Shown: one piece after another, positions 1-64,000 of the stretch
Layout: each line of letters opens with the position of its first letter
Numbering within the stretch: position 1 is the first letter of the stretch
NCBI RefSeq assembly: GCF_022213955.1
Contig: NZ_JAKNTW010000005.1
Span: 310,001-374,000, forward strand
DNA: 64,000 nt
Reading direction: 5' to 3'
Origin: Dolomitihabitans soli
GTDB taxonomy: Bacteria > Actinomycetota > Actinomycetes > Streptosporangiales > Streptosporangiaceae
Program-made: the position numbers and the translations under genes
The notes under the pieces: model-generated
What the model saw: only the letters and a program-made list of their open reading frames with translations
Database searches by the model: none
What the model was told of the DNA's origin: nothing

Positions 1-931
1 TCTCCTCGGCGGGGAAGGCCAGTCCGGTATCCGGCTGACCGGTGTATTCCCCGTAGTAGTACACCTGGCCGGAGTTCCCGCGACACAGGATGATCTGTTT
101 GTTTGCGGTGCTGTAGGCGGCGACCAGTTCGGCGGTCTCCGATCTGGGCAGCATTTCGACCACGCGGTCTGGGCACCCAGGTGGACGAGCCTCTGGTTCG
201 ACCTGTGGCCCGGTGGTGGATAGATGCCGGAGGCCGGATGGGCGATTCGCCGAGATCAGCGAGGCGACGTAGGCGGAGAACATCAGCAGCACGAAGCAGA
301 TGACGAACGCTATGAGGCAGCCGGCGCACCCACTCACTGACGAGCCGCTGGATGGCCGGACGATTGGTGACGGCGGATGATATCCGCCGGCCGGTGGGTA
401 TCGGGCCGGTGGGGGATGACCGTACGGCGGTGTGCCGTACGGGGATACGGGTGGTCTGGGGCCCGTGGGCGGGGGGCCTGGTCGGAGAGGGGCGTATCCC
501 ATTCGTCCCCCTGCGCCGGCGGGGGGTGCGAAGAAGATGGCGCCATCCGATAGAGAGCGGGAAGGTACATGGGGCGTCGCCGCCGCGCCGCTGGTGGGCA
601 TCCCCGCGCCGGTGGATCTGACTCTCTCCGACGGCCTCTCTCTCCCGCTGAATCTCGTGCCGCTCCTGAACGGTGGAGTCGAAGGACCGTCATTCGGAAA
701 GACTTTCGTATGGTCGGTCGCGGCCTTCCGGTCGGTGTCGCATCCCTGGCAGTTGATCTCGCCGGGGTCATTCCACACATCACAGCGAAGGCATCGCCAT
801 GTCGGCCTGCGGGCTGGGTCGCCGCCGCCCGGATTTGGAGGACCCTGCCGTTCCTCGCACGCTTGGCAACGGCGGCGTTCCGCATCGTTGTAGGTATCGC
901 ATGATTTGCAGCGCCACGTGGCACCTGCCAC
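1..931 (-). CDS. Membrane protein with two RanBP2-type zinc fingers (partial, 3' end outside window)
   Basis: The frame opens at a GTG (complement of 929-931) behind a strong GGAAGGGG ribosome site and stays open to the left edge, at least 310 residues. Residues 6-25 and 45-64 each read W-x-C-x2-C-x3-N-x6-C-x2-C, the exact spacing of RanBP2-type zinc fingers. A long Pro/Gly/Tyr-rich linker (about 145-190) leads to one membrane segment (about 202-226) and then a probably extracytoplasmic domain containing an ELVAAYSTANKQIILC stretch. Topology with zinc fingers inside is inferred. It is the last gene visible in the leftward kinase/phosphatase/VWA operon, 20 bases after the preceding stop. Family knowledge: RanBP2 fingers bind RNA or ubiquitin in eukaryotes; their ligand here is unknown. 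Because it starts with GTG and is truncated it is easy to miss. Confidence 0.8.
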   Translation of the reverse strand, partial: MAGATWRCKSCDTYNDAERRRCQACEERQGPPNPGGGDPARRPTWRCLRCDVWNDPGEINCQGCDTDRKAATDHTKVFPNDGPSTPPFRSGTRFSGRERPSERVRSTGAGMPTSGAAATPHVPSRSLSDGAIFFAPPAGAGGRMGYAPLRPGPPPTGPRPPVSPYGTPPYGHPPPARYPPAGGYHPPSPIVRPSSGSSVSGCAGCLIAFVICFVLLMFSAYVASLISANRPSGLRHLSTTGPQVEPEARPPGCPDRVVEMLPRSETAELVAAYSTANKQIILCRGNSGQVYYYGEYTGQPDTGLAFPAEE

Positions 932-951
932 GATGATTCCCCTTCCAAGGA

Positions 952-1347
952 TCAACCGCAGTGTTCAGGGCACAGGAGTTTCCCGTGCAGGTCATCGATG
1001 AGTTCCTCGGTTTCGGACGACGGTTGGAAGCTGATCCAATGCTCGGTGTCCGGTACGGTCCGCGCTTGTGCACGAACCGTCAGCCAATGAGCCATCTCGC
1101 GGGCGTGCAAGGCCTGTTCGCGTTGCAGGAGAATTCGCAATGTGAGCATGTCACCCGATTGGAGCGACCTTTGTGGGCCGGCGGCAAAGCGCAGTATGAG
1201 CTGTATCGGCTCGGTCTCTCGGACATCGGCTGCGGCACACCACTCGCTGGGTAGTTCCAGGCATCCTCCACCGCGCCAGCGTACGGTGATCGATTCTCCG
1301 TCGTAGATCAGTCGCGCGTCGAGGCCTTCCACAACGGAAGCGGTCAC
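952..1347 (-). CDS. Unknown 131-residue protein in the VWA/kinase operon
   Basis: The GTG start (complement of 1345-1347) overlaps the stop of the VWA gene as GTGA, a typical translationally coupled junction. A longer open frame extends upstream but runs antisense-like through the VWA gene with no sensible composition, so the coupled GTG is preferred. The product is soluble, without signal peptide or membrane segment, and has a beta-rich centre (LIYDGESITVRWRGGG) followed by an amphipathic region around QREQALHAREMAHWLTV. I do not recognise the family. Its position between the VWA gene and the zinc-finger membrane protein suggests it is a partner or adaptor of that system, which is inference from context only. 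Confidence 0.7.
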   Translation of the reverse strand: MTASVVEGLDARLIYDGESITVRWRGGGCLELPSEWCAAADVRETEPIQLILRFAAGPQRSLQSGDMLTLRILLQREQALHAREMAHWLTVRAQARTVPDTEHWISFQPSSETEELIDDLHGKLLCPEHCG

Positions 1348-2051
1348 AAGCTGTTCACGATAGTGTTGATGATCTCGTCCATTTCCAGCTCCTCCAGGCC
1401 CAGGCCGGCCGTGGAGGGGAAGTGCATGGTCATGTTCCACTCCTCGGTGATATCGGTCCAGGGGTAGGCGTCGGGCGCGAAGAGCACGAGGCGCTTGGCT
1501 GAATTGTCCATCACGGCGGTCTGGCTTCTGGCATATCCCCACCGCTCGAAAAGTTCGTCCATGTCCCGGGGAATGTTCTGCGGATAGGTGTGGGCGGAGA
1601 CCGCTGCCGGCGTGCGAAGCGGATGAGCGGGCGCGTCGGTAAACATCACGATGACATGGCGACGCCGATCCAGTCCCGTCTCCCATGGTGCGTCGATGGC
1701 CAGGGAAAGGGCTTCCAGGCCGGACTCCGGGATATCGCCGCCCCCTGACGGATAGAGGCTGCGCACGAAAGTCTCGAATTCCGCTGACTGGTCGGGAAAA
1801 AGCAGGAAAGGGGTTTCCTGGATGGCATCCTCCGCGTAGTCGCCGAAATCGCGGAAGGCAATGAGCTTCAAGCGGAGCTGGGAGATTGCTTTACCCTTCT
1901 CCCGCATCACGAGGTTCAGCCTCTCGTGAAACATGACAGCGCTCTTCTTTACCGTGTCCAGAACGGGCATCATGCTGTCGGTCGCGTCGATGCAGAGCAC
2001 GATGTCCACCGCATACTGCAGATTTCCTTGATACTGCTCGGCGTGTGTCAT
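1344..2051 (-). CDS. VWA-domain protein of a kinase/PP2C/VWA triad
   Basis: Nearly the whole 235-residue protein is one von Willebrand A domain. The metal-ion-dependent adhesion site reads D22-x-T24-x-S26 within VLCIDATDSM, followed by an IAFRDFGDY strand, the GGGDIPESGLEAL segment and the later MFTDAP aspartate. The GGGDxPE signature is typical of VWA domains linked to protein kinases and of TerY-like proteins. The ATG overlaps the kinase stop (ATGA) and its own stop overlaps the next gene (GTGA), so VWA, kinase and phosphatase are tightly coupled. Known from the family: TerY-P triads (VWA, PP2C, kinase) are predicted phosphorylation switches tied to tellurite/stress and conflict systems. 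Direct equivalence here is inference, since no TerD or TerB is seen. Confidence 0.88.
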   Translation of the reverse strand: MTHAEQYQGNLQYAVDIVLCIDATDSMMPVLDTVKKSAVMFHERLNLVMREKGKAISQLRLKLIAFRDFGDYAEDAIQETPFLLFPDQSAEFETFVRSLYPSGGGDIPESGLEALSLAIDAPWETGLDRRRHVIVMFTDAPAHPLRTPAAVSAHTYPQNIPRDMDELFERWGYARSQTAVMDNSAKRLVLFAPDAYPWTDITEEWNMTMHFPSTAGLGLEELEMDEIINTIVNSL

Positions 2052-3028
2052 CGATGGTTCTCCTTTTTGTCGATGTTGATTCGCACTCGGGAAACTTTCG
2101 GTGTTACCGGTTTAGATTTTGTCGATTCTCTTCGGTGCAGCTCGCACACGTTCGGTTCTTTCAGCGTTTCCATGAAGGTTGCTATCTGTGGCCGGGCGTC
2201 AGGCGCCCGAGACGTCATCGCGCCCACTAGCTCTCGCATGGGATCACTCAGTCGGTGGTCGAGGTGCAATGTCGTACCGGCGTTGACGGCGTCGGCGGGC
2301 GATCCGAACCGTTCGTCGTAGCGTGGGACAGCCCCCGTGAGATAGTGATGCGCTAGTAATCCAAGGGCGAAGATGTCCACCTTGGTGGTCAGATAGCCGG
2401 CCAGCACGTCCGAGTCACTCTGCATGTACCGCCGCCACTCGGGAGCCCCGTACAGCGAGTCCCCCGCTATGTCCTCTCGTTCCGGAGGCTGTCGCGAGAC
2501 GTAGGCATCGTCGAAGTCGATGAGCTTGGCGGTGTAAAAGGCACCGCCCCCCTTGTTTTGTACCAGAACATTGGCCGGCTTCAGGTCCCCGTGTACCACG
2601 TCGATACCGTGTAGCAGGCCCACACTCAGTCCGAGGGTTCTCAGCAGCACGGCCTTCTGACCCGGGGTGAGTGACTGCGGCCGGTGCAGGTTTTCGGTGT
2701 CTATGCGCTCTGTGACCTTGTAGTAGGTGGTGCCGTCGTGAAAGAAGTCGAGGGCGAGGATGAGATTGCCCCCTCCGACCGTGTCGTACGACAGACGATT
2801 CATAATCATCTTGTGTCGCTGCTCGAATTCCTCACATGACTGCAGTCGCAGGCTCTTGCTGACCGTTGTCGCGGTTGAGCCCGGCTTGGGGCGTTTCGGG
2901 TCGAGGAAGCGCTTGATAAAATATTCGCGTCCGTTCTTCTCGGCAAAAGCCCACACGCATTTTCCGCCACCGTCGTTTGTTGGCTCGCTGGTTATGCGGT
3001 AGCCGCTGATGATGTCCCCAGCCTTCAT
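2048..3028 (-). CDS. Ser/Thr protein kinase of the VWA/PP2C triad
   Basis: A 326-residue soluble eukaryotic-like kinase. Visible motifs are the nucleotide-binding lysine K39 in YFIKRF, a helix-C glutamate near SCEEFEQ, the catalytic loop H146-G-D148-LKPAN, a metal-binding D171 in IDFDD, and YGAPEW for the APE motif. Thus HRD is HGD and DFG is DFD, but all residues needed for phosphotransfer remain. There is no membrane segment or PASTA domain, so it is unlike PknB. The C-terminal tail is basic and probably disordered. The start overlaps the phosphatase stop (ATGA) and its stop overlaps the VWA start. The likely job is phosphorylation of an operon partner, reversed by the adjacent PP2C (inference). 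Confidence 0.9.
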   Translation of the reverse strand: MKAGDIISGYRITSEPTNDGGGKCVWAFAEKNGREYFIKRFLDPKRPKPGSTATTVSKSLRLQSCEEFEQRHKMIMNRLSYDTVGGGNLILALDFFHDGTTYYKVTERIDTENLHRPQSLTPGQKAVLLRTLGLSVGLLHGIDVVHGDLKPANVLVQNKGGGAFYTAKLIDFDDAYVSRQPPEREDIAGDSLYGAPEWRRYMQSDSDVLAGYLTTKVDIFALGLLAHHYLTGAVPRYDERFGSPADAVNAGTTLHLDHRLSDPMRELVGAMTSRAPDARPQIATFMETLKEPNVCELHRRESTKSKPVTPKVSRVRINIDKKENHR

Positions 3029-4050
3029 CTCAACCCTTCATCGACGGGCGGCATGAGCTGTTCATAGTCCGATCGGTAGTAACTCCACGTGCGTGTCCGC
3101 CACTGCCGTACCGTTGCGGGATCGTCCCTCATCAGGGAATCGCGGGGCTGATAGCGCGTATCAATCTCCCGTGTGCGTGGGCCGAAACTTTCCCGGAGCT
3201 GTTCGAAGTCGGAGAAACCGAGCGCGGCGAGGCTGAGCGAGGCGTCGTCGCCCGAGTAGGACGATACCTGCCTGGCCAATCGTTCTGCCCATTCTCGTTG
3301 ATGGCCCGACACTTGGAGAGTGTTCAGAAGATGGCATTCGAAGTGGGCAGGCGTATCGACGTAGCCGTAGAAGCCGTCGGTGGCGCACACCAGTACGCAT
3401 GGCAGGTCGAGAAGTAGGACGTGCGAATCGATCGTGAAGTCCCGGTCGGCGCAAAGCACGTTGGTCAGCGGCGGATCCTGTAACAACTGCTCCAACCCAT
3501 CGGTCTCCACCGTGTGGTCCCGGGTCAGCGCCTGAAGGCCACTGCGAGGATTCAGCGCGTAGGCCCTTGAATCGCCCGCCCACAGAATCTGACATTCGGC
3601 CTGTTCGCCACTGAGGCGATAGCGGATGGCGGCCATCGTGGAAGGCAGGGATCTGCGCATGCTCCCGACAATCTTGCTACGGCCGAGCGGGCGCATTTCG
3701 GCCAGTAACTTTGCCAGATGGACCCGCAGCGATTGCGCTTCAAAGGAGGAGCGTTCGTTGACGCAGTGGCGGAACCAGGAGTCGACGCCGATCCTGGCCA
3801 CTCGCGCACCGATCCACGCACTGCTGCGGCGTGTCCCGTCGCGTGAGGTGTGGGCGATCTCAGCCCCTGAGCCGCCCAGCCCGTCGAAGACGCCCAGGAT
3901 GCCCTCGGCTGTCGGAATATGGTGGGCCAGCAGCGGTTCCGCGTCCTCTCCTCGTCCGGTGTTTCGCTCAGTCCACACCCCGATGGCCAGCACACCTTCC
4001 CCGTTGTGATGCCAGACCGTCCGTTGCGCACGTGTCGCGTCGTGGTTCAT
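3025..4050 (-). CDS. PP2C-type protein phosphatase of the triad
   Basis: 341 residues with the PP2C metal-binding motifs in order: an N-terminal acidic residue pair in GRGEDAEP, GVFDGLGGSG near residue 55, GDSRAYALN in the middle, CATDGFYGY, and a late SGDDASLSL. These are the aspartates that hold the two-metal centre of Mg/Mn-dependent phosphatases. It is cytosolic, without signal or membrane segment. It overlaps the preceding Band-7-like gene and the following kinase gene by four bases on each side. By family knowledge it removes phosphate from Ser/Thr; pairing with the kinase next door is the obvious inference. The last 60 residues are rich in Arg/Tyr/Asp and are not part of the standard fold. 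Confidence 0.9.
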   Translation of the reverse strand: MNHDATRAQRTVWHHNGEGVLAIGVWTERNTGRGEDAEPLLAHHIPTAEGILGVFDGLGGSGAEIAHTSRDGTRRSSAWIGARVARIGVDSWFRHCVNERSSFEAQSLRVHLAKLLAEMRPLGRSKIVGSMRRSLPSTMAAIRYRLSGEQAECQILWAGDSRAYALNPRSGLQALTRDHTVETDGLEQLLQDPPLTNVLCADRDFTIDSHVLLLDLPCVLVCATDGFYGYVDTPAHFECHLLNTLQVSGHQREWAERLARQVSSYSGDDASLSLAALGFSDFEQLRESFGPRTREIDTRYQPRDSLMRDDPATVRQWRTRTWSYYRSDYEQLMPPVDEGLR

Positions 4051-5201
4051 CCTTGCCCGCCGTCGGGCCGCTCATCTGGATATTCGGTCCTTGGCAGTGG
4101 GATGCCGCGCACTCTGCTGGGGCGCCGTTCGCCCTTCCGCTCGTGGAAATGGGTTCCGCCGACCGGTTCTTCGTCCGGCGGAGCTGCTGCCGGCCGTACG
4201 CGGTTCTCCGCTTTTGGGTCTTCTCGGTGAGCAGCGGGCGTGGGCTCTCGTGCCGCGCCCGCGTCCGGTTCTCCGGCGCTCGCGCCCATCCTGTCCTCGC
4301 CGGTGCCGATTCGGCCCGCCCTCGGGTGGGCCTCGCTCGCCGCGAGCGAGCTGCGGAGGCGGCTGGACCGGGTGCCTCCGAAGGGGGCGGCAGAGTCACC
4401 GACGAGGCGATCCCGAAGGGCGCGTTCTGCCTGGAGGAGTTCCCATGACTCGCGGTCGGCGTCCGAATGCTTCAATACGGCTTCCCACGCTCTGAGCAGT
4501 TCCGTGCGTTCGGCGCCTTCTGCGGCCGTGATCAACTCGTGCGCGGCGCGCGGACCCTCGCGTTCCATGATTTCGGCGATCAAGCCTTCCATGCCGTCCG
4601 CGCGCAGCATTTTCAGATGACGGTTGCGGCGCATGGCCATGAGCCGGGTATCGCGTTCGATATCGCGGTACGCGCGCCCGCTGGTGTGGATTTCGTCCTC
4701 ATCGACCAGCAGTTCCACGGAGATGTTGCGTAGCCGGATAGCCGAATCTCCGGTGAAGATGCGAATCGAATCGTTCAGTGCGTCCTCGGCGATGTGGAAC
4801 TCGCTGATATCGAAATTTCTGGATACCTTGCGGAGCATTTGCTGGATAGCCGGATAAAGGGCGGCGCTGACATCGCGAATTCTACGGTGCACGATCTCGT
4901 CGGGTGCCACCACGCGGCAGTTCAGCCTGATCAGGCTACGGAAGCCGAAGGCGGCGTCATTACTGAGAAGGGGGATCTCGAGCATGAGTCGATGCTCGCC
5001 GACATTGACCAGATATGATCGCTGGTAGGTGCCGTACCTCGCATCGATAATGGGTTCGCCGTGTCTGATTACAAGTGGCGTGCCATTGTGCGGGACGAGC
5101 ACCAGCGCGGTGCCCGGAGCGGGAGGGCGCAGTGGCTTCAGAAGCCTGAAGCGGGAGAGAATATGGCTCTCCATAATTGGATCATAGGTGAACGGTTGCA
5201 T
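4047..5201 (-). CDS. Unknown protein with Band-7/SPFH-like region and charged tail
   Basis: 384 residues. The first 190 are compact, with LVIRHGEPIIDARYGTYQRSYLVNV as start of a beta domain, then LIRLNCRVVAPDEIVHRR and AIQQMLRKVSRNFDISEF, which resemble the pattern of Band-7/SPFH proteins (weak similarity, by eye). Residues about 190-265 look helical. The last 110 residues are low-complexity and rich in Glu, Arg, Ala and Pro, so probably disordered. There is no transmembrane segment, unusual for SPFH proteins. The stop overlaps the phosphatase start as ATGA. A scaffold or sensor part of the same complex is a guess from context. Confidence 0.65.
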   Translation of the reverse strand: MQPFTYDPIMESHILSRFRLLKPLRPPAPGTALVLVPHNGTPLVIRHGEPIIDARYGTYQRSYLVNVGEHRLMLEIPLLSNDAAFGFRSLIRLNCRVVAPDEIVHRRIRDVSAALYPAIQQMLRKVSRNFDISEFHIAEDALNDSIRIFTGDSAIRLRNISVELLVDEDEIHTSGRAYRDIERDTRLMAMRRNRHLKMLRADGMEGLIAEIMEREGPRAAHELITAAEGAERTELLRAWEAVLKHSDADRESWELLQAERALRDRLVGDSAAPFGGTRSSRLRSSLAASEAHPRAGRIGTGEDRMGASAGEPDAGAAREPTPAAHREDPKAENRVRPAAAPPDEEPVGGTHFHERKGERRPSRVRGIPLPRTEYPDERPDGGQG

Positions 5202-5237
5202 AGTTATTGTCTTCCGGTCTGGGATGAGTAAGGTTAG

Positions 5238-7481
5238 TCATGCGGAATTCCGTAATGCGTGGTGAATTCGTGCCGCTGAGCCGGAGGGATTCTTCCCCGC
5301 ACGCGCCCAGCCGTCCAGGTAATAATCGAGGCGTTCCCGATGCCTTCCCGGCCGGGCGGCGACGGCGAGCAGGATGTCGTAGATATTGCTGAATGCCGTG
5401 CGATCGTGGTCAGCATATTTATCCAGATACTCGCGCAGCGCATCGAGCGCCTGAGTTTGTGCTGGTTTACGGGCCAGGGCGCGGGCCCAGAGTTCCACGA
5501 GTTGCGGGAGGTGTTCTCTGGCGTTGGCGAGCAGGAGGGGGAGTGGCGGGTCGCCAGGTGAGGATGCCGTCCAGGACAGGGCGCCCCCTCCGGGGTATTC
5601 TGCCGGCGCCGGTTGGCTGGCCATGAAGACGAAGGCCGACAGTGACTTCGTCACCATCGGAGAGGAATCCTGCGGCTCCGACCATGTGAGCAGGGCGGAC
5701 AGGACCTCGGAGGCACAGCCCTGCTCGATCAGATGCAGCAGGCTCCGGCCGACCGGTGGCAGGGTGCTCCAGTCCTCGCGGTCGAGCATTGTGCGCAGCG
5801 CCGTTGTGGCACGTGCCGGCTGCTGTGCCCCCAGCCAGCCGCCGAGCGTCGTGGCCGCGGTGAGAGACAGGCGTCGCTGAAAGGGCGTGTCCTTCTCCGC
5901 GACCCAGGATTCGAGCAGGACCCAGACGGCTTCTGCGAGATCGCGATTTCCGCCCACGACCCCCAGCGCTGTTGCGGCCCCCTGACGAAGCGCCGGGGAT
6001 TCGTTTCCCGCCCACTGCCTCAGGTAGCGGTTGACCGCGTGGGAGTGGTCACTCCAGGCGATCACTCCTGCGGCTACGGACGCCCGCGCCCGCACGTCGA
6101 TGTCCGGATGCGTCATCAATCGGCGTAGCCAGGCAAGCATCGTGGGCCGGTAACCGTCGAGATACGTCCACGCGTATCCCAAAATCGCCTGTTGTACGAG
6201 CGGGTTGACGAAGCGGACCCGTGGCAGTGCGCTGCCCTTGGTACGTCCGGTCTCCTCGGCGGTCACGGACACCTGGATCCACGGATGGTCGGATTCGAGC
6301 CGCTCTCGGAACCTCAAGTCCGCAGGTGAACCCGTATCCGGGGTCAACATGCCGTACAGCGTCATGGCGGCGTCGGACACGGTGAGATATGTCGCCTCCT
6401 CCAGCGTCGCCGCCGCCAGCGCGAAGCTCGTCACCTCCGGAGACCGGAACTGGCTAAACCAGGCGTGTACCTGATCGGTCGGATCCCGTAGCGACTCGAC
6501 CCCGGCCGCCAGGTCTCCGCCACTACGGATCACGGCGGCAAGGTGTACGGCGTTGCGCGGACGGGGAACTTCACGCAGCAGCTCCAGCGCGCGGGAATCG
6601 GCGAGCTTGCGGTGTAGTTCCGCAATTTCCTCTGGTGTTGGAGGGACGTCGAACGCGTGACTTTGCACGATGTGCACCGGGTCGACGAGGCCGAGCGAGG
6701 TCATGATGTGCCCAGACCGGGCAGCGGCCTCCACCAGCGTCCCGCGAGGAGGCCCCGTCACCAGGATCATGAAGCTCTTGCTCTCCTGGAGTATGGCCGC
6801 CGTGTCGTCGATCCACTGCTCGTCGATCGTGTCCATGGACAGACCCGCCGTACCCGAGGAGCCGTCGTCGAGTACCAGGAGATACCCGCTTCCTGCTGCT
6901 GGCCAGTTCGACCCGTCCAACGCCGACGAGTCGACGATGCGATAGCACTCACCTTCGGCGTGCGTCTTCAGCACTTCGGCCAGCAGGTTGAAACCCGTGG
7001 TCTTCCGCCCGCCCGGTGAGAGGGCCAGGATCAGCAATCCGCGATTGCGGAGGACGTCCAGCGCGTCGTCCCATCGGGGCGGCCGAAGGTAACTCTCGGT
7101 CCACCGAGCGAGCCGCTTCTTGTTGACCTTTATTGTCGTGTCGCCGGTACCCCGACTATGACCGGCCATGGTGAATCCACCGCCGATGCTGACGGAGTCG
7201 TTGAACAGCGCGAGCGTGTCGATCCGCACGCCCAGGGAGTCACGCTGTAACCGTTCGGTCACTCGGGCCGCGATGGCCGCCGCCTGGGCGGATTCGGCGT
7301 CGTCCGCTCCGCCGCGGCGCAGTGCCCGCAGCGCGTCTTTCTCGCTGAGCGGTGCATCATCGTCCGTTTCCGGGCGTGCTTCAGATGACTCCGCTTGGTC
7401 GGCAGCCTCCGGCTTCCTGCTGGACTCGTCGTCCCCCGCCGGAGAGCCTTGCTGTTTCAGCGGGCCGTCGATCTGGCTCAT
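5238..7481 (-). CDS. P-loop NTPase-like protein with HEAT-like repeats
   Basis: 747 residues. The first 75 are acidic and disordered. Next comes a short beta tract (VSIGGGFTMAGHSRGTGDTT) and a positively charged helix. The nucleotide fold begins near residue 145: LLILALSPGGRKTTGFNLLAE is placed like a Walker A but has R where the second Gly should be, keeping K-T-T. GYLLVLDDGSS is the Walker B. The C-terminal half (about 430-740) is alpha-helical with HEAT-like repeats (for example RARASVAAGVIAW and LRQGAATALGVVGG). The architecture resembles STAND-type signalling ATPases with a repeat sensor. Whether it binds ATP is uncertain because of the altered loop. It lies 24 bases after the SARP gene and 36 before the Band-7-like gene, in the same operon. 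Confidence 0.72.
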   Translation of the reverse strand: MSQIDGPLKQQGSPAGDDESSRKPEAADQAESSEARPETDDDAPLSEKDALRALRRGGADDAESAQAAAIAARVTERLQRDSLGVRIDTLALFNDSVSIGGGFTMAGHSRGTGDTTIKVNKKRLARWTESYLRPPRWDDALDVLRNRGLLILALSPGGRKTTGFNLLAEVLKTHAEGECYRIVDSSALDGSNWPAAGSGYLLVLDDGSSGTAGLSMDTIDEQWIDDTAAILQESKSFMILVTGPPRGTLVEAAARSGHIMTSLGLVDPVHIVQSHAFDVPPTPEEIAELHRKLADSRALELLREVPRPRNAVHLAAVIRSGGDLAAGVESLRDPTDQVHAWFSQFRSPEVTSFALAAATLEEATYLTVSDAAMTLYGMLTPDTGSPADLRFRERLESDHPWIQVSVTAEETGRTKGSALPRVRFVNPLVQQAILGYAWTYLDGYRPTMLAWLRRLMTHPDIDVRARASVAAGVIAWSDHSHAVNRYLRQWAGNESPALRQGAATALGVVGGNRDLAEAVWVLLESWVAEKDTPFQRRLSLTAATTLGGWLGAQQPARATTALRTMLDREDWSTLPPVGRSLLHLIEQGCASEVLSALLTWSEPQDSSPMVTKSLSAFVFMASQPAPAEYPGGGALSWTASSPGDPPLPLLLANAREHLPQLVELWARALARKPAQTQALDALREYLDKYADHDRTAFSNIYDILLAVAARPGRHRERLDYYLDGWARAGKNPSGSAARIHHALRNSA

Positions 7482-7505
7482 GCGCCTTCCGCCTTCGAGA
7501 GGGAC

Positions 7506-8759
7506 TCAGGAGATGTTGAAGTCGCCCGAGATGGTCACGGGTGCGTGGTAGACGGCGGCGGTCTTGATCGTGTTGGCGACGATCGCGGGTCCGCTGGCCG
7601 CCTGCTTGGCTGTGTGCGCCTGGTCGACCAGGCGCGTGATGTCCTCGAAGAAGGCCAGGTCACGTATGAGGTGCATGATGAGCACGCGCTCCAGGGCGGT
7701 GACCGCGACCACGTCGGCAGGATTCAGTTCGACCTGCGCAAGCGTGCCTTGTGCTGCCAGGTCACCATGGAATCGAGTGCGCACGCGTTCGATCAGAGGA
7801 GCCGACGGGCTCAACCATGCGGCCCCAATCCCCTTCGAGTTGCCCTTCCTGGCGCCCTCCGCCACGAGGCGGGCGGCATGCCTCCCGACCTCGTCAGGTG
7901 ATCGGGATTCGGTTCTGGAGCCGGAGGGATCATCGGTATCCGCTGCGGAGCCGGAACCGGCGGCAGTGAATCGGTTAGCATCGATGGGCAGGTCAAGGCC
8001 AGGGTCACGCTGGAGAATGCGTTGGTGGAATCGCTCGATATCCGCGCCAGGATCGGCCCCGATCTCCTCGGCCAGTCGTGTCCGCAAGCCCGAGAAGGCG
8101 GCCAGGGCTTCAGCCGAGCGGCCAGCGCGGTAATAGGCCAGCATGAGCAGAGCCGTCACTTGCTCGTCGGGCGGTCCAGCAGCGGTGAGATCCAGCAGTT
8201 CGGGGATGAGTCGCGTATGGAGGCCAAGCCGTAGCTCGGCTTCCATACAGTCGATCACTGCGGCGCGGTGCTCCTCCTGCAGATTGTGACGATGGTTGAG
8301 CGCCCACTGGCCGGTCACGTCGTTGAGTGGTTCGCCGACCCGCAGCCCAGGGGTTCCCCACTGACTGAGGGCGTCGCGGAGGGTTCGCACGGCTCGGGCG
8401 TCGTCGTGGCGAATCAGCGGTTGAGCGGTGCTCACCAAGTCGCGGAATCGGTGCAAGTCGACCTGGTCACGACTGGCCAGCAGTCGGTATCCGCCATCGT
8501 GTTTGGGCAGCAGGTCGGTGGATCCGGATACGGTTCTGCCCAGATGGCCGCGCAGTTCGCTCATGTAGTGGTGGATGACCTTGCGTGCGCTGGCTATCGG
8601 CTCGTTGCCCCAAACCTTGTCGATCAACTGTTCCATGGGGACCGGCCGCGACTCCGCCAGCAGGAGTATGGCCAGTACCAAGCGTTGCTTCCGGTCACCG
8701 AGGTGAATCCACACCCCCTCGCTGTAAGCCGCCACACCACTCAGCAATCGAAACTGCAT
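7506..8759 (-). CDS. SARP/AfsR-type regulator (OmpR-like HTH + BTAD)
   Basis: The ATG at 8757-8759 sits six bases behind AGAAGGGA and begins MQFRLLSG, the usual opening of SARP proteins; a start 12 codons earlier is less likely. The first 95 residues are a winged-helix domain (RLVLAILLLAES, VIHHYMSELRGHLG), followed by a bacterial transcriptional activator domain to about 255 (AVIDCMEAELRLG, ALLMLAYYRAGRSAEALAAF). The remaining 160 residues are unusual for a SARP and end in a beta-like tail, VYHAPVTISGDFNIS. It is the promoter-proximal gene of the operon that runs to position 1, so it probably controls it. The C-terminal extension may receive a signal from the complex (inference). Confidence 0.85.
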   Translation of the reverse strand: MQFRLLSGVAAYSEGVWIHLGDRKQRLVLAILLLAESRPVPMEQLIDKVWGNEPIASARKVIHHYMSELRGHLGRTVSGSTDLLPKHDGGYRLLASRDQVDLHRFRDLVSTAQPLIRHDDARAVRTLRDALSQWGTPGLRVGEPLNDVTGQWALNHRHNLQEEHRAAVIDCMEAELRLGLHTRLIPELLDLTAAGPPDEQVTALLMLAYYRAGRSAEALAAFSGLRTRLAEEIGADPGADIERFHQRILQRDPGLDLPIDANRFTAAGSGSAADTDDPSGSRTESRSPDEVGRHAARLVAEGARKGNSKGIGAAWLSPSAPLIERVRTRFHGDLAAQGTLAQVELNPADVVAVTALERVLIMHLIRDLAFFEDITRLVDQAHTAKQAASGPAIVANTIKTAAVYHAPVTISGDFNIS

Positions 8760-8940
8760 CGCTCGTCCCTTCTGACCTTGCGTTGGATGTGTCATACAGC
8801 ACGCGTGACCCGTCCTGCAGAGTTGCTATGGCAGACCTACAGCACGGCACCCAGCGGATAACCGAGTCGACCGCCCAGCGCGGTATTCGATCCTTATTTC
8901 CATCGGGCGGCACAAGGCCCCCTCGAAGGACAGGAGAAGG

Positions 8941-9156
8941 ATGATGGGTACTGCAAAGGAAAATCAGCCACAGCGCGGATGGTTCAAGGCGACCTTCAGC
9001 GACAACGGCGGCGGTTGCGTCGAGGTCGCCCTTGGCGAGAACTTGGTCGCGGTTCGTGACTCCAAGGACCCCAGGGGGCCTGTGCTCTACTTCAATGACC
9101 AGGAGTGGGGCGCGTTCATTGCCGGCGTCTGTGCGGGGGAGTTCGACCTGAGGTGA
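8941..9156 (+). CDS. DUF397 protein
   Basis: A 71-residue protein with the DUF397 pattern: GWFKATFSDNGGGCVEVAL, then VAVRDSKDPRGPVLYFNDQEWGAFIAGV. Two ATGs are adjacent (8941 and 8944); the AGGAG at 8932-8936 fits the second slightly better. In actinomycetes DUF397 proteins work with XRE/DUF5753 regulators such as WhiJ-type partners in development or antibiotic control. Here the partner regulator is encoded next door but on the opposite strand, converging on this gene, rather than in the usual tandem order. Confidence 0.9.
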   Translation: MMGTAKENQPQRGWFKATFSDNGGGCVEVALGENLVAVRDSKDPRGPVLYFNDQEWGAFIAGVCAGEFDLR

Positions 9157-9287
9157 TCCGGGTCTGCAGGGGGCGTCACGATGATCAGGTTGCGATGTCC
9201 CCTGCGCCCGCAGGACGTATCTCAGGGAGAGAGGCGTTCGCCGACTGCGCCGCCAGTACCCCATATCCGAGGCGGCGGGGATGACGC

Positions 9288-10184
9288 TCACTGGGCAGTG
9301 GCTCTGAGGTCGGCGCTGAGCGTGGCGAGGAACTCCCGCGCCTCGTCGTTGAACACCGCCGTCTCGCTCAGCAGCGACCATTGCCGCTGATAGATGGCGA
9401 TGTCCTCGGCGTTGTTCGCGGTCAACCTGACATGTGTCGTCTCTACCTCGACAAAAGTGTCTCCGGCGCTGCCGTCGCTCTCGTAGACGATGAAACCGTG
9501 CGGCGGGCAGACGACCGCTTCCCTGTTGTGCGGTATTAACCCGACGGAGATGTTTTCCAATGTGCTCAGTGATGCTATTCGGTCCAACTGGGCTACCAGG
9601 AGTTTGAGTGGTCCGGGCCGGCACCTCAGGGCTGCCTCCGTAATGAGAAATTCGAAACGCCGGCTTTCCTCATACAGTGCGAGTTGGCGCTGCAAACGAC
9701 CGGCGATGGCCATGGCCAGGTCACCGTCGGAGTACGGCGGGTCGAAGAGGGAGAAGATCCGCCGGGCGTACTCTGCGGTTTGCAACAGTCCGGGGATGAG
9801 CGTGGGCTGGAAAACACGCACGATCTTTGCTTGATCTTCTTGATCCCGGATGTCGTCCTGAAGGTGGGCTTGACCTTGCAGCGCGTCCCGCCACGTGTGC
9901 ACCTCGGTGAACGCCGCCTCGGTTGTGTCCGTCAGCCACGCCCGAGTCTGATCGGAGGCACCCACAGCTTCGGCCCATGCCGTTACCTGCGGTAGTGAGG
10001 GGATCACGGTTCCAGACTCGATGCGTGAGACCTTGGACTGGCTGATTCCGATCCGGTGGGCCAGATCACGCCCTGAGATACCGGCCAGGTCGCGCAGGCG
10101 CCGAAGCTCCATTGCGAGACGCTGCCGCTTGGTGCCCTGTCCCCCTCCGTCACCTGCGGGTATGTTCATCGCTTCGCCCCCCAT
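9288..10184 (-). CDS. XRE-family regulator with DUF5753 domain (DUF397 partner)
   Basis: 298 residues. Residues about 20-75 form a helix-turn-helix (LRDLAGISGRDLAHRIGISQSKVSRIESG). The rest is a DUF5753 ligand-binding-like domain with LIPGLLQTAEYARRIF and PHGFIVYESDGSAGDTFVEVE. The first ATG is used here; a second one five codons in, MNIPAG, is equally possible. By family precedent the protein binds DNA and is modulated by the small DUF397 protein encoded at 8941-9156, with which it converges. Confidence 0.9.
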   Translation of the reverse strand: MGGEAMNIPAGDGGGQGTKRQRLAMELRRLRDLAGISGRDLAHRIGISQSKVSRIESGTVIPSLPQVTAWAEAVGASDQTRAWLTDTTEAAFTEVHTWRDALQGQAHLQDDIRDQEDQAKIVRVFQPTLIPGLLQTAEYARRIFSLFDPPYSDGDLAMAIAGRLQRQLALYEESRRFEFLITEAALRCRPGPLKLLVAQLDRIASLSTLENISVGLIPHNREAVVCPPHGFIVYESDGSAGDTFVEVETTHVRLTANNAEDIAIYQRQWSLLSETAVFNDEAREFLATLSADLRATAQ

Positions 10185-10985
10185 GGCGTCCTGTCAGCAT
10201 CTCGCAGACGGATTACCTGATCCACTATGATTCGGAATGATGTGGAACTAAATCAGATCGAGTCGTGCGTGTCAAACCATGTGCGCACACGTCGTGCTTC
10301 TAGCGTTCCGCGAGGATTGGCCAGTATGGGCGACTTTCTCTTGACGAAGGGCTTCCGATGATTCAGTATGAGTCAGTATGATGCGAAGCGTGCACAGGAC
10401 GTCATGCTCGACCGCTACTCGCCCCGGACTGCCCCGCCGCCCTCGTCGTGGACCTCGTCGGACCAACTCCCGGTTGGCTCTCGTGCTGTGGAGTAACGTG
10501 CTGCTGAGCCTGGCGCAGGAGTCGGCTCTTTTCAGGTTCCTCGTACTCGCGATACTCCTGACCGCGCTCCCAGTCGTCTTAGGAAGGCGGCGGGTGGCCC
10601 TTGGAGGACGAACGGCTTCGGGAGAACGGTGGGGGCCATGTCCGTCAGCCCCAAGGCGTCACAGCCCGGCCTGCATGGCGGAATTTCCATCGCCATGTGT
10701 CTCGCTCGGATCGCCCAGGCGGCGCCGTACTCGGTCCCTAAGCTATGCCAGGCCGTGTCGTCATATGGGCGCGGGGCGTCAAGTCGTGTGTCCGTACCCC
10801 ATGTCTGCGGGGATCCCTGGTCGGGACACCGGAAGGGCCGATCCCGCTGATCAGCCGATGTGTCGTACGGCGACGCCGACGGGCCCGTGCGTGAAGTGAA
10901 CGACGCGCCGGTCGCCCGCACCAGAGCGCGCCCGCGCGGCCGTGATGTCCGATCGAGCGGTCAGGCCGGAGGCAGACGCCGCGGG
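10185..10985. other. 800-base stretch without a convincing gene
   Basis: Several open frames cross this stretch but none has a good ribosome site and a sensible protein. The first 100 bases hold A/T-rich promoter-like sequence for the XRE gene. A frame at 10378 contains a short hydrophobic run but is otherwise arginine-rich noise. It marks the boundary between the accessory left region and the strongly G/C-biased importer locus. Confidence 0.5.
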
Positions 10986-12011
10986 TCAGGCAGGCGCGGG
11001 GCCGGTGGAGGCGCGGATCACGAGTTCGTGCCCCGTACGGCGGCGCCGGGGGCGGGCGGCCGAGGGCTGGAGGACGAGCTCCAGCGCCTTCCTGCCCATC
11101 GTGATCATCGGCAGGCGGATCGTGGTCAGGCCGGGATAGACGTCCACGGCCACCGGGATGTCGTCGAAGCCCATCACCGAGATCTGCGCCGGGATCCGGC
11201 GGCCGTCGTGCAGCAGCCAGGACAGGGCGCCGACGGCCATCGGGTCGTTCAGCGCGGCGACGGCGGTGAGACCGGGATGCTCGCCGAGCAGCCGGGCCGC
11301 CGCGGCGGCGCCACCCTCCCTGGTGAAGTCGCCGCAGGTCACCGGGATCGACTCCCAGGCGAGCCCGTGGGCCTGGGCCGCCTCGCGCAGCCCGCGTAGC
11401 CGGTCCTCGACCGTGGTCAGCTGCTCGGGGCCGCTGATCACGCCGATCCGGCGGTGGCCGAGCTCCAGCAGATGCCCCATCGCGGCGACCCCGCCGGCCC
11501 GGTTGTCGGGCAGCACCGCGTCGACGGGCAGGTGGTGGCGGCCGATCACGGCCACCCGCCCGCCGGCGGCGCGGAAGGAGACCAGCTCGGCGGCCGTCTC
11601 GGCGCTCGGCTGGATGTAGCCGGACCCGGCCAGCACGATGGAGTTGACCCGCTGGGCGCGCAGGCCGCGGATCCGGCTCAGCTCCGCGCGCGGATCGCGC
11701 TCCGTCTGACTGATCATGGCGGTGTAGCCGCGGCTCTCCGCCTCGCGCAGCACGCCCCTGGCGATCTCGGCGAAGTAGGGGTCGCCGACGTCGTGGACGA
11801 TCAGCCCGACCGTGGAGACCTGCCCGCCGGCCAGCGCGCGGGCGTGGCTGTTGGGCACGTAGCCGACCTGGGCCGCGACGGCCTGGACGTGTGCCGCGAG
11901 GGTGGCGCTGACGCCGTTGCTGCCGGTCAGCGCGCGGGAGGCCGTCGCCAGGGAGACCCCGGCGGCACGTGCGACGTCGACCAGCCGCGGAGTGGACGGG
12001 CGGTCTTCCAT
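10986..12011 (-). CDS. LacI-family regulator of the adjacent ABC importer
   Basis: The start chosen is the ATG beginning MEDRPSTPRLVDVARAAGV; an upstream GTG eight codons earlier in the same frame is possible. Residues about 8-55 hold the LacI helix-turn-helix (VDVARAAGVSLATASRALTG) and hinge helix (PNSHARALAGG), followed by a periplasmic-binding-protein-like sensor (TVGLIVHDVGDPYFAEI, NDPMAVGALSWLL, MGFDDIPVAVDVYPGLTTI). It is divergent from the importer genes, and a perfect LacI-type palindrome with central CG lies between them. It therefore probably represses both itself and the importer until its ligand is present (inference). Confidence 0.92.
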   Translation of the reverse strand: MEDRPSTPRLVDVARAAGVSLATASRALTGSNGVSATLAAHVQAVAAQVGYVPNSHARALAGGQVSTVGLIVHDVGDPYFAEIARGVLREAESRGYTAMISQTERDPRAELSRIRGLRAQRVNSIVLAGSGYIQPSAETAAELVSFRAAGGRVAVIGRHHLPVDAVLPDNRAGGVAAMGHLLELGHRRIGVISGPEQLTTVEDRLRGLREAAQAHGLAWESIPVTCGDFTREGGAAAAARLLGEHPGLTAVAALNDPMAVGALSWLLHDGRRIPAQISVMGFDDIPVAVDVYPGLTTIRLPMITMGRKALELVLQPSAARPRRRRTGHELVIRASTGPAPA

Positions 12012-12062
12012 CTCGTTACCCAACCCCCTTGTCACACCGCTGTAACACGTGCCATCGTAGCC

Positions 12063-12088
12063 GAAAGCGCTTACGAAAGCGCTTTCGT
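12063..12088. promoter_or_regulatory. Double LacI-type operator
   Basis: Positions 12073-12088 are a perfect 16-base palindrome, ACGAAAGCGCTTTCGT, with the central CG typical of LacI-family sites. Directly to its left, 12063-12074 is a second near copy (GAAAGCGCTTAC), offset by 12 bases. The pair lies between the divergent LacI regulator and the importer operon. Confidence 0.85.
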
Positions 12089-12124
12089 CTTTCCGAACAA
12101 TCGCCTCTGATCTGGAGGTTCGCG

Positions 12125-13360
12125 ATGACTAGGGGTCAAGGCGCTCGCAGGAGCCTGGCCATTCTGGCGATCGGCAGCCTGGGGCTCACCGCATGCGGTG
12201 GCGTGAACGGCGGGGCCGAGAAGGATGACGGGACCGGCCCGGTCAAGGTCGGCATCTCGCTCCCGCTGACCGGCGACTTCTCCGAGCCCGGCAAGGGGGT
12301 CCAGGAGGGCTACCAGGTCTGGGCGGACCAGGTGAACAAGGCCGGCGGCCTGCTGGGGCGCAAGGTCGAGCTGCTCTTCCGCGACGACGCCTCCGACCCC
12401 AACCGGGTCGTCTCCGACTACGAGTCCATGATCACCCAGGACAAGGTGAACCTCGTCTTCGGCCCGTTCTCGACCCGGCTGGTGATCCCCGCCGCCGAGG
12501 TCGCCGAGTCCTACGACATGCTCTTCGTGGAGCCCGCCGGTGCCGCGAAGGAGGTCTTCGAGCAGGGCTTCAAGAACCTGTTCTACGCCGCTCCCGCCGT
12601 GGCCGACGACCACTACAACTACCTGGCCGAGTACATCATCGCGCTGCCCGCGGACCGGCGTCCCAAGACCGCCGCCTACGCCTCGCTCGACGACCCCTTC
12701 GCCCAGGGCACCGCGTACGGCCTGCGCGACAAGCTCGCGGCGGCCGGCATCAAGACCGTTGCCGACGAGGTCTACCCGCCGGAGACCACCGACTTCGCCC
12801 CGATCGCGGCAAAGATCGCCGCTGCCAAGGCGGACATCGTCGTCGGCGGCACCCAGTTCGAGGACTCCGTCGGGCTGGTCAGGGCGCTCCAGGAGCTCGG
12901 CTCCCAGCCCAAGCTCGCCGCCTTCTCCACCGGCCCCACCCTTCAGGAGTTCCCCGAAGCGGTCGGCGGAGCCGTCGAGCACATCCTGTCGCCCGTGGGC
13001 TGGTCGGTCTCCTCCGGCTTCTCGGGCAACGACGCCTTCGTCAAGCGCTACAAGGAGATGTTCAAGAACGAGCCCAACGAGGACGCCGCCAACGGCTACA
13101 CCGTCGGGCAGATCGTCGAGGCGGCGGTCAAGGCGGTGGGCTGCGTGGACCCGGTGGCCGAGTGCCAGGGCAAACTCGCCGACCACATCCGGGGCGGCAA
13201 GTTCGACACGATCGTCGGCCCGCTGACCTTCGACGACCAGGGGCGTCCCGAGGCGGCGCACATGATCCAGCAGTACGTGGACGGCAAGGTGGAGATCGTC
13301 CTCCCCGAGGGATCGAAGGCGCAGACCAGCAAGCTCGTCTTCCCGAAGAAGGAGTGGTGA
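12125..13360 (+). CDS. ABC importer substrate-binding lipoprotein (branched-chain amino acid type)
   Basis: The ATG at 12125 follows GGAGG at 12113-12117. The protein opens with a lipoprotein signal peptide ending in LGLTAC, then a Peripla_BP_6-type fold (VKVGISLPLTGDFSEPGKG, GYQVWADQVNKAGGLLGRKVELLF, VNLVFGPFSTRLVIPAAEVAES). Its 411 residues are normal for LivJ/LivK-like proteins. It captures the substrate outside the membrane for the downstream permeases. The ligand cannot be named; a LacI rather than Lrp regulator argues against plain leucine uptake. The stop overlaps the next start as GTGA. Confidence 0.92.
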   Translation: MTRGQGARRSLAILAIGSLGLTACGGVNGGAEKDDGTGPVKVGISLPLTGDFSEPGKGVQEGYQVWADQVNKAGGLLGRKVELLFRDDASDPNRVVSDYESMITQDKVNLVFGPFSTRLVIPAAEVAESYDMLFVEPAGAAKEVFEQGFKNLFYAAPAVADDHYNYLAEYIIALPADRRPKTAAYASLDDPFAQGTAYGLRDKLAAAGIKTVADEVYPPETTDFAPIAAKIAAAKADIVVGGTQFEDSVGLVRALQELGSQPKLAAFSTGPTLQEFPEAVGGAVEHILSPVGWSVSSGFSGNDAFVKRYKEMFKNEPNEDAANGYTVGQIVEAAVKAVGCVDPVAECQGKLADHIRGGKFDTIVGPLTFDDQGRPEAAHMIQQYVDGKVEIVLPEGSKAQTSKLVFPKKEW

Positions 13361-14235
13361 CCCTCCTTCTCCAGGGGCTGGCCCTGGGCATCCTGACCGG
13401 TGGCCTGTACGCGCTGCTCTCCTCGGGCCTGTCGCTGTACTTCGGCGTGATGCGGGTGGTGATGGTGGCGCACCCCGCCTTCCTGATCGTCGCCGCCTAC
13501 CTGACCTTCACCCTGCACACCGGGCTGGGCCTGGACCCGCTGCTCACCCTGCCGATCACGGTCCCCGTCTTCTTCGTCGCCGGGGTGGCGATCCAGCGCC
13601 TGCTGATCGCCAGGCTCGCCTCGGACACGATGGCGATGATGTCGGTGCTGCTCACCTTCGGCCTGGCGCTCATCATCGAAGGGCTGCTCGGCACGTTCTA
13701 CACCGGTTCGTACCGGTCGATCAGCATGGAGTACGCGACCCAGTCGCTGGCCCTGGGGCCGGTGCGCCTGCCGTACGACCGGATCATCGCGTTCGCGGTC
13801 GCGGCGGTGACGCTGGGCGTGTTGTTCGCGGTGTTGCGGATGACCCGGTTCGGGCAGGCGCTGCGGGCGACCATCCAGCATCCGGAGGCGGCGCGGCTCA
13901 TCGGGATCAAGACGGAGCGGGTGACGGGGTACGGCTTCGGCGTCGGACTGGCGACGGCGGCGGTGGGCGGCGCGGTGCTCGCGCTGATCACGCCGTTCTT
14001 CCCGGCGGCGCACTGGGTGTGGATCGGCAAACTGATGGCGATCATCGTGGTCGGCGGGCTCGGCAGCGTGCAGGGAGCGGCCGTGGCGGCGCTCATGCTC
14101 GGCGTCATCGAGAGCCTGGTGCTGGTCACGGTCGACGCGACCTGGGCGACGATGATGTTCTACATCTTCCTGTTCCTGACCCTCGTCGTGCGCCCCCAGG
14201 GATTCTTCGGAGGTCGCCTTGCGCAGCGGTTCTAG
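13357..14235 (+). CDS. ABC importer permease, LivH family
   Basis: A GTG start overlapping the binding-protein stop, with GAAGGAG just upstream; the longer frame upstream is an antisense-like artefact inside the previous gene. The 292 residues are hydrophobic throughout with the LivH hallmarks LALGILTGGLYALLSSGLSLYFGVM near the start and AIIVVGGLGSVQGAAVAALMLGV near the end. It forms one half of the membrane channel with the next gene product. The 3' end overlaps the next gene by 17 bases. Confidence 0.92.
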   Translation: MTLLLQGLALGILTGGLYALLSSGLSLYFGVMRVVMVAHPAFLIVAAYLTFTLHTGLGLDPLLTLPITVPVFFVAGVAIQRLLIARLASDTMAMMSVLLTFGLALIIEGLLGTFYTGSYRSISMEYATQSLALGPVRLPYDRIIAFAVAAVTLGVLFAVLRMTRFGQALRATIQHPEAARLIGIKTERVTGYGFGVGLATAAVGGAVLALITPFFPAAHWVWIGKLMAIIVVGGLGSVQGAAVAALMLGVIESLVLVTVDATWATMMFYIFLFLTLVVRPQGFFGGRLAQRF

Positions 14236-15226
14236 GTACGGGCTCCTCGCGCTGGGCGCCGCGCTGGTGATCGCCTACCCGTGGCTGGCGCCCAACACCT
14301 ACCTCCTCTACGCCGGCGTGCTGACCGTCATGTACGCGGTGCTGGCCACCTCGTGGAACCTGCTCGGCGGCTTCACCGGCTACGTCTCGCTCGGCCACTC
14401 GGCGTTCTTCGGCCTCGGCGCGTACGGCACGGGCCTCCTCGTCACCAAGGCGGACTGGCCCTGGATACCGGCGCTTCTCGTCTCCGCGCTGGTGGTGGCC
14501 GTCTTCGCCGGACTGGTGGGCGTCGCGGCGGTCAGGGTGCGCGGCGCGTCGTTCGTGATCGTCTCGATCGCCCTGGTCTCGATGATGAACCTGCTGGTCC
14601 AGGGCTGGCGGTCGCTGACCGGCGGCTCGACCGGGCTGCGGGTGCCCACGCCGTTCCGCGAGCTGAACCGCGGCGAGAGCCACCTGGTGTTCTTCTACCT
14701 CTTCCTCGTCCTGCTCGTGCTGGCGCTGCTCACCTGGTGGGTCATCAGCCGGTCCCGGTTCGGCAGCGGCCTGAAGGCGATCAGGGAGGACGAGGACAAG
14801 GCCGAGTCCCTGGGCGTCCCGACGACGGCGTTCAAGGTGGTCGCCTACGGGCTGTCGGCGCTGTTCGTGGCGCTGGCCGGCGGGCTCTACGCGCTGTGGT
14901 TCCGCAGCCTGGACCCGATCTTCGTCTTCTCCATCCTGGTCGGCTCGTACATGGTGCTGATGAGCCTGCTCGGCGGGGTGCGTCACCTGTTCGGGCCGCT
15001 CCTCGGCGCGCTCATCGTGGCCCCGGCGGGGGAGTACTTCCTGGTGGCGCTGGGCGAATCGCAGATCCACCTGACCGCGACCGGCGTGCTCCTGGTGCTC
15101 GTGGTCATGTTCATGCCCGAGGGCATCATCCCGGCGGTGGCCAAGCTGGTGCGCAGGTTCCGGCCGCCGGAGGCGTCCATCAGGGAGGAGACCGCGGAAC
15201 AGCGGTCGAAGGAGGCGGTCGCATGA
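14219..15226 (+). CDS. ABC importer permease, LivM family
   Basis: Starts at TTG 14219-14221, supported by GGAGG at 14209-14213 inside the end of the previous gene. The 335-residue protein has about ten membrane segments and LivM-type motifs: TSWNLLGGFTGYVSLGHSAFFGLGAYG near residue 45 and SYMVLMSLLGGVRHLFGPLLGA near the end. The short charged C-terminus is cytoplasmic. It pairs with the LivH-like permease, and its stop overlaps the LivG-like gene as ATGA. Confidence 0.92.
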   Translation: MRSGSRYGLLALGAALVIAYPWLAPNTYLLYAGVLTVMYAVLATSWNLLGGFTGYVSLGHSAFFGLGAYGTGLLVTKADWPWIPALLVSALVVAVFAGLVGVAAVRVRGASFVIVSIALVSMMNLLVQGWRSLTGGSTGLRVPTPFRELNRGESHLVFFYLFLVLLVLALLTWWVISRSRFGSGLKAIREDEDKAESLGVPTTAFKVVAYGLSALFVALAGGLYALWFRSLDPIFVFSILVGSYMVLMSLLGGVRHLFGPLLGALIVAPAGEYFLVALGESQIHLTATGVLLVLVVMFMPEGIIPAVAKLVRRFRPPEASIREETAEQRSKEAVA

Positions 15227-15957
15227 CGTCGTCGCTGCGCACGGAAGGGCTGACCAAGTCGTTCGGCGGCGTGACCGCGGTCGACGGCGCGTCGATCGAG
15301 GTGCTCCCCGGCAAGATCAACGGCCTGATCGGGCCCAACGGGTCGGGCAAGACGACCTTCTTCAACCTGGTCACCGGCATGATCCGTGCCGACTCCGGGC
15401 GCGTCCTCTACGGCGACCGCGAGATCACCCGCTACTCGCCGCACCGCATCGCGCACGCCGGGCTCGGCCGTACCTTCCAGCTCTGCCGGATCTTCCCCCG
15501 GATGACCGTCATGGAGAACATGCTGGTCGCGGTCCGCCGTACCCGCCTGCGCGAGCTGCTCGCGGGCAGCCACGACAAGGCGGAGGTCGAGCGGGCCCGG
15601 CACTGGCTGCGTCGCGTCGGCATCGACCACCTGGAGTCCGCCGAGGGCCGCAACCTCTCCTACGGCCAGCAGAAACTGCTGGAACTGGCCGCCGTCTTCA
15701 TGGGCGACCCGGAGCTGGTGCTGCTCGACGAGCCGGCCGGCGGCGTCAACCCGGCCCTCATCGAACGGATCGTCACCCTGGTCCGCACGCTCAACGAGGA
15801 AGGCCGCACGTTCCTGGTCGTCGAGCACAACATGGACATGGTGATGGGGATGTGCGACCACGTCATCGTCTTCGACCGCGGCGCCCCCATCGCCGCAGGC
15901 ACCCCCGAGGTCGTCCGGAACGACCCCCGCGTCCTGGAGGCTTACCTTGGCGTCTGA
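15223..15957 (+). CDS. ABC importer ATPase, LivG family
   Basis: 244 residues. Walker A is GPNGSGKTT, the signature is NLSYGQQKLLELA, Walker B is LVLLDEPAGGVNP and the switch histidine is in VVEHNMDMVM. The GRTFQLCRIFPRMTVMENM stretch after the Q-loop is typical of LivG. It couples ATP hydrolysis to transport through the two permeases. It starts at an ATG overlapping the LivM stop, and its end overlaps the LivF-like gene by 11 bases. Confidence 0.93.
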   Translation: MTSSLRTEGLTKSFGGVTAVDGASIEVLPGKINGLIGPNGSGKTTFFNLVTGMIRADSGRVLYGDREITRYSPHRIAHAGLGRTFQLCRIFPRMTVMENMLVAVRRTRLRELLAGSHDKAEVERARHWLRRVGIDHLESAEGRNLSYGQQKLLELAAVFMGDPELVLLDEPAGGVNPALIERIVTLVRTLNEEGRTFLVVEHNMDMVMGMCDHVIVFDRGAPIAAGTPEVVRNDPRVLEAYLGV

Positions 15958-16726
15958 GACGGTCCTCGAACTCCGCGAGATCGAGGCGGGGTACGGCAGG
16001 GCGGCGCTGGTGCTGCGCGGGCTGTCGGTCACGGTCCGCCAGGGCGAGGTGGTCTGCCTCGTCGGCCCCAACGGCGCCGGCAAGTCGACCGTGCTCAAGG
16101 TGGCGAGCGGGCTGCTGGCCCCTCGCTCGGGCACGGTGCAGCTGTCGGGTGCGGACGTGACGGGCCGCACCCCGCAGGCGCTGCTCGGGCTGGGCCTGGC
16201 GCACGTGCTCCAGGGGCACAGCGTCTTCCGCGAGATGACGGTCGAGGAGAACATCCGGCTCGGCGGCTACACGGTTCGCGATCCCGCGGTTCTCAGGAAG
16301 CGGGTGGCGGCGGTCAAGGAGATCTTCCCCGTCGTCGGCGAGCGGTGGACCAGCATCGCCGGGCTGCTCTCCGGCGGCCAGCAGAAACAGGTCGAGTTCG
16401 CCCGCGCCCTCATGCTGGAACCCAAGGTGGTGCTGCTCGACGAGCCGTCCATGGGCCTGGACCCGAAGACCACCCAGACCGTCTTCGACCAGATCGACCT
16501 GATGCGCCAGACAGGCGTCGCGGTGCTCCTGGTGGAGCAGAACGCCCGCCGGGCGCTGGAGATGGCCGACGTCGGCTGCGTCCTGGACCTGGGCCGCGTC
16601 CACATCTCCGGCCCCGCCCGCGACCTGGCCGCCGACTCCCGCCTGGGCGCGCTGTACCTCGGCGGCGCCGCGGCCAGGGAGGCCGGGGAGCAGTCACCGG
16701 CGGCGGGCCAGGCCGACGTCCGCTAA
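15947..16726 (+). CDS. ABC importer ATPase, LivF family
   Basis: Starts at TTG 15947 with GGAGG at 15936-15940. The 259 residues contain Walker A GPNGAGKST, signature LLSGGQQKQVEFARAL, Walker B VVLLDEPSMGLDP and an H-loop-position residue replaced by Gln in LLVEQNARRAL, which is normal for LivF. It is the last gene of the five-gene importer operon. The C-terminal 30 residues are Ala/Gly-rich and not conserved in the family. Confidence 0.93.
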   Translation: MASETVLELREIEAGYGRAALVLRGLSVTVRQGEVVCLVGPNGAGKSTVLKVASGLLAPRSGTVQLSGADVTGRTPQALLGLGLAHVLQGHSVFREMTVEENIRLGGYTVRDPAVLRKRVAAVKEIFPVVGERWTSIAGLLSGGQQKQVEFARALMLEPKVVLLDEPSMGLDPKTTQTVFDQIDLMRQTGVAVLLVEQNARRALEMADVGCVLDLGRVHISGPARDLAADSRLGALYLGGAAAREAGEQSPAAGQADVR

Positions 16727-16810
16727 CCAGTGGGCGGCGGCGTCGACCCTGCGCGGCGTCCTCTACCTCGACGTGGTCCATACGACATTGGGCAGGTTAC
16801 TGGTGCGGGC

Positions 16811-17342
16811 TCAGCCGCCGTACATGCCGCTCAACGCGGCCATGTCGTACAGCGCCGCGAACCCTGGGTCCTCGCCCACCCAATGAGGACGGCCGATGGG
16901 GCCGAGCACAGGGGCGACACGGTCGAACAGGTCACGTGCACCGCTGTAGAGGATGAAGGCCCCCTCCGTCCCCACCGTCGGAGGCACCGCCTGATCCCGC
17001 CGGCGAGGAAACGCACCCCGTGCCCCTCGACCCATCCGGCGAGCTCGCGCGCCTGCCGTACAGAGCCGCTGGTGAGGTTGACGAGCGTCCCGCCGGCCGG
17101 CTTCCGCACGGCCGGTGCGAGCGCCTCGCGGACGCTGGCGTCGTCCAGCAGGCACGCGACCGTCAGGTCGCCCGCCTCGATCGCCTCTACCACGCTCGAC
17201 GCCTCCCGCGCACCGCGCGCAACGAGGTCGCCCGCTTTCCCGGGGGTACGGTTCCAGACCGTCACCTCGCGACCGGCTTCGAGGAGCGCGCTCGCGAGCG
17301 CGCGCCCCATGGCTCCCAGACCGAGGATGCTGATTCGTTCAT
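16811..17342 (-). pseudogene. Decayed NADPH-dependent imine reductase / 6PGDH-like gene
   Basis: The Rossmann start ISILGLGAMGRALASALLEAG and VTVWNRTPGKAGDLVARGA are clear, followed by an intact run to VRFLAGGI. There the frame breaks: inserting one base near 16992-16993 would give GGIMAVPPTVGTEGAFILYSG in the other frame, exactly what this family needs. A second lost base just after the natural ATG (overlapping the upstream stop as ATGA) would be needed to join MNE to ISILG. The protein also ends at MYGG, about 175 residues, where the family usually has near 290. So there are two frameshifts and a 3' truncation. Confidence 0.8.
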
Positions 17343-17516
17343 TCCGCAAGTTCGCCGGACCAAAACAGCAGCTGGGCGTTGCGGTGGCCGATGTCGGTGG
17401 TGTCCTGGGCGAAATTCTGGAGGTGGCCGTTGAAGTAGGAGACAGCGAGTTCGGGGACGAAGGGGCCAGTCGCTGGCGTACAGCACGTGCCCCGGCTTGG
17501 CGAAGGCGCCGGTCAT
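17339..17516 (-). pseudogene. C-terminal remnant of an amidohydrolase-family enzyme
   Basis: In minus-strand reading, FAKPGHVLYASDWP is followed, after removal of one extra C in a CCCC run, by FVPELAVSYFNGHLQNFAQD and IGHRNAQLLFWSGELAE. This is the typical end of amidohydrolase (ACMSD-like) proteins, where the SDWP/SDFP segment carries a metal-site aspartate. Only about 57 residues remain, beginning at an ATG that overlaps the TetR stop. The stop overlaps the start of the decayed imine reductase, so these were once consecutive operon genes. Confidence 0.65.
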
Positions 17517-18169
17517 GCGGGTTCTTGTCCTTCTTCCTGTCGATGGGGCACGTCGGGGAGCCGTAGTAACCGGTCGGCTTGGCGGAGGACGCCCTCCAGG
17601 TACTGGCGTGTGGCGGCGGGATCGGCTGGTGCGTCCGGGTCGATGAGCATGCGGTACATCGCCGCACCGACGACCATGTCGATCACGGTGTCGAGGTCGG
17701 CGTCGGCGGCCAGCTGGCCGCTGCGGCGGGCGCGTTCCAGCGCGGCGTGGATCAGCCTGCGGCGGGGCTGGATGTACTGTTCGCGGTAGGTGGCCAGCAG
17801 CGACGGCTGGGTGACGCTGGAGCCGATGAGCTGGGCGAGGATCGCCCTGAAGCGGGCGTCGCCGAGGGTGTGCACCCAGGTGTCCATGAGCCGCTCGTCG
17901 ACCGGCTGCGCCGCGGCATCGGTGGTGGCCCAGATGTCGGCCTCGGGGACGAGGGTGCGGGCCTGCTCGATCGCCTGGATGAGCAGTTCCTCCTTCGACG
18001 ACCAGCGCCGGTAGACGGTCACCTTGGCCACGCCGGCGCGCTTGGCGATCTGCTCGAAGTTCGCGCCCTCCAGGCCGCGTTCCACGAACAGTTCCAGTGC
18101 CGCCTTCATGATCGCCTCGTCGGCATCGGGGTCGCGGGGTCTGCCCCGGGTGCGTCGTGTAGAGGTCAT
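17513..18169 (-). CDS. TetR-family regulator
   Basis: 218 residues from the ATG that overlaps the stop of the metallo-beta-lactamase-fold gene. The N-terminal helix-turn-helix reads IMKAALELFVERGLEGANFE and IAKRAGVAKVTVYRRWSSKE, and the remainder is a helical ligand-binding domain with a TetR_C-like pattern (DTVIDMVVGAAMYRML). It is co-transcribed with the upstream enzyme and probably binds the palindrome at 19714-19733 in that promoter, giving autoregulation (inference). The last 18 residues are Arg/Glu-rich and may be altered by the junction with the decayed genes downstream. Confidence 0.92.
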   Translation of the reverse strand: MTSTRRTRGRPRDPDADEAIMKAALELFVERGLEGANFEQIAKRAGVAKVTVYRRWSSKEELLIQAIEQARTLVPEADIWATTDAAAQPVDERLMDTWVHTLGDARFRAILAQLIGSSVTQPSLLATYREQYIQPRRRLIHAALERARRSGQLAADADLDTVIDMVVGAAMYRMLIDPDAPADPAATRQYLEGVLRQADRLLRLPDVPHRQEEGQEPA

Positions 18170-19695
18170 CGGAACTCCACCCGCCCCGATCCCGTGCCGG
18201 ATGCCGGCGGTACGAAGTGGGGAATGTGCCCGGGCCGCAGTCGCCAGTCGGGGGTGAGGACGGCCTGCATGTGTCGGCGCAACTCCCGCAGCCCCTCCTT
18301 GCCGGGCGTCCCGTGGGCGAACGCGGAGGCGACCCGGTCGTATTGGTAGCGGGTGTTGTCGTGGGCGAACAGCGGCACGGTGCCGGGGTCGGAGGCCAGC
18401 AGATTCTGGATACGCTGGGCTGCCTCGATCTGGTGGATCGTATCGGCGCCACCGATGGTCGTCTGGCGTACCTGGCCTGTGGCCAGGTGGGGCAGCGTGT
18501 AGAGGGTGTCGCCCATGAACAGCACGCTGCAGGCGTCCATGCGCAGCAGCACGCACATGTGGCCGGGCGAGTGGCCGGGGGTGGGTAGCAGGATGAGGCT
18601 GCCGTCGCCGAAGTGGTCCTGGCTGTCGGGGAAGGCGCCGAAGGCGCCGGAGTCGAAGGCGGGGAAGGAGAGGTTGTCCTTGACCAGGTCGAAGGAGTAC
18701 GGATACAGCACGCCGTGGTCCCAGTCACGGCGGTCCATCACCACCGTCGCCTGGGGCAGGTGGCGCAGCCCTCCCGCGTGGTCGTCGTGGACGTGGGTGA
18801 GGAACACGGTGTTGATCTCCTTGGCGTCGTAGCCGAGCCGGGCCAGGCGGACCCGCAGGTCCTGCTCGGGGGTCATCTGGTACTCGTCGCGCTGGGTCAG
18901 CAGGCGCGAGACCATGCGGTTGTGGTCGTAGTACCCGTCGTGATCGTGGGCCTGTTCCCAGTTGACGCCGGTGTCGACCAGCAGGAGGCCGTGCCGGGGG
19001 TGGTCGATGAGGTAGGCGTAGACGGGCACCGCGATCTGCGTCTTGTCGACCAGCGTGCGCACGTAGCCGTTCAGCCCCTCCCAGCCGTCCAGGCCGCCGT
19101 AGAACTGGCCGTAGGTGACGATGGTGTCGCCGGTGTGGATCGGGAACACCCGCACGGTGCCGTCGGTGATCCGCCGCCGCGCGTTCGGGGCGCGCACGGC
19201 CGCTTGCCGCTCCTGCTCGCCCCGCGCCAGCACTTCGCGGCGCTGCCGTTCCACCCAGCTGACCGACAGCCCGCTCAGCACGCCCAGCACCAGCCCGGCG
19301 CCGCCCGCCAGGAAGGCGCGCCTGGTATGCCGGGCGCCCCGGCCACCCGCCGCCCGGCGTCCGCGCAGGAGGGCGGCCGCCGCCCATGCCAGGCATCCCA
19401 CAGCAGCCAGGGCGAGCAGCACCGGCAGGTCCGTGACGTAGTAGACGACCGCGAGGTAGAGCACCAGCGTGCCCAGGCCGACCGGAACCCCGATGACCAT
19501 CAGTACCCGGCACCGCGTGGATAGCCGGCCGAGCACACCGGGCCACAGCAGCCCGACCACCAAGCCAACCAGCAGCAGCCCATAGGCCACCAGCACCGGC
19601 ACCGGCACGTCCTTCAACCGCAGGACAACCAACCAGGCAGCGCCGACCGCGAGGGCGGTAACGATTAACCCGATCTTGCTCAGGGTCTTCAGCAT
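18166..19695 (-). CDS. Membrane-anchored metallo-beta-lactamase-fold hydrolase
   Basis: 509 residues. About four membrane segments occupy the first 115 residues, then RHTRRAFLAGGAGLVLG resembles a twin-arginine or fifth membrane anchor. The hydrolase domain has the metal-binding THVHDDHAGG (HxHxDH), a later LLPTPGHSPGHMC histidine, the bridging aspartate in VLFMGDTLY, and a final FAHDN histidine, in the order seen in N-acyl-homoserine-lactone lactonases. An extracytoplasmic domain is likely (inference), acting on an outside ester or lactone. AGGTGG precedes the ATG. It is the first gene of a two-gene operon with the TetR regulator. Confidence 0.85.
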   Translation of the reverse strand: MLKTLSKIGLIVTALAVGAAWLVVLRLKDVPVPVLVAYGLLLVGLVVGLLWPGVLGRLSTRCRVLMVIGVPVGLGTLVLYLAVVYYVTDLPVLLALAAVGCLAWAAAALLRGRRAAGGRGARHTRRAFLAGGAGLVLGVLSGLSVSWVERQRREVLARGEQERQAAVRAPNARRRITDGTVRVFPIHTGDTIVTYGQFYGGLDGWEGLNGYVRTLVDKTQIAVPVYAYLIDHPRHGLLLVDTGVNWEQAHDHDGYYDHNRMVSRLLTQRDEYQMTPEQDLRVRLARLGYDAKEINTVFLTHVHDDHAGGLRHLPQATVVMDRRDWDHGVLYPYSFDLVKDNLSFPAFDSGAFGAFPDSQDHFGDGSLILLPTPGHSPGHMCVLLRMDACSVLFMGDTLYTLPHLATGQVRQTTIGGADTIHQIEAAQRIQNLLASDPGTVPLFAHDNTRYQYDRVASAFAHGTPGKEGLRELRRHMQAVLTPDWRLRPGHIPHFVPPASGTGSGRVEFR

Positions 19696-19713
19696 CCGGC
19701 CACCTCATTTCGT

Positions 19714-19733
19714 AAACGCATACGGATGCGTTT
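19714..19733. promoter_or_regulatory. Probable TetR operator
   Basis: Perfect 8-base inverted repeat AAACGCAT / ATGCGTTT with a 4-base spacer, about 20 bases upstream of the metallo-beta-lactamase-fold start. Size and symmetry fit TetR-family operators, and the only TetR gene nearby is the second gene of this operon. Confidence 0.75.
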
Positions 19734-19837
19734 GCATAATAGCGCGAGCCGTAATCACCTCGCGTCCCACCGCCAGGCCCGGGGACGTTTGATTCCGCAG
19801 CGGTTCCTGCCGCCGCGCCTTAGGCGCCCCGTCTCAG

Positions 19838-20077
19838 GTGAGCTTCGCTAAGCCCGGGGAGGTACCTCACTCCGCGGACGGCGTCACCCTCACCGAGCAA
19901 CAGCAAGCCGTCCTGCGCTTGCTCGCCACCGGTGCGAAGGACTCCGCTATCGCACGTAGCCTGGGCGTTTCGATCCGTACGGTCACCCGCACAGTCGGCG
20001 AACTGACCAGGATCCTCGGCGCGACCAGCCGCTTCCAAGCCGGAGTGCGGGCAGCACGGCTCGGCTGGCTGGACTGA
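19838..20077 (+). CDS. LuxR-type HTH protein, stand-alone or 5'-truncated
   Basis: 79 residues, almost all one GerE/LuxR helix-turn-helix domain: LTEQQQAVLRLLATGAKDSA and IARSLGVSIRTVTRTVGELT. The frame opens at a GTG with no clear ribosome site. Normally this domain is the C-terminus of a much longer regulator, so this may be the surviving end of a lost gene. There is no recognisable sensor domain upstream before the operator at 19714. Confidence 0.55.
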   Translation: MSFAKPGEVPHSADGVTLTEQQQAVLRLLATGAKDSAIARSLGVSIRTVTRTVGELTRILGATSRFQAGVRAARLGWLD

Positions 20078-20327
20078 GCCGGACCACGAAGCAACACACC
20101 CTTGCCGTGCAGCTCGGCGTCGAGCCCCACTGGCCGGACCAGTACGCCCATGCCGTACGGCCGCGCACCAAGCGATAACCGCACAGCACCCGCGCTCGAC
20201 GGAACCACTGCCAGAGATAGCCGAGTTCGCCCGACGTTCCCAAGATTTCGGTTATCTGCTCGCTCATGAGCCGCTGCTCGTCCTGGACGGTGTCGGGGCG
20301 GAGACGTATGTCTATTCCGGTCGGCGG

Positions 20328-21092
20328 CTATGTGTCGCGCATCCGCAGGAGCAGCCCACCGCCCAGGAGCGCCGCGGTGGCCCATGCGACGAGTACGCTC
20401 AAGCCGGCCCATGGGCTGAGGGGCAGGCCGGCGAGGTTGGTGGTGGCTTGGATGGCGAGCCCGGCGTTCATCGGGGAGATCTGCCAGAGAAGCCGCTGCC
20501 AGTCATCGTCGCCGATCATGAGGATGAGGGCGGGGAAGAGGTAGAGCAGACCGAGCACGACCCCGATGGCGGTGGCGGGGTCTCGTACGGCGGTGGCGAC
20601 CCCCAGGCTGAACAGGGCTATCAGCGCCAGGTAGAGGACCGAGCCGACGGCGGCGCGCAGCATGGGACCGCTGGTGAGCATGAGCATTTCGGCGGTGAAG
20701 CCGTTGTCGAGCAGAATGCGTCGCGCGGCCAGCGCGGAGGCGAGCACGGCGACGCTCCCGGCGATCAGGGTCAAACCGACCAGAATGATCGCCTTGGCGG
20801 CCAGGACGCCGGTCCGGCGCGGCATGGCGGTCAGGGTGAGGCGGATCATGCCGCTGCTGTATTCGCCGCTGATCGCCAGGACGGCCAGGATGGCGACGGC
20901 CGCCTGGCTCACCTGGACCCCGAAGAGGCTTATCTTGGCGGGGTCGTAGCCGCAGCCTTCCGAGGCACAGGACACGACGGCGGATGCCGCGACGCTGACG
21001 GCGGCGGTCAGCACCACGATCGCGAGCAGCAGCCATCCGGTGCCGCCCAGGGTGCGGAGTTTCGTCCACTCCGCATGCAGGTGCTCTCTCAT
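20328..21092 (-). CDS. ABC-2 type permease
   Basis: 254 residues with about six membrane segments. It begins MREHLHAEWTKLRTLGGTGW, the usual N-terminal EWxKLRT motif of actinomycete ABC-2 permeases, and contains YSSGMIRLTLTAMPRRTGVLAAK, the conserved cytoplasmic loop. It lies 43 bases after the larger permease gene and in the same orientation as the ATPase, so the three probably form one exporter. Homologous exporters often move peptide antibiotics or lipids; the substrate here is unknown. Confidence 0.88.
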   Translation of the reverse strand: MREHLHAEWTKLRTLGGTGWLLLAIVVLTAAVSVAASAVVSCASEGCGYDPAKISLFGVQVSQAAVAILAVLAISGEYSSGMIRLTLTAMPRRTGVLAAKAIILVGLTLIAGSVAVLASALAARRILLDNGFTAEMLMLTSGPMLRAAVGSVLYLALIALFSLGVATAVRDPATAIGVVLGLLYLFPALILMIGDDDWQRLLWQISPMNAGLAIQATTNLAGLPLSPWAGLSVLVAWATAALLGGGLLLRMRDT

Positions 21093-21135
21093 GCGCTCCT
21101 CCCGCGACTCCGGGAGACGTCCAGATGGGGATGTC

Positions 21136-22713
21136 TCATGCGTCCCTCCTACGCAGCTGGAAAACGGCCAGGCCGAGGGCGAGCGCGGTATAGCCGGCCA
21201 GTACGGCCAGGCCGGCCAACGGCGGCAGCGGGTAGAACCCGGCGATGGGCGCGTAGTGGCCGAGCACGTGCGCGTACTCCGGGATGCTCTGCTGCGTGGC
21301 GAAGCCGGCCGCGGGGGTGACGCGCAGCAGCCATCGCGCGGCGCTGTCGGGCAGGACCGAGGTGGTTGCGAGGACGTGCGGGACCACGATCACGGCGATG
21401 GCGGTGATGACCGCCGCGACGCTGCGCCGTAGCAGCGTGCCGAGGGCGAGGGCGAGTACGGCGGCCAGCGCGAACAGCGCCGCCATGCCGACCACGATGC
21501 GCACCTGGGTGAGCAGGGACACCGGGAGGACGGCGTTGCCGTTGTCGCGCAGAATCCGGCCGCCGATCGTGAACGTGATCGCGGTGGCAGGCAGGGCGGC
21601 GGCGAAGGTGACCAGGCCGAGCGCCAGGGCCTTGGCCGTCAGCATCCGGCCGCGGCGCGGGCCGGCCAGCAGGGTGAGGCGGATCAGGCCGTGCCGGTAC
21701 TCGGTGGTGATGAACATGACCGCCACCACGATCACGAGGATCAGCCCGGTCAGCGCGCTGCTGAGGGGACGTTCGGCGGTCGGGCCCTCGATGGTCGGCG
21801 CGATGTCGCCGACGCCGGTGACGGAGAAGGCGCCGTCGGACTGGCTGGCGCGGCCCGGGTGGTGCTCCGACCCGTCGGGCGCGATGCTGACGCCGATGTC
21901 GTCGTCGCGCCACGCGCCGGACGCGTTGCCCTGGAGCGTGACCTGGTCGAACTCCCCGGTGGCCTCGGTGAAACGGGACGCCGCGATGGACCCGCCGAGG
22001 TCCCCCTGGGTGACTGTCAGATCCCCGGGGGACGTCGCGAACATTCCGATCTGGACGGTCTGCGGTAGTCCGGCGAGGGTTGCGGTGCCGATCTGGGTCC
22101 AGTTCGTGCCGTCGGCGGATTCGTATCCGGTGAGGGTGTCGCCGGCGCGAGTCAGCCGGAGCCAGCGCGGCGATTGCCTGGAGACGCCGCCCGGCCGGCC
22201 GGCCACGTCGTGGGTGAAGTTGTGCTGCATCCGCACCCCGTGCTCGCCGGTCATCATCATCGCCGCGTAGGCGGAGCCTTGCTTGGTGCTCTCCTTGATC
22301 ATGACTCCGGCCTTGGCCCACGGGACGACGCCGGGAACCACGTTGCGCTGCCCTGGGGTGACGTCGGGCTTACGGATCTGGCCGGTCATGGAGGTGAGGC
22401 GGGCGGTGATGCTGCCGTCCCCCGCCAGCGGCCGGTGCACGAAGTAGAACTTGTCGTCCACCGCTTCACCGCCCGGACCCACCAGAGGTGGTGGACAGGC
22501 GACCTCGACCGGACCAGAACTGCACGAGCCGTGGTTGCTGGACGCGGACATCAGCCCGAGCAGCACGGTGACCAGCGCCGCCGCCGTCATCGCGACCACC
22601 CAGCCGCGTACCGTCCTGAACTTGATCCACTCGGCGCGCAGCAACCGCCCGAAGCCCTCGCGCCCGGCCTGCGGTTCCGAGCGGTGTGCGGAGCGTTGTG
22701 AAATGGCGCTCAT
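21136..22713 (-). CDS. ABC-2 permease with large extracytoplasmic concanavalin-like insert
   Basis: 525 residues from the ATG overlapping the ATPase stop (ATGA). WIKFRTVRGWVVAM begins a first membrane segment, followed by about 250 residues outside the membrane, then five or more segments with ITTEYRHGLIRLTLLAGPRR. The insert (DKFYFVHRPLAGDGSITARL, WAKAGVMIKEST, GVRMQHNF, WLRLTRAGDTLTGYESADG) matches by eye the DUF1349/concanavalin-like fold, a carbohydrate- or ligand-binding sandwich. Insertion of such a domain between the first two segments of an exporter permease is uncommon and could serve substrate or signal recognition for the adjacent two-component system (inference). Confidence 0.85.
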   Translation of the reverse strand: MSAISQRSAHRSEPQAGREGFGRLLRAEWIKFRTVRGWVVAMTAAALVTVLLGLMSASSNHGSCSSGPVEVACPPPLVGPGGEAVDDKFYFVHRPLAGDGSITARLTSMTGQIRKPDVTPGQRNVVPGVVPWAKAGVMIKESTKQGSAYAAMMMTGEHGVRMQHNFTHDVAGRPGGVSRQSPRWLRLTRAGDTLTGYESADGTNWTQIGTATLAGLPQTVQIGMFATSPGDLTVTQGDLGGSIAASRFTEATGEFDQVTLQGNASGAWRDDDIGVSIAPDGSEHHPGRASQSDGAFSVTGVGDIAPTIEGPTAERPLSSALTGLILVIVVAVMFITTEYRHGLIRLTLLAGPRRGRMLTAKALALGLVTFAAALPATAITFTIGGRILRDNGNAVLPVSLLTQVRIVVGMAALFALAAVLALALGTLLRRSVAAVITAIAVIVVPHVLATTSVLPDSAARWLLRVTPAAGFATQQSIPEYAHVLGHYAPIAGFYPLPPLAGLAVLAGYTALALGLAVFQLRRRDA

Positions 22714-23627
22714 CGTGCCGCTCCCCGGTATTCGACCGCATCGCCGGTGAGGTCCATGTAGGCCTGCTCCAGCGTCACCCGGTGCGTCGCCACCTCGGAG
22801 AACGGCACCCCGTTGGCGTTGAGTACCGCCACGATCCGCTCGGACGGCAGCCCTGAGACGACGATCGTGTCGGGATCGGTCACGGCCATCGTGGCGCCGG
22901 TGTGACCCAGCACCGACATCGCCTCGGAGCGCGCCGCCGTACGCAGTGTGACCTGGCCGCGGGAGGCGGTCGTGATGAGGTCGGCCACGCTGGTGTCGGC
23001 GATGACGCGGCCCTTGCCCACCACCACGAGATGGTCGGCGGTGTCCTCGAGTTCGCTCATCAGATGGCTGGACACCAGCACGGCCCGCCCCTCGCCGGCC
23101 AGGGCCCGGAGGAAGCCGCGCATCCACACGATGCCCTCGGGATCCAGGCCGTTGACCGGCTCGTCCAGCATGAGCACCGGCGGGTCCCCGAGCAGCGCGG
23201 CCGCGATGCCGAGCCGCTGGCGCATGCCCAGCGAGAAGCCGCCCGCCTTGCGCCGGCCCGCGGACTGCATCCCGACCTGTTCGAGCACCCCGTCAACCCG
23301 CCTGCCGTCCAGGCCCTGGGAGTGGGCCAGCCACAGCAGGTGGTTCCGCGCGGTGCGGCTGGGCTGAAGCGCGCCGGCGTCGAGCAACGCGCCGACGTGG
23401 GTGAGCGGGTTGCGCAGGCTGGTGTACGGCCGTCCGCCGATCAGCGCGTGGCCCTCGTCGGCCGCGTCCAGGCCGAGGATCACCCGCATCGTGGTGGACT
23501 TGCCCGCCCCGTTGGGGCCGACGAACCCGGTCACCTGGCCGGGCAGCACGGTGAACGACATGCCGTCCAGCGCCAGGGTCTGGCCGAACCGTTTGCGCAG
23601 CCCGTTGACTTCGATGGTTGCTTGCAT
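22710..23627 (-). CDS. ABC exporter ATPase (BcrA/drrA-like)
   Basis: 305 residues. Walker A GPNGAGKST, signature GFSLGMRQRLGIA, Walker B VLMLDEPVNGLDP and H-loop SSHLMSE are all intact. The C-terminal 80 residues carry the variable domain seen in BcrA-like ATPases. It is the first gene of the exporter operon, followed by the two permeases, and is divergent from the sensor kinase gene across a 75-base shared promoter region. Confidence 0.92.
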   Translation of the reverse strand: MQATIEVNGLRKRFGQTLALDGMSFTVLPGQVTGFVGPNGAGKSTTMRVILGLDAADEGHALIGGRPYTSLRNPLTHVGALLDAGALQPSRTARNHLLWLAHSQGLDGRRVDGVLEQVGMQSAGRRKAGGFSLGMRQRLGIAAALLGDPPVLMLDEPVNGLDPEGIVWMRGFLRALAGEGRAVLVSSHLMSELEDTADHLVVVGKGRVIADTSVADLITTASRGQVTLRTAARSEAMSVLGHTGATMAVTDPDTIVVSGLPSERIVAVLNANGVPFSEVATHRVTLEQAYMDLTGDAVEYRGAAR

Positions 23628-23650
23628 GTGATCGGTTGTACGGACCCGGC

Positions 23651-23691
23651 CCTAACACGGGCCGAACAGAGGCTGTCACATCGCTGTTAGG
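23651..23691. promoter_or_regulatory. Inverted repeat in exporter/two-component divergent promoter
   Basis: CCTAACA at 23651-23657 is repeated inverted as TGTTAGG at 23685-23691, between the divergent ATPase and histidine-kinase genes. The 27-base spacing is wide. It is a candidate site for the adjacent response regulator, which would let the system control both its own genes and the exporter. Confidence 0.45.
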
Positions 23692-23702
23692 TCCGGCACG
23701 GC

Positions 23703-24917
23703 ATGCTGGAACCCATGCGAAAGTGGCGACGCCCGGCGCGCACCGTACGGCTGCGCTTCACCGTCTTGTACGGTGCCATGTTCCTGCTGTCCGCCGTCGG
23801 ACTGCTGGTCATCATCAATCTCGTGGGCCTCGGAGGGATGCAGGTCACCCAATCCGCTCCTGTCGGGACCACGCCGGTCGAGCCGACCACGCTCGCCGCC
23901 GCCACCGATCGCATCACCTGGCTCCAGGCCCAGCTGGCGGACACCCACGCGGCCCAGTCACGCCAGCTTCTGATCGGCTCGGCGCTGGCACTCGCAGTCA
24001 TGGCCGTGGTGTCGGTCGTCCTGGGCAGGGTCATCGCGGGCCGGGTGCTGCACCCGCTGCGGATGATCACCGCGGCCACCCGCCGGATCTCCGCCGACAA
24101 CCTGCACGAGCGGCTGGCCGCACAGGGCCCGGCCGACGAGGTCAAAGATCTCGCCGACACCATCGACGAGCTGCTGGGACGACTGGAGAGCTCGTTCGCC
24201 GCACAACGCCGGTTCGTTGCCAACGCCTCCCACGAGCTCCGCACACCGCTGACCACCATGCGCGCGTCCCTGGACGTGGCCCTGGCCAAGCCGGAGCCCG
24301 TACCGGTGCAGACCGCCGCGCTGGCCGACCGGCTCCGCACCGAGCTCGACCAGGTCGACCGGCTACTCGAAGGTTTCCTCATGCTCGCCCGCACCCAGCA
24401 CGGCGCCCTGGCCGACCGCACGACGCTCTCGCTCCGCCATCTGGCGACCGCCGCCCTGGACGCCCGGACCGCCGACCTCACCGCCGACAACCTCACCGCC
24501 CACAACCGCACCGTCCACTTCGCGGGCGCCGTCGACGACGGCGCGTGGACGCAGGGAAACCGGACGCTCCTCACCCGCATGATCGACAACGTCATCGACA
24601 ACGCCATCACCCACAACCACGAAGGCGGTTGGATCCGTCTCGCCACCACCGCCGACGGCACGACTGCTCAGCTCGTCGTCGAGAGCGGCGGACGCGTCCT
24701 CGACCAAGAGCAGGTCGACCGGCTGGCGCAGCCCTTCCAGCGACTCGGCGCCGACCGCACCCACTCCGGCAACGGCTCCGGGCTCGGCCTTTCGATCGTC
24801 GCGGCCATCGCCGCCGCCCACGGCGGCACCCTCGACCTGCGGGCCCGGCCGGAAGGCGGCCTCCGCGTCGCCATCGCGCTGCCCCTGGCGGAGGTGCCGG
24901 CGGAGGTGCCGGCATGA
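23703..24917 (+). CDS. Sensor histidine kinase
   Basis: 404 residues. Two membrane segments (about 22-45 and 88-110) enclose a short extracytoplasmic loop; a HAMP domain follows (AGRVLHPLRMITAATRRISA). The dimerisation domain has the phosphoacceptor His in FVANASHELRTPLTTMRASL, and the ATPase domain has N-box NVIDNAITHN and G-box GNGSGLGLSIVAAI. The DxGxG G1 box appears as ESGGRVL, lacking the usual aspartate, which may weaken nucleotide binding. It overlaps the response-regulator start as ATGA. The short loop suggests sensing within the membrane or through the exporter. Confidence 0.9.
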   Translation: MLEPMRKWRRPARTVRLRFTVLYGAMFLLSAVGLLVIINLVGLGGMQVTQSAPVGTTPVEPTTLAAATDRITWLQAQLADTHAAQSRQLLIGSALALAVMAVVSVVLGRVIAGRVLHPLRMITAATRRISADNLHERLAAQGPADEVKDLADTIDELLGRLESSFAAQRRFVANASHELRTPLTTMRASLDVALAKPEPVPVQTAALADRLRTELDQVDRLLEGFLMLARTQHGALADRTTLSLRHLATAALDARTADLTADNLTAHNRTVHFAGAVDDGAWTQGNRTLLTRMIDNVIDNAITHNHEGGWIRLATTADGTTAQLVVESGGRVLDQEQVDRLAQPFQRLGADRTHSGNGSGLGLSIVAAIAAAHGGTLDLRARPEGGLRVAIALPLAEVPAEVPA

Positions 24918-25594
24918 GGGTGCTCGTGGTCGAGGACGCCCGCTCCCTCGCCGCCGTACTCGTCGAAGGTCTGAGCGATCAGGGCATGGCCGTGGACGTG
25001 GCGTACGACGGCCTGGAGGCCGCCGCCAAGTTGGACCTCAACGCCTACGACGTGGTCGTCCTCGACCGCGACCTGCCGGGCATCCACGGCGACGTCATCT
25101 GCCAGATGATCACTGAACGCGACGACCGCGTCATGGTCCTGATGCTGACCGCCTCCGACTCGCCCGTCGACCGAGTCACCGGCCTGACCCTGGGGGCCGA
25201 CGACTACCTGGCCAAGCCCTTCCACTTCCCCGAGCTGGTGCTGCGCATCCGCTCGCTGGCCCGCCGCCAGCCCACCGCCCGGCCCCGCACGCTGCGCGCG
25301 GCCGGCATCGAGATCGACCCGCTGCGCCGCGCCGCCACCCGCGACGGCCGCCACCTGGATCTGTCGGTCAAGGAGTTCGCCCTGCTCGAAGCCCTCCTCC
25401 GCGCCGCCCCCGCCTTCCTCAGCGCCGAGGACCTGCTCGAACAGGTGTGGGACGAACACGCCAACCCCCTGACCAACACCGTCACGGTCACCATCGGCCG
25501 CCTCCGCCGCAAACTCGGCGAGCCCCCGGCCATCACGACCACGCCCGGGGTGGGGTACCGGATCACGGCCACGCCACCGCCACCCTCGCGCTGA
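24914..25594 (+). CDS. OmpR-family response regulator
   Basis: 226 residues from an ATG overlapping the kinase stop. Receiver: acidic pair in VVEDA, phosphoacceptor aspartate in VVVLDRDLPG, T in LTASDS and K in YLAKPF. The C-terminal winged helix is complete (LSVKEFALLEALLRAAPAFL, TVTVTIGRLRRKLG). It forms a two-component pair with the preceding kinase and probably regulates the divergent ABC exporter. Confidence 0.93.
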   Translation: MRVLVVEDARSLAAVLVEGLSDQGMAVDVAYDGLEAAAKLDLNAYDVVVLDRDLPGIHGDVICQMITERDDRVMVLMLTASDSPVDRVTGLTLGADDYLAKPFHFPELVLRIRSLARRQPTARPRTLRAAGIEIDPLRRAATRDGRHLDLSVKEFALLEALLRAAPAFLSAEDLLEQVWDEHANPLTNTVTVTIGRLRRKLGEPPAITTTPGVGYRITATPPPPSR

Positions 25595-25611
25595 ACGGCA
25601 AGGTCGTCGTG

Positions 25612-25761
25612 TCACTCGACGTCGTGGGCCACCGCCGAGCCCGACGCGGGGCGATGCCGTACGGCGAGCGGGGTGATCAGCGGGTGGGCCGCGAACGGCG
25701 CCGAGCCGATCCTCAGGGAGGCGCCGCCCCCGGTGAGGGCCACGACATTCGCTCCGGCGCC
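25612..25761 (-). pseudogene. Fragment of an MFS transporter gene (paralogue of 28343-29563)
   Basis: The minus-strand frame ending in a TGA at 25612 reads VVALTGGGASLRIGSAPFAA then HPLITPLAVRHRPASG, closely matching IVALTGPGVSLVIDAATFAA and CALITTLAVRRRPASG in the intact MFS transporter on the other side of cydAB. Only about 50 residues survive, with no start and no flanking MFS sequence, so this is a relic of duplication or rearrangement. Confidence 0.75.
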
Positions 25762-25795
25762 CATGAGAGCGCCGTACGGCCGGCCGGCGTGCGGA

Positions 25796-26713
25796 TCAGA
25801 CGACGTCCGCGGTGAGCCGCTTGCGGAAGACCCAGTAGGTCCATGCCTGGTAGGCCAGGACGAACGGCAGGGCGATCAGGCCGATCCAGGTGAGCACCTG
25901 CATCGTGTAGGGGCCGGAGGCGGCCTCGGTCACGGTGAGGCCGGTCAGCGGTTCGGGCCACAGGCCGTCGAACAGCGCCGCCGTACCGAGCACGATCGCC
26001 GTGGCGGTCGCCGCGAACGCCCAGCCCTCGCGCCGCCGCCAGATCAGCGCGACCGCCGCCGCGACGGCGGCCATCGCGACCAGCGCCCCCGCCCACGCGA
26101 ACGCGGTGCCTCCCTCGGGGACGCTCGACAGGGCGAGCACCCCGACCGGGACCGCGACCACGGAGGCGGCCAGCGCGGCGCGCCGTGCGGCCTGCCGTAC
26201 CCGGCCGGTGGTCTTGAGGGACACGAAGACCGCGCCGTGCAGCAGGCACAGGGCCAGCGAGAACAGTCCGCCGATCACCGCGGCGACCGCGCTGTCCTTC
26301 AGCAGGTCGGCGAAGATCGCGCCCCACAGGAACGCGGGCAGCGCGCTGCCGATGCCGATGCCGAGGTCGCACAGGCGGCGTTCGCCGGCGTTTCGCACCT
26401 TGCCGCGCCACTCCAGGCCCACGCCCCGGATGATCAGGCCGACCAGGAGCAGCACGAGCGGCAGGTAGAACCGGCTGAGCATGCCCGCGTACCACGCGGG
26501 GAAGGCGGCGAACATCGCGCCGATCGCGGTGATCAGCCAGACCTCGTTGCCGTCCCAGACCGGGCCGATCGTGTTCAGGACCTGCTTGCGCTCCCCCTCG
26601 TTCCTGGCCAGTACGGGAGCCAGCAGGCCGACGCCGAAGTCGAAGCCCTCCAGCACGAAGTAACCGGTCCACAGGACGGCGATGAGGACGAACCAGACGG
26701 TGGTGAGTTCCAT
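25796..26713 (-). CDS. cydB: Cytochrome bd quinol oxidase subunit II
   Basis: 305 residues, eight or so membrane segments, starting MELTTVWFVLIAVLWTGYFV with the CydB hallmark EGFDFGVG and later GPVWDGNEVWLITAIGAMFAA. It is the structural partner of CydA in the high-affinity terminal oxidase of the cytoplasmic membrane. It begins 13 bases after the cydA stop. No cydCD assembly transporter is found in this window. Confidence 0.95.
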   Translation of the reverse strand: MELTTVWFVLIAVLWTGYFVLEGFDFGVGLLAPVLARNEGERKQVLNTIGPVWDGNEVWLITAIGAMFAAFPAWYAGMLSRFYLPLVLLLVGLIIRGVGLEWRGKVRNAGERRLCDLGIGIGSALPAFLWGAIFADLLKDSAVAAVIGGLFSLALCLLHGAVFVSLKTTGRVRQAARRAALAASVVAVPVGVLALSSVPEGGTAFAWAGALVAMAAVAAAVALIWRRREGWAFAATATAIVLGTAALFDGLWPEPLTGLTVTEAASGPYTMQVLTWIGLIALPFVLAYQAWTYWVFRKRLTADVV

Positions 26714-26726
26714 TTCTGCGCCCCGA

Positions 26727-28160
26727 TCAGTACATGAGGGTGGGCTGGAGGACAGGGGCCTCGTCGTCGCCGGGCTGCGACTCGGCGGCGGGGACCTCGG
26801 GCCCGGCCTTGATGTAGTGGATGAGGAGTACGGCTTCGCCCACGGCCAGCGCGCCGTACAGGAGGGTGAAGACGGCGAGTGAGATCGCCACCTCGGCCAG
26901 GCTGACGCCGGGGGAGACGCTCGCGGCGGTGAGCAGTTCGCCCGCGACGGTCCACGGCTGGCGGCCGATCTCGCTGAGCAGCCAGCCCGCGATCATCGCC
27001 AGGGTGGGCAGCGGCAGCGCGAGCAGGCAGATCCGGGCGAACCAGGTGGGCAGCGGCCTGCGCCTCCTGGTCAGCCAGAGGCCGAGTACGGACAGGCCGA
27101 TGGTCGCCAGCCCGAAGCCGACCATCACGCGGAAGGACCAGAAGACGACGGCCTGGTTCGGGCGGTAGTCGCCGGGCCCGAACTGCTTCTCGAACCGGGC
27201 CTGGAGGTCCTCGGTGCCCTGGATGACGGCGTTCGGATCGTTGGTGGCCAGGAAGCTGAGCAGGTAGGGGATCTCCACGCCGGGGAGGGGGGAGAACGGC
27301 GCGCTGCTCTCGTCGTGCTGGAGACCCTCGGCGGAGGCGAGCTTCATGGGCTGCTGCTCGTGGAGCAGTTTGGCCGACATGTCGCCGGTGCCCGCGACGA
27401 CGGCTCCCGCGATGGCGGTCATGACGAGGGCGGCGCGCAGGCTGGTGCGCCACATCGCCGGGTCCCCGGTGCTCGCCTTCGCGTTCGCTGGGGTCGTCGT
27501 GCTCGTGTCAGGGACGGGGACGGCCGGCACCGCGCGGCGCTCGTGCAGGATGCGGTACGCGCTGACGGCGATCACGAAGCCGCCGGCGACCACGAACGCG
27601 GCCCCGACCACGTGCGGGACCTGGGCGATCGCGGTGGAGTTGGTCAGCACGGCCCAGATGTCGGTCATCCTGGCTCGGCCGTCCTCGACGACGTAGCCGA
27701 CGGGGTGCTTCATCCAGGCGTTCGCAGCAAGGATGAAATATGCCGACAAGTTGGAGCCGATGGCCGCCGCCCAGATGGTGGCGAGATGGACCCGCTTGGG
27801 CAACCGGTCCCAGCCGAAGATCCACAGTCCCAGGAAGGTGGACTCGAGGAAGAACGCCAGCAACGCCTCCATGGCCAGCGGCGCGCCGAACACGTCGCCG
27901 ACGAACGTGGAGTACTCACTCCAGTTCATCCCGAACTGGAACTCCTGCACGATCCCCGTCACCACGCCCATCGCGAAGTTGATCAGGAACAGCTTCCCGA
28001 AGAACTTGGTGAGCGTGAGGTAGTGCTCCTTGCCGGTGCGATGCCAGGCGGTCTGCAGCCCGGCGACGAAGATCCCCAGGCCGATCGTCAGCGGTACGAA
28101 CAGAAAGTGGTAGACGGTGGTGATGCCGAACTGCCACCGCGCCAGGTCGAGTGCTTCCAT
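26727..28160 (-). CDS. cydA: Cytochrome bd quinol oxidase subunit I
   Basis: 477 residues with about nine membrane segments. The N-terminal ARWQFGITTVYHFLFVPLTIG supplies the heme b595 histidine, IAQVPHVVGAAF the heme b558 histidine region, and the GRQPW motif marks the quinol site. The length indicates the short Q-loop form usual in actinobacteria. It oxidises quinol and reduces oxygen without pumping protons, supporting respiration at low oxygen or under inhibition. A striking three-unit dyad operator lies 25-67 bases upstream of the start. Confidence 0.95.
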   Translation of the reverse strand: MEALDLARWQFGITTVYHFLFVPLTIGLGIFVAGLQTAWHRTGKEHYLTLTKFFGKLFLINFAMGVVTGIVQEFQFGMNWSEYSTFVGDVFGAPLAMEALLAFFLESTFLGLWIFGWDRLPKRVHLATIWAAAIGSNLSAYFILAANAWMKHPVGYVVEDGRARMTDIWAVLTNSTAIAQVPHVVGAAFVVAGGFVIAVSAYRILHERRAVPAVPVPDTSTTTPANAKASTGDPAMWRTSLRAALVMTAIAGAVVAGTGDMSAKLLHEQQPMKLASAEGLQHDESSAPFSPLPGVEIPYLLSFLATNDPNAVIQGTEDLQARFEKQFGPGDYRPNQAVVFWSFRVMVGFGLATIGLSVLGLWLTRRRRPLPTWFARICLLALPLPTLAMIAGWLLSEIGRQPWTVAGELLTAASVSPGVSLAEVAISLAVFTLLYGALAVGEAVLLIHYIKAGPEVPAAESQPGDDEAPVLQPTLMY

Positions 28161-28181
28161 CTTCCCCTCACGGGATGCTGA

Positions 28182-28230
28182 GCTCTACGGCTTGTAGTTC
28201 TACTCCTAGTAGTACTACAGGCTGTAGAGC
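28182..28230. promoter_or_regulatory. Triple CTAC-N5-GTAG operator upstream of cydA
   Basis: Three tandem dyads: CTAC 28185-28188 / GTAG 28194-28197, CTAC 28200-28203 / GTAG 28209-28212, CTAC 28215-28218 / GTAG 28224-28227. Each is CTAC-N5-GTAG and neighbours are separated by exactly two bases, a 15-base period. Outer flanks GCT and AGC extend the symmetry. The last unit, CTACAGGCTGTAG, fits the CTACA-N3-TGTAG pattern of BlaI/MecI-type repressors; no such gene is in the window. Confidence 0.8.
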
Positions 28231-28342
28231 AAATGGCGGGGATGGAGCGGTCGATGGCTGCGATCTTCGTCACACGGCTTCGCCGTACAGGTGCGGGCCG
28301 CGCGTCCCCGCGACCCCCACCTGGTCTTCCCCTGTCATCCCT

Positions 28343-29563
28343 TCACGGAATGGGGACTTCGGCCCGGGCTCGGTTCCAGGCGAGGGTGGCGGGGATGGCT
28401 GCCGCGATCCCCGCGACGCCCGCGATCGCCAGCCCGTTGGCGGGGCCGGCCCACTCCGCGAGCAGGCCGCCGAGGAGGATGCCCAGACCTTGGACGGCGA
28501 CCAGCGCCGAGGAGGCCAGGCCGATCGCCTGACCCCGCCGGTCCGGCGGCAGGATCCGGACGAACTCCGCGTTCGCCATCACCTGGTAGGAGGTGAGCGC
28601 CCCGGAGACCGTCCACAGCACGAGCAGGACCACGAAGCCGGGCTGTAGCAGGCTCGCGGCGAGGGGCACGCTCGCCGCGATCGCCATCGGGCCCATGAGC
28701 CGCAACCGGGAGTCGAGCGGCACGTATCGCGTCAGCAGGAACACGCCGAGCACGTTGCCCACCGCGACGACCGCCATCAGCACTCCGGCCTCGGTCGTGC
28801 CCAGCCCCAGGGAGGCGGCGTACGGCACCGCGATTCCTTCGGGGATCACATGGAAGGCGGACATCAGGGCCAGCACGAGCAGGCTGCGGAGCGTCGCCGT
28901 ACCCGTGACCAACCGCAGTCCGCCACCGGTGGAGGCGAGCCAGGAGCCCCCCTCGTCCTGCCTGCCCGACGCGGGGCGACGCCGTACGGCGAGCGTGGTG
29001 ATCAGTGCGCAGGCGGCGAACGTCGCCGCGTCGATCACCAGGGAGACGCCGGGCCCGGTGAGGGCCACGATGAGCCCTCCTCCCGCGAACCCGATGAGCG
29101 TCATGAGCTGGCTCGTCAGGTGGTTGACCGCCACGCCGGTCGGGTAGGCGTCGGCGGGCAGGATGTCCGGGAGCATCGCGATGCGGGCGGCCCGTGCCGG
29201 CGATTCGAGCAGTTGCGACGCGAAGACCAGCGCGCACAGCACCGGCAGCGGCACGTCGGGGATGGCGACCAGGGCGATGAGGACCGTCCTGACCAGATCG
29301 CAGGAGATCATCACCTCGCGCCGCGGGTAGCGGTCGGCGAGCCAGCCGAGCAGCGGCCCGCCGAGCAGGGCGGGCACCAGGGTCAGGGCGTAGACGACGG
29401 CGGTCAGCGCGGCGGAACCGGTGCGCTGGTAGGCGATGACGGCCAGCGCCACGCGAGCCAGTTGGTCACCCGCTCGGGAGAGGAGGGCGCCCATCCACAA
29501 CCCGCGGAACTCCGCGTAGCCGAACACCTGCCGGAACCCCGCGCCATGGCCGCGTCGCCGCAT
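28343..29563 (-). CDS. MFS exporter (enterobactin/MFS_3-like)
   Basis: About 406 residues from the ATG of MRRRGHGAG, which has GAGAGGG upstream; an ATG six codons earlier is also possible. Twelve membrane segments in two halves; the A-motif-like loop GWLADRYPRREVM follows segment 2. Family relatives are siderophore and drug exporters. Upstream on the same strand, 76 or so bases away and separated by a G/C-rich hairpin, is a tiny gene for a tandem-repeat peptide; the pair may be one unit. A fragment of a close paralogue lies at 25612-25761. Confidence 0.88.
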   Translation of the reverse strand: MRRRGHGAGFRQVFGYAEFRGLWMGALLSRAGDQLARVALAVIAYQRTGSAALTAVVYALTLVPALLGGPLLGWLADRYPRREVMISCDLVRTVLIALVAIPDVPLPVLCALVFASQLLESPARAARIAMLPDILPADAYPTGVAVNHLTSQLMTLIGFAGGGLIVALTGPGVSLVIDAATFAACALITTLAVRRRPASGRQDEGGSWLASTGGGLRLVTGTATLRSLLVLALMSAFHVIPEGIAVPYAASLGLGTTEAGVLMAVVAVGNVLGVFLLTRYVPLDSRLRLMGPMAIAASVPLAASLLQPGFVVLLVLWTVSGALTSYQVMANAEFVRILPPDRRGQAIGLASSALVAVQGLGILLGGLLAEWAGPANGLAIAGVAGIAAAIPATLAWNRARAEVPIP

Positions 29564-29588
29564 CGTGCCCTCTCTTCGCATAGCCGAT

Positions 29589-29614
29589 GGCGGCGCCCGT
29601 ATCCGGACGCCGCC
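29589..29614 (-). terminator. G/C-rich hairpin between repeat-peptide gene and MFS gene
   Basis: Arms GGCGGCG (29589-29595) and CGCCGCC (29608-29614) with a 12-base loop, without a U-run. Placed between the small peptide gene and the transporter it could act as a partial terminator, attenuator or processing site. Confidence 0.5.
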
Positions 29615-29657
29615 ACCAGGTGTTCACCCGATCACTGCCGCTCGGGGCGGGTTACGG

Positions 29658-29747
29658 TCAGGTCCACTCGTGTTCCGGTGCGCCCCAGTCGTGTTCCGGT
29701 GCGCCCCACTCGTGATCCGGTGCGCCCCAGTCGTTGTCCCGTCGCAT
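29658..29747 (-). CDS. 29-residue peptide of tandem WGAP heptad repeats
   Basis: An ATG (complement of 29745-29747) sits seven bases behind a perfect AGGAGG. The product begins MRRDN and then has three copies of a seven-residue unit, (D/E)-W-G-A-P-(D/E)-H: DWGAPDH, EWGAPEH, DWGAPEH, ending EWT. The DNA repeat period is 21 bases. No signal peptide, no cysteines. It is on the same strand as, and directly upstream of, an MFS exporter. Options are a multi-core precursor peptide, a metal-binding peptide (regular His/acidic spacing), or a regulatory leader peptide for the transporter. I do not recognise it from any named family. Confidence 0.65.
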   Translation of the reverse strand: MRRDNDWGAPDHEWGAPEHDWGAPEHEWT

Positions 29748-29934
29748 GATTTCCTCCTACGTCGTCGTCTCTCTGATTCCTCTGGACGCACTCTAGAAAG
29801 AGCCGTTATGGATCCGCTTTAGGTGTATTTGTCGTACGGGCAGCCGTTCACGGGGGGAGACGAACAGGATCCGGATCTCCCGATCCCGCGCGGTTCCTCA
29901 CCGGCCGGCAAGACCTCCAGCGCGCTCCATTCGC

Positions 29935-29981
29935 GTCAACGTAAGTTGACACGAGAAGGCTCGTCAACTTATGTTGACACC
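29935..29981 (+). promoter_or_regulatory. Twin operators and probable leaderless promoter of DUF998 gene
   Basis: GTCAAC-N4-GTTGAC occurs twice, at 29935-29950 and 29963-29978, starts 28 bases apart. TTGACA at 29946-29951 can be a -35 box and TTATGT at 29970-29975 a -10 box, spacer 18. That would place the transcript start at about 29982, the A of the ATG, so the mRNA is probably leaderless; there is no ribosome site. A dimeric repressor at these sites would block the promoter. Confidence 0.65.
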
Positions 29982-30767
29982 ATGACCAGATCATCACACT
30001 CATCCCCGGTGGCCCCGGGTCCCGGCGGGGGACTCCGGCTCACCAAGGTCACGAAACGGCTGCTCCGGTGCGGTGTGGTCGCCGGTCCGCTGTTCGTCGT
30101 CGCGTTCCTCGTCGAAGGCGCGACGCGCGACGGCTACAGCGCGCTGCGCCACCCGGTGAGCTCGCTCGCGCTGGGCGACTTCGGCTGGACGCAGATCGTC
30201 AACTTCATCGTCGCGGGCCTGCTGACGGTGGCGTTCGCCGTCGGCGCGCGGCGCGCGCTGCGGTCCGCCCCGGGACCGGCCAAGGGGTCGACCGGGGGGC
30301 CGCTGCTGATCGGCCTGTGGGGGGCAGGGCTGCTGGGCGCCGGGATCTTCGTCACCGAACCGGTGAGCGGCTATCCGCAGGGGACGCCCGACCGGATGAC
30401 GTACACCTCGTTGCACGGCGTGCTGCACGACGCGTTCTCGGTGCCGGCCTTCTTCGGGCTGGCCGCGGCCTGCGTGGTGTTCACCGTCCGGTTCGCGGTA
30501 CGGCGCGAGCGCGGCTGGGCGCTCTACTCGGCCGTGACCGTCGTGGTGTTCCTGACCGCGTTCTTCCTGTCCGGCCGCGCCTTCGAGCAGACCGAAGGAC
30601 TGGTCGAACTCGGCGGGCTGTACCAGCGGATCTCGGTCTGCGCCGGCTACGCCTGGTTGACCGCGCTGGCCGTACGCCTGCTGGGCACCCGGCCGGACTC
30701 CTCGGCCACGACCGCGGACCGCGGTGTCACGGACGCGCCCCACGACCCGGCCCGCGCGGCCAGATGA
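29982..30767 (+). CDS. DUF998 membrane protein
   Basis: 261 residues from the ATG of MTRSSHSS; an upstream in-frame start would run through the operators. Six membrane segments with DUF998-type features: FVVAFLVEGATRDGYSALRHPVSSLALGDF shows the HPVSSL motif, then FVTEPVSGYPQGTPDRMTYT and LHGVLHDAFSVPAFFGLAAA. The conserved His residues around HPVSS, LHG and LHD suggest metal or heme contact, but the function of the family is unknown to me. It is the only gene behind the twin operators, and its regulator is not adjacent. Confidence 0.8.
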   Translation: MTRSSHSSPVAPGPGGGLRLTKVTKRLLRCGVVAGPLFVVAFLVEGATRDGYSALRHPVSSLALGDFGWTQIVNFIVAGLLTVAFAVGARRALRSAPGPAKGSTGGPLLIGLWGAGLLGAGIFVTEPVSGYPQGTPDRMTYTSLHGVLHDAFSVPAFFGLAAACVVFTVRFAVRRERGWALYSAVTVVVFLTAFFLSGRAFEQTEGLVELGGLYQRISVCAGYAWLTALAVRLLGTRPDSSATTADRGVTDAPHDPARAAR

Positions 30768-30783
30768 ACGGGGCCGGCCAGGG

Positions 30784-30870
30784 CGTTCGAAGGCGGCCAG
30801 ATCGTGGCCGGGCCCTTGGCAGGCGGGATCAGGGCACCTGTGGGAGGCGATGGATTACTCGTTGCCCGGC
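30784..30870 (-). pseudogene. Decayed copy of the 3' end of the GNAT gene
   Basis: Bases 30784-30817 nearly repeat 30911-30945, the end of the intact acetyltransferase gene. In minus-strand reading the relic gives QGPGHDLAAFER against NGPGHDLVTFER, preceded by a shortened IASH-like piece against IAFHQ. This shows a former tandem GNAT copy, now mostly deleted. Confidence 0.6.
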
Positions 30871-30900
30871 TCAGCAGTGGCAGTCGATCGCCACGGCCCG

Positions 30901-31359
30901 TCAGATGGCGCGTTCGAAGGTGACCAGGTCGTGGCCGGGGCCGTTGTAGTCAGGGGTCGGGCCGCCGACGGTGAAGCCCATCCGCTGGTGGAAGGCGATG
31001 GAGGTCTTGTTGGCCGGTGAGGTGACGGCCTTCACGATGTGCCGGTCGTGGCGGCGGGCGATCTCGAAGAAGTGCTCGTACATCTCGCGGGCCAGGCCGC
31101 TCGTTCTCGCGTGCGGCGCGACGCCGACGAAGTGGATGTAGGCCTGCTCCGGTTCCGACGGGGAGATGATACCGACCAGAAATCCCGCCAGCCCGACCGC
31201 GTTCTCGGAGACGAGGCTGGTGCGATGAAAATGGTCGAGGAAGAGCCGGGGCAGAATCGGCAGGATGGGACGTCCCCACCAGTCGTCGACGACGGCGGCG
31301 ATGGCGTCGTAGTCGGCAGGGACGGCGGGCCGCAACCGATGTCCGTTCCGCTCGATCAT
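30901..31359 (-). CDS. GNAT-family N-acetyltransferase
   Basis: 152 residues, one GNAT domain. Motif A for acetyl-CoA is VGVAPHARTSGLAREMYEHF (V-x-x-x-x-R-x-x-G pattern, with S replacing the usual Gly/Lys before G), and IAFHQRMGF is the motif B region. The substrate cannot be told. Upstream bases hold no clear operator. A broken duplicate of its 3' end follows at 30784-30870. Confidence 0.88.
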   Translation of the reverse strand: MIERNGHRLRPAVPADYDAIAAVVDDWWGRPILPILPRLFLDHFHRTSLVSENAVGLAGFLVGIISPSEPEQAYIHFVGVAPHARTSGLAREMYEHFFEIARRHDRHIVKAVTSPANKTSIAFHQRMGFTVGGPTPDYNGPGHDLVTFERAI

Positions 31360-31458
31360 GGGTTCCTCCGGGTGCGCTGGCTGTGCAGATCACGATATGC
31401 CCGGCCTTTGTGCCCTCTTGTCCGGCCAGGCGTCCGGACGTGGTGGCACAATGCGGAC

Positions 31459-31674
31459 ATGCGATGCACCCAGTGTGAGGGCACGGATCTGGAGCCGGGC
31501 TTCATCGAGGACAATGGTGAAGGGTCCCAGGGATATGGCCGTTGGATTCAGGGCGCCCTGGAGCGTGGGCCGTTCGGCGGAGCCAGACGTTTGGGGAAGC
31601 GGCGCTGGATCATTGACGCCTTCCGCTGTACCCGGTGCTCGCATCTCGAACTGTCCGTCCGCCCGAAGGACTGA
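31459..31674 (+). CDS. Small zinc-ribbon protein
   Basis: 71 residues starting MRCTQCEGTDLEPGFIED and ending FRCTRCSHLELSVRPKD. Two CxxC knuckles (CTQC and CTRC) about 50 residues apart form a single zinc ribbon enclosing a Gly/Arg-rich middle. Such proteins are widespread and mostly uncharacterised; nucleic-acid or protein binding is possible. The upstream extension of the open frame overlaps the divergent GNAT gene and is not used. Confidence 0.75.
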   Translation: MRCTQCEGTDLEPGFIEDNGEGSQGYGRWIQGALERGPFGGARRLGKRRWIIDAFRCTRCSHLELSVRPKD

Positions 31675-31904
31675 CCCGCCCGGTTGCGTGCCGCACATCT
31701 GGCCCTCTCGCAGGTGCCATTCCCTCGTCTGATCGTTTCGTCGCTGAGAGGGCGGTATGAGAGGGCATGGGAGTTTTGTCGTCACCTGAACGGCAACACC
31801 GGGGGCCTTGCGGTGGGAGCCTGGGGGTGCTTACTACGGCATGGGGTGCGCTCCGTCGACCTCGGCTTGCAGATGACGTAGCGGAATGTGCTGGCATGTA
31901 GCCC

Positions 31905-32747
31905 ATGCACGCGACAGATTTTCTTGACAAGCCGCTGTCCATCGGCGAGGTCGCCGAGCTGACCTCCCTCACGCCCCGGGCCATCCGCTACTACCACGAG
32001 ATCGGCCTGGTGCCCGAGCCTGACCGGAACGGCACGAGCAACCGGGCATACCGCATGGGGGAAATCACCCGACTGCTGTGGGTTCAGCGGATGACCGCAG
32101 CCGGGCTGAGCCTGGAGGCTGTCCGCGAGGCCGCTAACGCCGGCGATGACGAGCAGGTTCAGACACTCCTGACCGAGCTGGACCGCGTCCTGGCGGCCAA
32201 GGAGGAGGGGTTGCGGCAGCAGCGGGCGGTGATAGCGCGGCTCCGCGAGTTCGGCACCACCACGGGCCTGTTCACCCCCGAGGTGGCTGCCGCCTACAAG
32301 GCAGCCGGACTTGAGGTCCCCAGCAAGGACAAGCAGGAGTTCATACTCCTGCTGGAGGCGACCCTCGGCACCGGCTTCGCGCTCGACATAGTGCATGCTG
32401 AAGCCTTCCTGGAGAGCCGTCCGGGCCTCAAGGCGGAAGACTTGCGGCTGAATACGCTGTTCGAAGAGCTGGCTGACGTCCATGTCGATGACGTCCGCGT
32501 CGAGCGGTACGCCCAGGAGATGGCGGCGTACCGCGCGGCGGTGGAGGCCGCAGAGGAAGCAGCCGGCGTGCGCCCGCCGGAGCCGGACCTCAGCGAGGCC
32601 GACAAGCGGGGGATCACGCTCGGGGCTCAGGCCATGCGCACGGCGACTGTCCAGCCGTCACCTGCGCAGACCCGCGCTATGGAGCGCTACGTGGAGCTGA
32701 TGATGGCCGACTACTTCGAGGAGAAGGGCCATACGGGCGCGGAGTAG
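31905..32747 (+). CDS. MerR-family regulator (TipA-like helical sensor)
   Basis: 280 residues. The N-terminal winged helix is LSIGEVAELTSLTPRAIRYY followed by HEIGLVPEPDRN and YRMGEITRLLWVQRM, typical MerR. The coiled coil that follows is acidic, and residues 140-280 form a helical effector region. Unlike copper or mercury MerR proteins it has no cysteine metal site. It is likely to bind an organic compound. No divergent partner gene lies upstream, so its target may be itself or elsewhere. Confidence 0.85.
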   Translation: MHATDFLDKPLSIGEVAELTSLTPRAIRYYHEIGLVPEPDRNGTSNRAYRMGEITRLLWVQRMTAAGLSLEAVREAANAGDDEQVQTLLTELDRVLAAKEEGLRQQRAVIARLREFGTTTGLFTPEVAAAYKAAGLEVPSKDKQEFILLLEATLGTGFALDIVHAEAFLESRPGLKAEDLRLNTLFEELADVHVDDVRVERYAQEMAAYRAAVEAAEEAAGVRPPEPDLSEADKRGITLGAQAMRTATVQPSPAQTRAMERYVELMMADYFEEKGHTGAE

Positions 32748-33059
32748 CAGGCGGGTCGCCATGGGCGGTGGTCCTTCCGTGCCGGAGATCAGGCATCGAA
32801 AAGGTATGGATCACCGCGTGTAGTCGGCCTCCCCCTGGAGAGCGCACATTTCGGGTAGCTCTGAAGTGCTACGGCGTGCCGTACAGGCTGGCGGTCGTCG
32901 CGATGGCCGGTTCGTCGGTGGGACCGCCGTTCACTGTGCGAGTGGGCCGCCGACGCTGTGACCAGCAGGTATATTGCGGCATTCGGCGGGAAGGATCCCT
33001 GTTTGGGTGGCCGGCATCATGGCTCTCATGATGGGCCGCCGACCGGGGGAGGAAACATC
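32748..33059. promoter_or_regulatory. Intergenic stretch with dyad upstream of fdhA
   Basis: 312 bases without a gene. CATCATG (33015-33021) and CATGATG (33027-33033) form a perfect 7-base dyad with a 5-base spacer, 27 bases before the fdhA start, and a TATATT promoter-like word lies near 32971. Nothing else is visible. Confidence 0.45.
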
Positions 33060-34283
33060 ATGGCGGGAAACAAGGCGGTCGCGTATCTCGGGCCGGGCAA
33101 GGTGAAGGTCGAGGATACCGACTACCCGGAGTTCGAGCTGAAGGACGGGCCGGGCGTCAACCCGGCGAACGTGGGACGCAAGGTCCGACACGGGGCGATC
33201 GTCAAGACCGTCGCGACCAACATCTGCGGCAGCGACCAGCACATGGTGCGTGGCCGTACCACCGCCCCGCCGGGTCTCATCCTCGGTCACGAGATCACCG
33301 GTGAGGTCGTCGAGGTGGGCCCGGACGTGGAGTTCATCAAGGTCGGGGACCTCGTGTCCGTGCCGTTCAACATCGCCTGCGGACGCTGCCGCAACTGTAA
33401 GGAGGGCAAGACCGGCATCTGCGAGAACGTGAACCCGGACCGGCCGGGCTCGGCGTACGGGTACGTCGACATGGGCGGCTGGGTCGGCGGGCAGGCCGAG
33501 TACGTGCTGGTCCCGTACGCCGACTGGAACCTGCTGAAGTTCCCCGACAAGGACCAGGCGATGGAGAAGATCCTCGACCTGGCCATGCTCGCGGACATCT
33601 TCCCGACCGGTTACCACGGCTGCGTCACCGCGGGCGTGCAGCCGGGATCGACCGTCTACATCGCCGGCGCCGGTCCTGTCGGGCTGGCCGCGGGCGCGTC
33701 GGCGCTGTTGCTGGGCGCCGCCGTGGTCATCATCGGCGACCTCAACGCCGACCGCCTGGCGCAGGCGCGCAGCTTCGGCTGCGAGACCATCGACGTGTCG
33801 GCCGGCGAGCCGAAGGACCAGATCGAGCAGATCCTCGGGGCGCCCGACGTGGACTGCGCCGTCGACGCGGTCGGGTTCGAGGCGCGCGGTCATGGCAGGG
33901 AGGCGTCGACGGAGCATCCCGCCACGGTGCTCAACACGGTGATGGACGTCACCCGGGCGGGAGGCGCGCTCGGCATCCCCGGCCTGTACGTGACCGGCGA
34001 CCCGGGAGCGGCGGACGACGCGGCCAAGCACGGCTCGCTGTCGATCAAGATCGGTCTCGGCTGGGCCAAGTCGCTCTCCTTCACCACCGGCCAGTGCCCG
34101 GTGATGAGATACAACCGCCAGTTGATGCAGGCGATCCTGCACGACCGGGTGCACATCGCCAAGGCCGTCAACGCCACGCCGATCCCGCTCGACCAGGCTC
34201 CGCAGGGCTACCACGACTTCGACCAGGGGGCGGCCCGGAAGTACGTGATCGACCCGCACGGCCTTCTCGCCAAGACCGCCTAG
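33060..34283 (+). CDS. fdhA: Glutathione-independent formaldehyde dehydrogenase
   Basis: 407 residues, start at ATG 33060 behind GGGGGAGGAAAC. It is a zinc-dependent medium-chain dehydrogenase: catalytic-zinc Cys in NICGSDQHM and His-Glu in LGHEITG, four structural-zinc cysteines in CGRCRNCKEGKTGIC, and the Rossmann GAGPVGLAAG. SVPFNIACGRCRNC and SFTTGQCPVMRYNRQLM match the FdhA family of Pseudomonas putida that holds NAD tightly and can dismutate aldehyde. It detoxifies formaldehyde in the cytosol. The tandem palindromic repeat just downstream is probably its terminator. Confidence 0.93.
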   Translation: MAGNKAVAYLGPGKVKVEDTDYPEFELKDGPGVNPANVGRKVRHGAIVKTVATNICGSDQHMVRGRTTAPPGLILGHEITGEVVEVGPDVEFIKVGDLVSVPFNIACGRCRNCKEGKTGICENVNPDRPGSAYGYVDMGGWVGGQAEYVLVPYADWNLLKFPDKDQAMEKILDLAMLADIFPTGYHGCVTAGVQPGSTVYIAGAGPVGLAAGASALLLGAAVVIIGDLNADRLAQARSFGCETIDVSAGEPKDQIEQILGAPDVDCAVDAVGFEARGHGREASTEHPATVLNTVMDVTRAGGALGIPGLYVTGDPGAADDAAKHGSLSIKIGLGWAKSLSFTTGQCPVMRYNRQLMQAILHDRVHIAKAVNATPIPLDQAPQGYHDFDQGAARKYVIDPHGLLAKTA

Positions 34284-34305
34284 CCTCGATGGCCGGATGA
34301 TCGCC

Positions 34306-34343
34306 GGGCATCCCTGATCAGGGCATCCCTGATCAGGGATGCC
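34306..34343 (+). terminator. Tandem repeat and 22-base palindrome after fdhA
   Basis: GGGCATCCCTGATCA occurs twice in direct tandem (34306-34320, 34321-34335). The second copy runs into GGGATGCC so that 34322-34343 is a perfect 22-base palindrome. It would fold into a strong hairpin but has no T-run after it, as usual for actinomycete terminators. Confidence 0.6.
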
Positions 34344-34580
34344 GTCATCGGCGTCCGGCCGGCTCGGCGGCACCGGTGCGCGGAGCCGGTGCCGGCGGGT
34401 GAGATGCCCGCAGGGGCCGGGGTGCGGCGGTGTGCCGCGCCGATGGGCCGGGGCAGGCGGCGGTCTGATGAGCAGTGCTCGGGATACGAGGGATAGAGAC
34501 TGCTCGTGAGGGCCCATATCGGGCGTCCGCCATAGGCTGATATAGCAGGAATTCATAGCAGTGGTCTAATCTGTTTAATT

Positions 34581-35051
34581 ATGCCTCACGGACATCACCA
34601 GCCTCAGCTTTTACATGAACAGTCGAACGTATATGCGGTGCCAAGCCCGCAGCCGCTCCTGCGGAAGGGATCGCGAGCGGCCACGGTCCTGGTCGCGGCG
34701 TTCGCCGGGCTCACGGTCCTCGCCGGATGTGCGGGCGGAGGAGGTGGCAAACCAGATTTGGTCAGTTCGTCCGACGATAAGGTCAACAGTTCAAATGCCA
34801 TCCCCTCACCGAACGCCGACGAGAAGACCGCGCTGATGGAAGGGCTCGTCGCGATCGATGCGGCGCTGGATCACAACCGGTCGATCGACAGAGCACTGGA
34901 GACCTGCAAGGAGGTGCGGACCGGCGTGGAACAGGCGGATGTGGTCGCCCGGATCCAGGAACGGTTCGGCACCAACGGCGCTCAGATCAACAAGACCGAG
35001 GCCGGGCGTATCAAGACGTTGGTCGAAGGCACGTTCTGCCGAGCCGGCTAA
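34581..35051 (+). CDS. Small secreted lipoprotein of unknown function
   Basis: 156 residues with a signal region ATVLVAAFAGLTVLAGCAGG (lipobox LAGC). The mature part is about 105 residues, with a Ser-rich linker, then two helices containing one cysteine each (LETCKEVRTG and EGTFCRAG) that could form a disulfide. The first 25 residues before the hydrophobic core are long for a lipoprotein signal, so a GTG at YAVPSPQP may be the true start; neither has a good ribosome site. A TAATCT box at 34568-34573 just before the ATG would fit a leaderless transcript. Function unknown. Confidence 0.7.
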   Translation: MPHGHHQPQLLHEQSNVYAVPSPQPLLRKGSRAATVLVAAFAGLTVLAGCAGGGGGKPDLVSSSDDKVNSSNAIPSPNADEKTALMEGLVAIDAALDHNRSIDRALETCKEVRTGVEQADVVARIQERFGTNGAQINKTEAGRIKTLVEGTFCRAG

Positions 35052-35232
35052 TCCTGAGCGGACACTCGGGACCGGTTCGAATACACGGCATGCAATTCGT
35101 GCCGTGCAATTCTCTAATTCCCGCCCGCGTTGACGAGTCGGTAGTGGCGGTGTTCATCGTTCCGGTGGAAGGCCGGCCTGCTCACGCGTACGCGTTGAGC
35201 ACGCGCCGGCACCCACCGTGGGCTCCGTTTTG

Positions 35233-35274
35233 CGAAAATCCCGTACGGCGTGGGCGAAGCCGGCGGGATTTTCG
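35233..35274. terminator. Bidirectional terminator hairpin
   Basis: CGAAAATCCCG (35233-35243) and CGGGATTTTCG (35264-35274) are perfect 11-base arms with a 20-base loop; A and T runs near both ends suit termination in both directions. It lies between the rightward lipoprotein gene and the leftward oxidoreductase gene. The surrounding 458 bases hold no convincing gene. Confidence 0.75.
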
Positions 35275-35509
35275 TCGTGCACCCGATAGCCGCGGCCGGG
35301 CGGTTCGCGTCGACCTCAAGGCGCAACTCGCCCAGGTGCCGAAATCCCATGGGCGAGGCTCGCGCAGACCGGGCGGGTGCGGGTGGCGTAGGAGGGCGGC
35401 CGTGATGCCGAGACCGGCGAAGGCCGGTCCGCCGAATTCGATCATCCAGGTGGCGCCGGTGCCACAGGCGGTCAGGCCGAGGGCGCCGATCAGGAGGAGG
35501 GCCGTCACT

Positions 35510-36778
35510 TTACGCTTGGTGGGGGGTCTTTCCTATCGAGACGACGGTTCGGGTGTGCCTGGCCTGTTCCGCAGCCCAGACCACCCGGTGCGTGGCGAGG
35601 CTGGCTTGTGCGTCGGTCGAGACCAGGGCCGGGTTGTTGTCGCGGACGGCGGCGATGAACGCCTCCATCAGCGCTCCGTCACCCCCTCCGTGCCCGGAGG
35701 CGGCCGAGGCGTCCGCTCCGGAGAGGGCGTCGACCACCGACACCTCATCGGTGATGAAGTCGTGGACGCGGAGTGTCTCGCCGTCGCACTCGATCGAGCC
35801 GTGCGTGCCGAAGATCCTGGTCTTCCTGTGCTCGAGCGCGCCGAACGCGGTCATGGTGCAGGTGGCGCTCGTGCCGTCGGCGAACTCCATGATCACCACC
35901 TGACTGTCGACCACGTCGTTGTCGCAGGCGTAGACGCATCTGCCGTACGGGCCCTCGCGCAGGGCCGTGAGCACGCCCTCCTCGGTGAAGTCGCGGGTGA
36001 TCGCGCCAAGCGGCCAGACGTGCCGGTCCGGATCGGCGAGGCACTCCATGTACAACCGCCTGGCCGAGTAGGGGCAGGTGGGTTCTATCGAGCAGTCCAG
36101 GCATCGGTCGGCAGCCCCTGCGGGCTTGCTCTCCTCGGTGAAGTGGACGAGCTTGCCGAAGGAGGAGACCCGCTCGGGCACATCGCCCTTGATGTGCACG
36201 AGCCAGTCGAGATCATGGCAGGCCTTGGCGAGTAGCATCGGGGCCGACTCAGCCTCGTTGCGCCAGTTCCCCCGCACGAAGGAGTGTGCCTGGTGCCACC
36301 AGCCGACCTGCTCCAGGTGCTGGATGTTCATGATCTGGCCGATCCTGCCCTCGTCCAGGAGCTCCTTGAGCCTCATGGTGTAGGGCGCGTAGCGCAGCAC
36401 ATGGCAGACCGCCAGGATCACGCCGTTGCGGTCGGCGGCCTCGGCGATGGCCTCGGCGTCCTCCGCCGTCGGCGCCATCGGCTTCTCCAGCAGGATGTGG
36501 TAACCCAGCTCGGCCGCGCGTACGGCGGGCTGGAGGTGCAGGCGGTCCTGCGTGGCCACGATCACCGCGTCGGCCAGCCGCCCGTCGGCCAGCAGGTCCC
36601 GCCAGTCGGCGAAGACGCGCTCGGCCGGGATGCCGTGCTCGGCCGCGAAGTCCGCCCGCCTGCCCTGGTCGGGCTCGGCCACGGCCACGACCTCGGCCAA
36701 CCCGCCCTGGCGCGCCAGCCTGGCGTAACCGGTGCCTCGCAGGCCCGCCCCAATGACGGCAAGAGTGACCATCCGCAT
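35510..36778 (-). CDS. Gfo/Idh/MocA-family sugar oxidoreductase
   Basis: 422 residues. The N-terminal Rossmann domain is MVTLAVIGAGLRGTGYARLA, the E-K-P motif in YHILLEKPMAPT supplies the catalytic lysine, and AKACHDLDWLVHI holds the second catalytic histidine. A cysteine cluster, RCLDCSIEPTCPYSARR, is an insertion with possible metal-binding role, seen in some homologues. It oxidises or reduces a sugar or inositol-like ring with NAD(P). It is divergent from the ROK regulator over a 75-base A/T-rich gap, which suggests common control by that regulator. Confidence 0.9.
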   Translation of the reverse strand: MRMVTLAVIGAGLRGTGYARLARQGGLAEVVAVAEPDQGRRADFAAEHGIPAERVFADWRDLLADGRLADAVIVATQDRLHLQPAVRAAELGYHILLEKPMAPTAEDAEAIAEAADRNGVILAVCHVLRYAPYTMRLKELLDEGRIGQIMNIQHLEQVGWWHQAHSFVRGNWRNEAESAPMLLAKACHDLDWLVHIKGDVPERVSSFGKLVHFTEESKPAGAADRCLDCSIEPTCPYSARRLYMECLADPDRHVWPLGAITRDFTEEGVLTALREGPYGRCVYACDNDVVDSQVVIMEFADGTSATCTMTAFGALEHRKTRIFGTHGSIECDGETLRVHDFITDEVSVVDALSGADASAASGHGGGDGALMEAFIAAVRDNNPALVSTDAQASLATHRVVWAAEQARHTRTVVSIGKTPHQA

Positions 36779-36852
36779 CCCCTATGAGTTTGCACATTAC
36801 TAATGAAGGATGTTTTTATTTCTACGGTGCAGCATCTGTCAAGGGGGCAAGC

Positions 36853-38004
36853 GTGACAATTCGCGGCGGCGACACCTCGCGGCTTCGCCGGATCAATCTT
36901 GCGACGACGCTCCGCACGGTCCGGTCGCAGGGGCCGCTCGGACTGACCGACCTGGCCAAGGCGGCCGCGCTCTCCAGGCCGACCGTCGAGAGCTTGGTCG
37001 AGGAGCTGCTGGCGGCGGGCTGGCTCAGGGAGCTGCCACCGGAGAGCGGCCAGATGGGACGGCCGGCCAGGTTGTTCGCCTTCCACGCGACGGGCGCCCA
37101 CGTGCTCGGGATCGACATCGGCTCCTACACGGTCAGGGCCGGCGTCGCCGATCTGGAGGGCACGGTCGTGGCCGCGCACGTCGAGCGGATCGCCGCCACC
37201 GCCGGCCGCGCCGAGCGACTGGCGGGTCTCAGGACGGCGGTCGCGGCCGCGCTGGAGGCCGGTGGGCTGACCGTCGACCGCATCGCCGCGGTTTGCGCGG
37301 GCACCACCGGGGTGGTGACCGCCGAGGGCGTGGTGAGGCTGTCGGTCGCCCTTCCCGAGTGGACCGGGCTCGATCTGGCGGGCGAACTGCGCGCGAGCTT
37401 CGACTGCCCCGCGCTGGTGGAGAACGACTGCAACCTGGCCGCGCTCGCCGAGCGTTGGCGCGGCCAGGCCGGGAGCGTCGACGACCTGGTGTTCGTGCTG
37501 TCCGGCGTGCGCACGGGCGCTGGCATCGTGGTGAACGGCAAGCTGCTCAAAGGCGCCAGGGGCGGCGCGGGCGAGATCGGCGCGCTGCCGCTGGTCGGCT
37601 GGCACCGCGCGCCCGTCCATCTGACCGGTTTCCAGGGCCTGCCGCCCGGCACTGCGCCATTGGACGCCGCCGCCCAGGTCTTCGCCGCGGCCAGGTCCGG
37701 CGACCCGGCCGCGCAGTGGGCGGTCGAGCAATACGCGCGTGACCTGGCGGAAGGCATCGCCGCCTTGGTGCTGACCGTAGATCCCGAGCTGGTGGTGCTC
37801 GGCGGTGGCGTCTCGCGCTCGGGCGACGTGCTGCTTGCGCCGGTGCGCCGGCATCTGGACCCGTTCTGCCTCGAACCTCCCGTGGTGGCGATCTCCGATC
37901 TGGGGGAGCAGGCCGTGGTCCTGGGTGCGGTACGGCGCGCGCTCGATCACGTCGACGCCCGCCTCTACGACTTCGACGCTCCCCTCCCGAAGCCATTCTC
38001 CTGA
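36853..38004 (+). CDS. ROK-family transcriptional regulator
   Basis: 383 residues from a GTG at 36853 behind AAGGGGG. The N-terminal winged helix (LGLTDLAKAAALSRPTVESL) precedes a ROK sugar-kinase-like domain with GIDIGSYTVRAG, VENDCNLAALAER, GAGIVVNGKLLKGARGGAGEIG and LVVLGGGVSRSG. The usual zinc site of ROK proteins (GHI...CxCGxxGCxE) is absent: the stretch after GAGEIG runs straight to ALPLVGWHR. So it is probably a pure regulator without kinase activity. Target is likely the divergent oxidoreductase (inference). Confidence 0.9.
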   Translation: MTIRGGDTSRLRRINLATTLRTVRSQGPLGLTDLAKAAALSRPTVESLVEELLAAGWLRELPPESGQMGRPARLFAFHATGAHVLGIDIGSYTVRAGVADLEGTVVAAHVERIAATAGRAERLAGLRTAVAAALEAGGLTVDRIAAVCAGTTGVVTAEGVVRLSVALPEWTGLDLAGELRASFDCPALVENDCNLAALAERWRGQAGSVDDLVFVLSGVRTGAGIVVNGKLLKGARGGAGEIGALPLVGWHRAPVHLTGFQGLPPGTAPLDAAAQVFAAARSGDPAAQWAVEQYARDLAEGIAALVLTVDPELVVLGGGVSRSGDVLLAPVRRHLDPFCLEPPVVAISDLGEQAVVLGAVRRALDHVDARLYDFDAPLPKPFS

Positions 38005-38366
38005 CGACCACGCCCCCGCTTATTGAAGAGTTGATGATTACTGAGCGAGAGGGTTCCCTGAACGGGTTCACTCCTCCTCATGACGAGTGTGCGGGCGGCG
38101 CAGTGTAAGGGGAGGGCTCGAAGTCGCATGCCTACTTATGATGTGTTCTTGTGTAAGTCTGGTCATCAAGGGTGTACCCGCCTGGCGGTCCACTGTCGGA
38201 CGGTCCGGCCGCCGTCGGCTTCGCCGTGTCCAGGTCGACGTCCGTCCAGCGCAGCCCGGCCTGGGTCTGAGGGTGCCGTCGACAATTCGGGGGCGCGCCG
38301 GTGGGCAGGTGTTGCTCTTACCGGCGTGGTCGGGGATTGTCTACTGTCTGGGCTCTGGAGGTGTCG
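38005..38366. other. 362-base intergenic stretch before coxG
   Basis: Short open frames here are arginine- and serine-rich and lack ribosome sites. TACTGT near 38342 could be a -10 box for coxG. No repeats or strong hairpins are visible. Confidence 0.4.
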
Positions 38367-39071
38367 ATGAAGGTCGTCGGAAGTGCTCTGCTCGGGGTCG
38401 AACGGAGGCGGCTGTGGACCGCGCTGCGCGATCCGGCGGTGCTGGTGACCACGATTCCCGGCTGCGAGCGGCTCGAAGCGCTCGGTGACGACGCCTACCG
38501 GATGACGGTCAGCGCGGGGGTCGCCTCGATCAAGGGGGTCTACCAGGGCGAGGTGGCGCTGTCCGATCTCGACGAGCCGGGTGCTTTCGTCCTCAAGGCC
38601 AGTGGTCAGGGCGCGCCCGGAACCGTCGACGCGACCGTTCAGGTACGGCTGACCGATGCCGAGGGCGGCACCCGGGTCGACTACGACGCCGAGGCGGTCG
38701 TCGGCGGCATGATCGGCGGGGTGGGGCAGCGCATGCTCGGGTCGGTGGCCAAGCGCACCGCCGCCGAGTTCTTCACCGCGGTCGAGTCCCATCTCACGGC
38801 TCTGGCCGCCCCGGTGGGGGAGCCGCCCGCCGTCGCGGGTACGGCGACGCCCATCGTCTCGGGTACGGCGACGCCCATCGTGCCGGGTATGGCGGAGCAC
38901 GGGGCGGTGGCCGGTGAACCGGGGCGGCCCGTCTATTCGCGTCCCGGCAAGGAGGTGCGTCCCGGGGTGCCCGCGTGGTCGTTGCTCGCGGCCTTCGGCA
39001 TGGGCGCGGGGGTCGCTCTCGGCAGCGCCGTCATCGGGTGGCTGCTCGGTCGTGGCGGCCGCCGGGGCTGA
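38367..39071 (+). CDS. coxG: CoxG-like SRPBCC protein with C-terminal membrane anchor
   Basis: 234 residues; ATG at 38367 follows CTGGAGG. Residues 1-150 are a CoxG-type SRPBCC domain (MKVVGSALLGVERRRLWTAL, PGCERLEALGDDAYRMTV, ASIKGVYQGEV). Then comes a Thr/Pro linker with a repeated GTATPIV and a terminal hydrophobic segment, WSLLAAFGMGAGVALGSAVI, anchoring it to the membrane. In CO-dehydrogenase operons CoxG recruits the enzyme to the membrane; no coxMSL genes are in the window, so it is an orphan and its partner is unknown. Confidence 0.85.
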   Translation: MKVVGSALLGVERRRLWTALRDPAVLVTTIPGCERLEALGDDAYRMTVSAGVASIKGVYQGEVALSDLDEPGAFVLKASGQGAPGTVDATVQVRLTDAEGGTRVDYDAEAVVGGMIGGVGQRMLGSVAKRTAAEFFTAVESHLTALAAPVGEPPAVAGTATPIVSGTATPIVPGMAEHGAVAGEPGRPVYSRPGKEVRPGVPAWSLLAAFGMGAGVALGSAVIGWLLGRGGRRG

Positions 39072-39075
39072 CCGG

Positions 39076-39338
39076 GCCGCTCGCCGTGCAGGGGCCGGCG
39101 GGCTGACCCGGGGCCGCTCGGCGTACAGGGCTGAGCGCTGACGGGTGGCTCGCTGTACAGGGCTGAGCGTTGACGGGTGGCTCGCCGTACAGGGCTGAGC
39201 GTTGACGGGGTCGTTCGGCGTACAAGGCCGGGCGTTGACGGGGTCGCTCGCCGTACAGGAGGCGTCGGGCTGCTCGTCGTGCCAGGGGCGGCGGGGCTGA
39301 CGGGGTCGCTCGCCGTGCCAGGGCTGCGCGCTGGAGGG
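39076..39338. repeat. Degenerate tandem repeats of about 32 bases
   Basis: At least six imperfect units share a core like GCTCGCCGTACAGGGCTGAG followed by CGTTGACGGGG. The two best copies (about 39144-39207) are exactly 32 bases apart; other units vary from 32 to 40. The tract lies between coxG and the LacI-operator region. No frame through it looks like a real protein. Confidence 0.7.
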
Positions 39339-39454
39339 CGGTCCTTGCCGTTCCGTGTGTTCTCGGTCGCCCGGTTTCGAGGTCGGTGGTGCGCCGCGTG
39401 CGGTGGAACCGTCGGCGCCAGGTCCGGTGATTTGTCTCTTGCGTCCGGTTCTCT

Positions 39455-39501
39455 CTGTTGGTATAACGTTTCACTGGGTCGTGAAAACGTTATACCAACA
39501 G
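39455..39501. promoter_or_regulatory. Inverted pair of LacI-type operators
   Basis: Left arm 39455-39474 and right arm 39481-39501 are inverted copies of GTGAAA(A)CGTTATACCAAC plus two bases, with a 6-base loop and one bulged A. Each arm holds its own AACGTT core with central CG as in LacI-family sites; the two centres are 21 bases apart, two helical turns. A LacI gene is the second gene downstream. Confidence 0.75.
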
Positions 39502-39533
39502 AAGTTCGGCAGCAGGGGATGAGGAGATCGCTG

Positions 39534-39992
39534 GTGCGCACGATCGAGCGACACTACGAGGACATCGAGATCGGTGAGGTCCGCCGGACCATGGGGCGCA
39601 CCATCACGGAGTCCGACATCGTGCTGCACGCCGGTCAGACCGGCGACTGGTTCCCGCACCACGTGGACGCCGAATGGTGTGCCGCCCAGCCGTTCGGCGC
39701 CCGGATCGCGCACGGCACGCTGATCCTCTCGGTCGCGGTGGGGATGACCGCCGGTGACATCAACCCCGCCTCGATGAGCTACGGCTACGACCGCATCCGC
39801 TTCATCCGGCCGGTGCACATCGGCGACACCATCACGGTGGCCGCCGAGATCACCGCCAAGCGCGCCCATCCCCGGCGCGCCGACGCGGGTTTCGTCGAGG
39901 AGACCGTGACGGTCGCCAACCAGCGCGGCGAGGTGGTCCTGTCACTGGTCCACCTCTACCTCGTCGGCCACCGCCCCGCGGTGCGGGCGTGA
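39534..39992 (+). CDS. MaoC-family hot-dog dehydratase
   Basis: 152 residues. GTG at 39534 is preferred because GAGGAG lies seven bases upstream; an ATG 15 bases earlier is too close to its own purine run. Fold features: [20 protein letters not shown], then [13 protein letters not shown] with the hydratase His, [17 protein letters not shown] and [15 protein letters not shown]. MaoC/R-hydratase enzymes hydrate enoyl-CoA thioesters. It is the first gene behind the LacI operator pair, and its stop overlaps the LacI start (GTGA). Confidence 0.9.
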
Positions 39993-41011
39993 AGGGCCGT
40001 CGCGCGCCGGGCCTGTCGGCGGTCGCCGAGCGGGCCGGGGTGTCGGTCTCGCTGGTGTCCCGGATCCTCACCGGTGACGCCACCCTCAGGGTTCGCGACG
40101 ACACCCGGCAGCGGGTGATCCAGGCGGCCGAAGAGCTCAAGTACGTTCCCCACGTCTCGGCCCGTGCCCTGCGGCTGGCCAAGGCCGGGGCGATCGGCCT
40201 GGTCGTGCAGGACGTGAGCAACCCGATCCACGCCGAGATCATCCGCGGCGCCCAGCTCGCCACGGCCGCCCACGGACAGGTGCTGCTGCTCGCCGACTCG
40301 CCGGAACTCGCCTCCAACGCCCAGGCGTTCGACCGGCTGATCGGCGAGGGGCGCATCGACGGTCTGCTCTGGCAGAGCAGCGGCCTCGACTTCGACGACG
40401 AACTGGCCTCGCGCGCCGCCGGCCATCTGCCGACCATCCTGGTCAACAACCGGCCCCGGGCGGGCGTCCCGGGAATCCGGCTCGCCGACGAGGAGGCCGC
40501 CGCGCTCGCCGTCGAGCACCTCATCGAGCTCGGCCACCGCGACATCGGGTTCGTCGGCGGCCGTGCGGTCACCGACATCTCCGTGCGCCGCCTGGCCGGC
40601 TTCCGCGAGGCGATGGATCGGCACGGGTTGCCGATCCGGCCCGAATGGATCATCGCGCAGGAGTGGGACGCCGCCGCCGGCCACGCGGCGATGACCTCGC
40701 TGCTCGCCTGCCCGCGACTTCCCACCGCGGTCTTCGTGGCCAACGTGGTGGTGGCCGTCGGCGCGCTGGCCGCGGCTCGCGAGCACGGCGTCGGCGTGCC
40801 GGGCGACCTGTCGATGATCGCCGTCCACGACGCGTGGTTCGTCGAGCACGGCGCTCCGCCGCTGACCACGGTCCTGCTTCCGTTGCGCGAGCTCGGCCGG
40901 CGCGCGGTGGAACTGGTCCTCGGCGACGACCTCGACGGTCCCGAGGGCGGCCATCTCATCACCGATCCACCCCCGCGACTGGTCGTGCGCGGTTCGACCG
41001 GCCGTCCCTGA
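39989..41011 (+). CDS. LacI-family regulator of the CoA-thioester operon
   Basis: 340 residues starting at a GTG that overlaps the MaoC stop. The DNA-binding part is [20 protein letters not shown] and hinge [13 protein letters not shown]; the sensor domain follows ([60 protein letters not shown]). It most likely autoregulates through the operators at 39455-39501. Being encoded inside the operon it controls is unusual for LacI proteins but consistent with feedback. Confidence 0.92.
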
Positions 41012-41032
41012 ACCTCTCCGATTGGACCTTCG

Positions 41033-42205
41033 ATGACCCATCTGCGTGGCATGACGTGGAACCACCCCCGCGGCATGTCCTCGATCCAGGCCGCGACGAC
41101 CGCGTTCCTCGCCGGGCACCCGGGCATCACGGTCGAATGGCACGCGCGGGCGCTGCGGGAGTTCGAGGACACCCCGGTGACCGAGCTGGCGGCCCGCTAC
41201 GACCTGCTCGCGATCGACCACCCGTTCACCGGCCAGGCGGCCGCAAGCCGTGCCCTGCTTCCGCTGGAGGAGATCCTGCCGCCCGAGGTGCTGGACGAGC
41301 AGCGGGCCAACAGCGTCGGCCCGAGCTTTCGCAGCTACTCGATGGACGGCTCGCAGTGGGCGTTGCCGATGGACGCCGCCGCGCAGGTGAGCGCGTACCG
41401 GCCGGACCTGCTGCCCGGCGCGCCCCCGCGCACCCTCGCGGAGGCGCTGGACCTGCTGCGAAACCTCCCCGCCGGAGTGTCCGCGCAGATCCCGGCCAAC
41501 CCGACGCACCTCTGGTCCTCGTTCCTCTCGCTGTGCCAGCATCAGGCCGCCGACGTGTCGAGCGGGAACGGCCACAACGGCGGGCGTCCCGCGTGGTGGC
41601 CGGAGACCGGGATCGAGCCCGGCGTCGCCGCGGACGGCCTGGCCCTGCTGCGGGAACTGCTGGGCCTGGTGGACCCGGTCTCCTTCGACCGTGACCCGAT
41701 CCAGACGCTGGACGGCATGGCCGCCGGCGAGCCGGTGGGCTACGCGCCGCTGATCTTCGGCTACTCCAACTACGCCCGCAGCGGCTTCGGCCGGCACCTG
41801 GTGAGATTCGCCGACGCGCCGGTACGGCACGGCACCATGCTGGGCGGCGTCGGCCTGGCGATCTCCGCCCGGTGCGCCGGAATGCCCGCCGCGACGGCGG
41901 CGGCGGAGCTGGCGTCCTGGGTGGTGTCCCGGTCGTGTCAGACGGGGATCTTCGCCACCGCCGGCGGACAGCCCGGGCATCGGGCCGCCTGGAACGATCC
42001 AGAGCTGAACCGGCTGACCCACGGCTTCTTCGACGGCACCCTCGCCACCCTCGACCGCGCCTTCCTGCGCGACCGCACGCCCGGATATCCGCTGTTCCAG
42101 CAGCGGGCCGGTGAGCTGCTGCACCGGATGGTGTCCCGCGGCGAGTCCGACACCGCCGTCGTCACCGCGATCGGCGAGCTGTGGCGGGAGGTGATCGCGC
42201 CGTGA
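41033..42205 (+). CDS. Family 1 solute-binding-protein-like protein without signal peptide
   Basis: 390 residues. The fold pattern is that of sugar-type extracellular binding proteins (GMSSIQAATTAFLAGHPGIT, YDLLAIDHPFTGQAA, GSQWALPMDAAAQVSAYRPD, ELASWVVSRSCQTG), but the N-terminus MTHLRGMTWNHPRG has no signal peptide or lipobox and there are no permease or ATPase genes nearby. A cytosolic role as ligand sensor or ligand carrier is therefore possible (inference). It sits between the LacI gene and the acyl-CoA ligase; the stop overlaps the ligase start as GTGA. Confidence 0.8.
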   Translation: MTHLRGMTWNHPRGMSSIQAATTAFLAGHPGITVEWHARALREFEDTPVTELAARYDLLAIDHPFTGQAAASRALLPLEEILPPEVLDEQRANSVGPSFRSYSMDGSQWALPMDAAAQVSAYRPDLLPGAPPRTLAEALDLLRNLPAGVSAQIPANPTHLWSSFLSLCQHQAADVSSGNGHNGGRPAWWPETGIEPGVAADGLALLRELLGLVDPVSFDRDPIQTLDGMAAGEPVGYAPLIFGYSNYARSGFGRHLVRFADAPVRHGTMLGGVGLAISARCAGMPAATAAAELASWVVSRSCQTGIFATAGGQPGHRAAWNDPELNRLTHGFFDGTLATLDRAFLRDRTPGYPLFQQRAGELLHRMVSRGESDTAVVTAIGELWREVIAP

Positions 42206-43755
42206 GCACTCTCGCCGCGCTGGCACGGCAGGCGCACGAGCGGCACGCGGAGCTCCCCGCCGTCCACGACGGCACCCGCTGGCTGACGTTCGGGGAACTG
42301 GGCGCCGGTGCTCGCGCCATCGCCGTACGGCTGCGCGAGCGGGGCGCCCGGACCGGCGACCGGGTGGTGATCGCCCTGCACAACCAGGCCGCGATCCTGC
42401 GGATCGAGCACGCGCTGTTCCTGTCCGGCCTCGTCCGGGTGGCGGTCAGCAGCCGGCTGCACGGGCGTGAGATCGCGGGCATCGCTGATGACTGCCAGGC
42501 CGCGGTGGTGATCTGCGAACCGGAGCACCTCGAGGCGCTGGTGAGCGCGGCGCCGCCGGCCCGCGTGCTGGTGGTGGACGCGCCCGGCGGGAGCGGCGCG
42601 CTCGACCTCGCCGACCTGATCGCCCTACCCGGGGAGCCGGTGCGGTTCGACGTCGCCGACCCCGAGCCGGACGCCCCGGCCGCGCTGATGTACACCTCCG
42701 GGACGACCGGGGATCCCAAGGGCGCGGTCGTCACCCACCGCATGTGGCTCGCCATGATCAGGGCGCTGTCGGAGAACCTGCCGGTGCGCGGTCCCGGCGA
42801 CGTCGTGCTGCACGTGGCGCCCATGAGCCACTTCGGCGGTTCGGTCGGTTCGGCGTACACCTTCGCGGGCGCCGCCGTCGTGCCGCTGCTGCGCTTCGAG
42901 GCCGGTGCGGTGTTCGCGGCGGTCGAGAGGTTCGGCGTCACGGTGCTCCCGCTGGTGCCGACCATGCTCAAGGAGCTGACCGTGGCCGCCGAGGCCGTGC
43001 CCGCCCCCGGGATCTTCGGCGGCCTCACCGCCGTGCCGTACGGCGGGTCGGCGATCTCCGTGCCGGCGGCGGTCCGCGCCACCCAGGTGTTCGGCGACGT
43101 GCTGTACCAGTGCTACGGGCTGAGCGAGGCGCTCGCTCCGCTCACCGTGCTCTCCGCGGCCGACCACCGGCGCGGCGGTGACCGGCTGGCGTCCGCGGGC
43201 CGGCCGGTGAGCGGGGTGGAGGTCGAGGTCGTCGACGTGGCGGACCGTCCGGTGCCCGCCGGCGAGACCGGCGAGGTGCGGGTGCGCGGCGACGCGGTGA
43301 TGCCGGGCTACTGGAACCGTCCGGAGCAGTCCGCCGAGGTGCTCGGGGCCGGCGGCTGGTTCCGCACGGGCGACGTCGGCCGGTTCGACGGCGAGGGGTA
43401 CCTGTACCTCGTCGACCGGCGCCGGGACGTGATCGTGTCGGGCGGCTTCAACGTGTATCCCGGCGAGGTCGAGCGGGCCATCGCCGAGTTGCCGAGCGTG
43501 CACGAGGTCGTGGTGTTCGGCGTGCCGCACGCGCGCTGGGGCGAGGCGGTGGCCGCCGCCGTGGTCCCCGCCCCCGGCTGCCACCCGACGGCGGACGACG
43601 TCGTCACCGCCTGCCGTAACAGGCTCGCGAGCTACAAGAAACCGTTGTTCGTCGACTTCGTCGGCGAGCTGCCGCTGTCCAGCACCGGCAAGATCAACCG
43701 GCGGGAGATACGCGACCGCTACTGGTCGGCCGGGGGCAGGCATGTCGGCGAATGA
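42202..43755 (+). CDS. Acyl-CoA synthetase (AMP-forming)
   Basis: 517 residues from a GTG overlapping the previous stop. The P-loop is LMYTSGTTGDPKGAV near residue 165, A5 is YQCYGLSEALAPL, A7/A8 is RTGDVGRFDGEGYLYLVDRR followed by GFNVYPGEVE, and the catalytic lysine is in LSSTGKINRREIR. It joins a carboxylate to CoA via an acyl-adenylate. With the MFS importer, MaoC hydratase, enoyl-CoA hydratase and CoA-transferase around it, it probably activates the operon's substrate. Confidence 0.92.
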   Translation: MSTLAALARQAHERHAELPAVHDGTRWLTFGELGAGARAIAVRLRERGARTGDRVVIALHNQAAILRIEHALFLSGLVRVAVSSRLHGREIAGIADDCQAAVVICEPEHLEALVSAAPPARVLVVDAPGGSGALDLADLIALPGEPVRFDVADPEPDAPAALMYTSGTTGDPKGAVVTHRMWLAMIRALSENLPVRGPGDVVLHVAPMSHFGGSVGSAYTFAGAAVVPLLRFEAGAVFAAVERFGVTVLPLVPTMLKELTVAAEAVPAPGIFGGLTAVPYGGSAISVPAAVRATQVFGDVLYQCYGLSEALAPLTVLSAADHRRGGDRLASAGRPVSGVEVEVVDVADRPVPAGETGEVRVRGDAVMPGYWNRPEQSAEVLGAGGWFRTGDVGRFDGEGYLYLVDRRRDVIVSGGFNVYPGEVERAIAELPSVHEVVVFGVPHARWGEAVAAAVVPAPGCHPTADDVVTACRNRLASYKKPLFVDFVGELPLSSTGKINRREIRDRYWSAGGRHVGE

Positions 43756-43768
43756 TTCGGAGGATCAC

Positions 43769-45103
43769 ATGACCGAGACACGCGGGGCCCGACCGGTCGC
43801 GCCCGAGCGGGAGCGGGGAATCCGCTACCGCTGGGGTGTGCTGTCCATGAACTTCCTCGTTCTTGGGCTGAACTACGCGGACCGGGCGGCGATCGGGGTG
43901 GCCGCACCGGTCATCATCGCCGAGTACGGCTTCAGCATGTCCACCTGGGGGTGGATCTCGGCGGTGTTCTTCGTCGGATATGCCCCCTTCTGCTTCGTGG
44001 GCGGGTACACCTCCGACAGGTTCGGGCCGCGCAAGGTGATGGCGTGGGCGATCGCCTGGTGGTCGCTGTTCACGGCCCTCACGGCGGCCGGGTTCAGCGC
44101 CGTCAGCTTTATGATCATCCGGTTCCTGTTCGGCTTCGGCGAGGGACCGCAGGCCGCGGTCACGGCCAAGACCATGTCCAACTGGTTCCCGCAGCGGCAG
44201 TTCGGCACGGCGCTGGGTCTGTCGCAGGCGTCCACCCCGCTCGGCGGGGCGATCGGCACGCCGCTCGTGGTGGCGCTGATGGCCGCCTTCAACGGCAACT
44301 GGCGGGCTCCGTTCATCTGTCTCGGCGCACTCGGCGTGTTCTTCGTCATCGGCTGGTGGATCGTCGTACGCGACAAGCCGTCGGAGCACCCCCGGGTCGG
44401 CCCCGCCGAGGCGGCGGAGATGGCCGCCGACGAGCGTGCGCAGGACGCCACCCGTCTCGGGAACGGCGCGGACGACGACGCGCCCCTGCTGAGCTACCTG
44501 CGCAAGCCGCTGGTGCTGACCACCGCGTTGAGCTACTTCGGGTACGCCTGGGTGCTCTACACCTTCCTCACCTGGTTCCCGGTCTTCCTCACCGAGGCGC
44601 ACGGCGTCGAACTGGAAGGGCTGGCGGTCGCCGGCGCGCTGCCGTGGGTGGCCGGTTTCCTGGGCCTGGCCCTCGGCGGCGTCTTCACCGACGCGCTCGG
44701 GCGGCGGTTCGGAGTGTTCGCCGCCCGCAAGTGGACCATCGTGATCGGACTGATCGTGGTGGCGCTCGCCTTCACCCCCGTCGGGCTGGTCGACTCCACC
44801 GCCGCGGCGGTCGCGCTGATGGGCGCGGTGGTGTTCGTGCTCTACGTCGTCGGGGCCCAGTTCTTCGCCCTCATCGGACCGGCCATCCCCAAGGCACGGT
44901 TCGGATCGGTCTCCGGTTTCATCCACTTCATCGCCAACCTGTCCGGCATCTTCGCCCCGGTCGTGGTCGGCTACCTGGTGGAGGACAGCGAGTCCTGGGT
45001 GCTCGCCTTCGGGATCTCGGCCCTGATCGCCGGCATCCCCGCCGTGCTCCTGGCGCTGTTCGGCCGTGCCGCCCGCCTCGCATCCACCGCCACCAAGAAC
45101 TAG
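43769..45103 (+). CDS. MFS transporter, anion:cation symporter type
   Basis: About 444 residues from ATG 43769, which has GGAGG at 43759-43763; an ATG 27 bases earlier lies inside the ligase gene. Twelve membrane segments; NFLVLGLNYADRAAIGVAAP and GYTSDRFGPRKVMAWAIAWW are characteristic of hexuronate/galactonate-type (ACS) importers, and FLFGFGEGPQAAVTAKTMSN is the segment 4-5 motif. A carboxylated substrate imported here would then be taken by the adjacent acyl-CoA ligase (inference). Confidence 0.9.
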   Translation: MTETRGARPVAPERERGIRYRWGVLSMNFLVLGLNYADRAAIGVAAPVIIAEYGFSMSTWGWISAVFFVGYAPFCFVGGYTSDRFGPRKVMAWAIAWWSLFTALTAAGFSAVSFMIIRFLFGFGEGPQAAVTAKTMSNWFPQRQFGTALGLSQASTPLGGAIGTPLVVALMAAFNGNWRAPFICLGALGVFFVIGWWIVVRDKPSEHPRVGPAEAAEMAADERAQDATRLGNGADDDAPLLSYLRKPLVLTTALSYFGYAWVLYTFLTWFPVFLTEAHGVELEGLAVAGALPWVAGFLGLALGGVFTDALGRRFGVFAARKWTIVIGLIVVALAFTPVGLVDSTAAAVALMGAVVFVLYVVGAQFFALIGPAIPKARFGSVSGFIHFIANLSGIFAPVVVGYLVEDSESWVLAFGISALIAGIPAVLLALFGRAARLASTATKN

Positions 45104-45128
45104 CCACCAAGAACTTAGGGAGGACCTC

Positions 45129-46304
45129 ATGCCCGAAGCACTCGACGGAATCCGCATCCTCGACTTCACCCAGATGATGCTCGGTCCGTACGGCACGCAA
45201 CTGCTGGCCGATCTCGGCGCCGACGTCATCAAGGTGGAACGAATGGGCGGTGAGTGGGAACGCGGTCTGGAGATGATGGGCGAGCTGGTGGCCGGCGACT
45301 CGGCGGCCTTCCTGGCCATGAACCGCAACAAGCGCTCGATCGCGGTGGACCTGAAGGCGCCCGCCGTACGTGCCGCCCTGCTCAAGCTCGCCGAAACGTG
45401 TGACGTGGTGGTGGAGAACTTCCGGCCCGGTGTGCTCGACCGGCTGGGCCTCGGCTACGACGACTTCAAGGCCGTCAAGCCGGACATCGTCTACTGCTCG
45501 GGCTCAGGCTGGGGCAGGGACACGGTGTTCGCCGAGCAGCGGCGTCCGGGCCAGGACCTGTTGATTCAGGCGATGTCCGGCCTGGCCGCGGCGGGCGGGC
45601 GGGCCGGCGACCCGCCGACCCCGGCCGGCACGTCCATCGTCGACGCGTCCACGGCGCTGTGCCTCGCCAACGGGATCCTCGCCGCCCTCCTCGCACGGGC
45701 CAGGCACGGCCTGGGGCAGCGCGTCGAAGTGGATCTGTACTCCACCGCGATCGCCCTGCAGTGCCAGGAGATCTCCGCGATGGTCAACCAGCGTCAGGAC
45801 TGGGAACGTTCCAGCACCGGGATCGGCCAGGCGTGGCTGTCGGCCCCGTTCGGCGTCTACCGTGCCTCCGACGGCTGGTTCGCGCTGGCCATGGCCCCGG
45901 CCGGCGAGGTCGCCGGGCTCCTCGGGGCCGAGGGCGTCGACGCGCTCGACGCGTGGGCCGACCGCGACGAGATCAAGGAGCGGCTGGAGCGGGTCACCGC
46001 GACCAGGCCGGTGGCCGAACTGGTCGACCTCCTGCTGCCGCGGGGCATCTGGTGCGCGCCGGTGCGCACCACCCGTGAGGCCGTCGACGAGCTGCGCGAG
46101 CAGGGCCACGACATGATCGTCGAAGTCGAGCATCCGCGCGCCGGCAAGCTGGAGCTCATCGGCTGCCCGGTGCGGCTGTCGGAGACGCCGTGGCGGCTGC
46201 GCCACGCGCCGCCGGTGACCGGTCAGCACACCGACGAGGTGCTCGGCGAGGTTCTCTCGGCCGGCGAGATCGCCGCCCTGCGGCGGGACATGGCCGCGCA
46301 GTGA
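45129..46304 (+). CDS. Class III (CaiB/BaiF) CoA-transferase
   Basis: 391 residues from ATG 45129 behind AGGGAGGA. Family features are ALDGIRILDFTQMMLGPYGT, LLADLGADVIKVERMGG, AMNRNKRSIAVDLKAP, then VVENFRPGVLDRLGLGYDD and the catalytic aspartate region TSIVDASTALCLANGILAAL. It moves CoA between carboxylic acids. It follows the MFS gene by 25 bases and overlaps the hydratase gene at the end (GTGA). Confidence 0.92.
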   Translation: MPEALDGIRILDFTQMMLGPYGTQLLADLGADVIKVERMGGEWERGLEMMGELVAGDSAAFLAMNRNKRSIAVDLKAPAVRAALLKLAETCDVVVENFRPGVLDRLGLGYDDFKAVKPDIVYCSGSGWGRDTVFAEQRRPGQDLLIQAMSGLAAAGGRAGDPPTPAGTSIVDASTALCLANGILAALLARARHGLGQRVEVDLYSTAIALQCQEISAMVNQRQDWERSSTGIGQAWLSAPFGVYRASDGWFALAMAPAGEVAGLLGAEGVDALDAWADRDEIKERLERVTATRPVAELVDLLLPRGIWCAPVRTTREAVDELREQGHDMIVEVEHPRAGKLELIGCPVRLSETPWRLRHAPPVTGQHTDEVLGEVLSAGEIAALRRDMAAQ

Positions 46305-47095
46305 ACGGGGAACGGCGGGTCCACGAGCATCTCGTCGAGACGTGCGAGGGAGCCGTGGCGGTGCTCCGCATCGACCGCGAGGAAGCGCTGGGCGCGCTGT
46401 CGAAGAGCATGGTCGGCGCGCTCGGTGACTATCTTCGCGGGCTGCGCGGCCGTACCGACGTCCGGGTGCTGGTCCTCACCGGCACCGGCCGGGGTTTCGT
46501 CGCCGGCGCCGACATCGGCGAGTACCACGGTGTCGACCTGCCCGCCTTCGACGCCTACCAGCGGTTGTCCCGCTCGGTGTTCGAGGAGCTGGAGCAGCTC
46601 CCGCAGCCCGTCATCGCCGCGGTCAACGGCTACGCGCTCGGCGGCGGTTTCGAGGTGGCCCTGTGCTGCGACCTCATCATCGCCTCCGAGCACGCCCGGT
46701 TCGGGCTGCCGGAGGTCAAGCTGGGCCTGCTGCCCGGCGGTGGCGGCACCCAGCGCCTCTCCCGCGCGATCGGCACACGGGCGACCAAGGAACTGGTGAT
46801 GACCGGCCGCGTCATGAAGGCGGACGAGGCCGACCGTCTCCGCCTGCTGCACCGCGTCGTCCCGGCGGCGGACCTCCTGCCGACGGCCCTCGCGCTGGCT
46901 CAGGAGATCGCCGCACGGGCTCCCCTCGCGGTCCGTGAGGCCAAGCGCCTGATCGATGACGGCGTCCAGCAGTCCCTGGGCGCCGCGCTCAGCACCGAAC
47001 AGTCCGTGCTGTCCCGGTTGTTCGCCACGGCGGACGCCGCCGAGGGCATCGACGCCTTCGTCGCCAAACGGGATCCACGCTTTTCCGGCCACTGA
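46301..47095 (+). CDS. Enoyl-CoA hydratase/isomerase
   Basis: 264 residues from a GTG overlapping the CoA-transferase stop. Crotonase motifs are present: oxyanion-hole FVAGADIGEYHG, NGYALGGGFEVALCCDLIIA with the first catalytic glutamate, and LPEVKLGLLPGGGGTQRLSR with the second. Both glutamates suggest a true hydratase. It probably completes the operon begun at 39534, adding water to the unsaturated CoA ester formed there. Confidence 0.92.
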   Translation: MNGERRVHEHLVETCEGAVAVLRIDREEALGALSKSMVGALGDYLRGLRGRTDVRVLVLTGTGRGFVAGADIGEYHGVDLPAFDAYQRLSRSVFEELEQLPQPVIAAVNGYALGGGFEVALCCDLIIASEHARFGLPEVKLGLLPGGGGTQRLSRAIGTRATKELVMTGRVMKADEADRLRLLHRVVPAADLLPTALALAQEIAARAPLAVREAKRLIDDGVQQSLGAALSTEQSVLSRLFATADAAEGIDAFVAKRDPRFSGH

Positions 47096-47159
47096 CCGCT
47101 GTTTGGGGTCGTTGTGACGGAGCCTCGCGGAAGAGGATCTCTGGGCGTAACGTGGCGGT

Positions 47160-48062
47160 ATGCGGGAGGCACGCGCGGATGATGCTCGGAGCCAGGCCAG
47201 GCGGTTGGTCAATGATCTCTTCGGAGAGGAGCAGCCGACCGGTGGGGCGCTGGTGGGCGAGGCGAGGGCGGCACTCGGTGCGGAGCGGACGGCGCGGTGT
47301 GCCGAACTGGCCAGATGGGCGCCGCTGACCCGGCGTTCGGCGGAGCTGGCGTCGCTGGCGAGCCTGCTGGTCGGCACCCGCGACCTCGGGTCCGGCTGGT
47401 GGGAGCGGGGCCGGGGCGTCAAGCTGCCGGCCCCGGACGAGGTCCTGGCCACCAGCACGGCGATCGAGCCGTGGACCGACCTCACCGTGCTGGAGATGCT
47501 GGCCGCCTGGATCGCCGACGACGCCGCCGACGCGCGGTGGGGCCCGGCGGTGGCGACCGCCGACCTGAACTCCTGGCAGGCCGAGGACCGGATCGAGCTT
47601 CCGGAGGGGGCCGAGCCGGAGCAGCGGCTGGTGGTGGGCTTCGACGCGGGCGGCCGGCTCGACGCGGTGGTGGTGCGCAGGGCGGACGAGGAACTCGGTT
47701 CCAATCTCGACTTCGCCTCGCTCAGATACTCGCCCCCGGCCGAGGCCCAGTGGAGCTGGGGAGTGGCCGCCGGGCTGGGGCCGCACCCGCTCCCCGGCGA
47801 GGAGCCCGACCCTTACGCGGAGCCGGTCGAGCCGGGCGCCGCCGAGCCGCTGCGCGCCTGGGCGCTCCGCCACGGGGCCACGGTCGAGCAGGCGGGGCCG
47901 CCGTGGCGGTTCAAGGGTGAGGTGATCGCCGCCATCGAGCGGGTCGACTGGATGTGGCGCAGCGGCGAGTGGTTCGCCTGGTGGCGGGCCGTCTCGGCGC
48001 TCGTCGACGGCGACGGACCGCAACTCGCCGCCCGTCTCGACGACATCGAGGACGCCTCCTGA
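47160..48062 (+). CDS. Unknown soluble protein
   Basis: 300 residues starting MREARADDARSQARRLV. It is rich in Trp, Ala and Glu, with no signal peptide or membrane segments. Conserved-looking pieces include TSTAIEPWTDLTVLEMLAAW and FKGEVIAAIERVDWMWRSGE, near the end GEWFAWWRAV. I do not recognise the family. It lies 65 bases after the hydratase gene with a separate likely transcript and 93 bases before a small membrane protein. Confidence 0.75.
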   Translation: MREARADDARSQARRLVNDLFGEEQPTGGALVGEARAALGAERTARCAELARWAPLTRRSAELASLASLLVGTRDLGSGWWERGRGVKLPAPDEVLATSTAIEPWTDLTVLEMLAAWIADDAADARWGPAVATADLNSWQAEDRIELPEGAEPEQRLVVGFDAGGRLDAVVVRRADEELGSNLDFASLRYSPPAEAQWSWGVAAGLGPHPLPGEEPDPYAEPVEPGAAEPLRAWALRHGATVEQAGPPWRFKGEVIAAIERVDWMWRSGEWFAWWRAVSALVDGDGPQLAARLDDIEDAS

Positions 48063-48155
48063 CCTCACGTCGTCTTCGACGGACCAGGTTGGTTTAGGCG
48101 GGAAGACGTGGGAGATTGCCTCCGAGCATCCGAATCTTCGCCATGGGAGGCCCCA

Positions 48156-48566
48156 ATGTCCGCTCCGCCGACCGAGAAGCCGCTGCCGCTGGAGCCGGCC
48201 GAGAGGACGTCGGCGCTGGAGGCGATGATGGTGTCCGACGACCTGACGGCGGCGCAGGCGGACGCGTCGCGGTGGCGGTACGGGTTCTACGTGGTGATCA
48301 CCGGGCTGGTGGTGGTGCTGGTCGCGTTCGGGGCCGCGGTGTTCGCCAGCGCCGACTTCGCGACGCTGTTCGCCGGGGTGTGCGGGGTGGCGGGCACGAT
48401 CACCGGGGCGTACTTCGGCGTCCAGGCCGGACAGTCGGGCAAGGCCCGGACCGACCTGCAGCTCCAGCGCTCCCACGAGCTGTCGGTACGGCTCGCGGCC
48501 CACGTCGGGGCGCACAACGCCTCCCAGGTGATCAACGAGGTGATGGGCTCTCCGCGCAAGTCCTAG
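48156..48566 (+). CDS. Small two-helix membrane protein
   Basis: 136 residues from the ATG of MSAPPTEK, which follows GGGAGG. Two hydrophobic segments, WRYGFYVVITGLVVVLVAFG and FATLFAGVCGVAGTITGAYF, are joined by a short loop, with a helical Gln/Arg-rich C-terminal tail in the cytoplasm. A GxxxG-like VAGTITGAYFGVQAG suggests oligomerisation. Its last 35 bases overlap the end of the convergent MFS gene. Confidence 0.75.
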   Translation: MSAPPTEKPLPLEPAERTSALEAMMVSDDLTAAQADASRWRYGFYVVITGLVVVLVAFGAAVFASADFATLFAGVCGVAGTITGAYFGVQAGQSGKARTDLQLQRSHELSVRLAAHVGAHNASQVINEVMGSPRKS

Positions 48567-49743
48567 CGGTGTTCGCGGGGGGCTTCGCCCGCCGCGAGAG
48601 CGCCACCGCCGGCAGGGCTGCCAACGCGAGGAGGCCGCCGAACCACATCGCGCCAGACGGGCCGGCGGCGTCCACCACCAGGCCGCCGACCAGCGCGCCG
48701 AGCGCGATCGCCAGGTTGAAGGCGAAGACGAACAACGCGGAACTCGCCTCCGGGTTCTGCGGCGCCGACGAGACCATCCAGGTCTGCAGGGAGACGGAGA
48801 CACCGCCGTAGGCCAGGCCCCACACGACGAGCAGGGCGATCACCCCGGCCGTTCCCGGGCCGAGCGCCGGGATGAGCGGCATCGCGGCGGCCAGCAGGAC
48901 GATGATCGTGAGGAGCGTGCCGCGCAGGTCGCGCGGCGCGGCCCAGCCCGCCGCGAAGTTGCCGGCGACCCCGGCGACGCCGTACACCAGGAGGAGTGCG
49001 CTGATCAGGCCTTGCGCGACGCCCGAGACGTCGCGCAGCACGGGTGTCACGTAGGTGTAGGCCGCGAAGTGGCCGGTCACGACGAGGGCGGTGGTGATCA
49101 GGCCGGCCCGCAGGCGGGGGTCGCCGAGGGGGCCGGTGAGCTGGCGGAACCGGATCGGCTGGGCGGTGGGCAGCGGCGGCACCAGCAGGGCGATCGCCGC
49201 GAGCACGGCCAGGGACAGGATTCCCATCGCGGTGAACGCGGCCCGCCACCCGGCGACCTCGCCGATCAGGCTGCCGGCGGGGACTCCGGCCACGGACGCC
49301 ACCGAGATCCCGCTGAAGATCATCGCGGTGGCGGTGCCGACCGACCGCTCGGGCACCAGCCGTACGGCGAGGCCGACCGCGATCGCCCAGAAACCGCCGA
49401 CGGTCACCCCCGACAGCACCCGGGCGAGCAGCATGACGGGAAAGGACGGCGACAGCGCGGCGAGCAGGTTGGCCGCCGCCAGCAGTGAGATCAGCACGCC
49501 GAGCACCAGACGGCGATCGAGCCGACCGGCCGCCACGGTGACGGCGGGGGCGGCGAACGCGGCGACCAGACCGGGCACCGTCACCATCAGGCCCGCCCGG
49601 CCGTCGGAGACGTCGAGGGTGGCGCCGATCGAGCTGAGCAGCCCGACCGGCAGCATCTCGGTGGTGACGACGGCGAAGGTCCCGACGGACACCGATATGA
49701 CGGCGAGCCAGTACATGAGCGGCGATCGAGTCGTTGCAGGCAT
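48532..49743 (-). CDS. MFS drug-efflux-type transporter
   Basis: About 403 residues from the ATG of MPATTRS. Twelve segments; the N-terminal SVGTFAVVTTEMLPVGLLSS resembles DHA1 (AraJ/PmrA-like) efflux proteins with the xxTTExLPVGLL motif, and GGFWAIAVGLAVRLVP lies in segment 4-5. It is divergent from a LysR gene 87 bases away, so that regulator probably controls it. Its 3' end overlaps the membrane-protein gene by 35 bases on the opposite strand. Confidence 0.9.
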   Translation of the reverse strand: MPATTRSPLMYWLAVISVSVGTFAVVTTEMLPVGLLSSIGATLDVSDGRAGLMVTVPGLVAAFAAPAVTVAAGRLDRRLVLGVLISLLAAANLLAALSPSFPVMLLARVLSGVTVGGFWAIAVGLAVRLVPERSVGTATAMIFSGISVASVAGVPAGSLIGEVAGWRAAFTAMGILSLAVLAAIALLVPPLPTAQPIRFRQLTGPLGDPRLRAGLITTALVVTGHFAAYTYVTPVLRDVSGVAQGLISALLLVYGVAGVAGNFAAGWAAPRDLRGTLLTIIVLLAAAMPLIPALGPGTAGVIALLVVWGLAYGGVSVSLQTWMVSSAPQNPEASSALFVFAFNLAIALGALVGGLVVDAAGPSGAMWFGGLLALAALPAVALSRRAKPPANTARTCAESPSPR

Positions 49744-49830
49744 GGCTCCCACCCTTCAGCCGTCCCACCTGGGGAACAACGCCGAAGATCGAATCATTGG
49801 ATCAGTGGGGCTTATCGATCGAGGGAGTGC

Positions 49831-50760
49831 GTGGTGGGCGGGCTGGAGATCAGGGAACTGGAGTGCTTTCTCGCGCTGAGCGAGGAGTTGCACTTCGGCC
49901 GGGCGGCGGAGCGGATGTACGTGTCCCAGGCACGGGTCAGCCAGTTGCTGCGGTCGCTGGAGACGCGGGTCGGGGCGCGGCTGTTCGAGCGCACCAGCCG
50001 CCGGGTGCGGCTGACCCCCCTCGGCACCCGGTTCCTCGCGGACCTGAGTCCCGCCTACGACTCGCTCAGGCAGGCCGTCGAGTCGGCGACGGCGGCGGCC
50101 CGAGGGGTCACGGGGGTGCTGCGGGCCGGGTTCGTCGGCACGCCGCACCAGATCGTGATGGAGATCGTCGCAGCGTTCCAGGCAAGGCATCCCGGTTCGG
50201 CGGTGGAGGTCTGCGAGATGCCGTTCAGCGACCCGTTCGGGCCGATGCTGCGGGGCGAGGTCGATGTGGCCTTCGTGTGCGAACCGGTGGCGGAACCCGG
50301 GCTGGTCCTCGGCGCGAAGGTGAACAGCGAGCCGCAGTCGCTCGCCGTCTCCACCCGGCACCCGTTCGCCGGCCGGGTGTCGATCTCCGCCGAAGAACTG
50401 GCCGACTGCCGGTTCGTCCAGATCGCCGAGCCCGCGCCGCCGTACTGGCGGGAGCTCTTCTCGCCCACCGTCACCCCCGGCGGGCGGCCGGTGCCGCGCG
50501 GGCCGGTGGCGGCGACCATGCAGGAGGGGTTGTGCCTGATCGCGGCCAATCAGGGGGTGCTGGTGCTGTGCGCGCTGACCGCCGACTATCACAGCCGCCC
50601 GGACATCGTCTTCGTCCCCGTGGAGGGACTGCCCAGGTCGATGCTGTCCCTGGTCTGGCACGCGGACGGTGAGACCGCCATGGTGCGAGCCTTCCGCCAG
50701 GTCACGGCCGAGCGGGTCAGCGGCGAGGTGCTCCAAGGCGGGCCGATGATTTCGGCATAG
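49831..50760 (+). CDS. LysR-family regulator
   Basis: 309 residues; the first of two adjacent GTG codons is used, behind GGGAG. N-terminal helix-turn-helix: LEIRELECFLALSEELHFGR, AAERMYVSQARVSQLLRSLE. The sensor domain begins GVLRAGFVGTPHQIV. Divergence from the MFS efflux gene suggests control of that gene in response to its substrate. It could also act on the HyuA operon 44 bases downstream on the same strand. Confidence 0.92.
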   Translation: MVGGLEIRELECFLALSEELHFGRAAERMYVSQARVSQLLRSLETRVGARLFERTSRRVRLTPLGTRFLADLSPAYDSLRQAVESATAAARGVTGVLRAGFVGTPHQIVMEIVAAFQARHPGSAVEVCEMPFSDPFGPMLRGEVDVAFVCEPVAEPGLVLGAKVNSEPQSLAVSTRHPFAGRVSISAEELADCRFVQIAEPAPPYWRELFSPTVTPGGRPVPRGPVAATMQEGLCLIAANQGVLVLCALTADYHSRPDIVFVPVEGLPRSMLSLVWHADGETAMVRAFRQVTAERVSGEVLQGGPMISA

Positions 50761-50804
50761 TCCGCCGAATCGCGGGTGCCCGGCAGGTGGGTAGACACCA
50801 TTGC

Positions 50805-52832
50805 ATGCGCAGCGTCCGAATCGGCGTCGACACCGGGGGCACGTTCACCGACGTGGTCGTGGTCGACGAGCAGACCGGTGAGATCATCACGACCAAGACC
50901 CCGTCGACGCCCGCCGATCCCGCGGAAGGGTTCCTCGCGGGCATCGAGAAGATCATGTCAGGTGCCGGCCCGTACGAGGTGGCGGGCATCGTGCACGGGA
51001 CCACGGTGGCGACCAACCAGCTGCTCGAAGACCGGATCGAGGACCTCGGTTTCGTCACCACCGAGGGGTTCGAGTTCATCCTGGAGATCGCCAGGCAGAG
51101 TGTCCCCGACGGCTACGGCAACTCCTACTTCTGGGTCAAACCGCCCCGGATCGTGCCCGTGGAGCGGGTCAGGACCGTCGGCGGCCGGCTCGATCATCTC
51201 GGGCGGGAGGTCCGCCCGTTCGACGAGGAGCAGGCCGCGAGCGTGGCCGGGTGGTTCCGCGAGCGGGGGATCACCGCGATCGGCGTGTGCTTCCTGCACT
51301 CCTACGCCAATCCCGAACACGAGCTGCGGATGCGCGAAGTGCTGGCCAGGGAGCACCCCGCGGCGGTCGTCTCGCTGTCCAGCGACGTCCTGCGCGAGTA
51401 CCGGGAGTACGAGCGGTCGGTCACCACGCTGGTCGACGCGGCGGTCAAGCCGACCATGCGGCGCTACATCGCCAACCTGTCCGAACGCCTGCAGACCTCG
51501 TTCTCGGTGATGAAGAGCAACGGCGGCATGCTGTCCGCCGCCGAGGTCGTGCACCAGCCGATCACCACGGTCCTGTCGGGGCCCGCCGCCGGAGCCCTGG
51601 GCGCGGCTCTGATCGCCGGTACGGCGGGGCACGGCTCCGTGATCACCCTTGACGGCGGCGGCACCTCGACGGACGTCGCGGTGGTGATCGAGGGGGAGCC
51701 GTCGCTGACCACCGAGGGCGCGATCGGGCGGTACCCGTGCAAGATCCCGATGATCGACATCGGCACGGTGGGCGCGGGCGGCGGCTCGGTCGCCTGGATC
51801 TCGCCCGAGGGCACCCTCAAGGTCGGCCCGAAGTCGGCCGGCGCCGACCCCGGTCCGCTCTGCTACGGCAGGGGCGGCAGCGAGGTCACCGTCACCGACG
51901 CCCATGTCTTCCTCGGCAGGGTGCCGCCGCACCTGCTCGGCGGCGAGATCCCGCTCGACGCGGCCGCGGCCGCCGGTGGGATCCAGGAGCTGGCGGCCAA
52001 GCTGGGCCTGACCCCCGAGCGCACGGCGACCGGGATCCTGGAGATCAGCGCCTTCAACCAGTCGAACGCGATCCGGCGGCTCACCGTCAAACGCGGCCTC
52101 GACGTGCGCGACTTCCCGCTCGTCACGTTCGGCGGCTCGGGGCCGCTGCTGGCCTGCCGGCTGATGGACATCCTGTCGCTGCCCGCCGTCATCGTGCCGC
52201 GCGACCCGGGCAACGTCTCGGCGTACGGCCTGCTCACCGTGGACGTCAAGAACGACTACGTGCGCACCTTCGTCACCCGTGACCTGGCCCCCGCGACCGC
52301 CGCCGTCGTCTACGCCGACCTGGAGGCGCAGGCGGCCGAGGCGCTCGACCGCGAGGGCTTCCCCCGCGAGCGCCACGTCTACGCCCGCAGCGCCGACCTC
52401 CGCTACTACGGCCAGGCGTACGAGGTCCGCGTCCCCGCTCCCGGCGGCCCCATCGACGACGCCTGGCGCTCGGCGGTCCTGTCCCGCTTCCACACCGCCC
52501 ACCAGAGCCTGTACGGCTACGCCTACCACGACGATCCCCGGCACAGCCCCGAATGGGTCAACCTCCGCGTCTCCGCCATCGGTCCGACGACCCACCCGGC
52601 CCCCCGCTTCGCCCCGCCGCCCCCCGCCGCCGGCCCGCCGCGCAGCCGTCCCGTCTTCTTCGACACCCGGGAGGACACCCCCGTCCACCAGCGGGCGGAC
52701 CTCCCGCCGGGCGCCCGCGTCACGGGCCCCGCCGTGATCGAGGAGTACGGCTCCACGCTGCCCCTGCACCCCGGCTTCACCGCCACCGTCGACGACCACG
52801 GGAACCTGACGATCCGCAGGGAGCAAGCATGA
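50805..52832 (+). CDS. Hydantoinase/oxoprolinase A-type ATPase subunit
   Basis: 675 residues from the ATG of MRSVRIG; a start six codons upstream lacks a ribosome site. The actin-like ATPase pattern is seen in IGVDTGGTFTDVVVVDEQTG, GIVHGTTVATNQLLEDR and LDGGGTSTDVAVVIEGEPS. VKSNGG and GPAAGALGAALIA are also typical of HyuA. Relatives hydrolyse hydantoins or 5-oxoproline, or act in ATP-dependent carboxylation of acetone or acetophenone. It overlaps HyuB as ATGA and they form one enzyme. Confidence 0.9.
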   Translation: MRSVRIGVDTGGTFTDVVVVDEQTGEIITTKTPSTPADPAEGFLAGIEKIMSGAGPYEVAGIVHGTTVATNQLLEDRIEDLGFVTTEGFEFILEIARQSVPDGYGNSYFWVKPPRIVPVERVRTVGGRLDHLGREVRPFDEEQAASVAGWFRERGITAIGVCFLHSYANPEHELRMREVLAREHPAAVVSLSSDVLREYREYERSVTTLVDAAVKPTMRRYIANLSERLQTSFSVMKSNGGMLSAAEVVHQPITTVLSGPAAGALGAALIAGTAGHGSVITLDGGGTSTDVAVVIEGEPSLTTEGAIGRYPCKIPMIDIGTVGAGGGSVAWISPEGTLKVGPKSAGADPGPLCYGRGGSEVTVTDAHVFLGRVPPHLLGGEIPLDAAAAAGGIQELAAKLGLTPERTATGILEISAFNQSNAIRRLTVKRGLDVRDFPLVTFGGSGPLLACRLMDILSLPAVIVPRDPGNVSAYGLLTVDVKNDYVRTFVTRDLAPATAAVVYADLEAQAAEALDREGFPRERHVYARSADLRYYGQAYEVRVPAPGGPIDDAWRSAVLSRFHTAHQSLYGYAYHDDPRHSPEWVNLRVSAIGPTTHPAPRFAPPPPAAGPPRSRPVFFDTREDTPVHQRADLPPGARVTGPAVIEEYGSTLPLHPGFTATVDDHGNLTIRREQA

Positions 52833-54646
52833 TCATCGATCCCATCCTGGTGGAGATCGTGGAAGGCACCCTCGCCTCCGTCGAGCAGGAGGTCGAGACG
52901 GCCATCGCCCGTACGGCCCGCTCTCCGATGATCCGTGACGCCCACGACTTCCGCGCCGGAATCCACGACGCCCGCCTGCGCAAGCTGACCGGCAGGTCCT
53001 ACTCCGCCCTGGTCCAGCCGGTGGTCAGGGACTTCCCGATCGAGGAGATGCACCCGGGCGACGTCTACTTCCACAACGACGTCTACCTCTCCGAGGGCGG
53101 CATCGGCCATCTGCCCGACCTGTGCGTCACCGTCCCCGTCTTCCACGACGGCGCGGTGGTCGCCTTCGTCCAGGCGTTCGGCCACCATGACGACATCGGC
53201 GGGGCCGTACCGGGTTCCATGCCGTCGCACGCGACCAGCGTGTTCGAGGAGGGGCTGATGGTCCCCCCGATCAAGCTGTGGGACCGCGGCGTGCCCAACC
53301 GCGCGGCCCTGACGATCATGACGCGCAACTCCCGGATGCCCGACTCCCTCGCCGGCGACCTCGACGCCGAGTGCTCCGCCTGCCTGATGGGCGCCCGCCG
53401 CCTGGCCGAGCTGTTCGACCGGTACGGCAGGGCGGCGGTGGAGTCGTGCTTCGACGCGATCATCGCCAAGACGACGGAGACGTTCCGCCGCGAACTGCTC
53501 ACCAAGATCCCGGAAGGCGTCCACGTCTGGGAGGACTACGCCGAGCACGACGGGGTCGATCCGCCCCGGCTGCACGCCCAGCGGATCACGCTCACCGTCG
53601 ACCACGCCGCACCCGAGCCGCTGACCATCGACTTCACCGGTACCTCGCCCCAGGCCAAGGGCCCGATCAACCACGCGGGCGACTACGCCGACGGGGTCTT
53701 CCTGAAGAAGTGGCTGGCCCCGATCCTGCGCAACCTGGCCGACACTCCCGAGCGGATGGCCGAGCTGGACGTCAACGAGGGCGTCGTGCCCCTTATAAAG
53801 ATGATTTTTCCGGATAAGGGGACTTTGCTCACCCCGATCTTCCCCGCCCCCACCAACGCCCGTACCTTCGTCATCCTGCGCCTGCTCGGCGTGCTCGCGG
53901 GCGTCCTGGCCAAGGCCACCGGCGGCCGGATGCCCGCCGACCAGGAGACGATCCGCTACACCGGCGTGTACGGCACGGCCGCCGACGGCACGCCGTACCT
54001 CATGCGCGAGGTCCTCGGCGGCGGCTCCGGCGGACGCTGGTACGCCGACGGCGAGGACACCATCCACGTGGTGCCCGACTCGCGCAACATCCCCGTCGAG
54101 TTCGCCGAGTCGCGCTGGCCGTTCCGGGTCGAGCGGCTGGGCCTGGCGGTCGACAGCGGCGGCCCCGGGCTCTTCCGCGGCGGGCTCGGCTACGACAAGC
54201 ACCTGCGGATGCTCCGCGACGCCTCGTTCATGTCGATCGCCGACCGTGCCATCCTGGCCTGCTGGGGCGTCAACGGCGGCCGTGCCGGACGCCCGTTCCT
54301 GGTGACCGTCGACGGCGAGGAGATGGACGGCCTGGTCGACGACTCACCCGTACGGCAGGGCCAGGTGATCCGGATCCGGACCACCGGGGGCGGCGGCTGG
54401 GGCTCGCCGTACGAGCGCGATCCCGCGCTGGTCGCCGCCGACGTCCGCGACGGCAAGGTGTCGCCCGGCGGCGCCCGCGACGACTACGGCGTGGCCCTGC
54501 GCGACGACCTCACCGTGGACGAGGCGGTCACCGCCCGCCTGCGCGCCCACCCCCCGTCCCCCGCCTTCTTCGACCGCGGTCCCGGCTACCCCCGCCTCTC
54601 AGGCGGCAGCCCGCACGCCGACGTCGATCGCATATCCGAGGAATGA
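52829..54646 (+). CDS. Hydantoinase/oxoprolinase B-type subunit
   Basis: 605 residues: DPILVEIVEGTLASVEQEVE, then RDFPIEEMHPGDVYFHNDVY, FGHHDDIGGAVPGSMPSHAT and DFTGTSPQAKGPINHAGDYA are all classic HyuB signatures, and LGGGSGGRWYADGEDTIHVV comes later. It is the partner of the ATPase subunit. A short stretch at 53792-53827 uses strikingly A/T-rich codons (CTT ATA AAG ATG ATT TTT), unlike the rest of the gene. Confidence 0.9.
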   Translation: MIIDPILVEIVEGTLASVEQEVETAIARTARSPMIRDAHDFRAGIHDARLRKLTGRSYSALVQPVVRDFPIEEMHPGDVYFHNDVYLSEGGIGHLPDLCVTVPVFHDGAVVAFVQAFGHHDDIGGAVPGSMPSHATSVFEEGLMVPPIKLWDRGVPNRAALTIMTRNSRMPDSLAGDLDAECSACLMGARRLAELFDRYGRAAVESCFDAIIAKTTETFRRELLTKIPEGVHVWEDYAEHDGVDPPRLHAQRITLTVDHAAPEPLTIDFTGTSPQAKGPINHAGDYADGVFLKKWLAPILRNLADTPERMAELDVNEGVVPLIKMIFPDKGTLLTPIFPAPTNARTFVILRLLGVLAGVLAKATGGRMPADQETIRYTGVYGTAADGTPYLMREVLGGGSGGRWYADGEDTIHVVPDSRNIPVEFAESRWPFRVERLGLAVDSGGPGLFRGGLGYDKHLRMLRDASFMSIADRAILACWGVNGGRAGRPFLVTVDGEEMDGLVDDSPVRQGQVIRIRTTGGGGWGSPYERDPALVAADVRDGKVSPGGARDDYGVALRDDLTVDEAVTARLRAHPPSPAFFDRGPGYPRLSGGSPHADVDRISEE

Positions 54647-54852
54647 ACACGTTCTGTAAAGACGTGATGCGTATCAGGGACCTGATTCCACCTCGGCTCA
54701 GGGTTCGCAGGCAGAAGTCGGAAGCAGAACCGCTCATCTGGATGCCGGACATTGTCGCCGGCGCCGCCTCGTTGGCGGAGGCCGGACAAGAACGGTTCTG
54801 GAAAGAACTGGGGGCGGGAGTGGTCATGGAGCGATGCTCTATTGGATGACCT

Positions 54853-55022
54853 TGAACAACGCGAAGCCCGGGCTTCCGTCGTCCGGCGGTCCACCCGGGC
54901 TCACTTCCTCTCCCCTCAGCGAGGGGCGGCAACCTCAATGTACCCACTCGGGCACTCGCTGTCACCTGAACAACGCGAAGCCCGGGCTTCCGTCGTCCGG
55001 CGGTCCACCCGGGCTCACTTCC
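54853..55022. repeat. Two identical 56-base repeats, 114 bases apart
   Basis: Bases 54853-54908 and 54967-55022 are identical and contain AGCCCGGGCT-like inverted words, so each can fold. The spacer has no gene. The whole 54647-55268 interval between HyuB and the CoA-transferase holds no convincing CDS. Only two copies are present, so this is not a CRISPR array; it may be a dispersed repeat or a tandem terminator/regulatory RNA. Confidence 0.85.
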
Positions 55023-55268
55023 AGTTCCCCCCGTAGGAGGCGGCCAGCCTAGATTACGACGGCGGGAGTCCGGTGGGGATGGGTTTGAGTGTCGTCGATG
55101 TGGCCGGTGGGTGGAACAGGGGGTGTGGACGAGAGCGGGGTTCGGGCAGGATCGAGGGTAGGTGTCCGGGCCCACCACCGGGCGCGATGGGGGCACCTGG
55201 CAGGCTGGGGCAGGCGAACGCACTACTGCGATTCGGCTAGGCTCGGCGACCACCACAGGAGGCTGATC

Positions 55269-56426
55269 TTGCAGGGACCTCTCGCCGACATCGTCGTGCT
55301 CGATCTCTCGCGCGCGCTGGCAGGACCACACGCCGCCCAGATGCTGGGCGATCTCGGAGCCAAGGTCGTCAAGGTGGAGCATCCCGACGGAGGCGACGAG
55401 TCTCGGGGATGGGGCCCGCCGTTCGTCGGCCCAGATCACGACATATCCACCTACTTCCTGGCGAGCAATCGCAACAAGGAGTCGCTCGCCGTCGACCTGA
55501 AGTCGCCCGAGGGCAAGACCCTCATCGAGCGGCTCGTACGGCAGAGCGACGTGCTGATCGAGAACTTCCGGACCGGCGTCCTCGACCGGCTCGGCTTCCC
55601 CGTCGAGCGGCTGCACGAGCTCAACCCGCGCCTCGTGGTGTTGTCGATCACCGGGTTCGGGCACGACGGTCCCGAGGGCGGCCGGCCGGGATACGACCAG
55701 ATCGCCCAGGGCGAGGCGGGGCTGATGAGCCTCACCGGGCCCTCCCCGGCGGAGCCGTACCGGGTCGGCGCCTCGATCGGCGACATCCTCGCGGGCATGT
55801 ACGGCGCGTACGGCGTGGTCGCCGCGTTGCACGAGCGGGAGCGGACCGGGCGGGGCACGGTCGTGCGCACCTCGCTGCTCGCCGCGATCACCGGCGTGCA
55901 CGCCTACCACGCGACCGCGTGGACGGTCGGCGGCGTGGTGCCCCGCGCCAACGGCAACCACCATGCCAGCATCGCCCCCTACGGTGCCTTCCGATGCGCC
56001 GACGGCATGCTCCAGATCGCCGCCGCAAATGACTCACAATGGAGAAAAGTCGCCCCTCTTCTCGACATCGACCCGGAAATGCCGAAATATGCGACAAATA
56101 GGGAGAGATTTGCGCACCGGGAGGAGTTGATCGCCGACATGGAGAAGGCACTGGCCGCGCACGACCGCGCCCACTGGCTCGCCGAGCTGGCCACGCTCGG
56201 CGTCCCCGCGGGCGCGATCCGCACCCTCGACGAGGTCTACGAATGGGAGCAGACCCGCTCCCAGGGCCTCATCGTCGACGTCGAGCACCCCGTTCTCGGC
56301 CGGATCAGCCTGCCGGGGCCGCCCCTGCGCTTCGACGGCGCGCCGGCCGTCGAACACACCGCCCCGCCCGCGCTCGGCCAGGATGGTGAGGCGGTGCTCG
56401 CCTGGCTGGAGGAGCGGGAGCGGTGA
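55269..56426 (+). CDS. Class III (CaiB/BaiF) CoA-transferase
   Basis: 385 residues starting at TTG 55269, with AGGAGG at 55257-55262. Features: LADIVVLDLSRALAGPHAAQ, MLGDLGAKVVKVEHPDGGDE, ASNRNKESLAVDLKSPEGK, VLIENFRTGVLDRLGF and the catalytic-aspartate region VGASIGDILAGMYGAYGVVA. It moves CoA onto a carboxylic acid. Codons from about 56026 to 56118 (GCA AAT GAC TCA CAA ... AAA TAT GCG ACA AAT) are oddly A-rich. It overlaps the carboxyltransferase gene (GTGA). Confidence 0.92.
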   Translation: MQGPLADIVVLDLSRALAGPHAAQMLGDLGAKVVKVEHPDGGDESRGWGPPFVGPDHDISTYFLASNRNKESLAVDLKSPEGKTLIERLVRQSDVLIENFRTGVLDRLGFPVERLHELNPRLVVLSITGFGHDGPEGGRPGYDQIAQGEAGLMSLTGPSPAEPYRVGASIGDILAGMYGAYGVVAALHERERTGRGTVVRTSLLAAITGVHAYHATAWTVGGVVPRANGNHHASIAPYGAFRCADGMLQIAAANDSQWRKVAPLLDIDPEMPKYATNRERFAHREELIADMEKALAAHDRAHWLAELATLGVPAGAIRTLDEVYEWEQTRSQGLIVDVEHPVLGRISLPGPPLRFDGAPAVEHTAPPALGQDGEAVLAWLEERER

Positions 56427-57919
56427 GCCTGCCGCAGCGCCCCGACGCCCGCACGCTGATCGAGGTCGTGCTCGACCCCGGCTCCTGGAAGAGCTGGGAC
56501 GCGCCGCCGGTGGACCCGGCCGAGCCGGGCTCCTCCTATGCCGAGGAGCTCGCCGCCGCGCGGGCCAAGACGTCGTACGACGAGTCGGTGGTGACCGGCG
56601 AAGGGCTGCTCGACGGGCGCAGGGTCGCCGTGGTGGCCTGTGAGTTCTCCTTCCTCGCCGGGTCCATCGGGGTGGCCGCGGCCGAGCGGCTGGTGCGGGC
56701 GGTCGAGCGGGCCACCCGCGAGCGGCTGCCGCTGCTGGCCGCCCCGGCCTCCGGCGGCACCCGGATGCAGGAGGGCGCGCTCGCCTTCACCCAGATGGTC
56801 AAGATCACCGCTGCGGTGTCCCTGCACAAGGACGCCGGCCTGCCGTACATCGTCTATCTGCGGCACCCCACCACCGGCGGGGTCTTCGCGTCCTGGGGCT
56901 CGCTCGGGCACGTGACCGCCGCCGAGCCGGGCGCGCTGATCGGGTTCCTCGGGCCCCGCGTCTTCGAGTCGCTGCACGGTTATCCCTTTCCCGAGGGCGT
57001 GCAGGTCGCGGAGAACCTCTTCACGCACGGCCTGGTCGACGCGGTCGTCTCGGCCGAGGAGGCCCGGCAGCTCGCCGTCCGGGCGCTCGCGGTGCTGTGC
57101 GGGCCGCGGGAGGGGCTGCCGGTGGGCCCCGAGCCGGTCGCGCCGGTACGGCCGGTCGAGGCGTGGGAGGCCATCAGCCGATCGCGCCGCGACGACCGGC
57201 CCGGCGTGCGTGCCGTGCTCAAGCTCGGCGCCTCCGACGTGACCCCGCTCAACGGCACCGGCACGGGGGAGAACGACCCGGGACTGCTGCTGGCCCTGGC
57301 CAGGTTCGGCGCGGCGCCCGCAGTGGTGCTCGGCCAGGACCGGAACCGGCAGCGGGCGGTCGCCCCGCTCGGGCCGGCCGGCCTGCGGGTCGCCAGGCGC
57401 GGCATGAAACTGGCCTCCGACCTCGGCCTGCCCCTGGTGACCGTGATCGACACCGGTGGCGCGGCGCTGTCCAAGACGGCCGAGGAGGGCGGCCTCGCGG
57501 GTGAGATCGCCCGATCGCTGGCCGACATGGTCATGCTCGACGCCCCGACGGTGTGCCTGATCCTCGGCGAGGGTGCGGGCGGCGCGGCGCTCGCCCTGCT
57601 GCCCGCCGACCGGGTGCTCGCGGCCCAGCACGGCTGGCTCTCCCCGCTGCCCCCGGAGGGCGCTTCCGCGATCCTCTACCGCAGCGTCGACTTCGCCCCC
57701 GAGATCGCCGCCGCCCAGGGAGTGCGGGCGGCCGATCTGCAACGCGACGGGATCATCGACAGGATCGTCCCCGAACTCCCCGACGCCGCCTATGAGCCCG
57801 AGGCGTTCTGCGCGCGGATCGCCGCCGCCCTGGAGTACGAGATCGCGGGGCTGCTCGGCCGCCGGCCCGCCGACCGCCTGGCGGTCCGCCTCGACCGCTA
57901 CCGGAGGCTAGGACTCTGA
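56423..57919 (+). CDS. Fused acyl-CoA carboxyltransferase (AccD-AccA-like)
   Basis: 498 residues. The first half is AccD-like (PASGGTRMQEGALAFTQMVK, HPTTGGVFASWGSLGHVTAA, EPGALIGFLGPRVFESL) without the N-terminal zinc ribbon; the second half is AccA-like (GLPLVTVIDTGGAALSKTAE, LILGEGAGGAALALLPADRV). It would transfer a carboxyl group from biotin, or remove one, on a CoA ester. No biotin carboxylase or biotin carrier gene lies nearby, so it may use one elsewhere or work as a decarboxylase part (inference). It starts at a GTG overlapping the CoA-transferase stop and converges with the next gene, overlapping by 12 bases. Confidence 0.88.
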   Translation: MSLPQRPDARTLIEVVLDPGSWKSWDAPPVDPAEPGSSYAEELAAARAKTSYDESVVTGEGLLDGRRVAVVACEFSFLAGSIGVAAAERLVRAVERATRERLPLLAAPASGGTRMQEGALAFTQMVKITAAVSLHKDAGLPYIVYLRHPTTGGVFASWGSLGHVTAAEPGALIGFLGPRVFESLHGYPFPEGVQVAENLFTHGLVDAVVSAEEARQLAVRALAVLCGPREGLPVGPEPVAPVRPVEAWEAISRSRRDDRPGVRAVLKLGASDVTPLNGTGTGENDPGLLLALARFGAAPAVVLGQDRNRQRAVAPLGPAGLRVARRGMKLASDLGLPLVTVIDTGGAALSKTAEEGGLAGEIARSLADMVMLDAPTVCLILGEGAGGAALALLPADRVLAAQHGWLSPLPPEGASAILYRSVDFAPEIAAAQGVRAADLQRDGIIDRIVPELPDAAYEPEAFCARIAAALEYEIAGLLGRRPADRLAVRLDRYRRLGL

Positions 57920-58321
57920 CTCGGTGAGCGGGACCCGGGTGCGCTCGATGCGGATCGAGAAGACCTCCTCGCGGGGGACGACCACCTCGTAGGCGCCGTG
58001 GTCGACCATCCAGTAGCCGAGGGTCTCGGCCTTGGTGCCGCTGTGCCCGGTGTAGGCGATGTGCAGGCCGTCCTCGTCCTCGTCGAGGACCACGCACGGC
58101 TCGCCGCCGAACGCGCCGACGGTGCGGATCATCACCAGCCAGGTCAGCTCCGCCCGGGTGACGACCCTGCGCCAGTAGCCGGCGACGTCGGTGAAACCCT
58201 CGTGGGCCTCCTCGCTGAACAGCACCACGTCGTCGAAGCCGCCGCCCAGCGCGGCGGCGTAGGTCTGGTCGCCGAGATGGGCGACGAATCCGGAGGCGAC
58301 CGGTTCGAGCTCGGCGCTCAT
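57908..58321 (-). CDS. Unknown 137-residue protein, second of a coupled pair
   Basis: Soluble, acidic, mixed alpha/beta: FVAHLGDQTYAAALGGGFDD, YWRRVVTRAELTWLVMIRTV, VVLDEDEDGLHIAYTGHSG. The start overlaps the stop of the upstream partner (ATGA). The DEDEDG tract could bind a cation. I do not recognise a family. It converges with the carboxyltransferase gene, and the two 3' ends overlap by 12 bases. Confidence 0.75.
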   Translation of the reverse strand: MSAELEPVASGFVAHLGDQTYAAALGGGFDDVVLFSEEAHEGFTDVAGYWRRVVTRAELTWLVMIRTVGAFGGEPCVVLDEDEDGLHIAYTGHSGTKAETLGYWMVDHGAYEVVVPREEVFSIRIERTRVPLTESES

Positions 58322-58776
58322 GCGGCCCGCCGCCAGGTGAGGCCGTCGTAGACGCCGAAAGGGCGCTCCGTGCCAGGGGTGACGCAGACGATCTCGGCGC
58401 CGGCCGGGATCGGCATCGGCACGGTGTGGAACTGGAGCACGACATGGTCACGGGAGGTGGTGAAGCCGTTGCCGGCGAAAGGGGGTGCATCGCTCCAGTC
58501 GCCGCCCATGTGCGGGCCGTACGGCACGACGTAGGTGTCGACGTCGCGCGCCTCCCACTTGACGAGGTAGAGCTCGGGCACGTCGGCGGTCAGTTCGGAA
58601 CCCTCGAAGCCCAGGTCGAGGGCATGGAAGTAGTGCTTGGGCGTGGTCAGCCTGGTGCAGTCCTGTGCGCGGTAGACGTAGCCGGAGATCACGTTGCGTT
58701 TACCGGAGAGATACGGGACGAGCAGCCGGGGGGGAATGACCTTTAACATCAGCGTTCTCTTACCCGGCTCGTTCAC
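58318..58776 (-). CDS. Unknown 152-residue protein, first of a coupled pair
   Basis: Beta-rich soluble protein starting MNEPGKRTLMLKVIPPRLLV, with GKRNVISGYVYRAQDCTRL and YLVKWEARDVDTYVVPYGPH. Compact and likely globular. The stop overlaps the next gene as ATGA, so the two proteins are probably made in equal amounts and interact. It follows the nitrilase gene by ten bases in the same direction. Family unknown to me; a toxin/immunity-like pair is conceivable but unsupported. Confidence 0.75.
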   Translation of the reverse strand: MNEPGKRTLMLKVIPPRLLVPYLSGKRNVISGYVYRAQDCTRLTTPKHYFHALDLGFEGSELTADVPELYLVKWEARDVDTYVVPYGPHMGGDWSDAPPFAGNGFTTSRDHVVLQFHTVPMPIPAGAEIVCVTPGTERPFGVYDGLTWRRAA

Positions 58777-58786
58777 AGGAATCAGT

Positions 58787-59581
58787 TTACGATCGCTTGA
58801 CGCCCAGGACGCGGTGTTCCAGGCAGGGAAGGGTGGCCCTGATCTCGGCGGTGGCGGCCGCGTCGACCGTGCAGGTCCGCACCCCGGCCAAGGGGCCCAT
58901 GTCGCAGCGGACCACGCCGAGCGGATCGACGAGCATGCTGCGGCCCACCCCGAAGCCGTCTTTGCTCTCCGCGCTCGGGGCCTGCCCGACGGCGGCGGTC
59001 CACATGGTGTTCTCGATCGCGCGGGCCCGGACCAGGGTGATCCAGTGGTCCTCCTTCATCGGGCCGGAACCCCAGGCGGCGATCACCGCGAACAGTTCGG
59101 CGCCTTGGTCGACCAGATCCCTGGCCAGTTCGGGGAAGCGGACGTCGTAGCAGGTGATCAGCCCGACCCGGAGCCCGGCGAGCTCCACCACGGTGGCGGA
59201 GTCGCCCGGCGCGACCAGGTCGGACTCGCGCGCCCCGAAGGAGTTGTACAGGTGGATCTTCCGGTAGGCCGCCTTGATCTCGCCCGACTCGTCGATCGCG
59301 ACCGCGGTGTTGTGCACCCGGCCCGCATTCGGCTCGAACACCCCGGCGATCACCGCGATGCCGTGGGCGGCGGCGGCCTCGGCGAGGCCGGTGACGAACG
59401 GCCCGCCGAGCGGCTGGGCCAGCTCGACGATCCGCTTGCCGAACCTGGTCAGCGTCGCCTCGGGGAAGATCGCCAGCTTGGCGCCGCCCGCCGCGGCCTC
59501 GGCGATCGCCCGGACGGCCCGCTCCAGGTTGACCTCGGGGTCGACGGAGACGGGGATCTGGCACAGTGCGAGAGTCGTCAC
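58787..59581 (-). CDS. Carbon-nitrogen hydrolase (nitrilase superfamily)
   Basis: 264 residues. The catalytic triad is visible: Glu in LAIFPEATLTRFG, Lys in AYRKIHLYNSFG and Cys in LITCYDVRFPELAR. Such amidases cleave a small C-N bond such as an omega-amide. It begins at a GTG overlapping the stop of the DUF418 gene. Cytosolic; length is usual. Confidence 0.92.
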   Translation of the reverse strand: MTTLALCQIPVSVDPEVNLERAVRAIAEAAAGGAKLAIFPEATLTRFGKRIVELAQPLGGPFVTGLAEAAAAHGIAVIAGVFEPNAGRVHNTAVAIDESGEIKAAYRKIHLYNSFGARESDLVAPGDSATVVELAGLRVGLITCYDVRFPELARDLVDQGAELFAVIAAWGSGPMKEDHWITLVRARAIENTMWTAAVGQAPSAESKDGFGVGRSMLVDPLGVVRCDMGPLAGVRTCTVDAAATAEIRATLPCLEHRVLGVKRS

Positions 59582-60561
59582 CGGTCCACCCTATTGGGAA
59601 CCCATGCCCCCCAGGTAAGGCACCTCCACACCCATTCCAGCGGGCCGTACCTGAACCTGGCGAGCCACCAGCGGGACGCCGCGACCTGCGCGGCGAGCGC
59701 CACCACGCTGAGGACGACCCCGGCCAGGCGGGTGCGATCGGCGGCCAGCAACGGCAGCGCCAGCAGGATGATCGGCGTGCTGAGCACGTAGTTGGTCAGG
59801 GCCATGCGGCCGAGCGGAGCGAGCACGGCGATGAGGGCGCCGCGCATCGGGGTGCGGAGCAGGATCAGCAGCCCCGTGACGTACGCGACCGCGGTGACCA
59901 GGCCCGCCATCGGGTAGACCGCCGCGACGAACGTGCGGGAGTCGCCGCCGGTGAGCACCCACAGGGTGGTGAGCGCGGCCCCGAGCGGGGCGCTGACCAG
60001 GAAGACGGGCACCACCAGCCGGGGAGACGGCCGATACTCCGTCGCGGCCGCCCCCAGCAGGAACAGTCCCGGGATCAGGATCACCCCGCCGCCCTGCCCG
60101 GCCGCCCACGCGGTCGCGGCGACGCCGAGGACCAGCACGGCGAGCCGGGGCAGAAACGCGGCGGGTAGCAGCACCGCCAGACCGAAGGCCGCGTACGGCA
60201 GGAGCACCTCGCCGGGGTTGACGGCGGTGTGCAGGACGCCGAAGCCGGCCAGCACGACGAGCCGCCGGAACAGCGCCCACCGGTCGTCGTCCGTGGAGCG
60301 CAGGAACAACACCAGGCTGACGCCGAACAGGAAGGAGAAGATCGGGTAGAACCTGCTCTGCAGGAGGTTCTCCGCGACCCAGTCGACGGGGACGTCCGGC
60401 TGGCCCTTGAAGGCGTCGTTCGGCTGCTGCCAGGAGTTCACCAGCATGATTCCGCACAGCGCGAAGCCGCGGACAGCGTCCAGTTCGTGGATGCGCCCGG
60501 CCTTCTCCTGGCGGGTCAGCTCGGCCAGCCCGACCACCCGTACACGGCGGAGATCACACAA
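59578..60561 (-). CDS. DUF418 membrane protein
   Basis: About 327 residues. The reading begins at TTG (60559-60561); a GTG eight codons later is an alternative. Around nine membrane segments; the N-terminal RIHELDAVRGFALCGIMLVN and the C-terminal GRMALTNYVLSTPII, followed by FRYGPLEWVWRCLTW, are DUF418 hallmarks (FxxGPxExxWR). The family resembles acyltransferase_3-like membrane proteins, function unknown. It is coupled to the nitrilase gene. Confidence 0.88.
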   Translation of the reverse strand: MCDLRRVRVVGLAELTRQEKAGRIHELDAVRGFALCGIMLVNSWQQPNDAFKGQPDVPVDWVAENLLQSRFYPIFSFLFGVSLVLFLRSTDDDRWALFRRLVVLAGFGVLHTAVNPGEVLLPYAAFGLAVLLPAAFLPRLAVLVLGVAATAWAAGQGGGVILIPGLFLLGAAATEYRPSPRLVVPVFLVSAPLGAALTTLWVLTGGDSRTFVAAVYPMAGLVTAVAYVTGLLILLRTPMRGALIAVLAPLGRMALTNYVLSTPIILLALPLLAADRTRLAGVVLSVVALAAQVAASRWWLARFRYGPLEWVWRCLTWGAWVPNRVDR

Positions 60562-60567
60562 TGCAGG

Positions 60568-61227
60568 CTAGTCCACCGGATAGGCGTCCAGGTGCCCGCA
60601 CATCCCCATCCGGGCCTCGGGTCCGGCCTTGCGCACCCTCGCCTCGCGCAGGTGGGACAGGTCGCCCCGGCGGAGGCCGGCGAGGTGTCCGCGGGTCTCC
60701 TCGGCGGCGGCCAGCGCGCCCGCCCGCCACCGGTCCTCCAGCGCGTCGAGGCTGGGCGCGATCAGGCGGGAGGCGGCCAGGTGGAAGTCGCCGACCGCCT
60801 TGCGGCCGTTCCTGCGGAGGTCGAGGAAGCCCTGGATGGCCAGGTCCCGCCGGGGACGCGGGTCGGCCGCCGCGGCCCTGCCGTACGCCTCCGGGTCGGC
60901 GAGGACGGGAGCGGGGAAGGTGAACACCGAGTCGCCCGCCTCGGGGAGGCCGTCGTTCTGCATGATGACGACGAGCCGCAGGCGGCCGTCGAAGGTGAGC
61001 AGGCGGTGGATCGTGCCGGGCGGGACCGACACGACGTCGCCCGGTTCCAGGGGGGTCTCGGCGTAGCCGGAGAGCGTCAGGGTCTGCACCGCGCCCGAGC
61101 CGCCGATGACGACGTACGCCTCCGTGCAGGCCAGGTGCATGTGCGGGGAGCCGCCGCACAGGCCGTCGGTCGTCGGCCAGTCGTAGACGCGCAGGCCGGA
61201 GACGCCCACACCACCTGGAAAGAACAA
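60568..61227 (-). CDS. Cupin-domain protein, probably sugar-related
   Basis: About 219 residues from a TTG at 61225-61227, behind AAAGGGG; upstream sequence in the same frame is arginine-rich and lacks a start. A cupin barrel covers residues 20-110: SPHMHLACTEAYVVIGGSGA holds His-x-His and Glu, and LEPGDVVSVPPGTIHRLLTF the second motif with His. The rest is helical (RARGHL-like, LAASRLIAPSLDALEDRWRA). Its promoter carries an XlnR-like CGAAAGTTTC word, linking it to the LacI repressor and GH5 gene next to it. Confidence 0.8.
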   Translation of the reverse strand: MFFPGGVGVSGLRVYDWPTTDGLCGGSPHMHLACTEAYVVIGGSGAVQTLTLSGYAETPLEPGDVVSVPPGTIHRLLTFDGRLRLVVIMQNDGLPEAGDSVFTFPAPVLADPEAYGRAAAADPRPRRDLAIQGFLDLRRNGRKAVGDFHLAASRLIAPSLDALEDRWRAGALAAAEETRGHLAGLRRGDLSHLREARVRKAGPEARMGMCGHLDAYPVD

Positions 61228-61283
61228 TGCCTGCCCCTTTCGCCGTCGGGGATTCCCGCCTCTTCCTGCATGGATCGGATGTA

Positions 61284-61295
61284 TGAAACTTTCGG
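61284..61295. promoter_or_regulatory. CGAAAGTTTC-type operator upstream of the cupin gene
   Basis: TGAAACTTTCGG, or in minus reading CCGAAAGTTTCA, lies 57 bases upstream of the cupin start within the 301-base gap before the LacI gene. The same word occurs at 62557-62570 and 62691-62702. Confidence 0.6.
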
Positions 61296-61528
61296 TTAGA
61301 TCTTGAGAAGTTTCGCTGGCCAACGTATGTGGTGATCTCGGCAGCGTCAATGCCACGGCTTCGCGCACGACAGGACGAGGCCGCCGGATCATGGTGAGAC
61401 CCGACGGGCGGACTCGCGGGGTCATCCGAGCCGAACGCCGCCTCCGGTGCGGGCGTGTCACCCTGCGCGGCGGGTTTCTCCCAGGTCCTGGCCGGAGGGC
61501 GCGCACTCGCCGGCGGGGCGTCCCCGGG

Positions 61529-62542
61529 TCAGCGGGCGAAGGGGGCGGTGCTGTCGCGGACGACGAGGTCGGTGGAGAGCTCCACGCGGCGGGTCTCCGG
61601 GGGCTCGCCGCGGGACATGGCGAGAACCATGCGGGTGGCCAGGGCGGACATCTCCTGGAGGGGCTGGCGGACGGTCGTCAGCGGCGGCCAGGCGGACCTG
61701 GCCAGCGGGAGGTCGTCGAAGCCGACGACGCTGAGGTCGTCGGGGACGCGCAGGCCGCGGCGGCGGGCGGCCTCGAAGACGCCGAACGCCTGCATGTCGC
61801 TGCCCGCGAAGATCGCGGTCGGCGGTTCGGGAAGGTCGAGCAGCGCGTGGGCCTGCTCGTGGCCCGAGCCGACGAGGAAGTCGCCGTAACGGATCAGGTC
61901 GGGGTCGACGTCCAGACCGGCGGTCTCCAGGGCGGCGCGGTAACCGTCTATGCGCGCCCGGCTGCACAGCATGTCGGGCGGTCCGCCGATCACCGCGATC
62001 CGCCGGTGTCCCCACTCCAGGAGGTGCCGGGTGGCGGCCAGCCCGCCCTGCCAGTTGGTGGCGCCGACCGAGGCCACGTCGGGGCCGGGCTCTCCCTCGG
62101 GATCGACGACGACGAACGGGATCTTCCGGGCGCCGAGCTGGCCGTGCTGCACGGGGGACAGGCGGGAGGCCACTATCACCACCCCGTCGGTACGGCGGGC
62201 CGCGATGCGGTCGAGCAGGTCGCGGCCGGGCCCGGAGTGCGTGTGCATCACCGAGATCACCACGCTGGCCTCGGCCTCGTGGGCGGCGGTCTCGGCGCCC
62301 CTGATGACCTCCATCGCCCACGGGCTCTCTATCTCGGCGAAGACGAGGTCGATCAGCCCGACGGGACCGTCGCCCTGCCCGCCGCGCCGTTGGTAGCCGT
62401 GCTTGTGGAGCAGCTTCTCCACCCGGCGGCGAGTGTCGGGGGCGACCTCGGGCCTGCCGTTGATCACCTTCGAGACCGTGGGGACCGAGACACCGGCCTC
62501 CTCCGCGATCAGCGCGATCGTGACCCGCCGTTTCACTGCCAT
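61529..62542 (-). CDS. LacI-family repressor of a glycosidase locus
   Basis: 337 residues from the ATG of MAVKRRVTIALIAEEAGVSV; an upstream start in the same frame would run through the operator. Helix-turn-helix: ALIAEEAGVSVPTVSKVING, hinge region RRVEKLLHKHGYQRR. The sensor domain contains LIDLVFAEIESPWAMEVIRG and FDDLPLARSAWPPLTTVRQP, the pattern of xylan/glucoside repressors in actinomycetes. It is divergent from the GH5 gene and lies upstream of the cupin gene on its own strand. CGAAA-TTTCG dyads in front of all three genes suggest one regulon. Confidence 0.92.
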   Translation of the reverse strand: MAVKRRVTIALIAEEAGVSVPTVSKVINGRPEVAPDTRRRVEKLLHKHGYQRRGGQGDGPVGLIDLVFAEIESPWAMEVIRGAETAAHEAEASVVISVMHTHSGPGRDLLDRIAARRTDGVVIVASRLSPVQHGQLGARKIPFVVVDPEGEPGPDVASVGATNWQGGLAATRHLLEWGHRRIAVIGGPPDMLCSRARIDGYRAALETAGLDVDPDLIRYGDFLVGSGHEQAHALLDLPEPPTAIFAGSDMQAFGVFEAARRRGLRVPDDLSVVGFDDLPLARSAWPPLTTVRQPLQEMSALATRMVLAMSRGEPPETRRVELSTDLVVRDSTAPFAR

Positions 62543-62556
62543 GCGGAGAATTCTAG

Positions 62557-62570
62557 CCGAAAACTTTCGG
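62557..62570. promoter_or_regulatory. Perfect CCGAAA-AC-TTTCGG dyad at the LacI gene
   Basis: Six-base arms with a two-base centre, 15 bases upstream of the repressor start; most likely its autoregulatory operator. Similar to the CGAAA(N)TTTCG xylan operators known from Streptomyces. Confidence 0.65.
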
Positions 62571-62610
62571 GGGCATTGACGTCGGCCTCTCACCAGACGA
62601 GCGTGACTTG

Positions 62611-62624
62611 TGGGAGCGCTCCCG
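62611..62624. promoter_or_regulatory. CebR/CelR-like operator
   Basis: TGGGAGCGCTCCCG matches 13 of 14 bases of TGGGAGCGCTCCCA, the site bound by CebR of Streptomyces and CelR of Thermobifida for cellulose/cellobiose genes. It lies in the divergent region before the GH5 gene. Confidence 0.85.
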
Positions 62625-62690
62625 TTTCATCCTATTGACCGGGGCACGATGGTTGCGTACGCTCCGGATCACGAAATATTCGGTATATTA

Positions 62691-62702
62691 TCGAAAGTTT
62701 CA
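62691..62702. promoter_or_regulatory. CGAAAGTTTC-type operator upstream of the GH5 gene
   Basis: TCGAAAGTTTCA lies 51 bases before the glycosidase start, overlapping the region where its promoter should be. Third copy of the local LacI-like word. Confidence 0.6.
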
Positions 62703-62752
62703 CACGCCAGGAGCGGTCCATCAGCGAAGATCTCGCCACAAGAGGAGAGTTG

Positions 62753-64000
62753 ATGCTCGACAACCAGGTGGCCCTGCGCGTCTCGGGATCCCGCCTCGTC
62801 GACGCGGCGGGCAGCCCGGTACGGCTGCGCGGTGTCGGCCTCGGGGGCTGGATGAACATGGAGAACTTCATCACCGGTTATCCCGCCAACGAGGGCACCA
62901 TGCGCACCGCCGTCCGCGAGGTCCTCGGCGAGGAACGCTACGAGCTCTTCTTCGACCGGCTGCTGACCGCGTTCTTCGGCGAGCGCGACGCGGAGCTGCT
63001 CGCGGGGATGGGGGTGAACTGCGTCCGGATCCCGATCAACTACCGGCACTTCGAGTCGGACGAGCGGCCCATGGAGATCATCGAGGACGGGTTCCGCCAC
63101 CTGGACCGGGTGATCGACCTGTGCGCGGCCGAGGGCATCTACAGCGTCATCGACCTGCACGCGCTGCCCGGCTCGCAGAACCAGCACTGGCACTCCGACA
63201 ACCCCACCCACATCGCCGCGTTCTGGCAGCACCGCCACTTCCAGGACCGGGTGGTGCACCTGTGGGAGGCCATCGCCGACAGATACCGCGACCATCCCTG
63301 GGTGGCCGGCTACAACCCGGTGAACGAGCCGGGCGACCCGAGCGGCAAGGTGATCGGCCCGTTCTACGACCGGCTGGTCAAGGCCGTGCGCGACGCCGAC
63401 CCCGGGCACGTCCTGTTCATGGACGGCAACACCTACTCCACCGACTTCTCGGTCTTCCGCGAGGTGTACGCCAACACGGTCTTCGTCTGCCACGACTACG
63501 CGCTGGCCGGGTTCGCGCACGGCGGGCCGTACCCCGGTCACACGCGTGGTGAGTGGTGCGACCGCGCGCAGCTGGAGCAGGCCTTCGAGAAGCGGACCCG
63601 GTTCCAGCGCGAGACCGGGACCCCGCTGTGGGTGGGCGAGTTCGGGCCGGTCTACACCGGCGACCCCGTCGTCGACGCGCAGCGGTACCAGATCCTCGCC
63701 GACCAGCTCGACATCTACGACGCGCACGACGCCGGCTGGTCGATCTGGACCTACAAGGACGTCGGCCTGCAGGGGCTGGTGCACGCCACGGGCCCCTACC
63801 TTGAGCGGTTCGGGCCGTTCATCGAGAAGAAGCGGCGGCTCGGCGCCGACCGGTGGGGCTCGACGATGGAGGAGTCGTCCGGCGTCCTCGGGCCGCTGCA
63901 CGAGATGCTGGAGACGGAGTTCCCCGCCTGGCACCCCTACCCGTGGGGAGCCCGCTACCAGATCGACGACCTGATCAGGCACGTCCTCATCGCGCAGGCC
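62753..64000 (+). CDS. Glycoside hydrolase family 5 enzyme (partial, 3' end outside window)
   Basis: Open from ATG 62753 (behind AGAGGAGAG) to the right edge, 416 codons, no stop. The (beta/alpha)8 pattern of GH5 is clear: VRLRGVGLGGWMNMENFITG, NCVRIPINYRHFE, YSVIDLHALPGSQNQHWHSD, acid/base Glu in GYNPVNEPGD, FVCHDYALAG and nucleophile Glu in PLWVGEFGPVYTG. No signal peptide precedes the domain, so it probably acts inside the cell on imported oligosaccharides, for example beta-glucans. Both a CebR-like site and CGAAAGTTTC sites lie upstream. Confidence 0.92.
   Translation, partial: MLDNQVALRVSGSRLVDAAGSPVRLRGVGLGGWMNMENFITGYPANEGTMRTAVREVLGEERYELFFDRLLTAFFGERDAELLAGMGVNCVRIPINYRHFESDERPMEIIEDGFRHLDRVIDLCAAEGIYSVIDLHALPGSQNQHWHSDNPTHIAAFWQHRHFQDRVVHLWEAIADRYRDHPWVAGYNPVNEPGDPSGKVIGPFYDRLVKAVRDADPGHVLFMDGNTYSTDFSVFREVYANTVFVCHDYALAGFAHGGPYPGHTRGEWCDRAQLEQAFEKRTRFQRETGTPLWVGEFGPVYTGDPVVDAQRYQILADQLDIYDAHDAGWSIWTYKDVGLQGLVHATGPYLERFGPFIEKKRRLGADRWGSTMEESSGVLGPLHEMLETEFPAWHPYPWGARYQIDDLIRHVLIAQA

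Follow-up and report, generated by a model that had tools for sequence, protein, structure and literature searches.

The window analysed here comprises 64,000 nucleotides of the 10.8 Mb genome of Dolomitihabitans soli (positions 310001–374000 of NZ_JAKNTW010000005.1), and its left end carries an operon of eight leftward genes (Table 1). Reading of the open reading frames, with extension across the window edge, recovered all eight genes described in the original prediction, and the ATGA/GTGA overlaps reported there correspond to 4-nt overlaps at five of the seven gene junctions. The gene order and motifs were likewise borne out, as Pfam detects the BTAD and Trans_reg_C domains of a SARP regulator, a kinase, a VWA_4 domain, HEAT repeats and, weakly, RanBP-type zinc ribbons. 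The Band-7-like and PP2C assignments, neither of which is detected by Pfam, hold on a structure match for the former and on an NCBIfam match together with conserved aspartates for the latter. The gene for the zinc-finger membrane protein extends 127 bp beyond the left window edge and encodes a complete protein of 360 aa (L003:1873–2955).

Table 1. Features of the signalling operon and of two possible accessory genes, in window coordinates.
Feature	Coordinates	Strand	Basis or remark
Slot-1 effector: SARP (winged helix and BTAD), helical extension, C-terminal tag	7506..8795	-	Trans_reg_C 1.9e-7, BTAD 1.5e-32 (Pfam)
Helical extension of SARP	7581..7874	-	Homologous to stand-alone ~131 aa Streptomyces slot-1 proteins
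Slot-1 C-terminal tag NTIKTAAVYHAPVTISGDFNIS	7509..7574	-	Tag motif common to slot-1 tails
Pseudo-STAND NTPase-like domain and HEAT repeats, 747 aa	5238..7481	-	HEAT_2 (Pfam)
HEAT N-terminal tag IDTLALFNDSVSIGGGFTM	7167..7223	-	Segment predicted to be poorly ordered
Degenerate Walker A (SPGGRKTT), Lys to Arg	6996..7034	-	Relatives' alignment
Soluble SPFH (Band 7) protein, long disordered tail	4047..5201	-	AF2 and Foldseek
SRVRG peptide, SPFH tail	4104..4118	-	SR[VLI]R in relatives
PP2C-type phosphatase, divergent	3025..4050	-	NCBIfam 9e-5
Ser/Thr kinase (HGD type) with tail peptide	2048..3028	-	Pfam 8e-20
SRVRINI peptide, kinase C-terminus	2072..2092	-	SR[VLI]R in relatives
VWA (VWA_4 type), intact MIDAS DxTxS and GGGDxPE	1344..2051	-	Pfam 6.1e-10
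Unknown protein, about 131 aa	952..1347	-	C-terminal DxWISFxP-like motif; beta-rich by eye
Zinc-finger membrane protein	1..955, plus 127 bp left of window	-	Two RanBP2-type zinc fingers, Pro-rich linker, one TM, outer C-terminal part
Probable transmembrane segment (approximate)	260..331	-	Sequence; weak CYSTM match, residues 186–223
DUF397-like small gene, possible accessory	8941..9156	+	Named by eye; adjoins cassette in several relatives
HTH_31/DUF5753 regulator, possible accessory	9288..10184	-	Pfam 2.8e-38; recurrent upstream neighbour

Five further genera of the family, represented by one genome each, encode close relatives of the HEAT-repeat protein (41–59% identity). All five genomes keep the order slot 1 (the first gene, here the SARP), HEAT, SPFH, PP2C, kinase, VWA and zinc finger, with cassette proteins 40–77% identical across the five genera. 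A VWA alignment scan of named genomes yielded 67 loci, and component HMMs recovered the order from slot 1 to VWA in about 45 of them, spanning Nonomuraea, Actinomadura, Streptomyces, Nocardiopsis, Amycolatopsis, Crossiella, Actinokineospora and Parafrankia. The genes thus co-occur in dozens of actinomycete loci rather than rarely, and the order from slot 1 to VWA, whose conservation the original prediction had left to be checked, is kept in five genera and about 45 loci. Among 395 genomes sampled from the class, only 8–9 gave strong VWA matches, so the cassette is patchily distributed. This patchiness, together with a GC content of 63% in the operon versus 70% elsewhere in the window (7 points lower), supports the probable transfer proposed earlier; horizontal spread of the operon as a signalling cassette forms part of the joint best reading, to which roughly even credence is given. 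Mycobacterium and a plasmid of Herpetosiphon carry bare VWA–PP2C–kinase triads of the same VWA family, and in loci L076 and L097 slot 1 and the HEAT gene are replaced by a gene whose identity as FHA is without Pfam confirmation.

The description of the first gene as a SARP regulator with a C-terminal extension stands as far as its domains are concerned, but the SARP proved to share an exchangeable slot with other types of protein. SARP proteins are known for activating antibiotic clusters; the one encoded here more likely starts at 8759 (second Met), the start given in the original prediction and the one at which its relatives begin. A SARP with helical extension occupies slot 1 in the window genome, Nonomuraea, Actinomadura and others, the helical domain alone in Streptomyces and Nocardiopsis, a TIR domain in Lentzea, Crossiella, Amycolatopsis and Actinokineospora (Pfam TIR_2 2.9e-8), and a cyclase-like domain, recognised by eye with Pfam silent, in Amycolatopsis decaplanina (L104). 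The SARP HMM matches the stand-alone slot-1 proteins at about 85–107 bits, and the helical domain gives a weak match to DUF6082 (Pfam). The Streptomyces forms consist of a small helical domain with a hydrophobic N-terminal helix and are Bell-like by description only.

The product of the second gene shows the layout of a STAND protein, with a P-loop NTPase-like domain followed by helical repeats, and one relative exceeds the Pfam cut-off for nSTAND3. In the AF2 model (pLDDT 86, pTM 0.82), the NTPase-like domain at residues 113–341 aligns to TRIP13/PCH-2, and a fold search with the whole model returned mostly HEAT-repeat matches. Comparison with the Avs5 STAND filament gave a Z of 9.3 over 399 residues (rmsd 9.3), a Z of about 9 being not decisive for helical-repeat proteins. 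The Walker-A lysine is absent from all 41 of 41 relatives, with arginine in 40 and glutamine in one, and the Ser/Thr that should follow it is mostly replaced by glutamate; distant (branch B) relatives with a readable motif likewise carry the arginine. On these grounds the protein is referred to as a pseudo-STAND protein, and judged by these motifs it cannot hydrolyse ATP. The “STAND-like ATPase” of the original prediction is therefore retained as STAND-like but not as an ATPase.

In the triad, the key residues are conserved. The metal-motif aspartates of PP2C are invariant in the 63–65 relatives covering those positions, kinase residues K39, D148 (HGD), N153 and D171 (DFD) in 66 of 66, and the MIDAS D, T and S together with a further D of the VWA protein in 72 of 72, so that kinase, PP2C and VWA are all expected, on these residues, to be active. 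Pfam scores for the VWA protein favour VWA_4 (6e-10) over VWA_2 (0.002) and VWA (0.09). The kinase domain is followed by a low-complexity tail containing SRVRIN, in which Pfam finds no domain. As had been proposed, the VWA–kinase–PP2C triad is wired to a membrane protein and a STAND-like protein rather than to TerD/TerB, in conserved order.

The AF2 model of the SPFH protein consists of a confident core and a disordered tail, and all 23 PDB matches with E ≤ 0.001 (Foldseek) are SPFH proteins or complexes thereof, including prohibitin, HflK/C, stomatin, flotillin and QmcA. A short peptide recurs in this tail and in that of the kinase: SR[VLI]R occurs within the last 80 aa of 52 of 55 SPFH proteins (shuffled mean 0.5) and of 54 of 63 kinases (shuffled mean 0.8), and was absent from the tails of the HEAT, PP2C and VWA proteins. 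Its usual forms are SRVRINLG in the kinase and SRVRG in the SPFH protein, and both tails are otherwise poorly conserved around it; the peptide is probably a docking or phosphorylation site. At the downstream end of the cassette, the RanBP2-like zinc-finger pattern is found in 51 of 61 loci, while the Zn_ribbon_RanBP match of the window protein (6e-4) lies below the Pfam cut-off. Counterparts of the unknown gene lie between the VWA and zinc-finger genes in the relatives that were read; a regular expression for it matched 10 of 62 loci, a pattern that was too strict, and presence was then judged by sequence reading.

An organising principle absent from the original prediction is a tag common to the exchangeable effector and the pseudo-STAND protein. 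A short stretch such as VFNEKVEIQGDWNIS closes most slot-1 proteins; a similar one (LFNDSVSIGGGF) occurs close to the HEAT N-terminus, where the AF2 model is poorly ordered (pLDDT <50 at residues 86–111). The tag motif was found in 42 of 47 slot-1 tails (shuffled mean 0.2) and in 37 of 47 HEAT N-termini (0.8 expected from shuffling). Its regular expression matched only 1 of 191 N-termini of PP2C, kinase and SPFH proteins; it also matches the VWA protein in 55 of 73 cases, probably at a conserved VIAFRDF stretch. Slot-1 tails scored 30.9 against their own HEAT protein versus 28.2 against other HEAT proteins (p = 2.5e-4) and 19.9 for shuffled tails, a small preference within branch A (the loci related to the window cassette), with several loci scoring better with a foreign partner. 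The preference persisted when the loci were thinned, on VWA identity, to 31, 24, 19 or 13 (p ≤ 0.007), a procedure that partly, not fully, removes relatedness among branch-A loci. Rather than being amyloid-like, the tags could alternatively be linkers or dimerisation strands.

HEAT relatives at 25–30% identity reveal a parallel system, branch B, in which the order HEAT, SPFH, PP2C, kinase and VWA was found in 6 of 15 loci, usually after a cyclase-like-looking gene. The triad of this branch is built from different parts. Its VWA protein matches PF00092/VWA_2, is TerY-like by eye, and gave no match to the branch-A VWA HMM; branch-B PP2Cs went undetected by the branch-A PP2C HMM; and the kinases of the two branches are related at fold level only (hhalign probability 91%). 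Since these parts are non-orthologous to those of branch A, the switch appears to have been coupled twice to one core, and on these profile comparisons a kinase/PP2C/VWA switch has been assembled twice around the same effector/pseudo-STAND/SPFH core. Branch-B tags are longer and very unlike between loci, yet match within each pair, as in L051 (GNVEIPGQRSQNSFGNQVGGDY with GDVHIAGDESMNAFGNTVDGDL) and L053 (VVNAPGRDQVI with TVNAPGRDQYI). The mean cognate score was 59.0 versus 32.6 (sd 3.1), with 0 of 50,000 permutations reaching the cognate value, a statistic that includes doubtful slot-1 calls in L041, L049 and L050 and holds regardless. The two tags of a branch-B pair are encoded well apart, so reading-frame overlap does not explain the match.

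The layout of paired tags recalls bacterial NLR signalosomes, for which BASS motifs and Bell domains have reportedly been described (Dyrka 2020). In NLR amyloid signalosomes, matching motifs are located at the effector C-terminus and the receptor N-terminus, sometimes with TIR effectors (PMC7889193). The present cassette shares with them adjacent genes, effector C-terminal and receptor N-terminal tags, the occurrence of a TIR effector and filamentous hosts, and its small helical effector domain may be comparable to theirs, but it has a degenerate P-loop receptor, an added kinase/PP2C/VWA switch and an SPFH partner. The likeness of the tags is one of layout, the BASS1–10 families and amyloid formation being features of the known systems. 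Beyond such signalosomes, the cassette resembles the VMAP and iSTAND MoxR-vWA ternary systems, as these are reported to be (Kaur 2020, 2021), in its vWA protein, inactive STAND module, Band-7 and HEAT parts and in the principle of an effector-associated adaptor. It differs in that no MoxR-type AAA ATPase was found among the eight genes (Pfam) or recognised in adjoining open reading frames; NTP-dependent switching would come from the kinase/phosphatase pair. A third theme described with GAP1-N2 combines an actinobacterial kinase, PP2C and stand-alone vWA with a conflict system (Kaur 2020, PMC7159879). A link to GAP1-N2 (PF20013) was considered and rejected, as the Dolomitihabitans soli genome gave no match to it and sampled GAP1-N2 loci were without this PP2C/VWA.

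TerY-P has reportedly been described as a phosphorylation triad (Anantharaman 2012; Gao 2020), and the present operon resembles it in that VWA, PP2C and Ser/Thr kinase are encoded together, in the link to conflict systems and in the TerY-like-looking VWA of branch B. In TerY-P triads as described (PMC11090510), the VWA is TerY-like and the kinase carries a fused zinc ribbon or OB fold. Here the best Pfam match of the VWA is VWA_4, an SRVR tail takes the place of the kinase fusion, and no ter genes accompany the triad, which is coupled instead to a core of effector, pseudo-STAND and SPFH proteins. The earlier likening to TerY-P stands for the adjacent triad; the triad would act in the manner of TerY-P and, lacking the kinase fusion and ter linkage, is not filed as a member. 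The possibility that the triad belongs to a ter operon just outside the window was not borne out, as ter genes were absent beyond the window edge and a profile search found no TerD in the whole genome, the same search detecting TerD in two positive-control genomes.

Taken together, the cassette may be an NLR-like signalosome switched by phosphorylation instead of ATP hydrolysis, a reading that we regard as having an equal chance of proving right or wrong. Sensing or localising a disturbance would fall to the zinc-finger membrane protein together with the SPFH scaffold, and VWA, kinase and PP2C would act as a switch based on reversible phosphorylation, its components kept together through the SRVR tails of kinase and SPFH protein. 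This switch would release or cluster the pseudo-STAND/HEAT protein and expose its N-terminal tag, which could pair with the like C-terminal tag of the slot-1 protein and so concentrate or activate it. With a SARP in slot 1, the output here would be transcription; with a TIR or cyclase-like domain, as in relatives, it would be enzymatic or suicidal. The direction of signalling, the contact between tags, the sensed trigger and the role in defence are what we infer from sequence.

Three other readings compete with a phosphorylation-switched signalosome. Each domain type of the operon is common in actinomycetes, and their proximity might then be a chance neighbourhood of unrelated signalling genes, but this has next to no probability, being excluded by the conservation of gene order: synteny extends over about 50 loci and several families, with overlapping genes. 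A strict TerY-P system, acting in metal or tellurite stress or as a stand-alone antiphage triad with unrelated neighbours, would account for three enzyme types in a row, for the bare triads of Herpetosiphon and Mycobacterium and for the look of the branch-B VWA; it is improbable given the VWA_4 best match, the kinase without zinc ribbon or OB fold, the genome without TerD, and the strict coupling of the triad to HEAT, SPFH and slot 1.

A regulatory operon, in which the triad controls the SARP in development, envelope stress or specialised metabolism without attack or cell death, is the strongest of the three, although still rather unlikely. It fits the SARP output in Dolomitihabitans soli, the prevalence in Streptomyces slot 1 of a helical domain without known toxic activity, and the recurrent HTH/DUF5753–DUF397 pair upstream; TIR and cyclase-like replacements at slot 1 speak against it, as do tag diversification, patchy presence and the EAD2 protein beside some copies. 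A role in defence is likely and is favoured over plain regulation, on account of the same TIR/cyclase-like swaps, tag diversification, patchy spread and EAD2 neighbours and of precedent (PMC7159879, PMC11090510, PMC7889193).

The cassette seems to be a bacterial alarm system of a kind not yet described. PADLOC models applied to the operon matched only as kinase models and identified no listed defence system, a PHROGs search gave nothing useful for the operon proteins, and a literature search that left out most subscription journals found no publication describing the cassette. The wider proposal, held more tentatively and at somewhat less than even chances, is of a class of NLR-like alarm complexes whose receptor has lost its ATP switch and depends instead on a kinase/phosphatase/VWA switch, put together independently on at least two occasions around the same core, with homotypic tags diversifying per locus and a plug-in slot for SARP, TIR, cyclase-like or helical domains. 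If true, NLR-like signalosomes in bacteria would be driven by protein phosphorylation, and a transcription factor would be one of their exchangeable outputs; this joins two separate lines of work, homotypic NLR-like tag signalling and TerY-P-type phosphorylation triads. As a natural experiment, the two assemblies from different parts could show which components are indispensable, and quick, inexpensive tests are possible for the pairing of tags, the exchangeable slot and the SRVR peptides.

The surroundings of the cassette vary between genomes. An EAD2 conflict-system protein adjoins some Actinomadura copies, and the HTH/DUF5753–DUF397 pair recurs upstream in relatives. In Dolomitihabitans soli, the genes flanking the operon resemble ordinary chromosomal genes, which like the PADLOC result speaks against the signalosome reading; left of the last operon gene lie a convergent P-type ATPase gene and then xanthine-dehydrogenase-like (xdh) genes.

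Just left of the window, a P-type ATPase gene is flanked by two copies of a direct repeat, each 300 bp long and 99% identical, and the operon lies ∼170 bp from the end of the second copy. The repeated sequence comes from a xanthine-dehydrogenase-like gene, of which it is the 3′ end, and the arrangement looks like an insertion footprint. The pair of genes upstream of the operon, one DUF397-like and one encoding an HTH_31/DUF5753 regulator, adjoins the cassette again in several relatives (L034, L037, L054, L055, L058, L059, and L111). Near the cassette of an Actinomadura locus (L036), a protein with a C-terminal EAD2 domain is encoded; its sequence cluster is also present in L058, L059, and L080, and includes the slot 1 protein of the Amycolatopsis decaplanina locus (L104).

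Features in and around the cassette and its relatives
Feature	Coordinates	Remarks
Direct repeat, copy 1	L002:13743-14042	just left of window
Direct repeat, copy 2	L002:19403-19702	just left of window
DUF397-like gene and HTH_31/DUF5753 regulator	window 8941-10184	upstream of operon
Protein with C-terminal EAD2	L036:6050-6961	strand opposite to cassette; EAD2 match 4.8e-18
FHA-like protein	L076:6905-7804	by eye; no Pfam domain match
FHA-like protein	L097:6215-7003	by eye; no Pfam domain match

Outside the cassette, the same VWA family occurs in bare triads, ordered VWA-PP2C-kinase in L119 (Mycobacterium barrassiae), L152, and L161 (a Herpetosiphon plasmid) and VWA-kinase-PP2C in L160 (a Calothrix plasmid). 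In Nonomuraea soli and Frankiaceae (L115, L117, L118, and L120), VWA copies stand without adjoining cassette-family PP2C and kinase genes. In two Streptomyces copies lacking slot 1 and HEAT (L076 and L097), the FHA-like protein precedes PP2C or SPFH. The C-terminal ends of branch-B (distantly related) SPFH proteins in L039, L040, L042, and L046 carry their own tryptophan-containing peptides (GWVRF, or of the W-x-P-x-P-W type). These peptides recall the DWISF terminus found on the unknown protein of branch A, the window-type cassette.

Follow-up and report, generated by a model that had tools for sequence, protein, structure and literature searches.

A family of tiny D-x-x-W-x reading frames beside one clade of MFS pumps: a candidate peptide-plus-exporter cassette in an actinobacterial family

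What does a reading frame of 29 codons do directly ahead of an exporter gene? The question is raised by a 64,000-nucleotide stretch of the Dolomitihabitans soli genome, referred to here as the window, where a first-pass annotation had pointed out an AGGAGG, a micro-ORF with repeats, a hairpin and an MFS gene on the same strand. The sequence, the ORF list, a repeat finder, folding and Pfam confirm all of these elements (Table 1). Since position 29589 falls within the hairpin, the interval given at that time, 29589-29747, amounts to ORF plus hairpin, both of which it spans although it starts inside the latter. The micro-ORF opens with an ATG at 29747, runs for 29 codons and ends in TGA. Its predicted product, MRRDNDWGAPDHEWGAPEHDWGAPEHEWT, consists of four [D/E]-x-[D/E]-W modules with G-A-P after each of the first three, encoded by a 21-bp repeat of 3.4 copies (29664-29734, Tandem Repeats Finder score 121). 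The hairpin begins 38 nt past the stop codon and has 16 pairs; its best 45-nt window reaches -34.0 kcal/mol, which none of 40 shuffles equalled, and a terminator scan of the window found no U-tract terminator there. Pairwise alignment with the nearest relative, G630, suggests that a partly conserved upstream block is likely the promoter region, and no match to the sigma-70 consensus was found for it on the minus strand of the window.

The window pump matches the NCBIfam model TIGR00900 (E 3.4e-46, under that model's cut-off) and scores 41.4 bits against the MefA-type model NF000245, whose cut-off is 675, so that the curated MefA threshold is not reached; the MefA, Tap and EntS models of NCBIfam are distant relatives of this pump. 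The surroundings are ordinary: the pump gene is followed by cydA and cydB, the opposite strand carries a DUF998 gene, and there are genes for a GNAT protein, a MerR regulator and an alcohol dehydrogenase. Just upstream of the plus-strand DUF998 gene, at 29940-29980, there is an inverted GTAAGTTGACA / TGTCAACTTA-type sequence, a possible regulator site, together with a TTGACA-TATGTT promoter match.

A tblastn-style search for the heptad WGAP(D/E)H, as proposed in the first-pass annotation, returned nothing useful. Among 149 relatives (the source genus holds one genome) the heptad found only itself and chance matches, the best of which (G047, E 9e-5) comes from one reading frame through a coiled-coil repeat within an unrelated gene. 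A degenerate W-G-x-P heptad pattern had two matches over the genome contigs, neither a clear relative. One is an Elusimicrobia repeat with stops in that frame; the other, in an actinomycete MAG (L024, 200-290), resembles the heptad of the window, with three HWGSPD-like units sharing a frame that overlaps the beginning of a folP-like one. Over the viral contigs, the pattern W-x-A-P-[DE] had 0 matches.

Because the heptad was without recognisable relatives, the MFS protein was used as the query and the DNA 5' of its orthologues was read. In a first search of 200 family genomes, translation of this upstream DNA revealed tiny ORFs 5' of orthologous pumps, most with a recognisable Shine-Dalgarno (SD) sequence. 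With the G610 pump as query, all 341 family genomes were then searched, which gave 15 genomes at E <= 1e-114, and 14 of them have tiny ORFs at the locus (G003 does not). The next clade, comprising the g62 clade and G038, has them in three of four genomes (G154, G061 and G196, not G038), and two more distant pump loci, G249 and G026, have none. In total, 1-8 tiny D-x-x-W-x ORFs per locus are present at 17 of 21 pump-orthologue loci, a count that includes G196, which has a DDI ending and escapes the automatic motif, and G068, where what reads by eye as a broken pump copy parts the upstream ORF from the intact pump.

This occurrence exceeds chance. Paralogous MFS loci, taken as a control, have tiny ORFs in 0 of 16 cases, and a strict background pattern (a short ORF with SD ending in [D/E]xxWx-stop) was absent from 484,054 strand-bases of control loci, in which a loose pattern (W-x-stop) occurred 22 times, or 0.041 times per 900 nt. 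Among 394 class genomes, pump orthologues (E <= 1e-104 to the G005 pump) are confined to one actinobacterial family, and two pump relatives of 46-48% identity from a plasmid collection have no such tiny ORF. Two models built on the tiny ORFs alone, R1 (run over the 341 family genomes) and R2 (run over the 394 class genomes), gave strong matches solely at arrays already known or confirmed by reading, the new ones being at G610, G068 (downstream of the pump) and G254:C160; multi-module ORFs are missed by these models (G000 gave no match). The weaker matches that were read (12 and 10, in overlapping sets, G610 aside) looked like chance.

Table 1. Features of the window and predicted tiny ORFs at the pump loci (G numbers denote genomes)
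Feature or locus	Position	Strand	Basis or content
Micro-ORF encoding MRRDNDWGAPDHEWGAPEHDWGAPEHEWT	29658-29747	minus	ORF list; frame and modules backed by relatives
Shine-Dalgarno AGGAGG	29753-29758	minus	sequence; 5 nt 5' of micro-ORF ATG
Upstream block CCTAAAG..GGCTCT..CTA...TGC.TCC, likely promoter region	29787-29823	minus	pairwise alignment with G630
Stable hairpin between micro-ORF and MFS gene, without U tract	~29584-29619	minus	folding
MFS exporter gene	28343-29563 (alternative ATG 29581)	minus	Pfam MFS_1 E 1.6e-27, MFS_3 E 6.2e-11
Window			one ORF, four modules
G630 (nearest relative)			MRRDHEWV; one module vs the window's four
G025			MSHRTQWEWG, MRTWEW, MRKRTWDW
G631			MRRMPAAPDNGWSAPDQGWSAPDTSWGAPDSGWAAPDNGWT; ORFs up to 5 modules
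G638			MRQVPGNNGGCPDFDWGCPDYDWS and MRQMPGGKWGCPDYDQHHPDFSWG
G616			MRRDFEWS
G605			MRDIIWN
G610			MRDIIWN, MRDLIWT
G254			eight heptapeptides, MRTTDWL to MRGSDWH
G262			six, MRVGRGYDWA to MRNHRSIEWY
G005			four of MRIRRDVIWN type
G228			two of MRIRRDVIWN type
G177			MRIRRIIDWA
G068			MRKDYSWG 5' of pump; MRIRREIEWG, MRIRRDVVWG, MRIRRDIEWG 3' of pump
G154			MSKDYTWGAPDFVWHAPDYIWM
G061			MRNIVIWNAPDIVWQ
G196			MRKDVIWNAPDIIWNAPDIVWQAPDDI

Comparison of the predicted peptides indicates that the conserved unit of the family is D-x-x-W-x. The heptad named in the first-pass annotation is thus not the conserved unit. As the peptide-hairpin-exporter layout is conserved across the family, the main reading of that annotation holds as a layout. 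The module tally covers 43 ORFs with 61 Trp positions, including three ORFs of a G254 relic, and the invariance of Trp in it is partly by construction because Trp was part of the search criterion. Position -3 relative to Trp is D or E in 38 of the 61 modules and G in 12, and an acid occupies -3 or -1 in 54. The residue before -3 is R in 31, P in 19 and K in 3 (53 of 61), and 39 of the 43 ORFs have R directly after the start Met. After Trp, the next residue is hypervariable (G 18, T 9, N 8, and others), and W-x is followed by a stop in 42 rows (which also hold ORFs ending directly in W), by A-P in 13 and by C-P in 2. Modules without Trp are the last one of G196, one in G638, a degenerate one in the G254 relic and two degenerate ones in G068. 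A metal-binding peptide, suggested earlier from the regular spacing of His and acidic residues, is rejected, as His is not conserved over the 61 Trp positions.

Among 86 within-locus module pairs (not independent of each other, and with G025 and G068 left out), codon positions 1/2/3 differ in 19/23/49 pairs at residue -3 and in 23/16/54 at residue -1, mostly at third positions; the acid positions therefore appear largely kept as amino acids. The corresponding values are 50/51/28 for residue -2 and 57/53/46 for residue +1, where the amino acid is altered in 75 of 78 codon differences. These two codons vary almost only with a change of amino acid, and -2 and +1 therefore seem to be diversified or unconstrained.

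Could the ORF nonetheless be fortuitous, with its 21-bp repeats serving as DNA binding sites or being a neutral tandem repeat? Direct repeats 21 bp apart, or two helical turns, could be regulator sites, and the repeat DNA of the window is open in other frames as well. Against this, G630 has the unit in a single copy, and the window-G630 alignment keeps GGAGG-N-AATC-ATG-CGACG; frame, start, ribosome-binding site (RBS) and codon-position pattern are conserved. Iterons are rejected because what the relatives have in common is a protein motif, encoded by unrelated DNA. The first-pass annotation had looked to homologues with a conserved reading frame and to repeat changes in multiples of three as signs of coding; the homologues do share the frame, and the copies change by whole 21-nt units. 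A chance ORF is hence hardly credible to us.

Across the family, the ORFs range from 6 to 41 codons and come in two forms. Single-module ORFs have 6-10 codons, stop after the module and often stand in tandem, whereas multi-module ORFs have 15-41 codons, with up to five modules per ORF joined via [A/C]-P, always in frame. The arrays of modules stretch over up to about 530 nt. On the pump tree, in which the window pairs with G630 (99/97), the multi-module state changes four times, and at least three of these changes are forced by well-supported branches. Module number also differs between near-identical loci: the pumps of G005 and G228 are 97-98% identical, yet the former has four tiny ORFs and the latter two.

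Losses occur as well. The pump is present without any tiny ORF in G038 and G003, and in G038 the stretch from the tiny-ORF SD region to the pump is lost, as judged by eye. Decay can affect the very module that adjoins the pump: Trp is gone from the last module of G196, and in G068 a degenerate array stands beside the intact pump, whereas the copies elsewhere have stayed whole. The G068 locus (L061) contains relic cassette copies. Upstream of the pump there is a fragment of a broken one, and downstream an array of three ORFs that has its own promoter-like stretch and terminator-like hairpin. The G254:C160 array (L106, about 195957-196095 of the contig), followed by a leader hairpin, occupies a site syntenic with G262, and its pump is deleted just after the start. 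We rejected this orphan array as a standalone system after comparison by eye with G262, and regard it as a relic with a deleted pump because hairpin and pump start follow it.

All 16 leaders folded (G068 was not part of this set) contain a single stable hairpin in the stretch from the last tiny ORF to the pump, and it beats shuffles in nearly all of them: shuffles as good numbered 0/40 in 11 leaders, 1/40 in four and 7/40 in G025 (mean z -3.6). Hairpin sequences differ from clade to clade. No U tract directly follows the hairpins of these leaders, Rfam gave no match, and the 20 segments between tandem ORFs contain no hairpins (mean z +0.10). The distance from stop codon to hairpin varies from 1 to 178 nt, and in a simple duplex test against the 150 nt upstream, the 5' arm found no better partner than it did in shuffled sequence (mean z +0.18; 1 of 16 below -2).

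These observations bear on a cis-regulatory leader, in which ribosome stalling on the D-x-x-W-x ORFs, caused by an exported drug or metabolite or by scarce Trp-tRNA, would control the MFS gene. The ORFs are cis-upstream of the pump with a hairpin in between, and the predicted ORFs look like those of a uORF attenuator in their position, being short, provided with start and SD, and sited 5' of the pump gene. Some begin with MRxR, and in the two g62 loci G154 and G061 the hairpin comes directly after the stop. There are also precedents: Mef(E) is under the control of an 8-codon leader, MTASMRLR (PMC4335068), and uORF attenuation is known in actinomycetes (PMC11550727). Control by stalling, however, calls for a single ORF at a fixed spot ahead of a structure that can switch, and this is not the pattern seen. 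The stop-to-hairpin distance is not fixed, attenuator pairing was not detected, tandem units lack hairpins between them, up to 8 ORFs or 5 modules far from the hairpin would be superfluous, and the module lost in G196 is the last one. Trp-tRNA attenuation in particular would not need the conserved acidic positions, which argue against it. Moreover, many loci already have a regulator of the AraC or SARP kind next to them. We give a leader, of which the stalling type was offered as an alternative in the first-pass annotation, an appreciable though lower probability, because the pump resembles drug exporters and G038 kept its pump after losing the ORFs.

The neighbouring genes speak to a different alternative, a RiPP precursor whose modifying enzyme is encoded elsewhere in the genome and whose finished product is exported by the MFS protein. 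The multi-core layout, the hypervariable core positions and a hairpin between precursor and exporter would suit such a system, and 18-bp precursor genes exist for biarylitides (PMC13417212). Yet Pfam scanning of 47 neighbour proteins found no radical SAM, YcaO, ATP-grasp, lanthionine, ThiF or P450 domain, nor does any maturation enzyme, dedicated protease or immunity gene recur among the neighbours scanned. As the genes around the array and pump pair vary from genome to genome, any modifying enzyme encoded far away would need to be shared by every one of these genomes. We therefore consider a RiPP unlikely.

Regulator genes do occur near several loci. AraC_binding_2/HTH_18 regulators are near the G025, G631, G638 and G177 loci, BTAD/NB-ARC genes (mostly with TPR, of SARP type) are near those of G254, G610, G154, G196, G038 and G177, with G605 added on no more than sequence resemblance; G631 has a short gene of SARP-like type nearby. 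Neither AraC nor BTAD/NB-ARC/TPR regulators were found among the window genes scanned, and several other loci have no BTAD/NB-ARC/TPR genes nearby. With 16-47 BTAD genes per genome in 19 genomes, the chance of one lying within 5 kb of a locus is ~4%. SARP-type regulators beside the cassette (L057, L062, L064, L067, L107, L143, L059) are thus commoner than their genome-wide number suggests, on about three or four independent occasions; we treat this enrichment as a lead rather than a result. At the G025 locus (L055, 10617-12132), a rifampin monooxygenase gene (NF033145, 885 bits vs a cut-off of 800) and a fragment of a macrolide-family glycosyltransferase lie upstream of the array and pump. The monooxygenase gene is preceded by an exact match to a rifamycin-associated element.

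The reading that we favour over a cis-regulatory leader, with somewhat less than even confidence, is a self-contained peptide-plus-exporter cassette, whose tiny D-x-x-W-x peptides are probably made in bulk and pumped out. The window micro-ORF would then be one member of a family that encodes short ribosomal peptides and shares its transcript with an MFS exporter dedicated to them. Their dose could be raised interchangeably, by tandem tiny ORFs with their own RBS and stop or by in-frame copies joined through [A/C]-P, and the hairpin after the last ORF probably gives peptide mRNA in excess over pump mRNA. Ordinary peptidases may remove the Met-Arg start and divide multi-module products, in both cases before D (after R/K or P), so that what the pump would export is a set of D-x-x-W-x pentapeptide variants. 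Product dosage would account for arrays that reach 8 ORFs (G254) and for ORFs that reach 5 modules (G631), and, given the variable module number, the one hairpin and the broken module nearest to it, dosage of a product fits better than a stalling leader. Counting against the cassette are the lack of a recurring maturase, protease or immunity gene among the neighbours scanned, the pumps standing alone in G038 and G003, the nearly always cis-upstream position of the arrays, as a leader would have, the drug-exporter-like pump, and the rifampin monooxygenase gene beside the G025 locus.

A peptide could also act without being the exported product. In macrolide-resistance peptides, from which the idea derives, translation of tiny ORFs clears a ribosome-bound drug, and here the adjoining pump would export it. 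Very short tandem ORFs, each with its own RBS, beside a drug-exporter-like pump count in favour; the multi-module ORFs of relatives, at 15-41 codons, are too long for the mechanism, and we know of no drug-flushing peptide with a conserved acid plus Trp. We regard such drug flushing as very improbable.

For the layout of the proposed cassette, the closest working parallel is the microcin C operon. Its order is mccA, terminator, mccB and the mccC pump, and ribosome binding to mccA induces termination (PMC6495379). Like the family, with its MRDIIWN, MRGFDWN and other peptides, hairpin and MFS pump, it combines an SD AGGAGG and a heptapeptide gene of MR type (MRTGNAN) with a hairpin and an exporter further downstream (PMC6495379). 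However, the family keeps no C-terminal Asn and has many last residues, its lengths of 6-41 codons are not those of a fixed heptapeptide, no ThiF-like MccB was found among the 47 neighbour proteins scanned with Pfam, and its copies are in tandem or multi-core, whereas MccA is without D-x-x-W-x. With neither a constant final Asn nor an MccB found in the vicinity, the family is not a microcin C system.

The other known systems share single features with the family. Leaders of the Mef(E)L/erm type are likewise very short ORFs 5' of an MFS-type exporter (PMC4335068), but the family has no conserved MRLR stall motif or detectable alternative pairing, and its modules, with conserved acid and Trp, are multiplied in tandem or in frame. 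The whiB7/wblC attenuators are uORFs 5' of resistance-type genes in actinomycetes (PMC11550727); they differ in the downstream gene, and no terminator/antiterminator pair was found in the family. Biarylitide and other minimal RiPP precursors are tiny Met-first genes that escape automatic detection (PMC13417212), but biarylitides are cross-linked by a dedicated P450, which was not found among the family neighbours scanned. Signalling peptides of the Phr, SHP and ComS type are likewise short, released from a small precursor and exported, but they leave through Sec or PptAB, where the cassette has an MFS exporter, and the cassette has its micro-ORFs in tandem. The TPR-containing SARP neighbours at several loci may be candidate receptors in an RRNPP-type arrangement, as a lead only.

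Within the literature searched (titles and starts of abstracts, with few subscription journals), we found no description of a D-x-x-W-x tiny-ORF family. Genes of 6-10 codons lie below the usual limits of gene callers, and the family would therefore normally go unannotated. The same peptide module is kept via two amplification routes, and it is difficult to see why if the peptide were of no importance. As a plausible though tentative proposal, these ORFs and their pump may represent a new self-contained, maturase-free class of ribosomal peptide system, making hypervariable pentapeptides from tandem 6-10-codon genes or multi-core ORFs served by one MFS pump clade, found so far in a single actinobacterial family, perhaps as strain-specific signals or competition peptides. 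The family offers a testable case for telling micro-peptides that are secreted from leader peptides that regulate. Should the peptide be the product, it would be among the smallest encoded natural products, with variable positions that suggest diversification.
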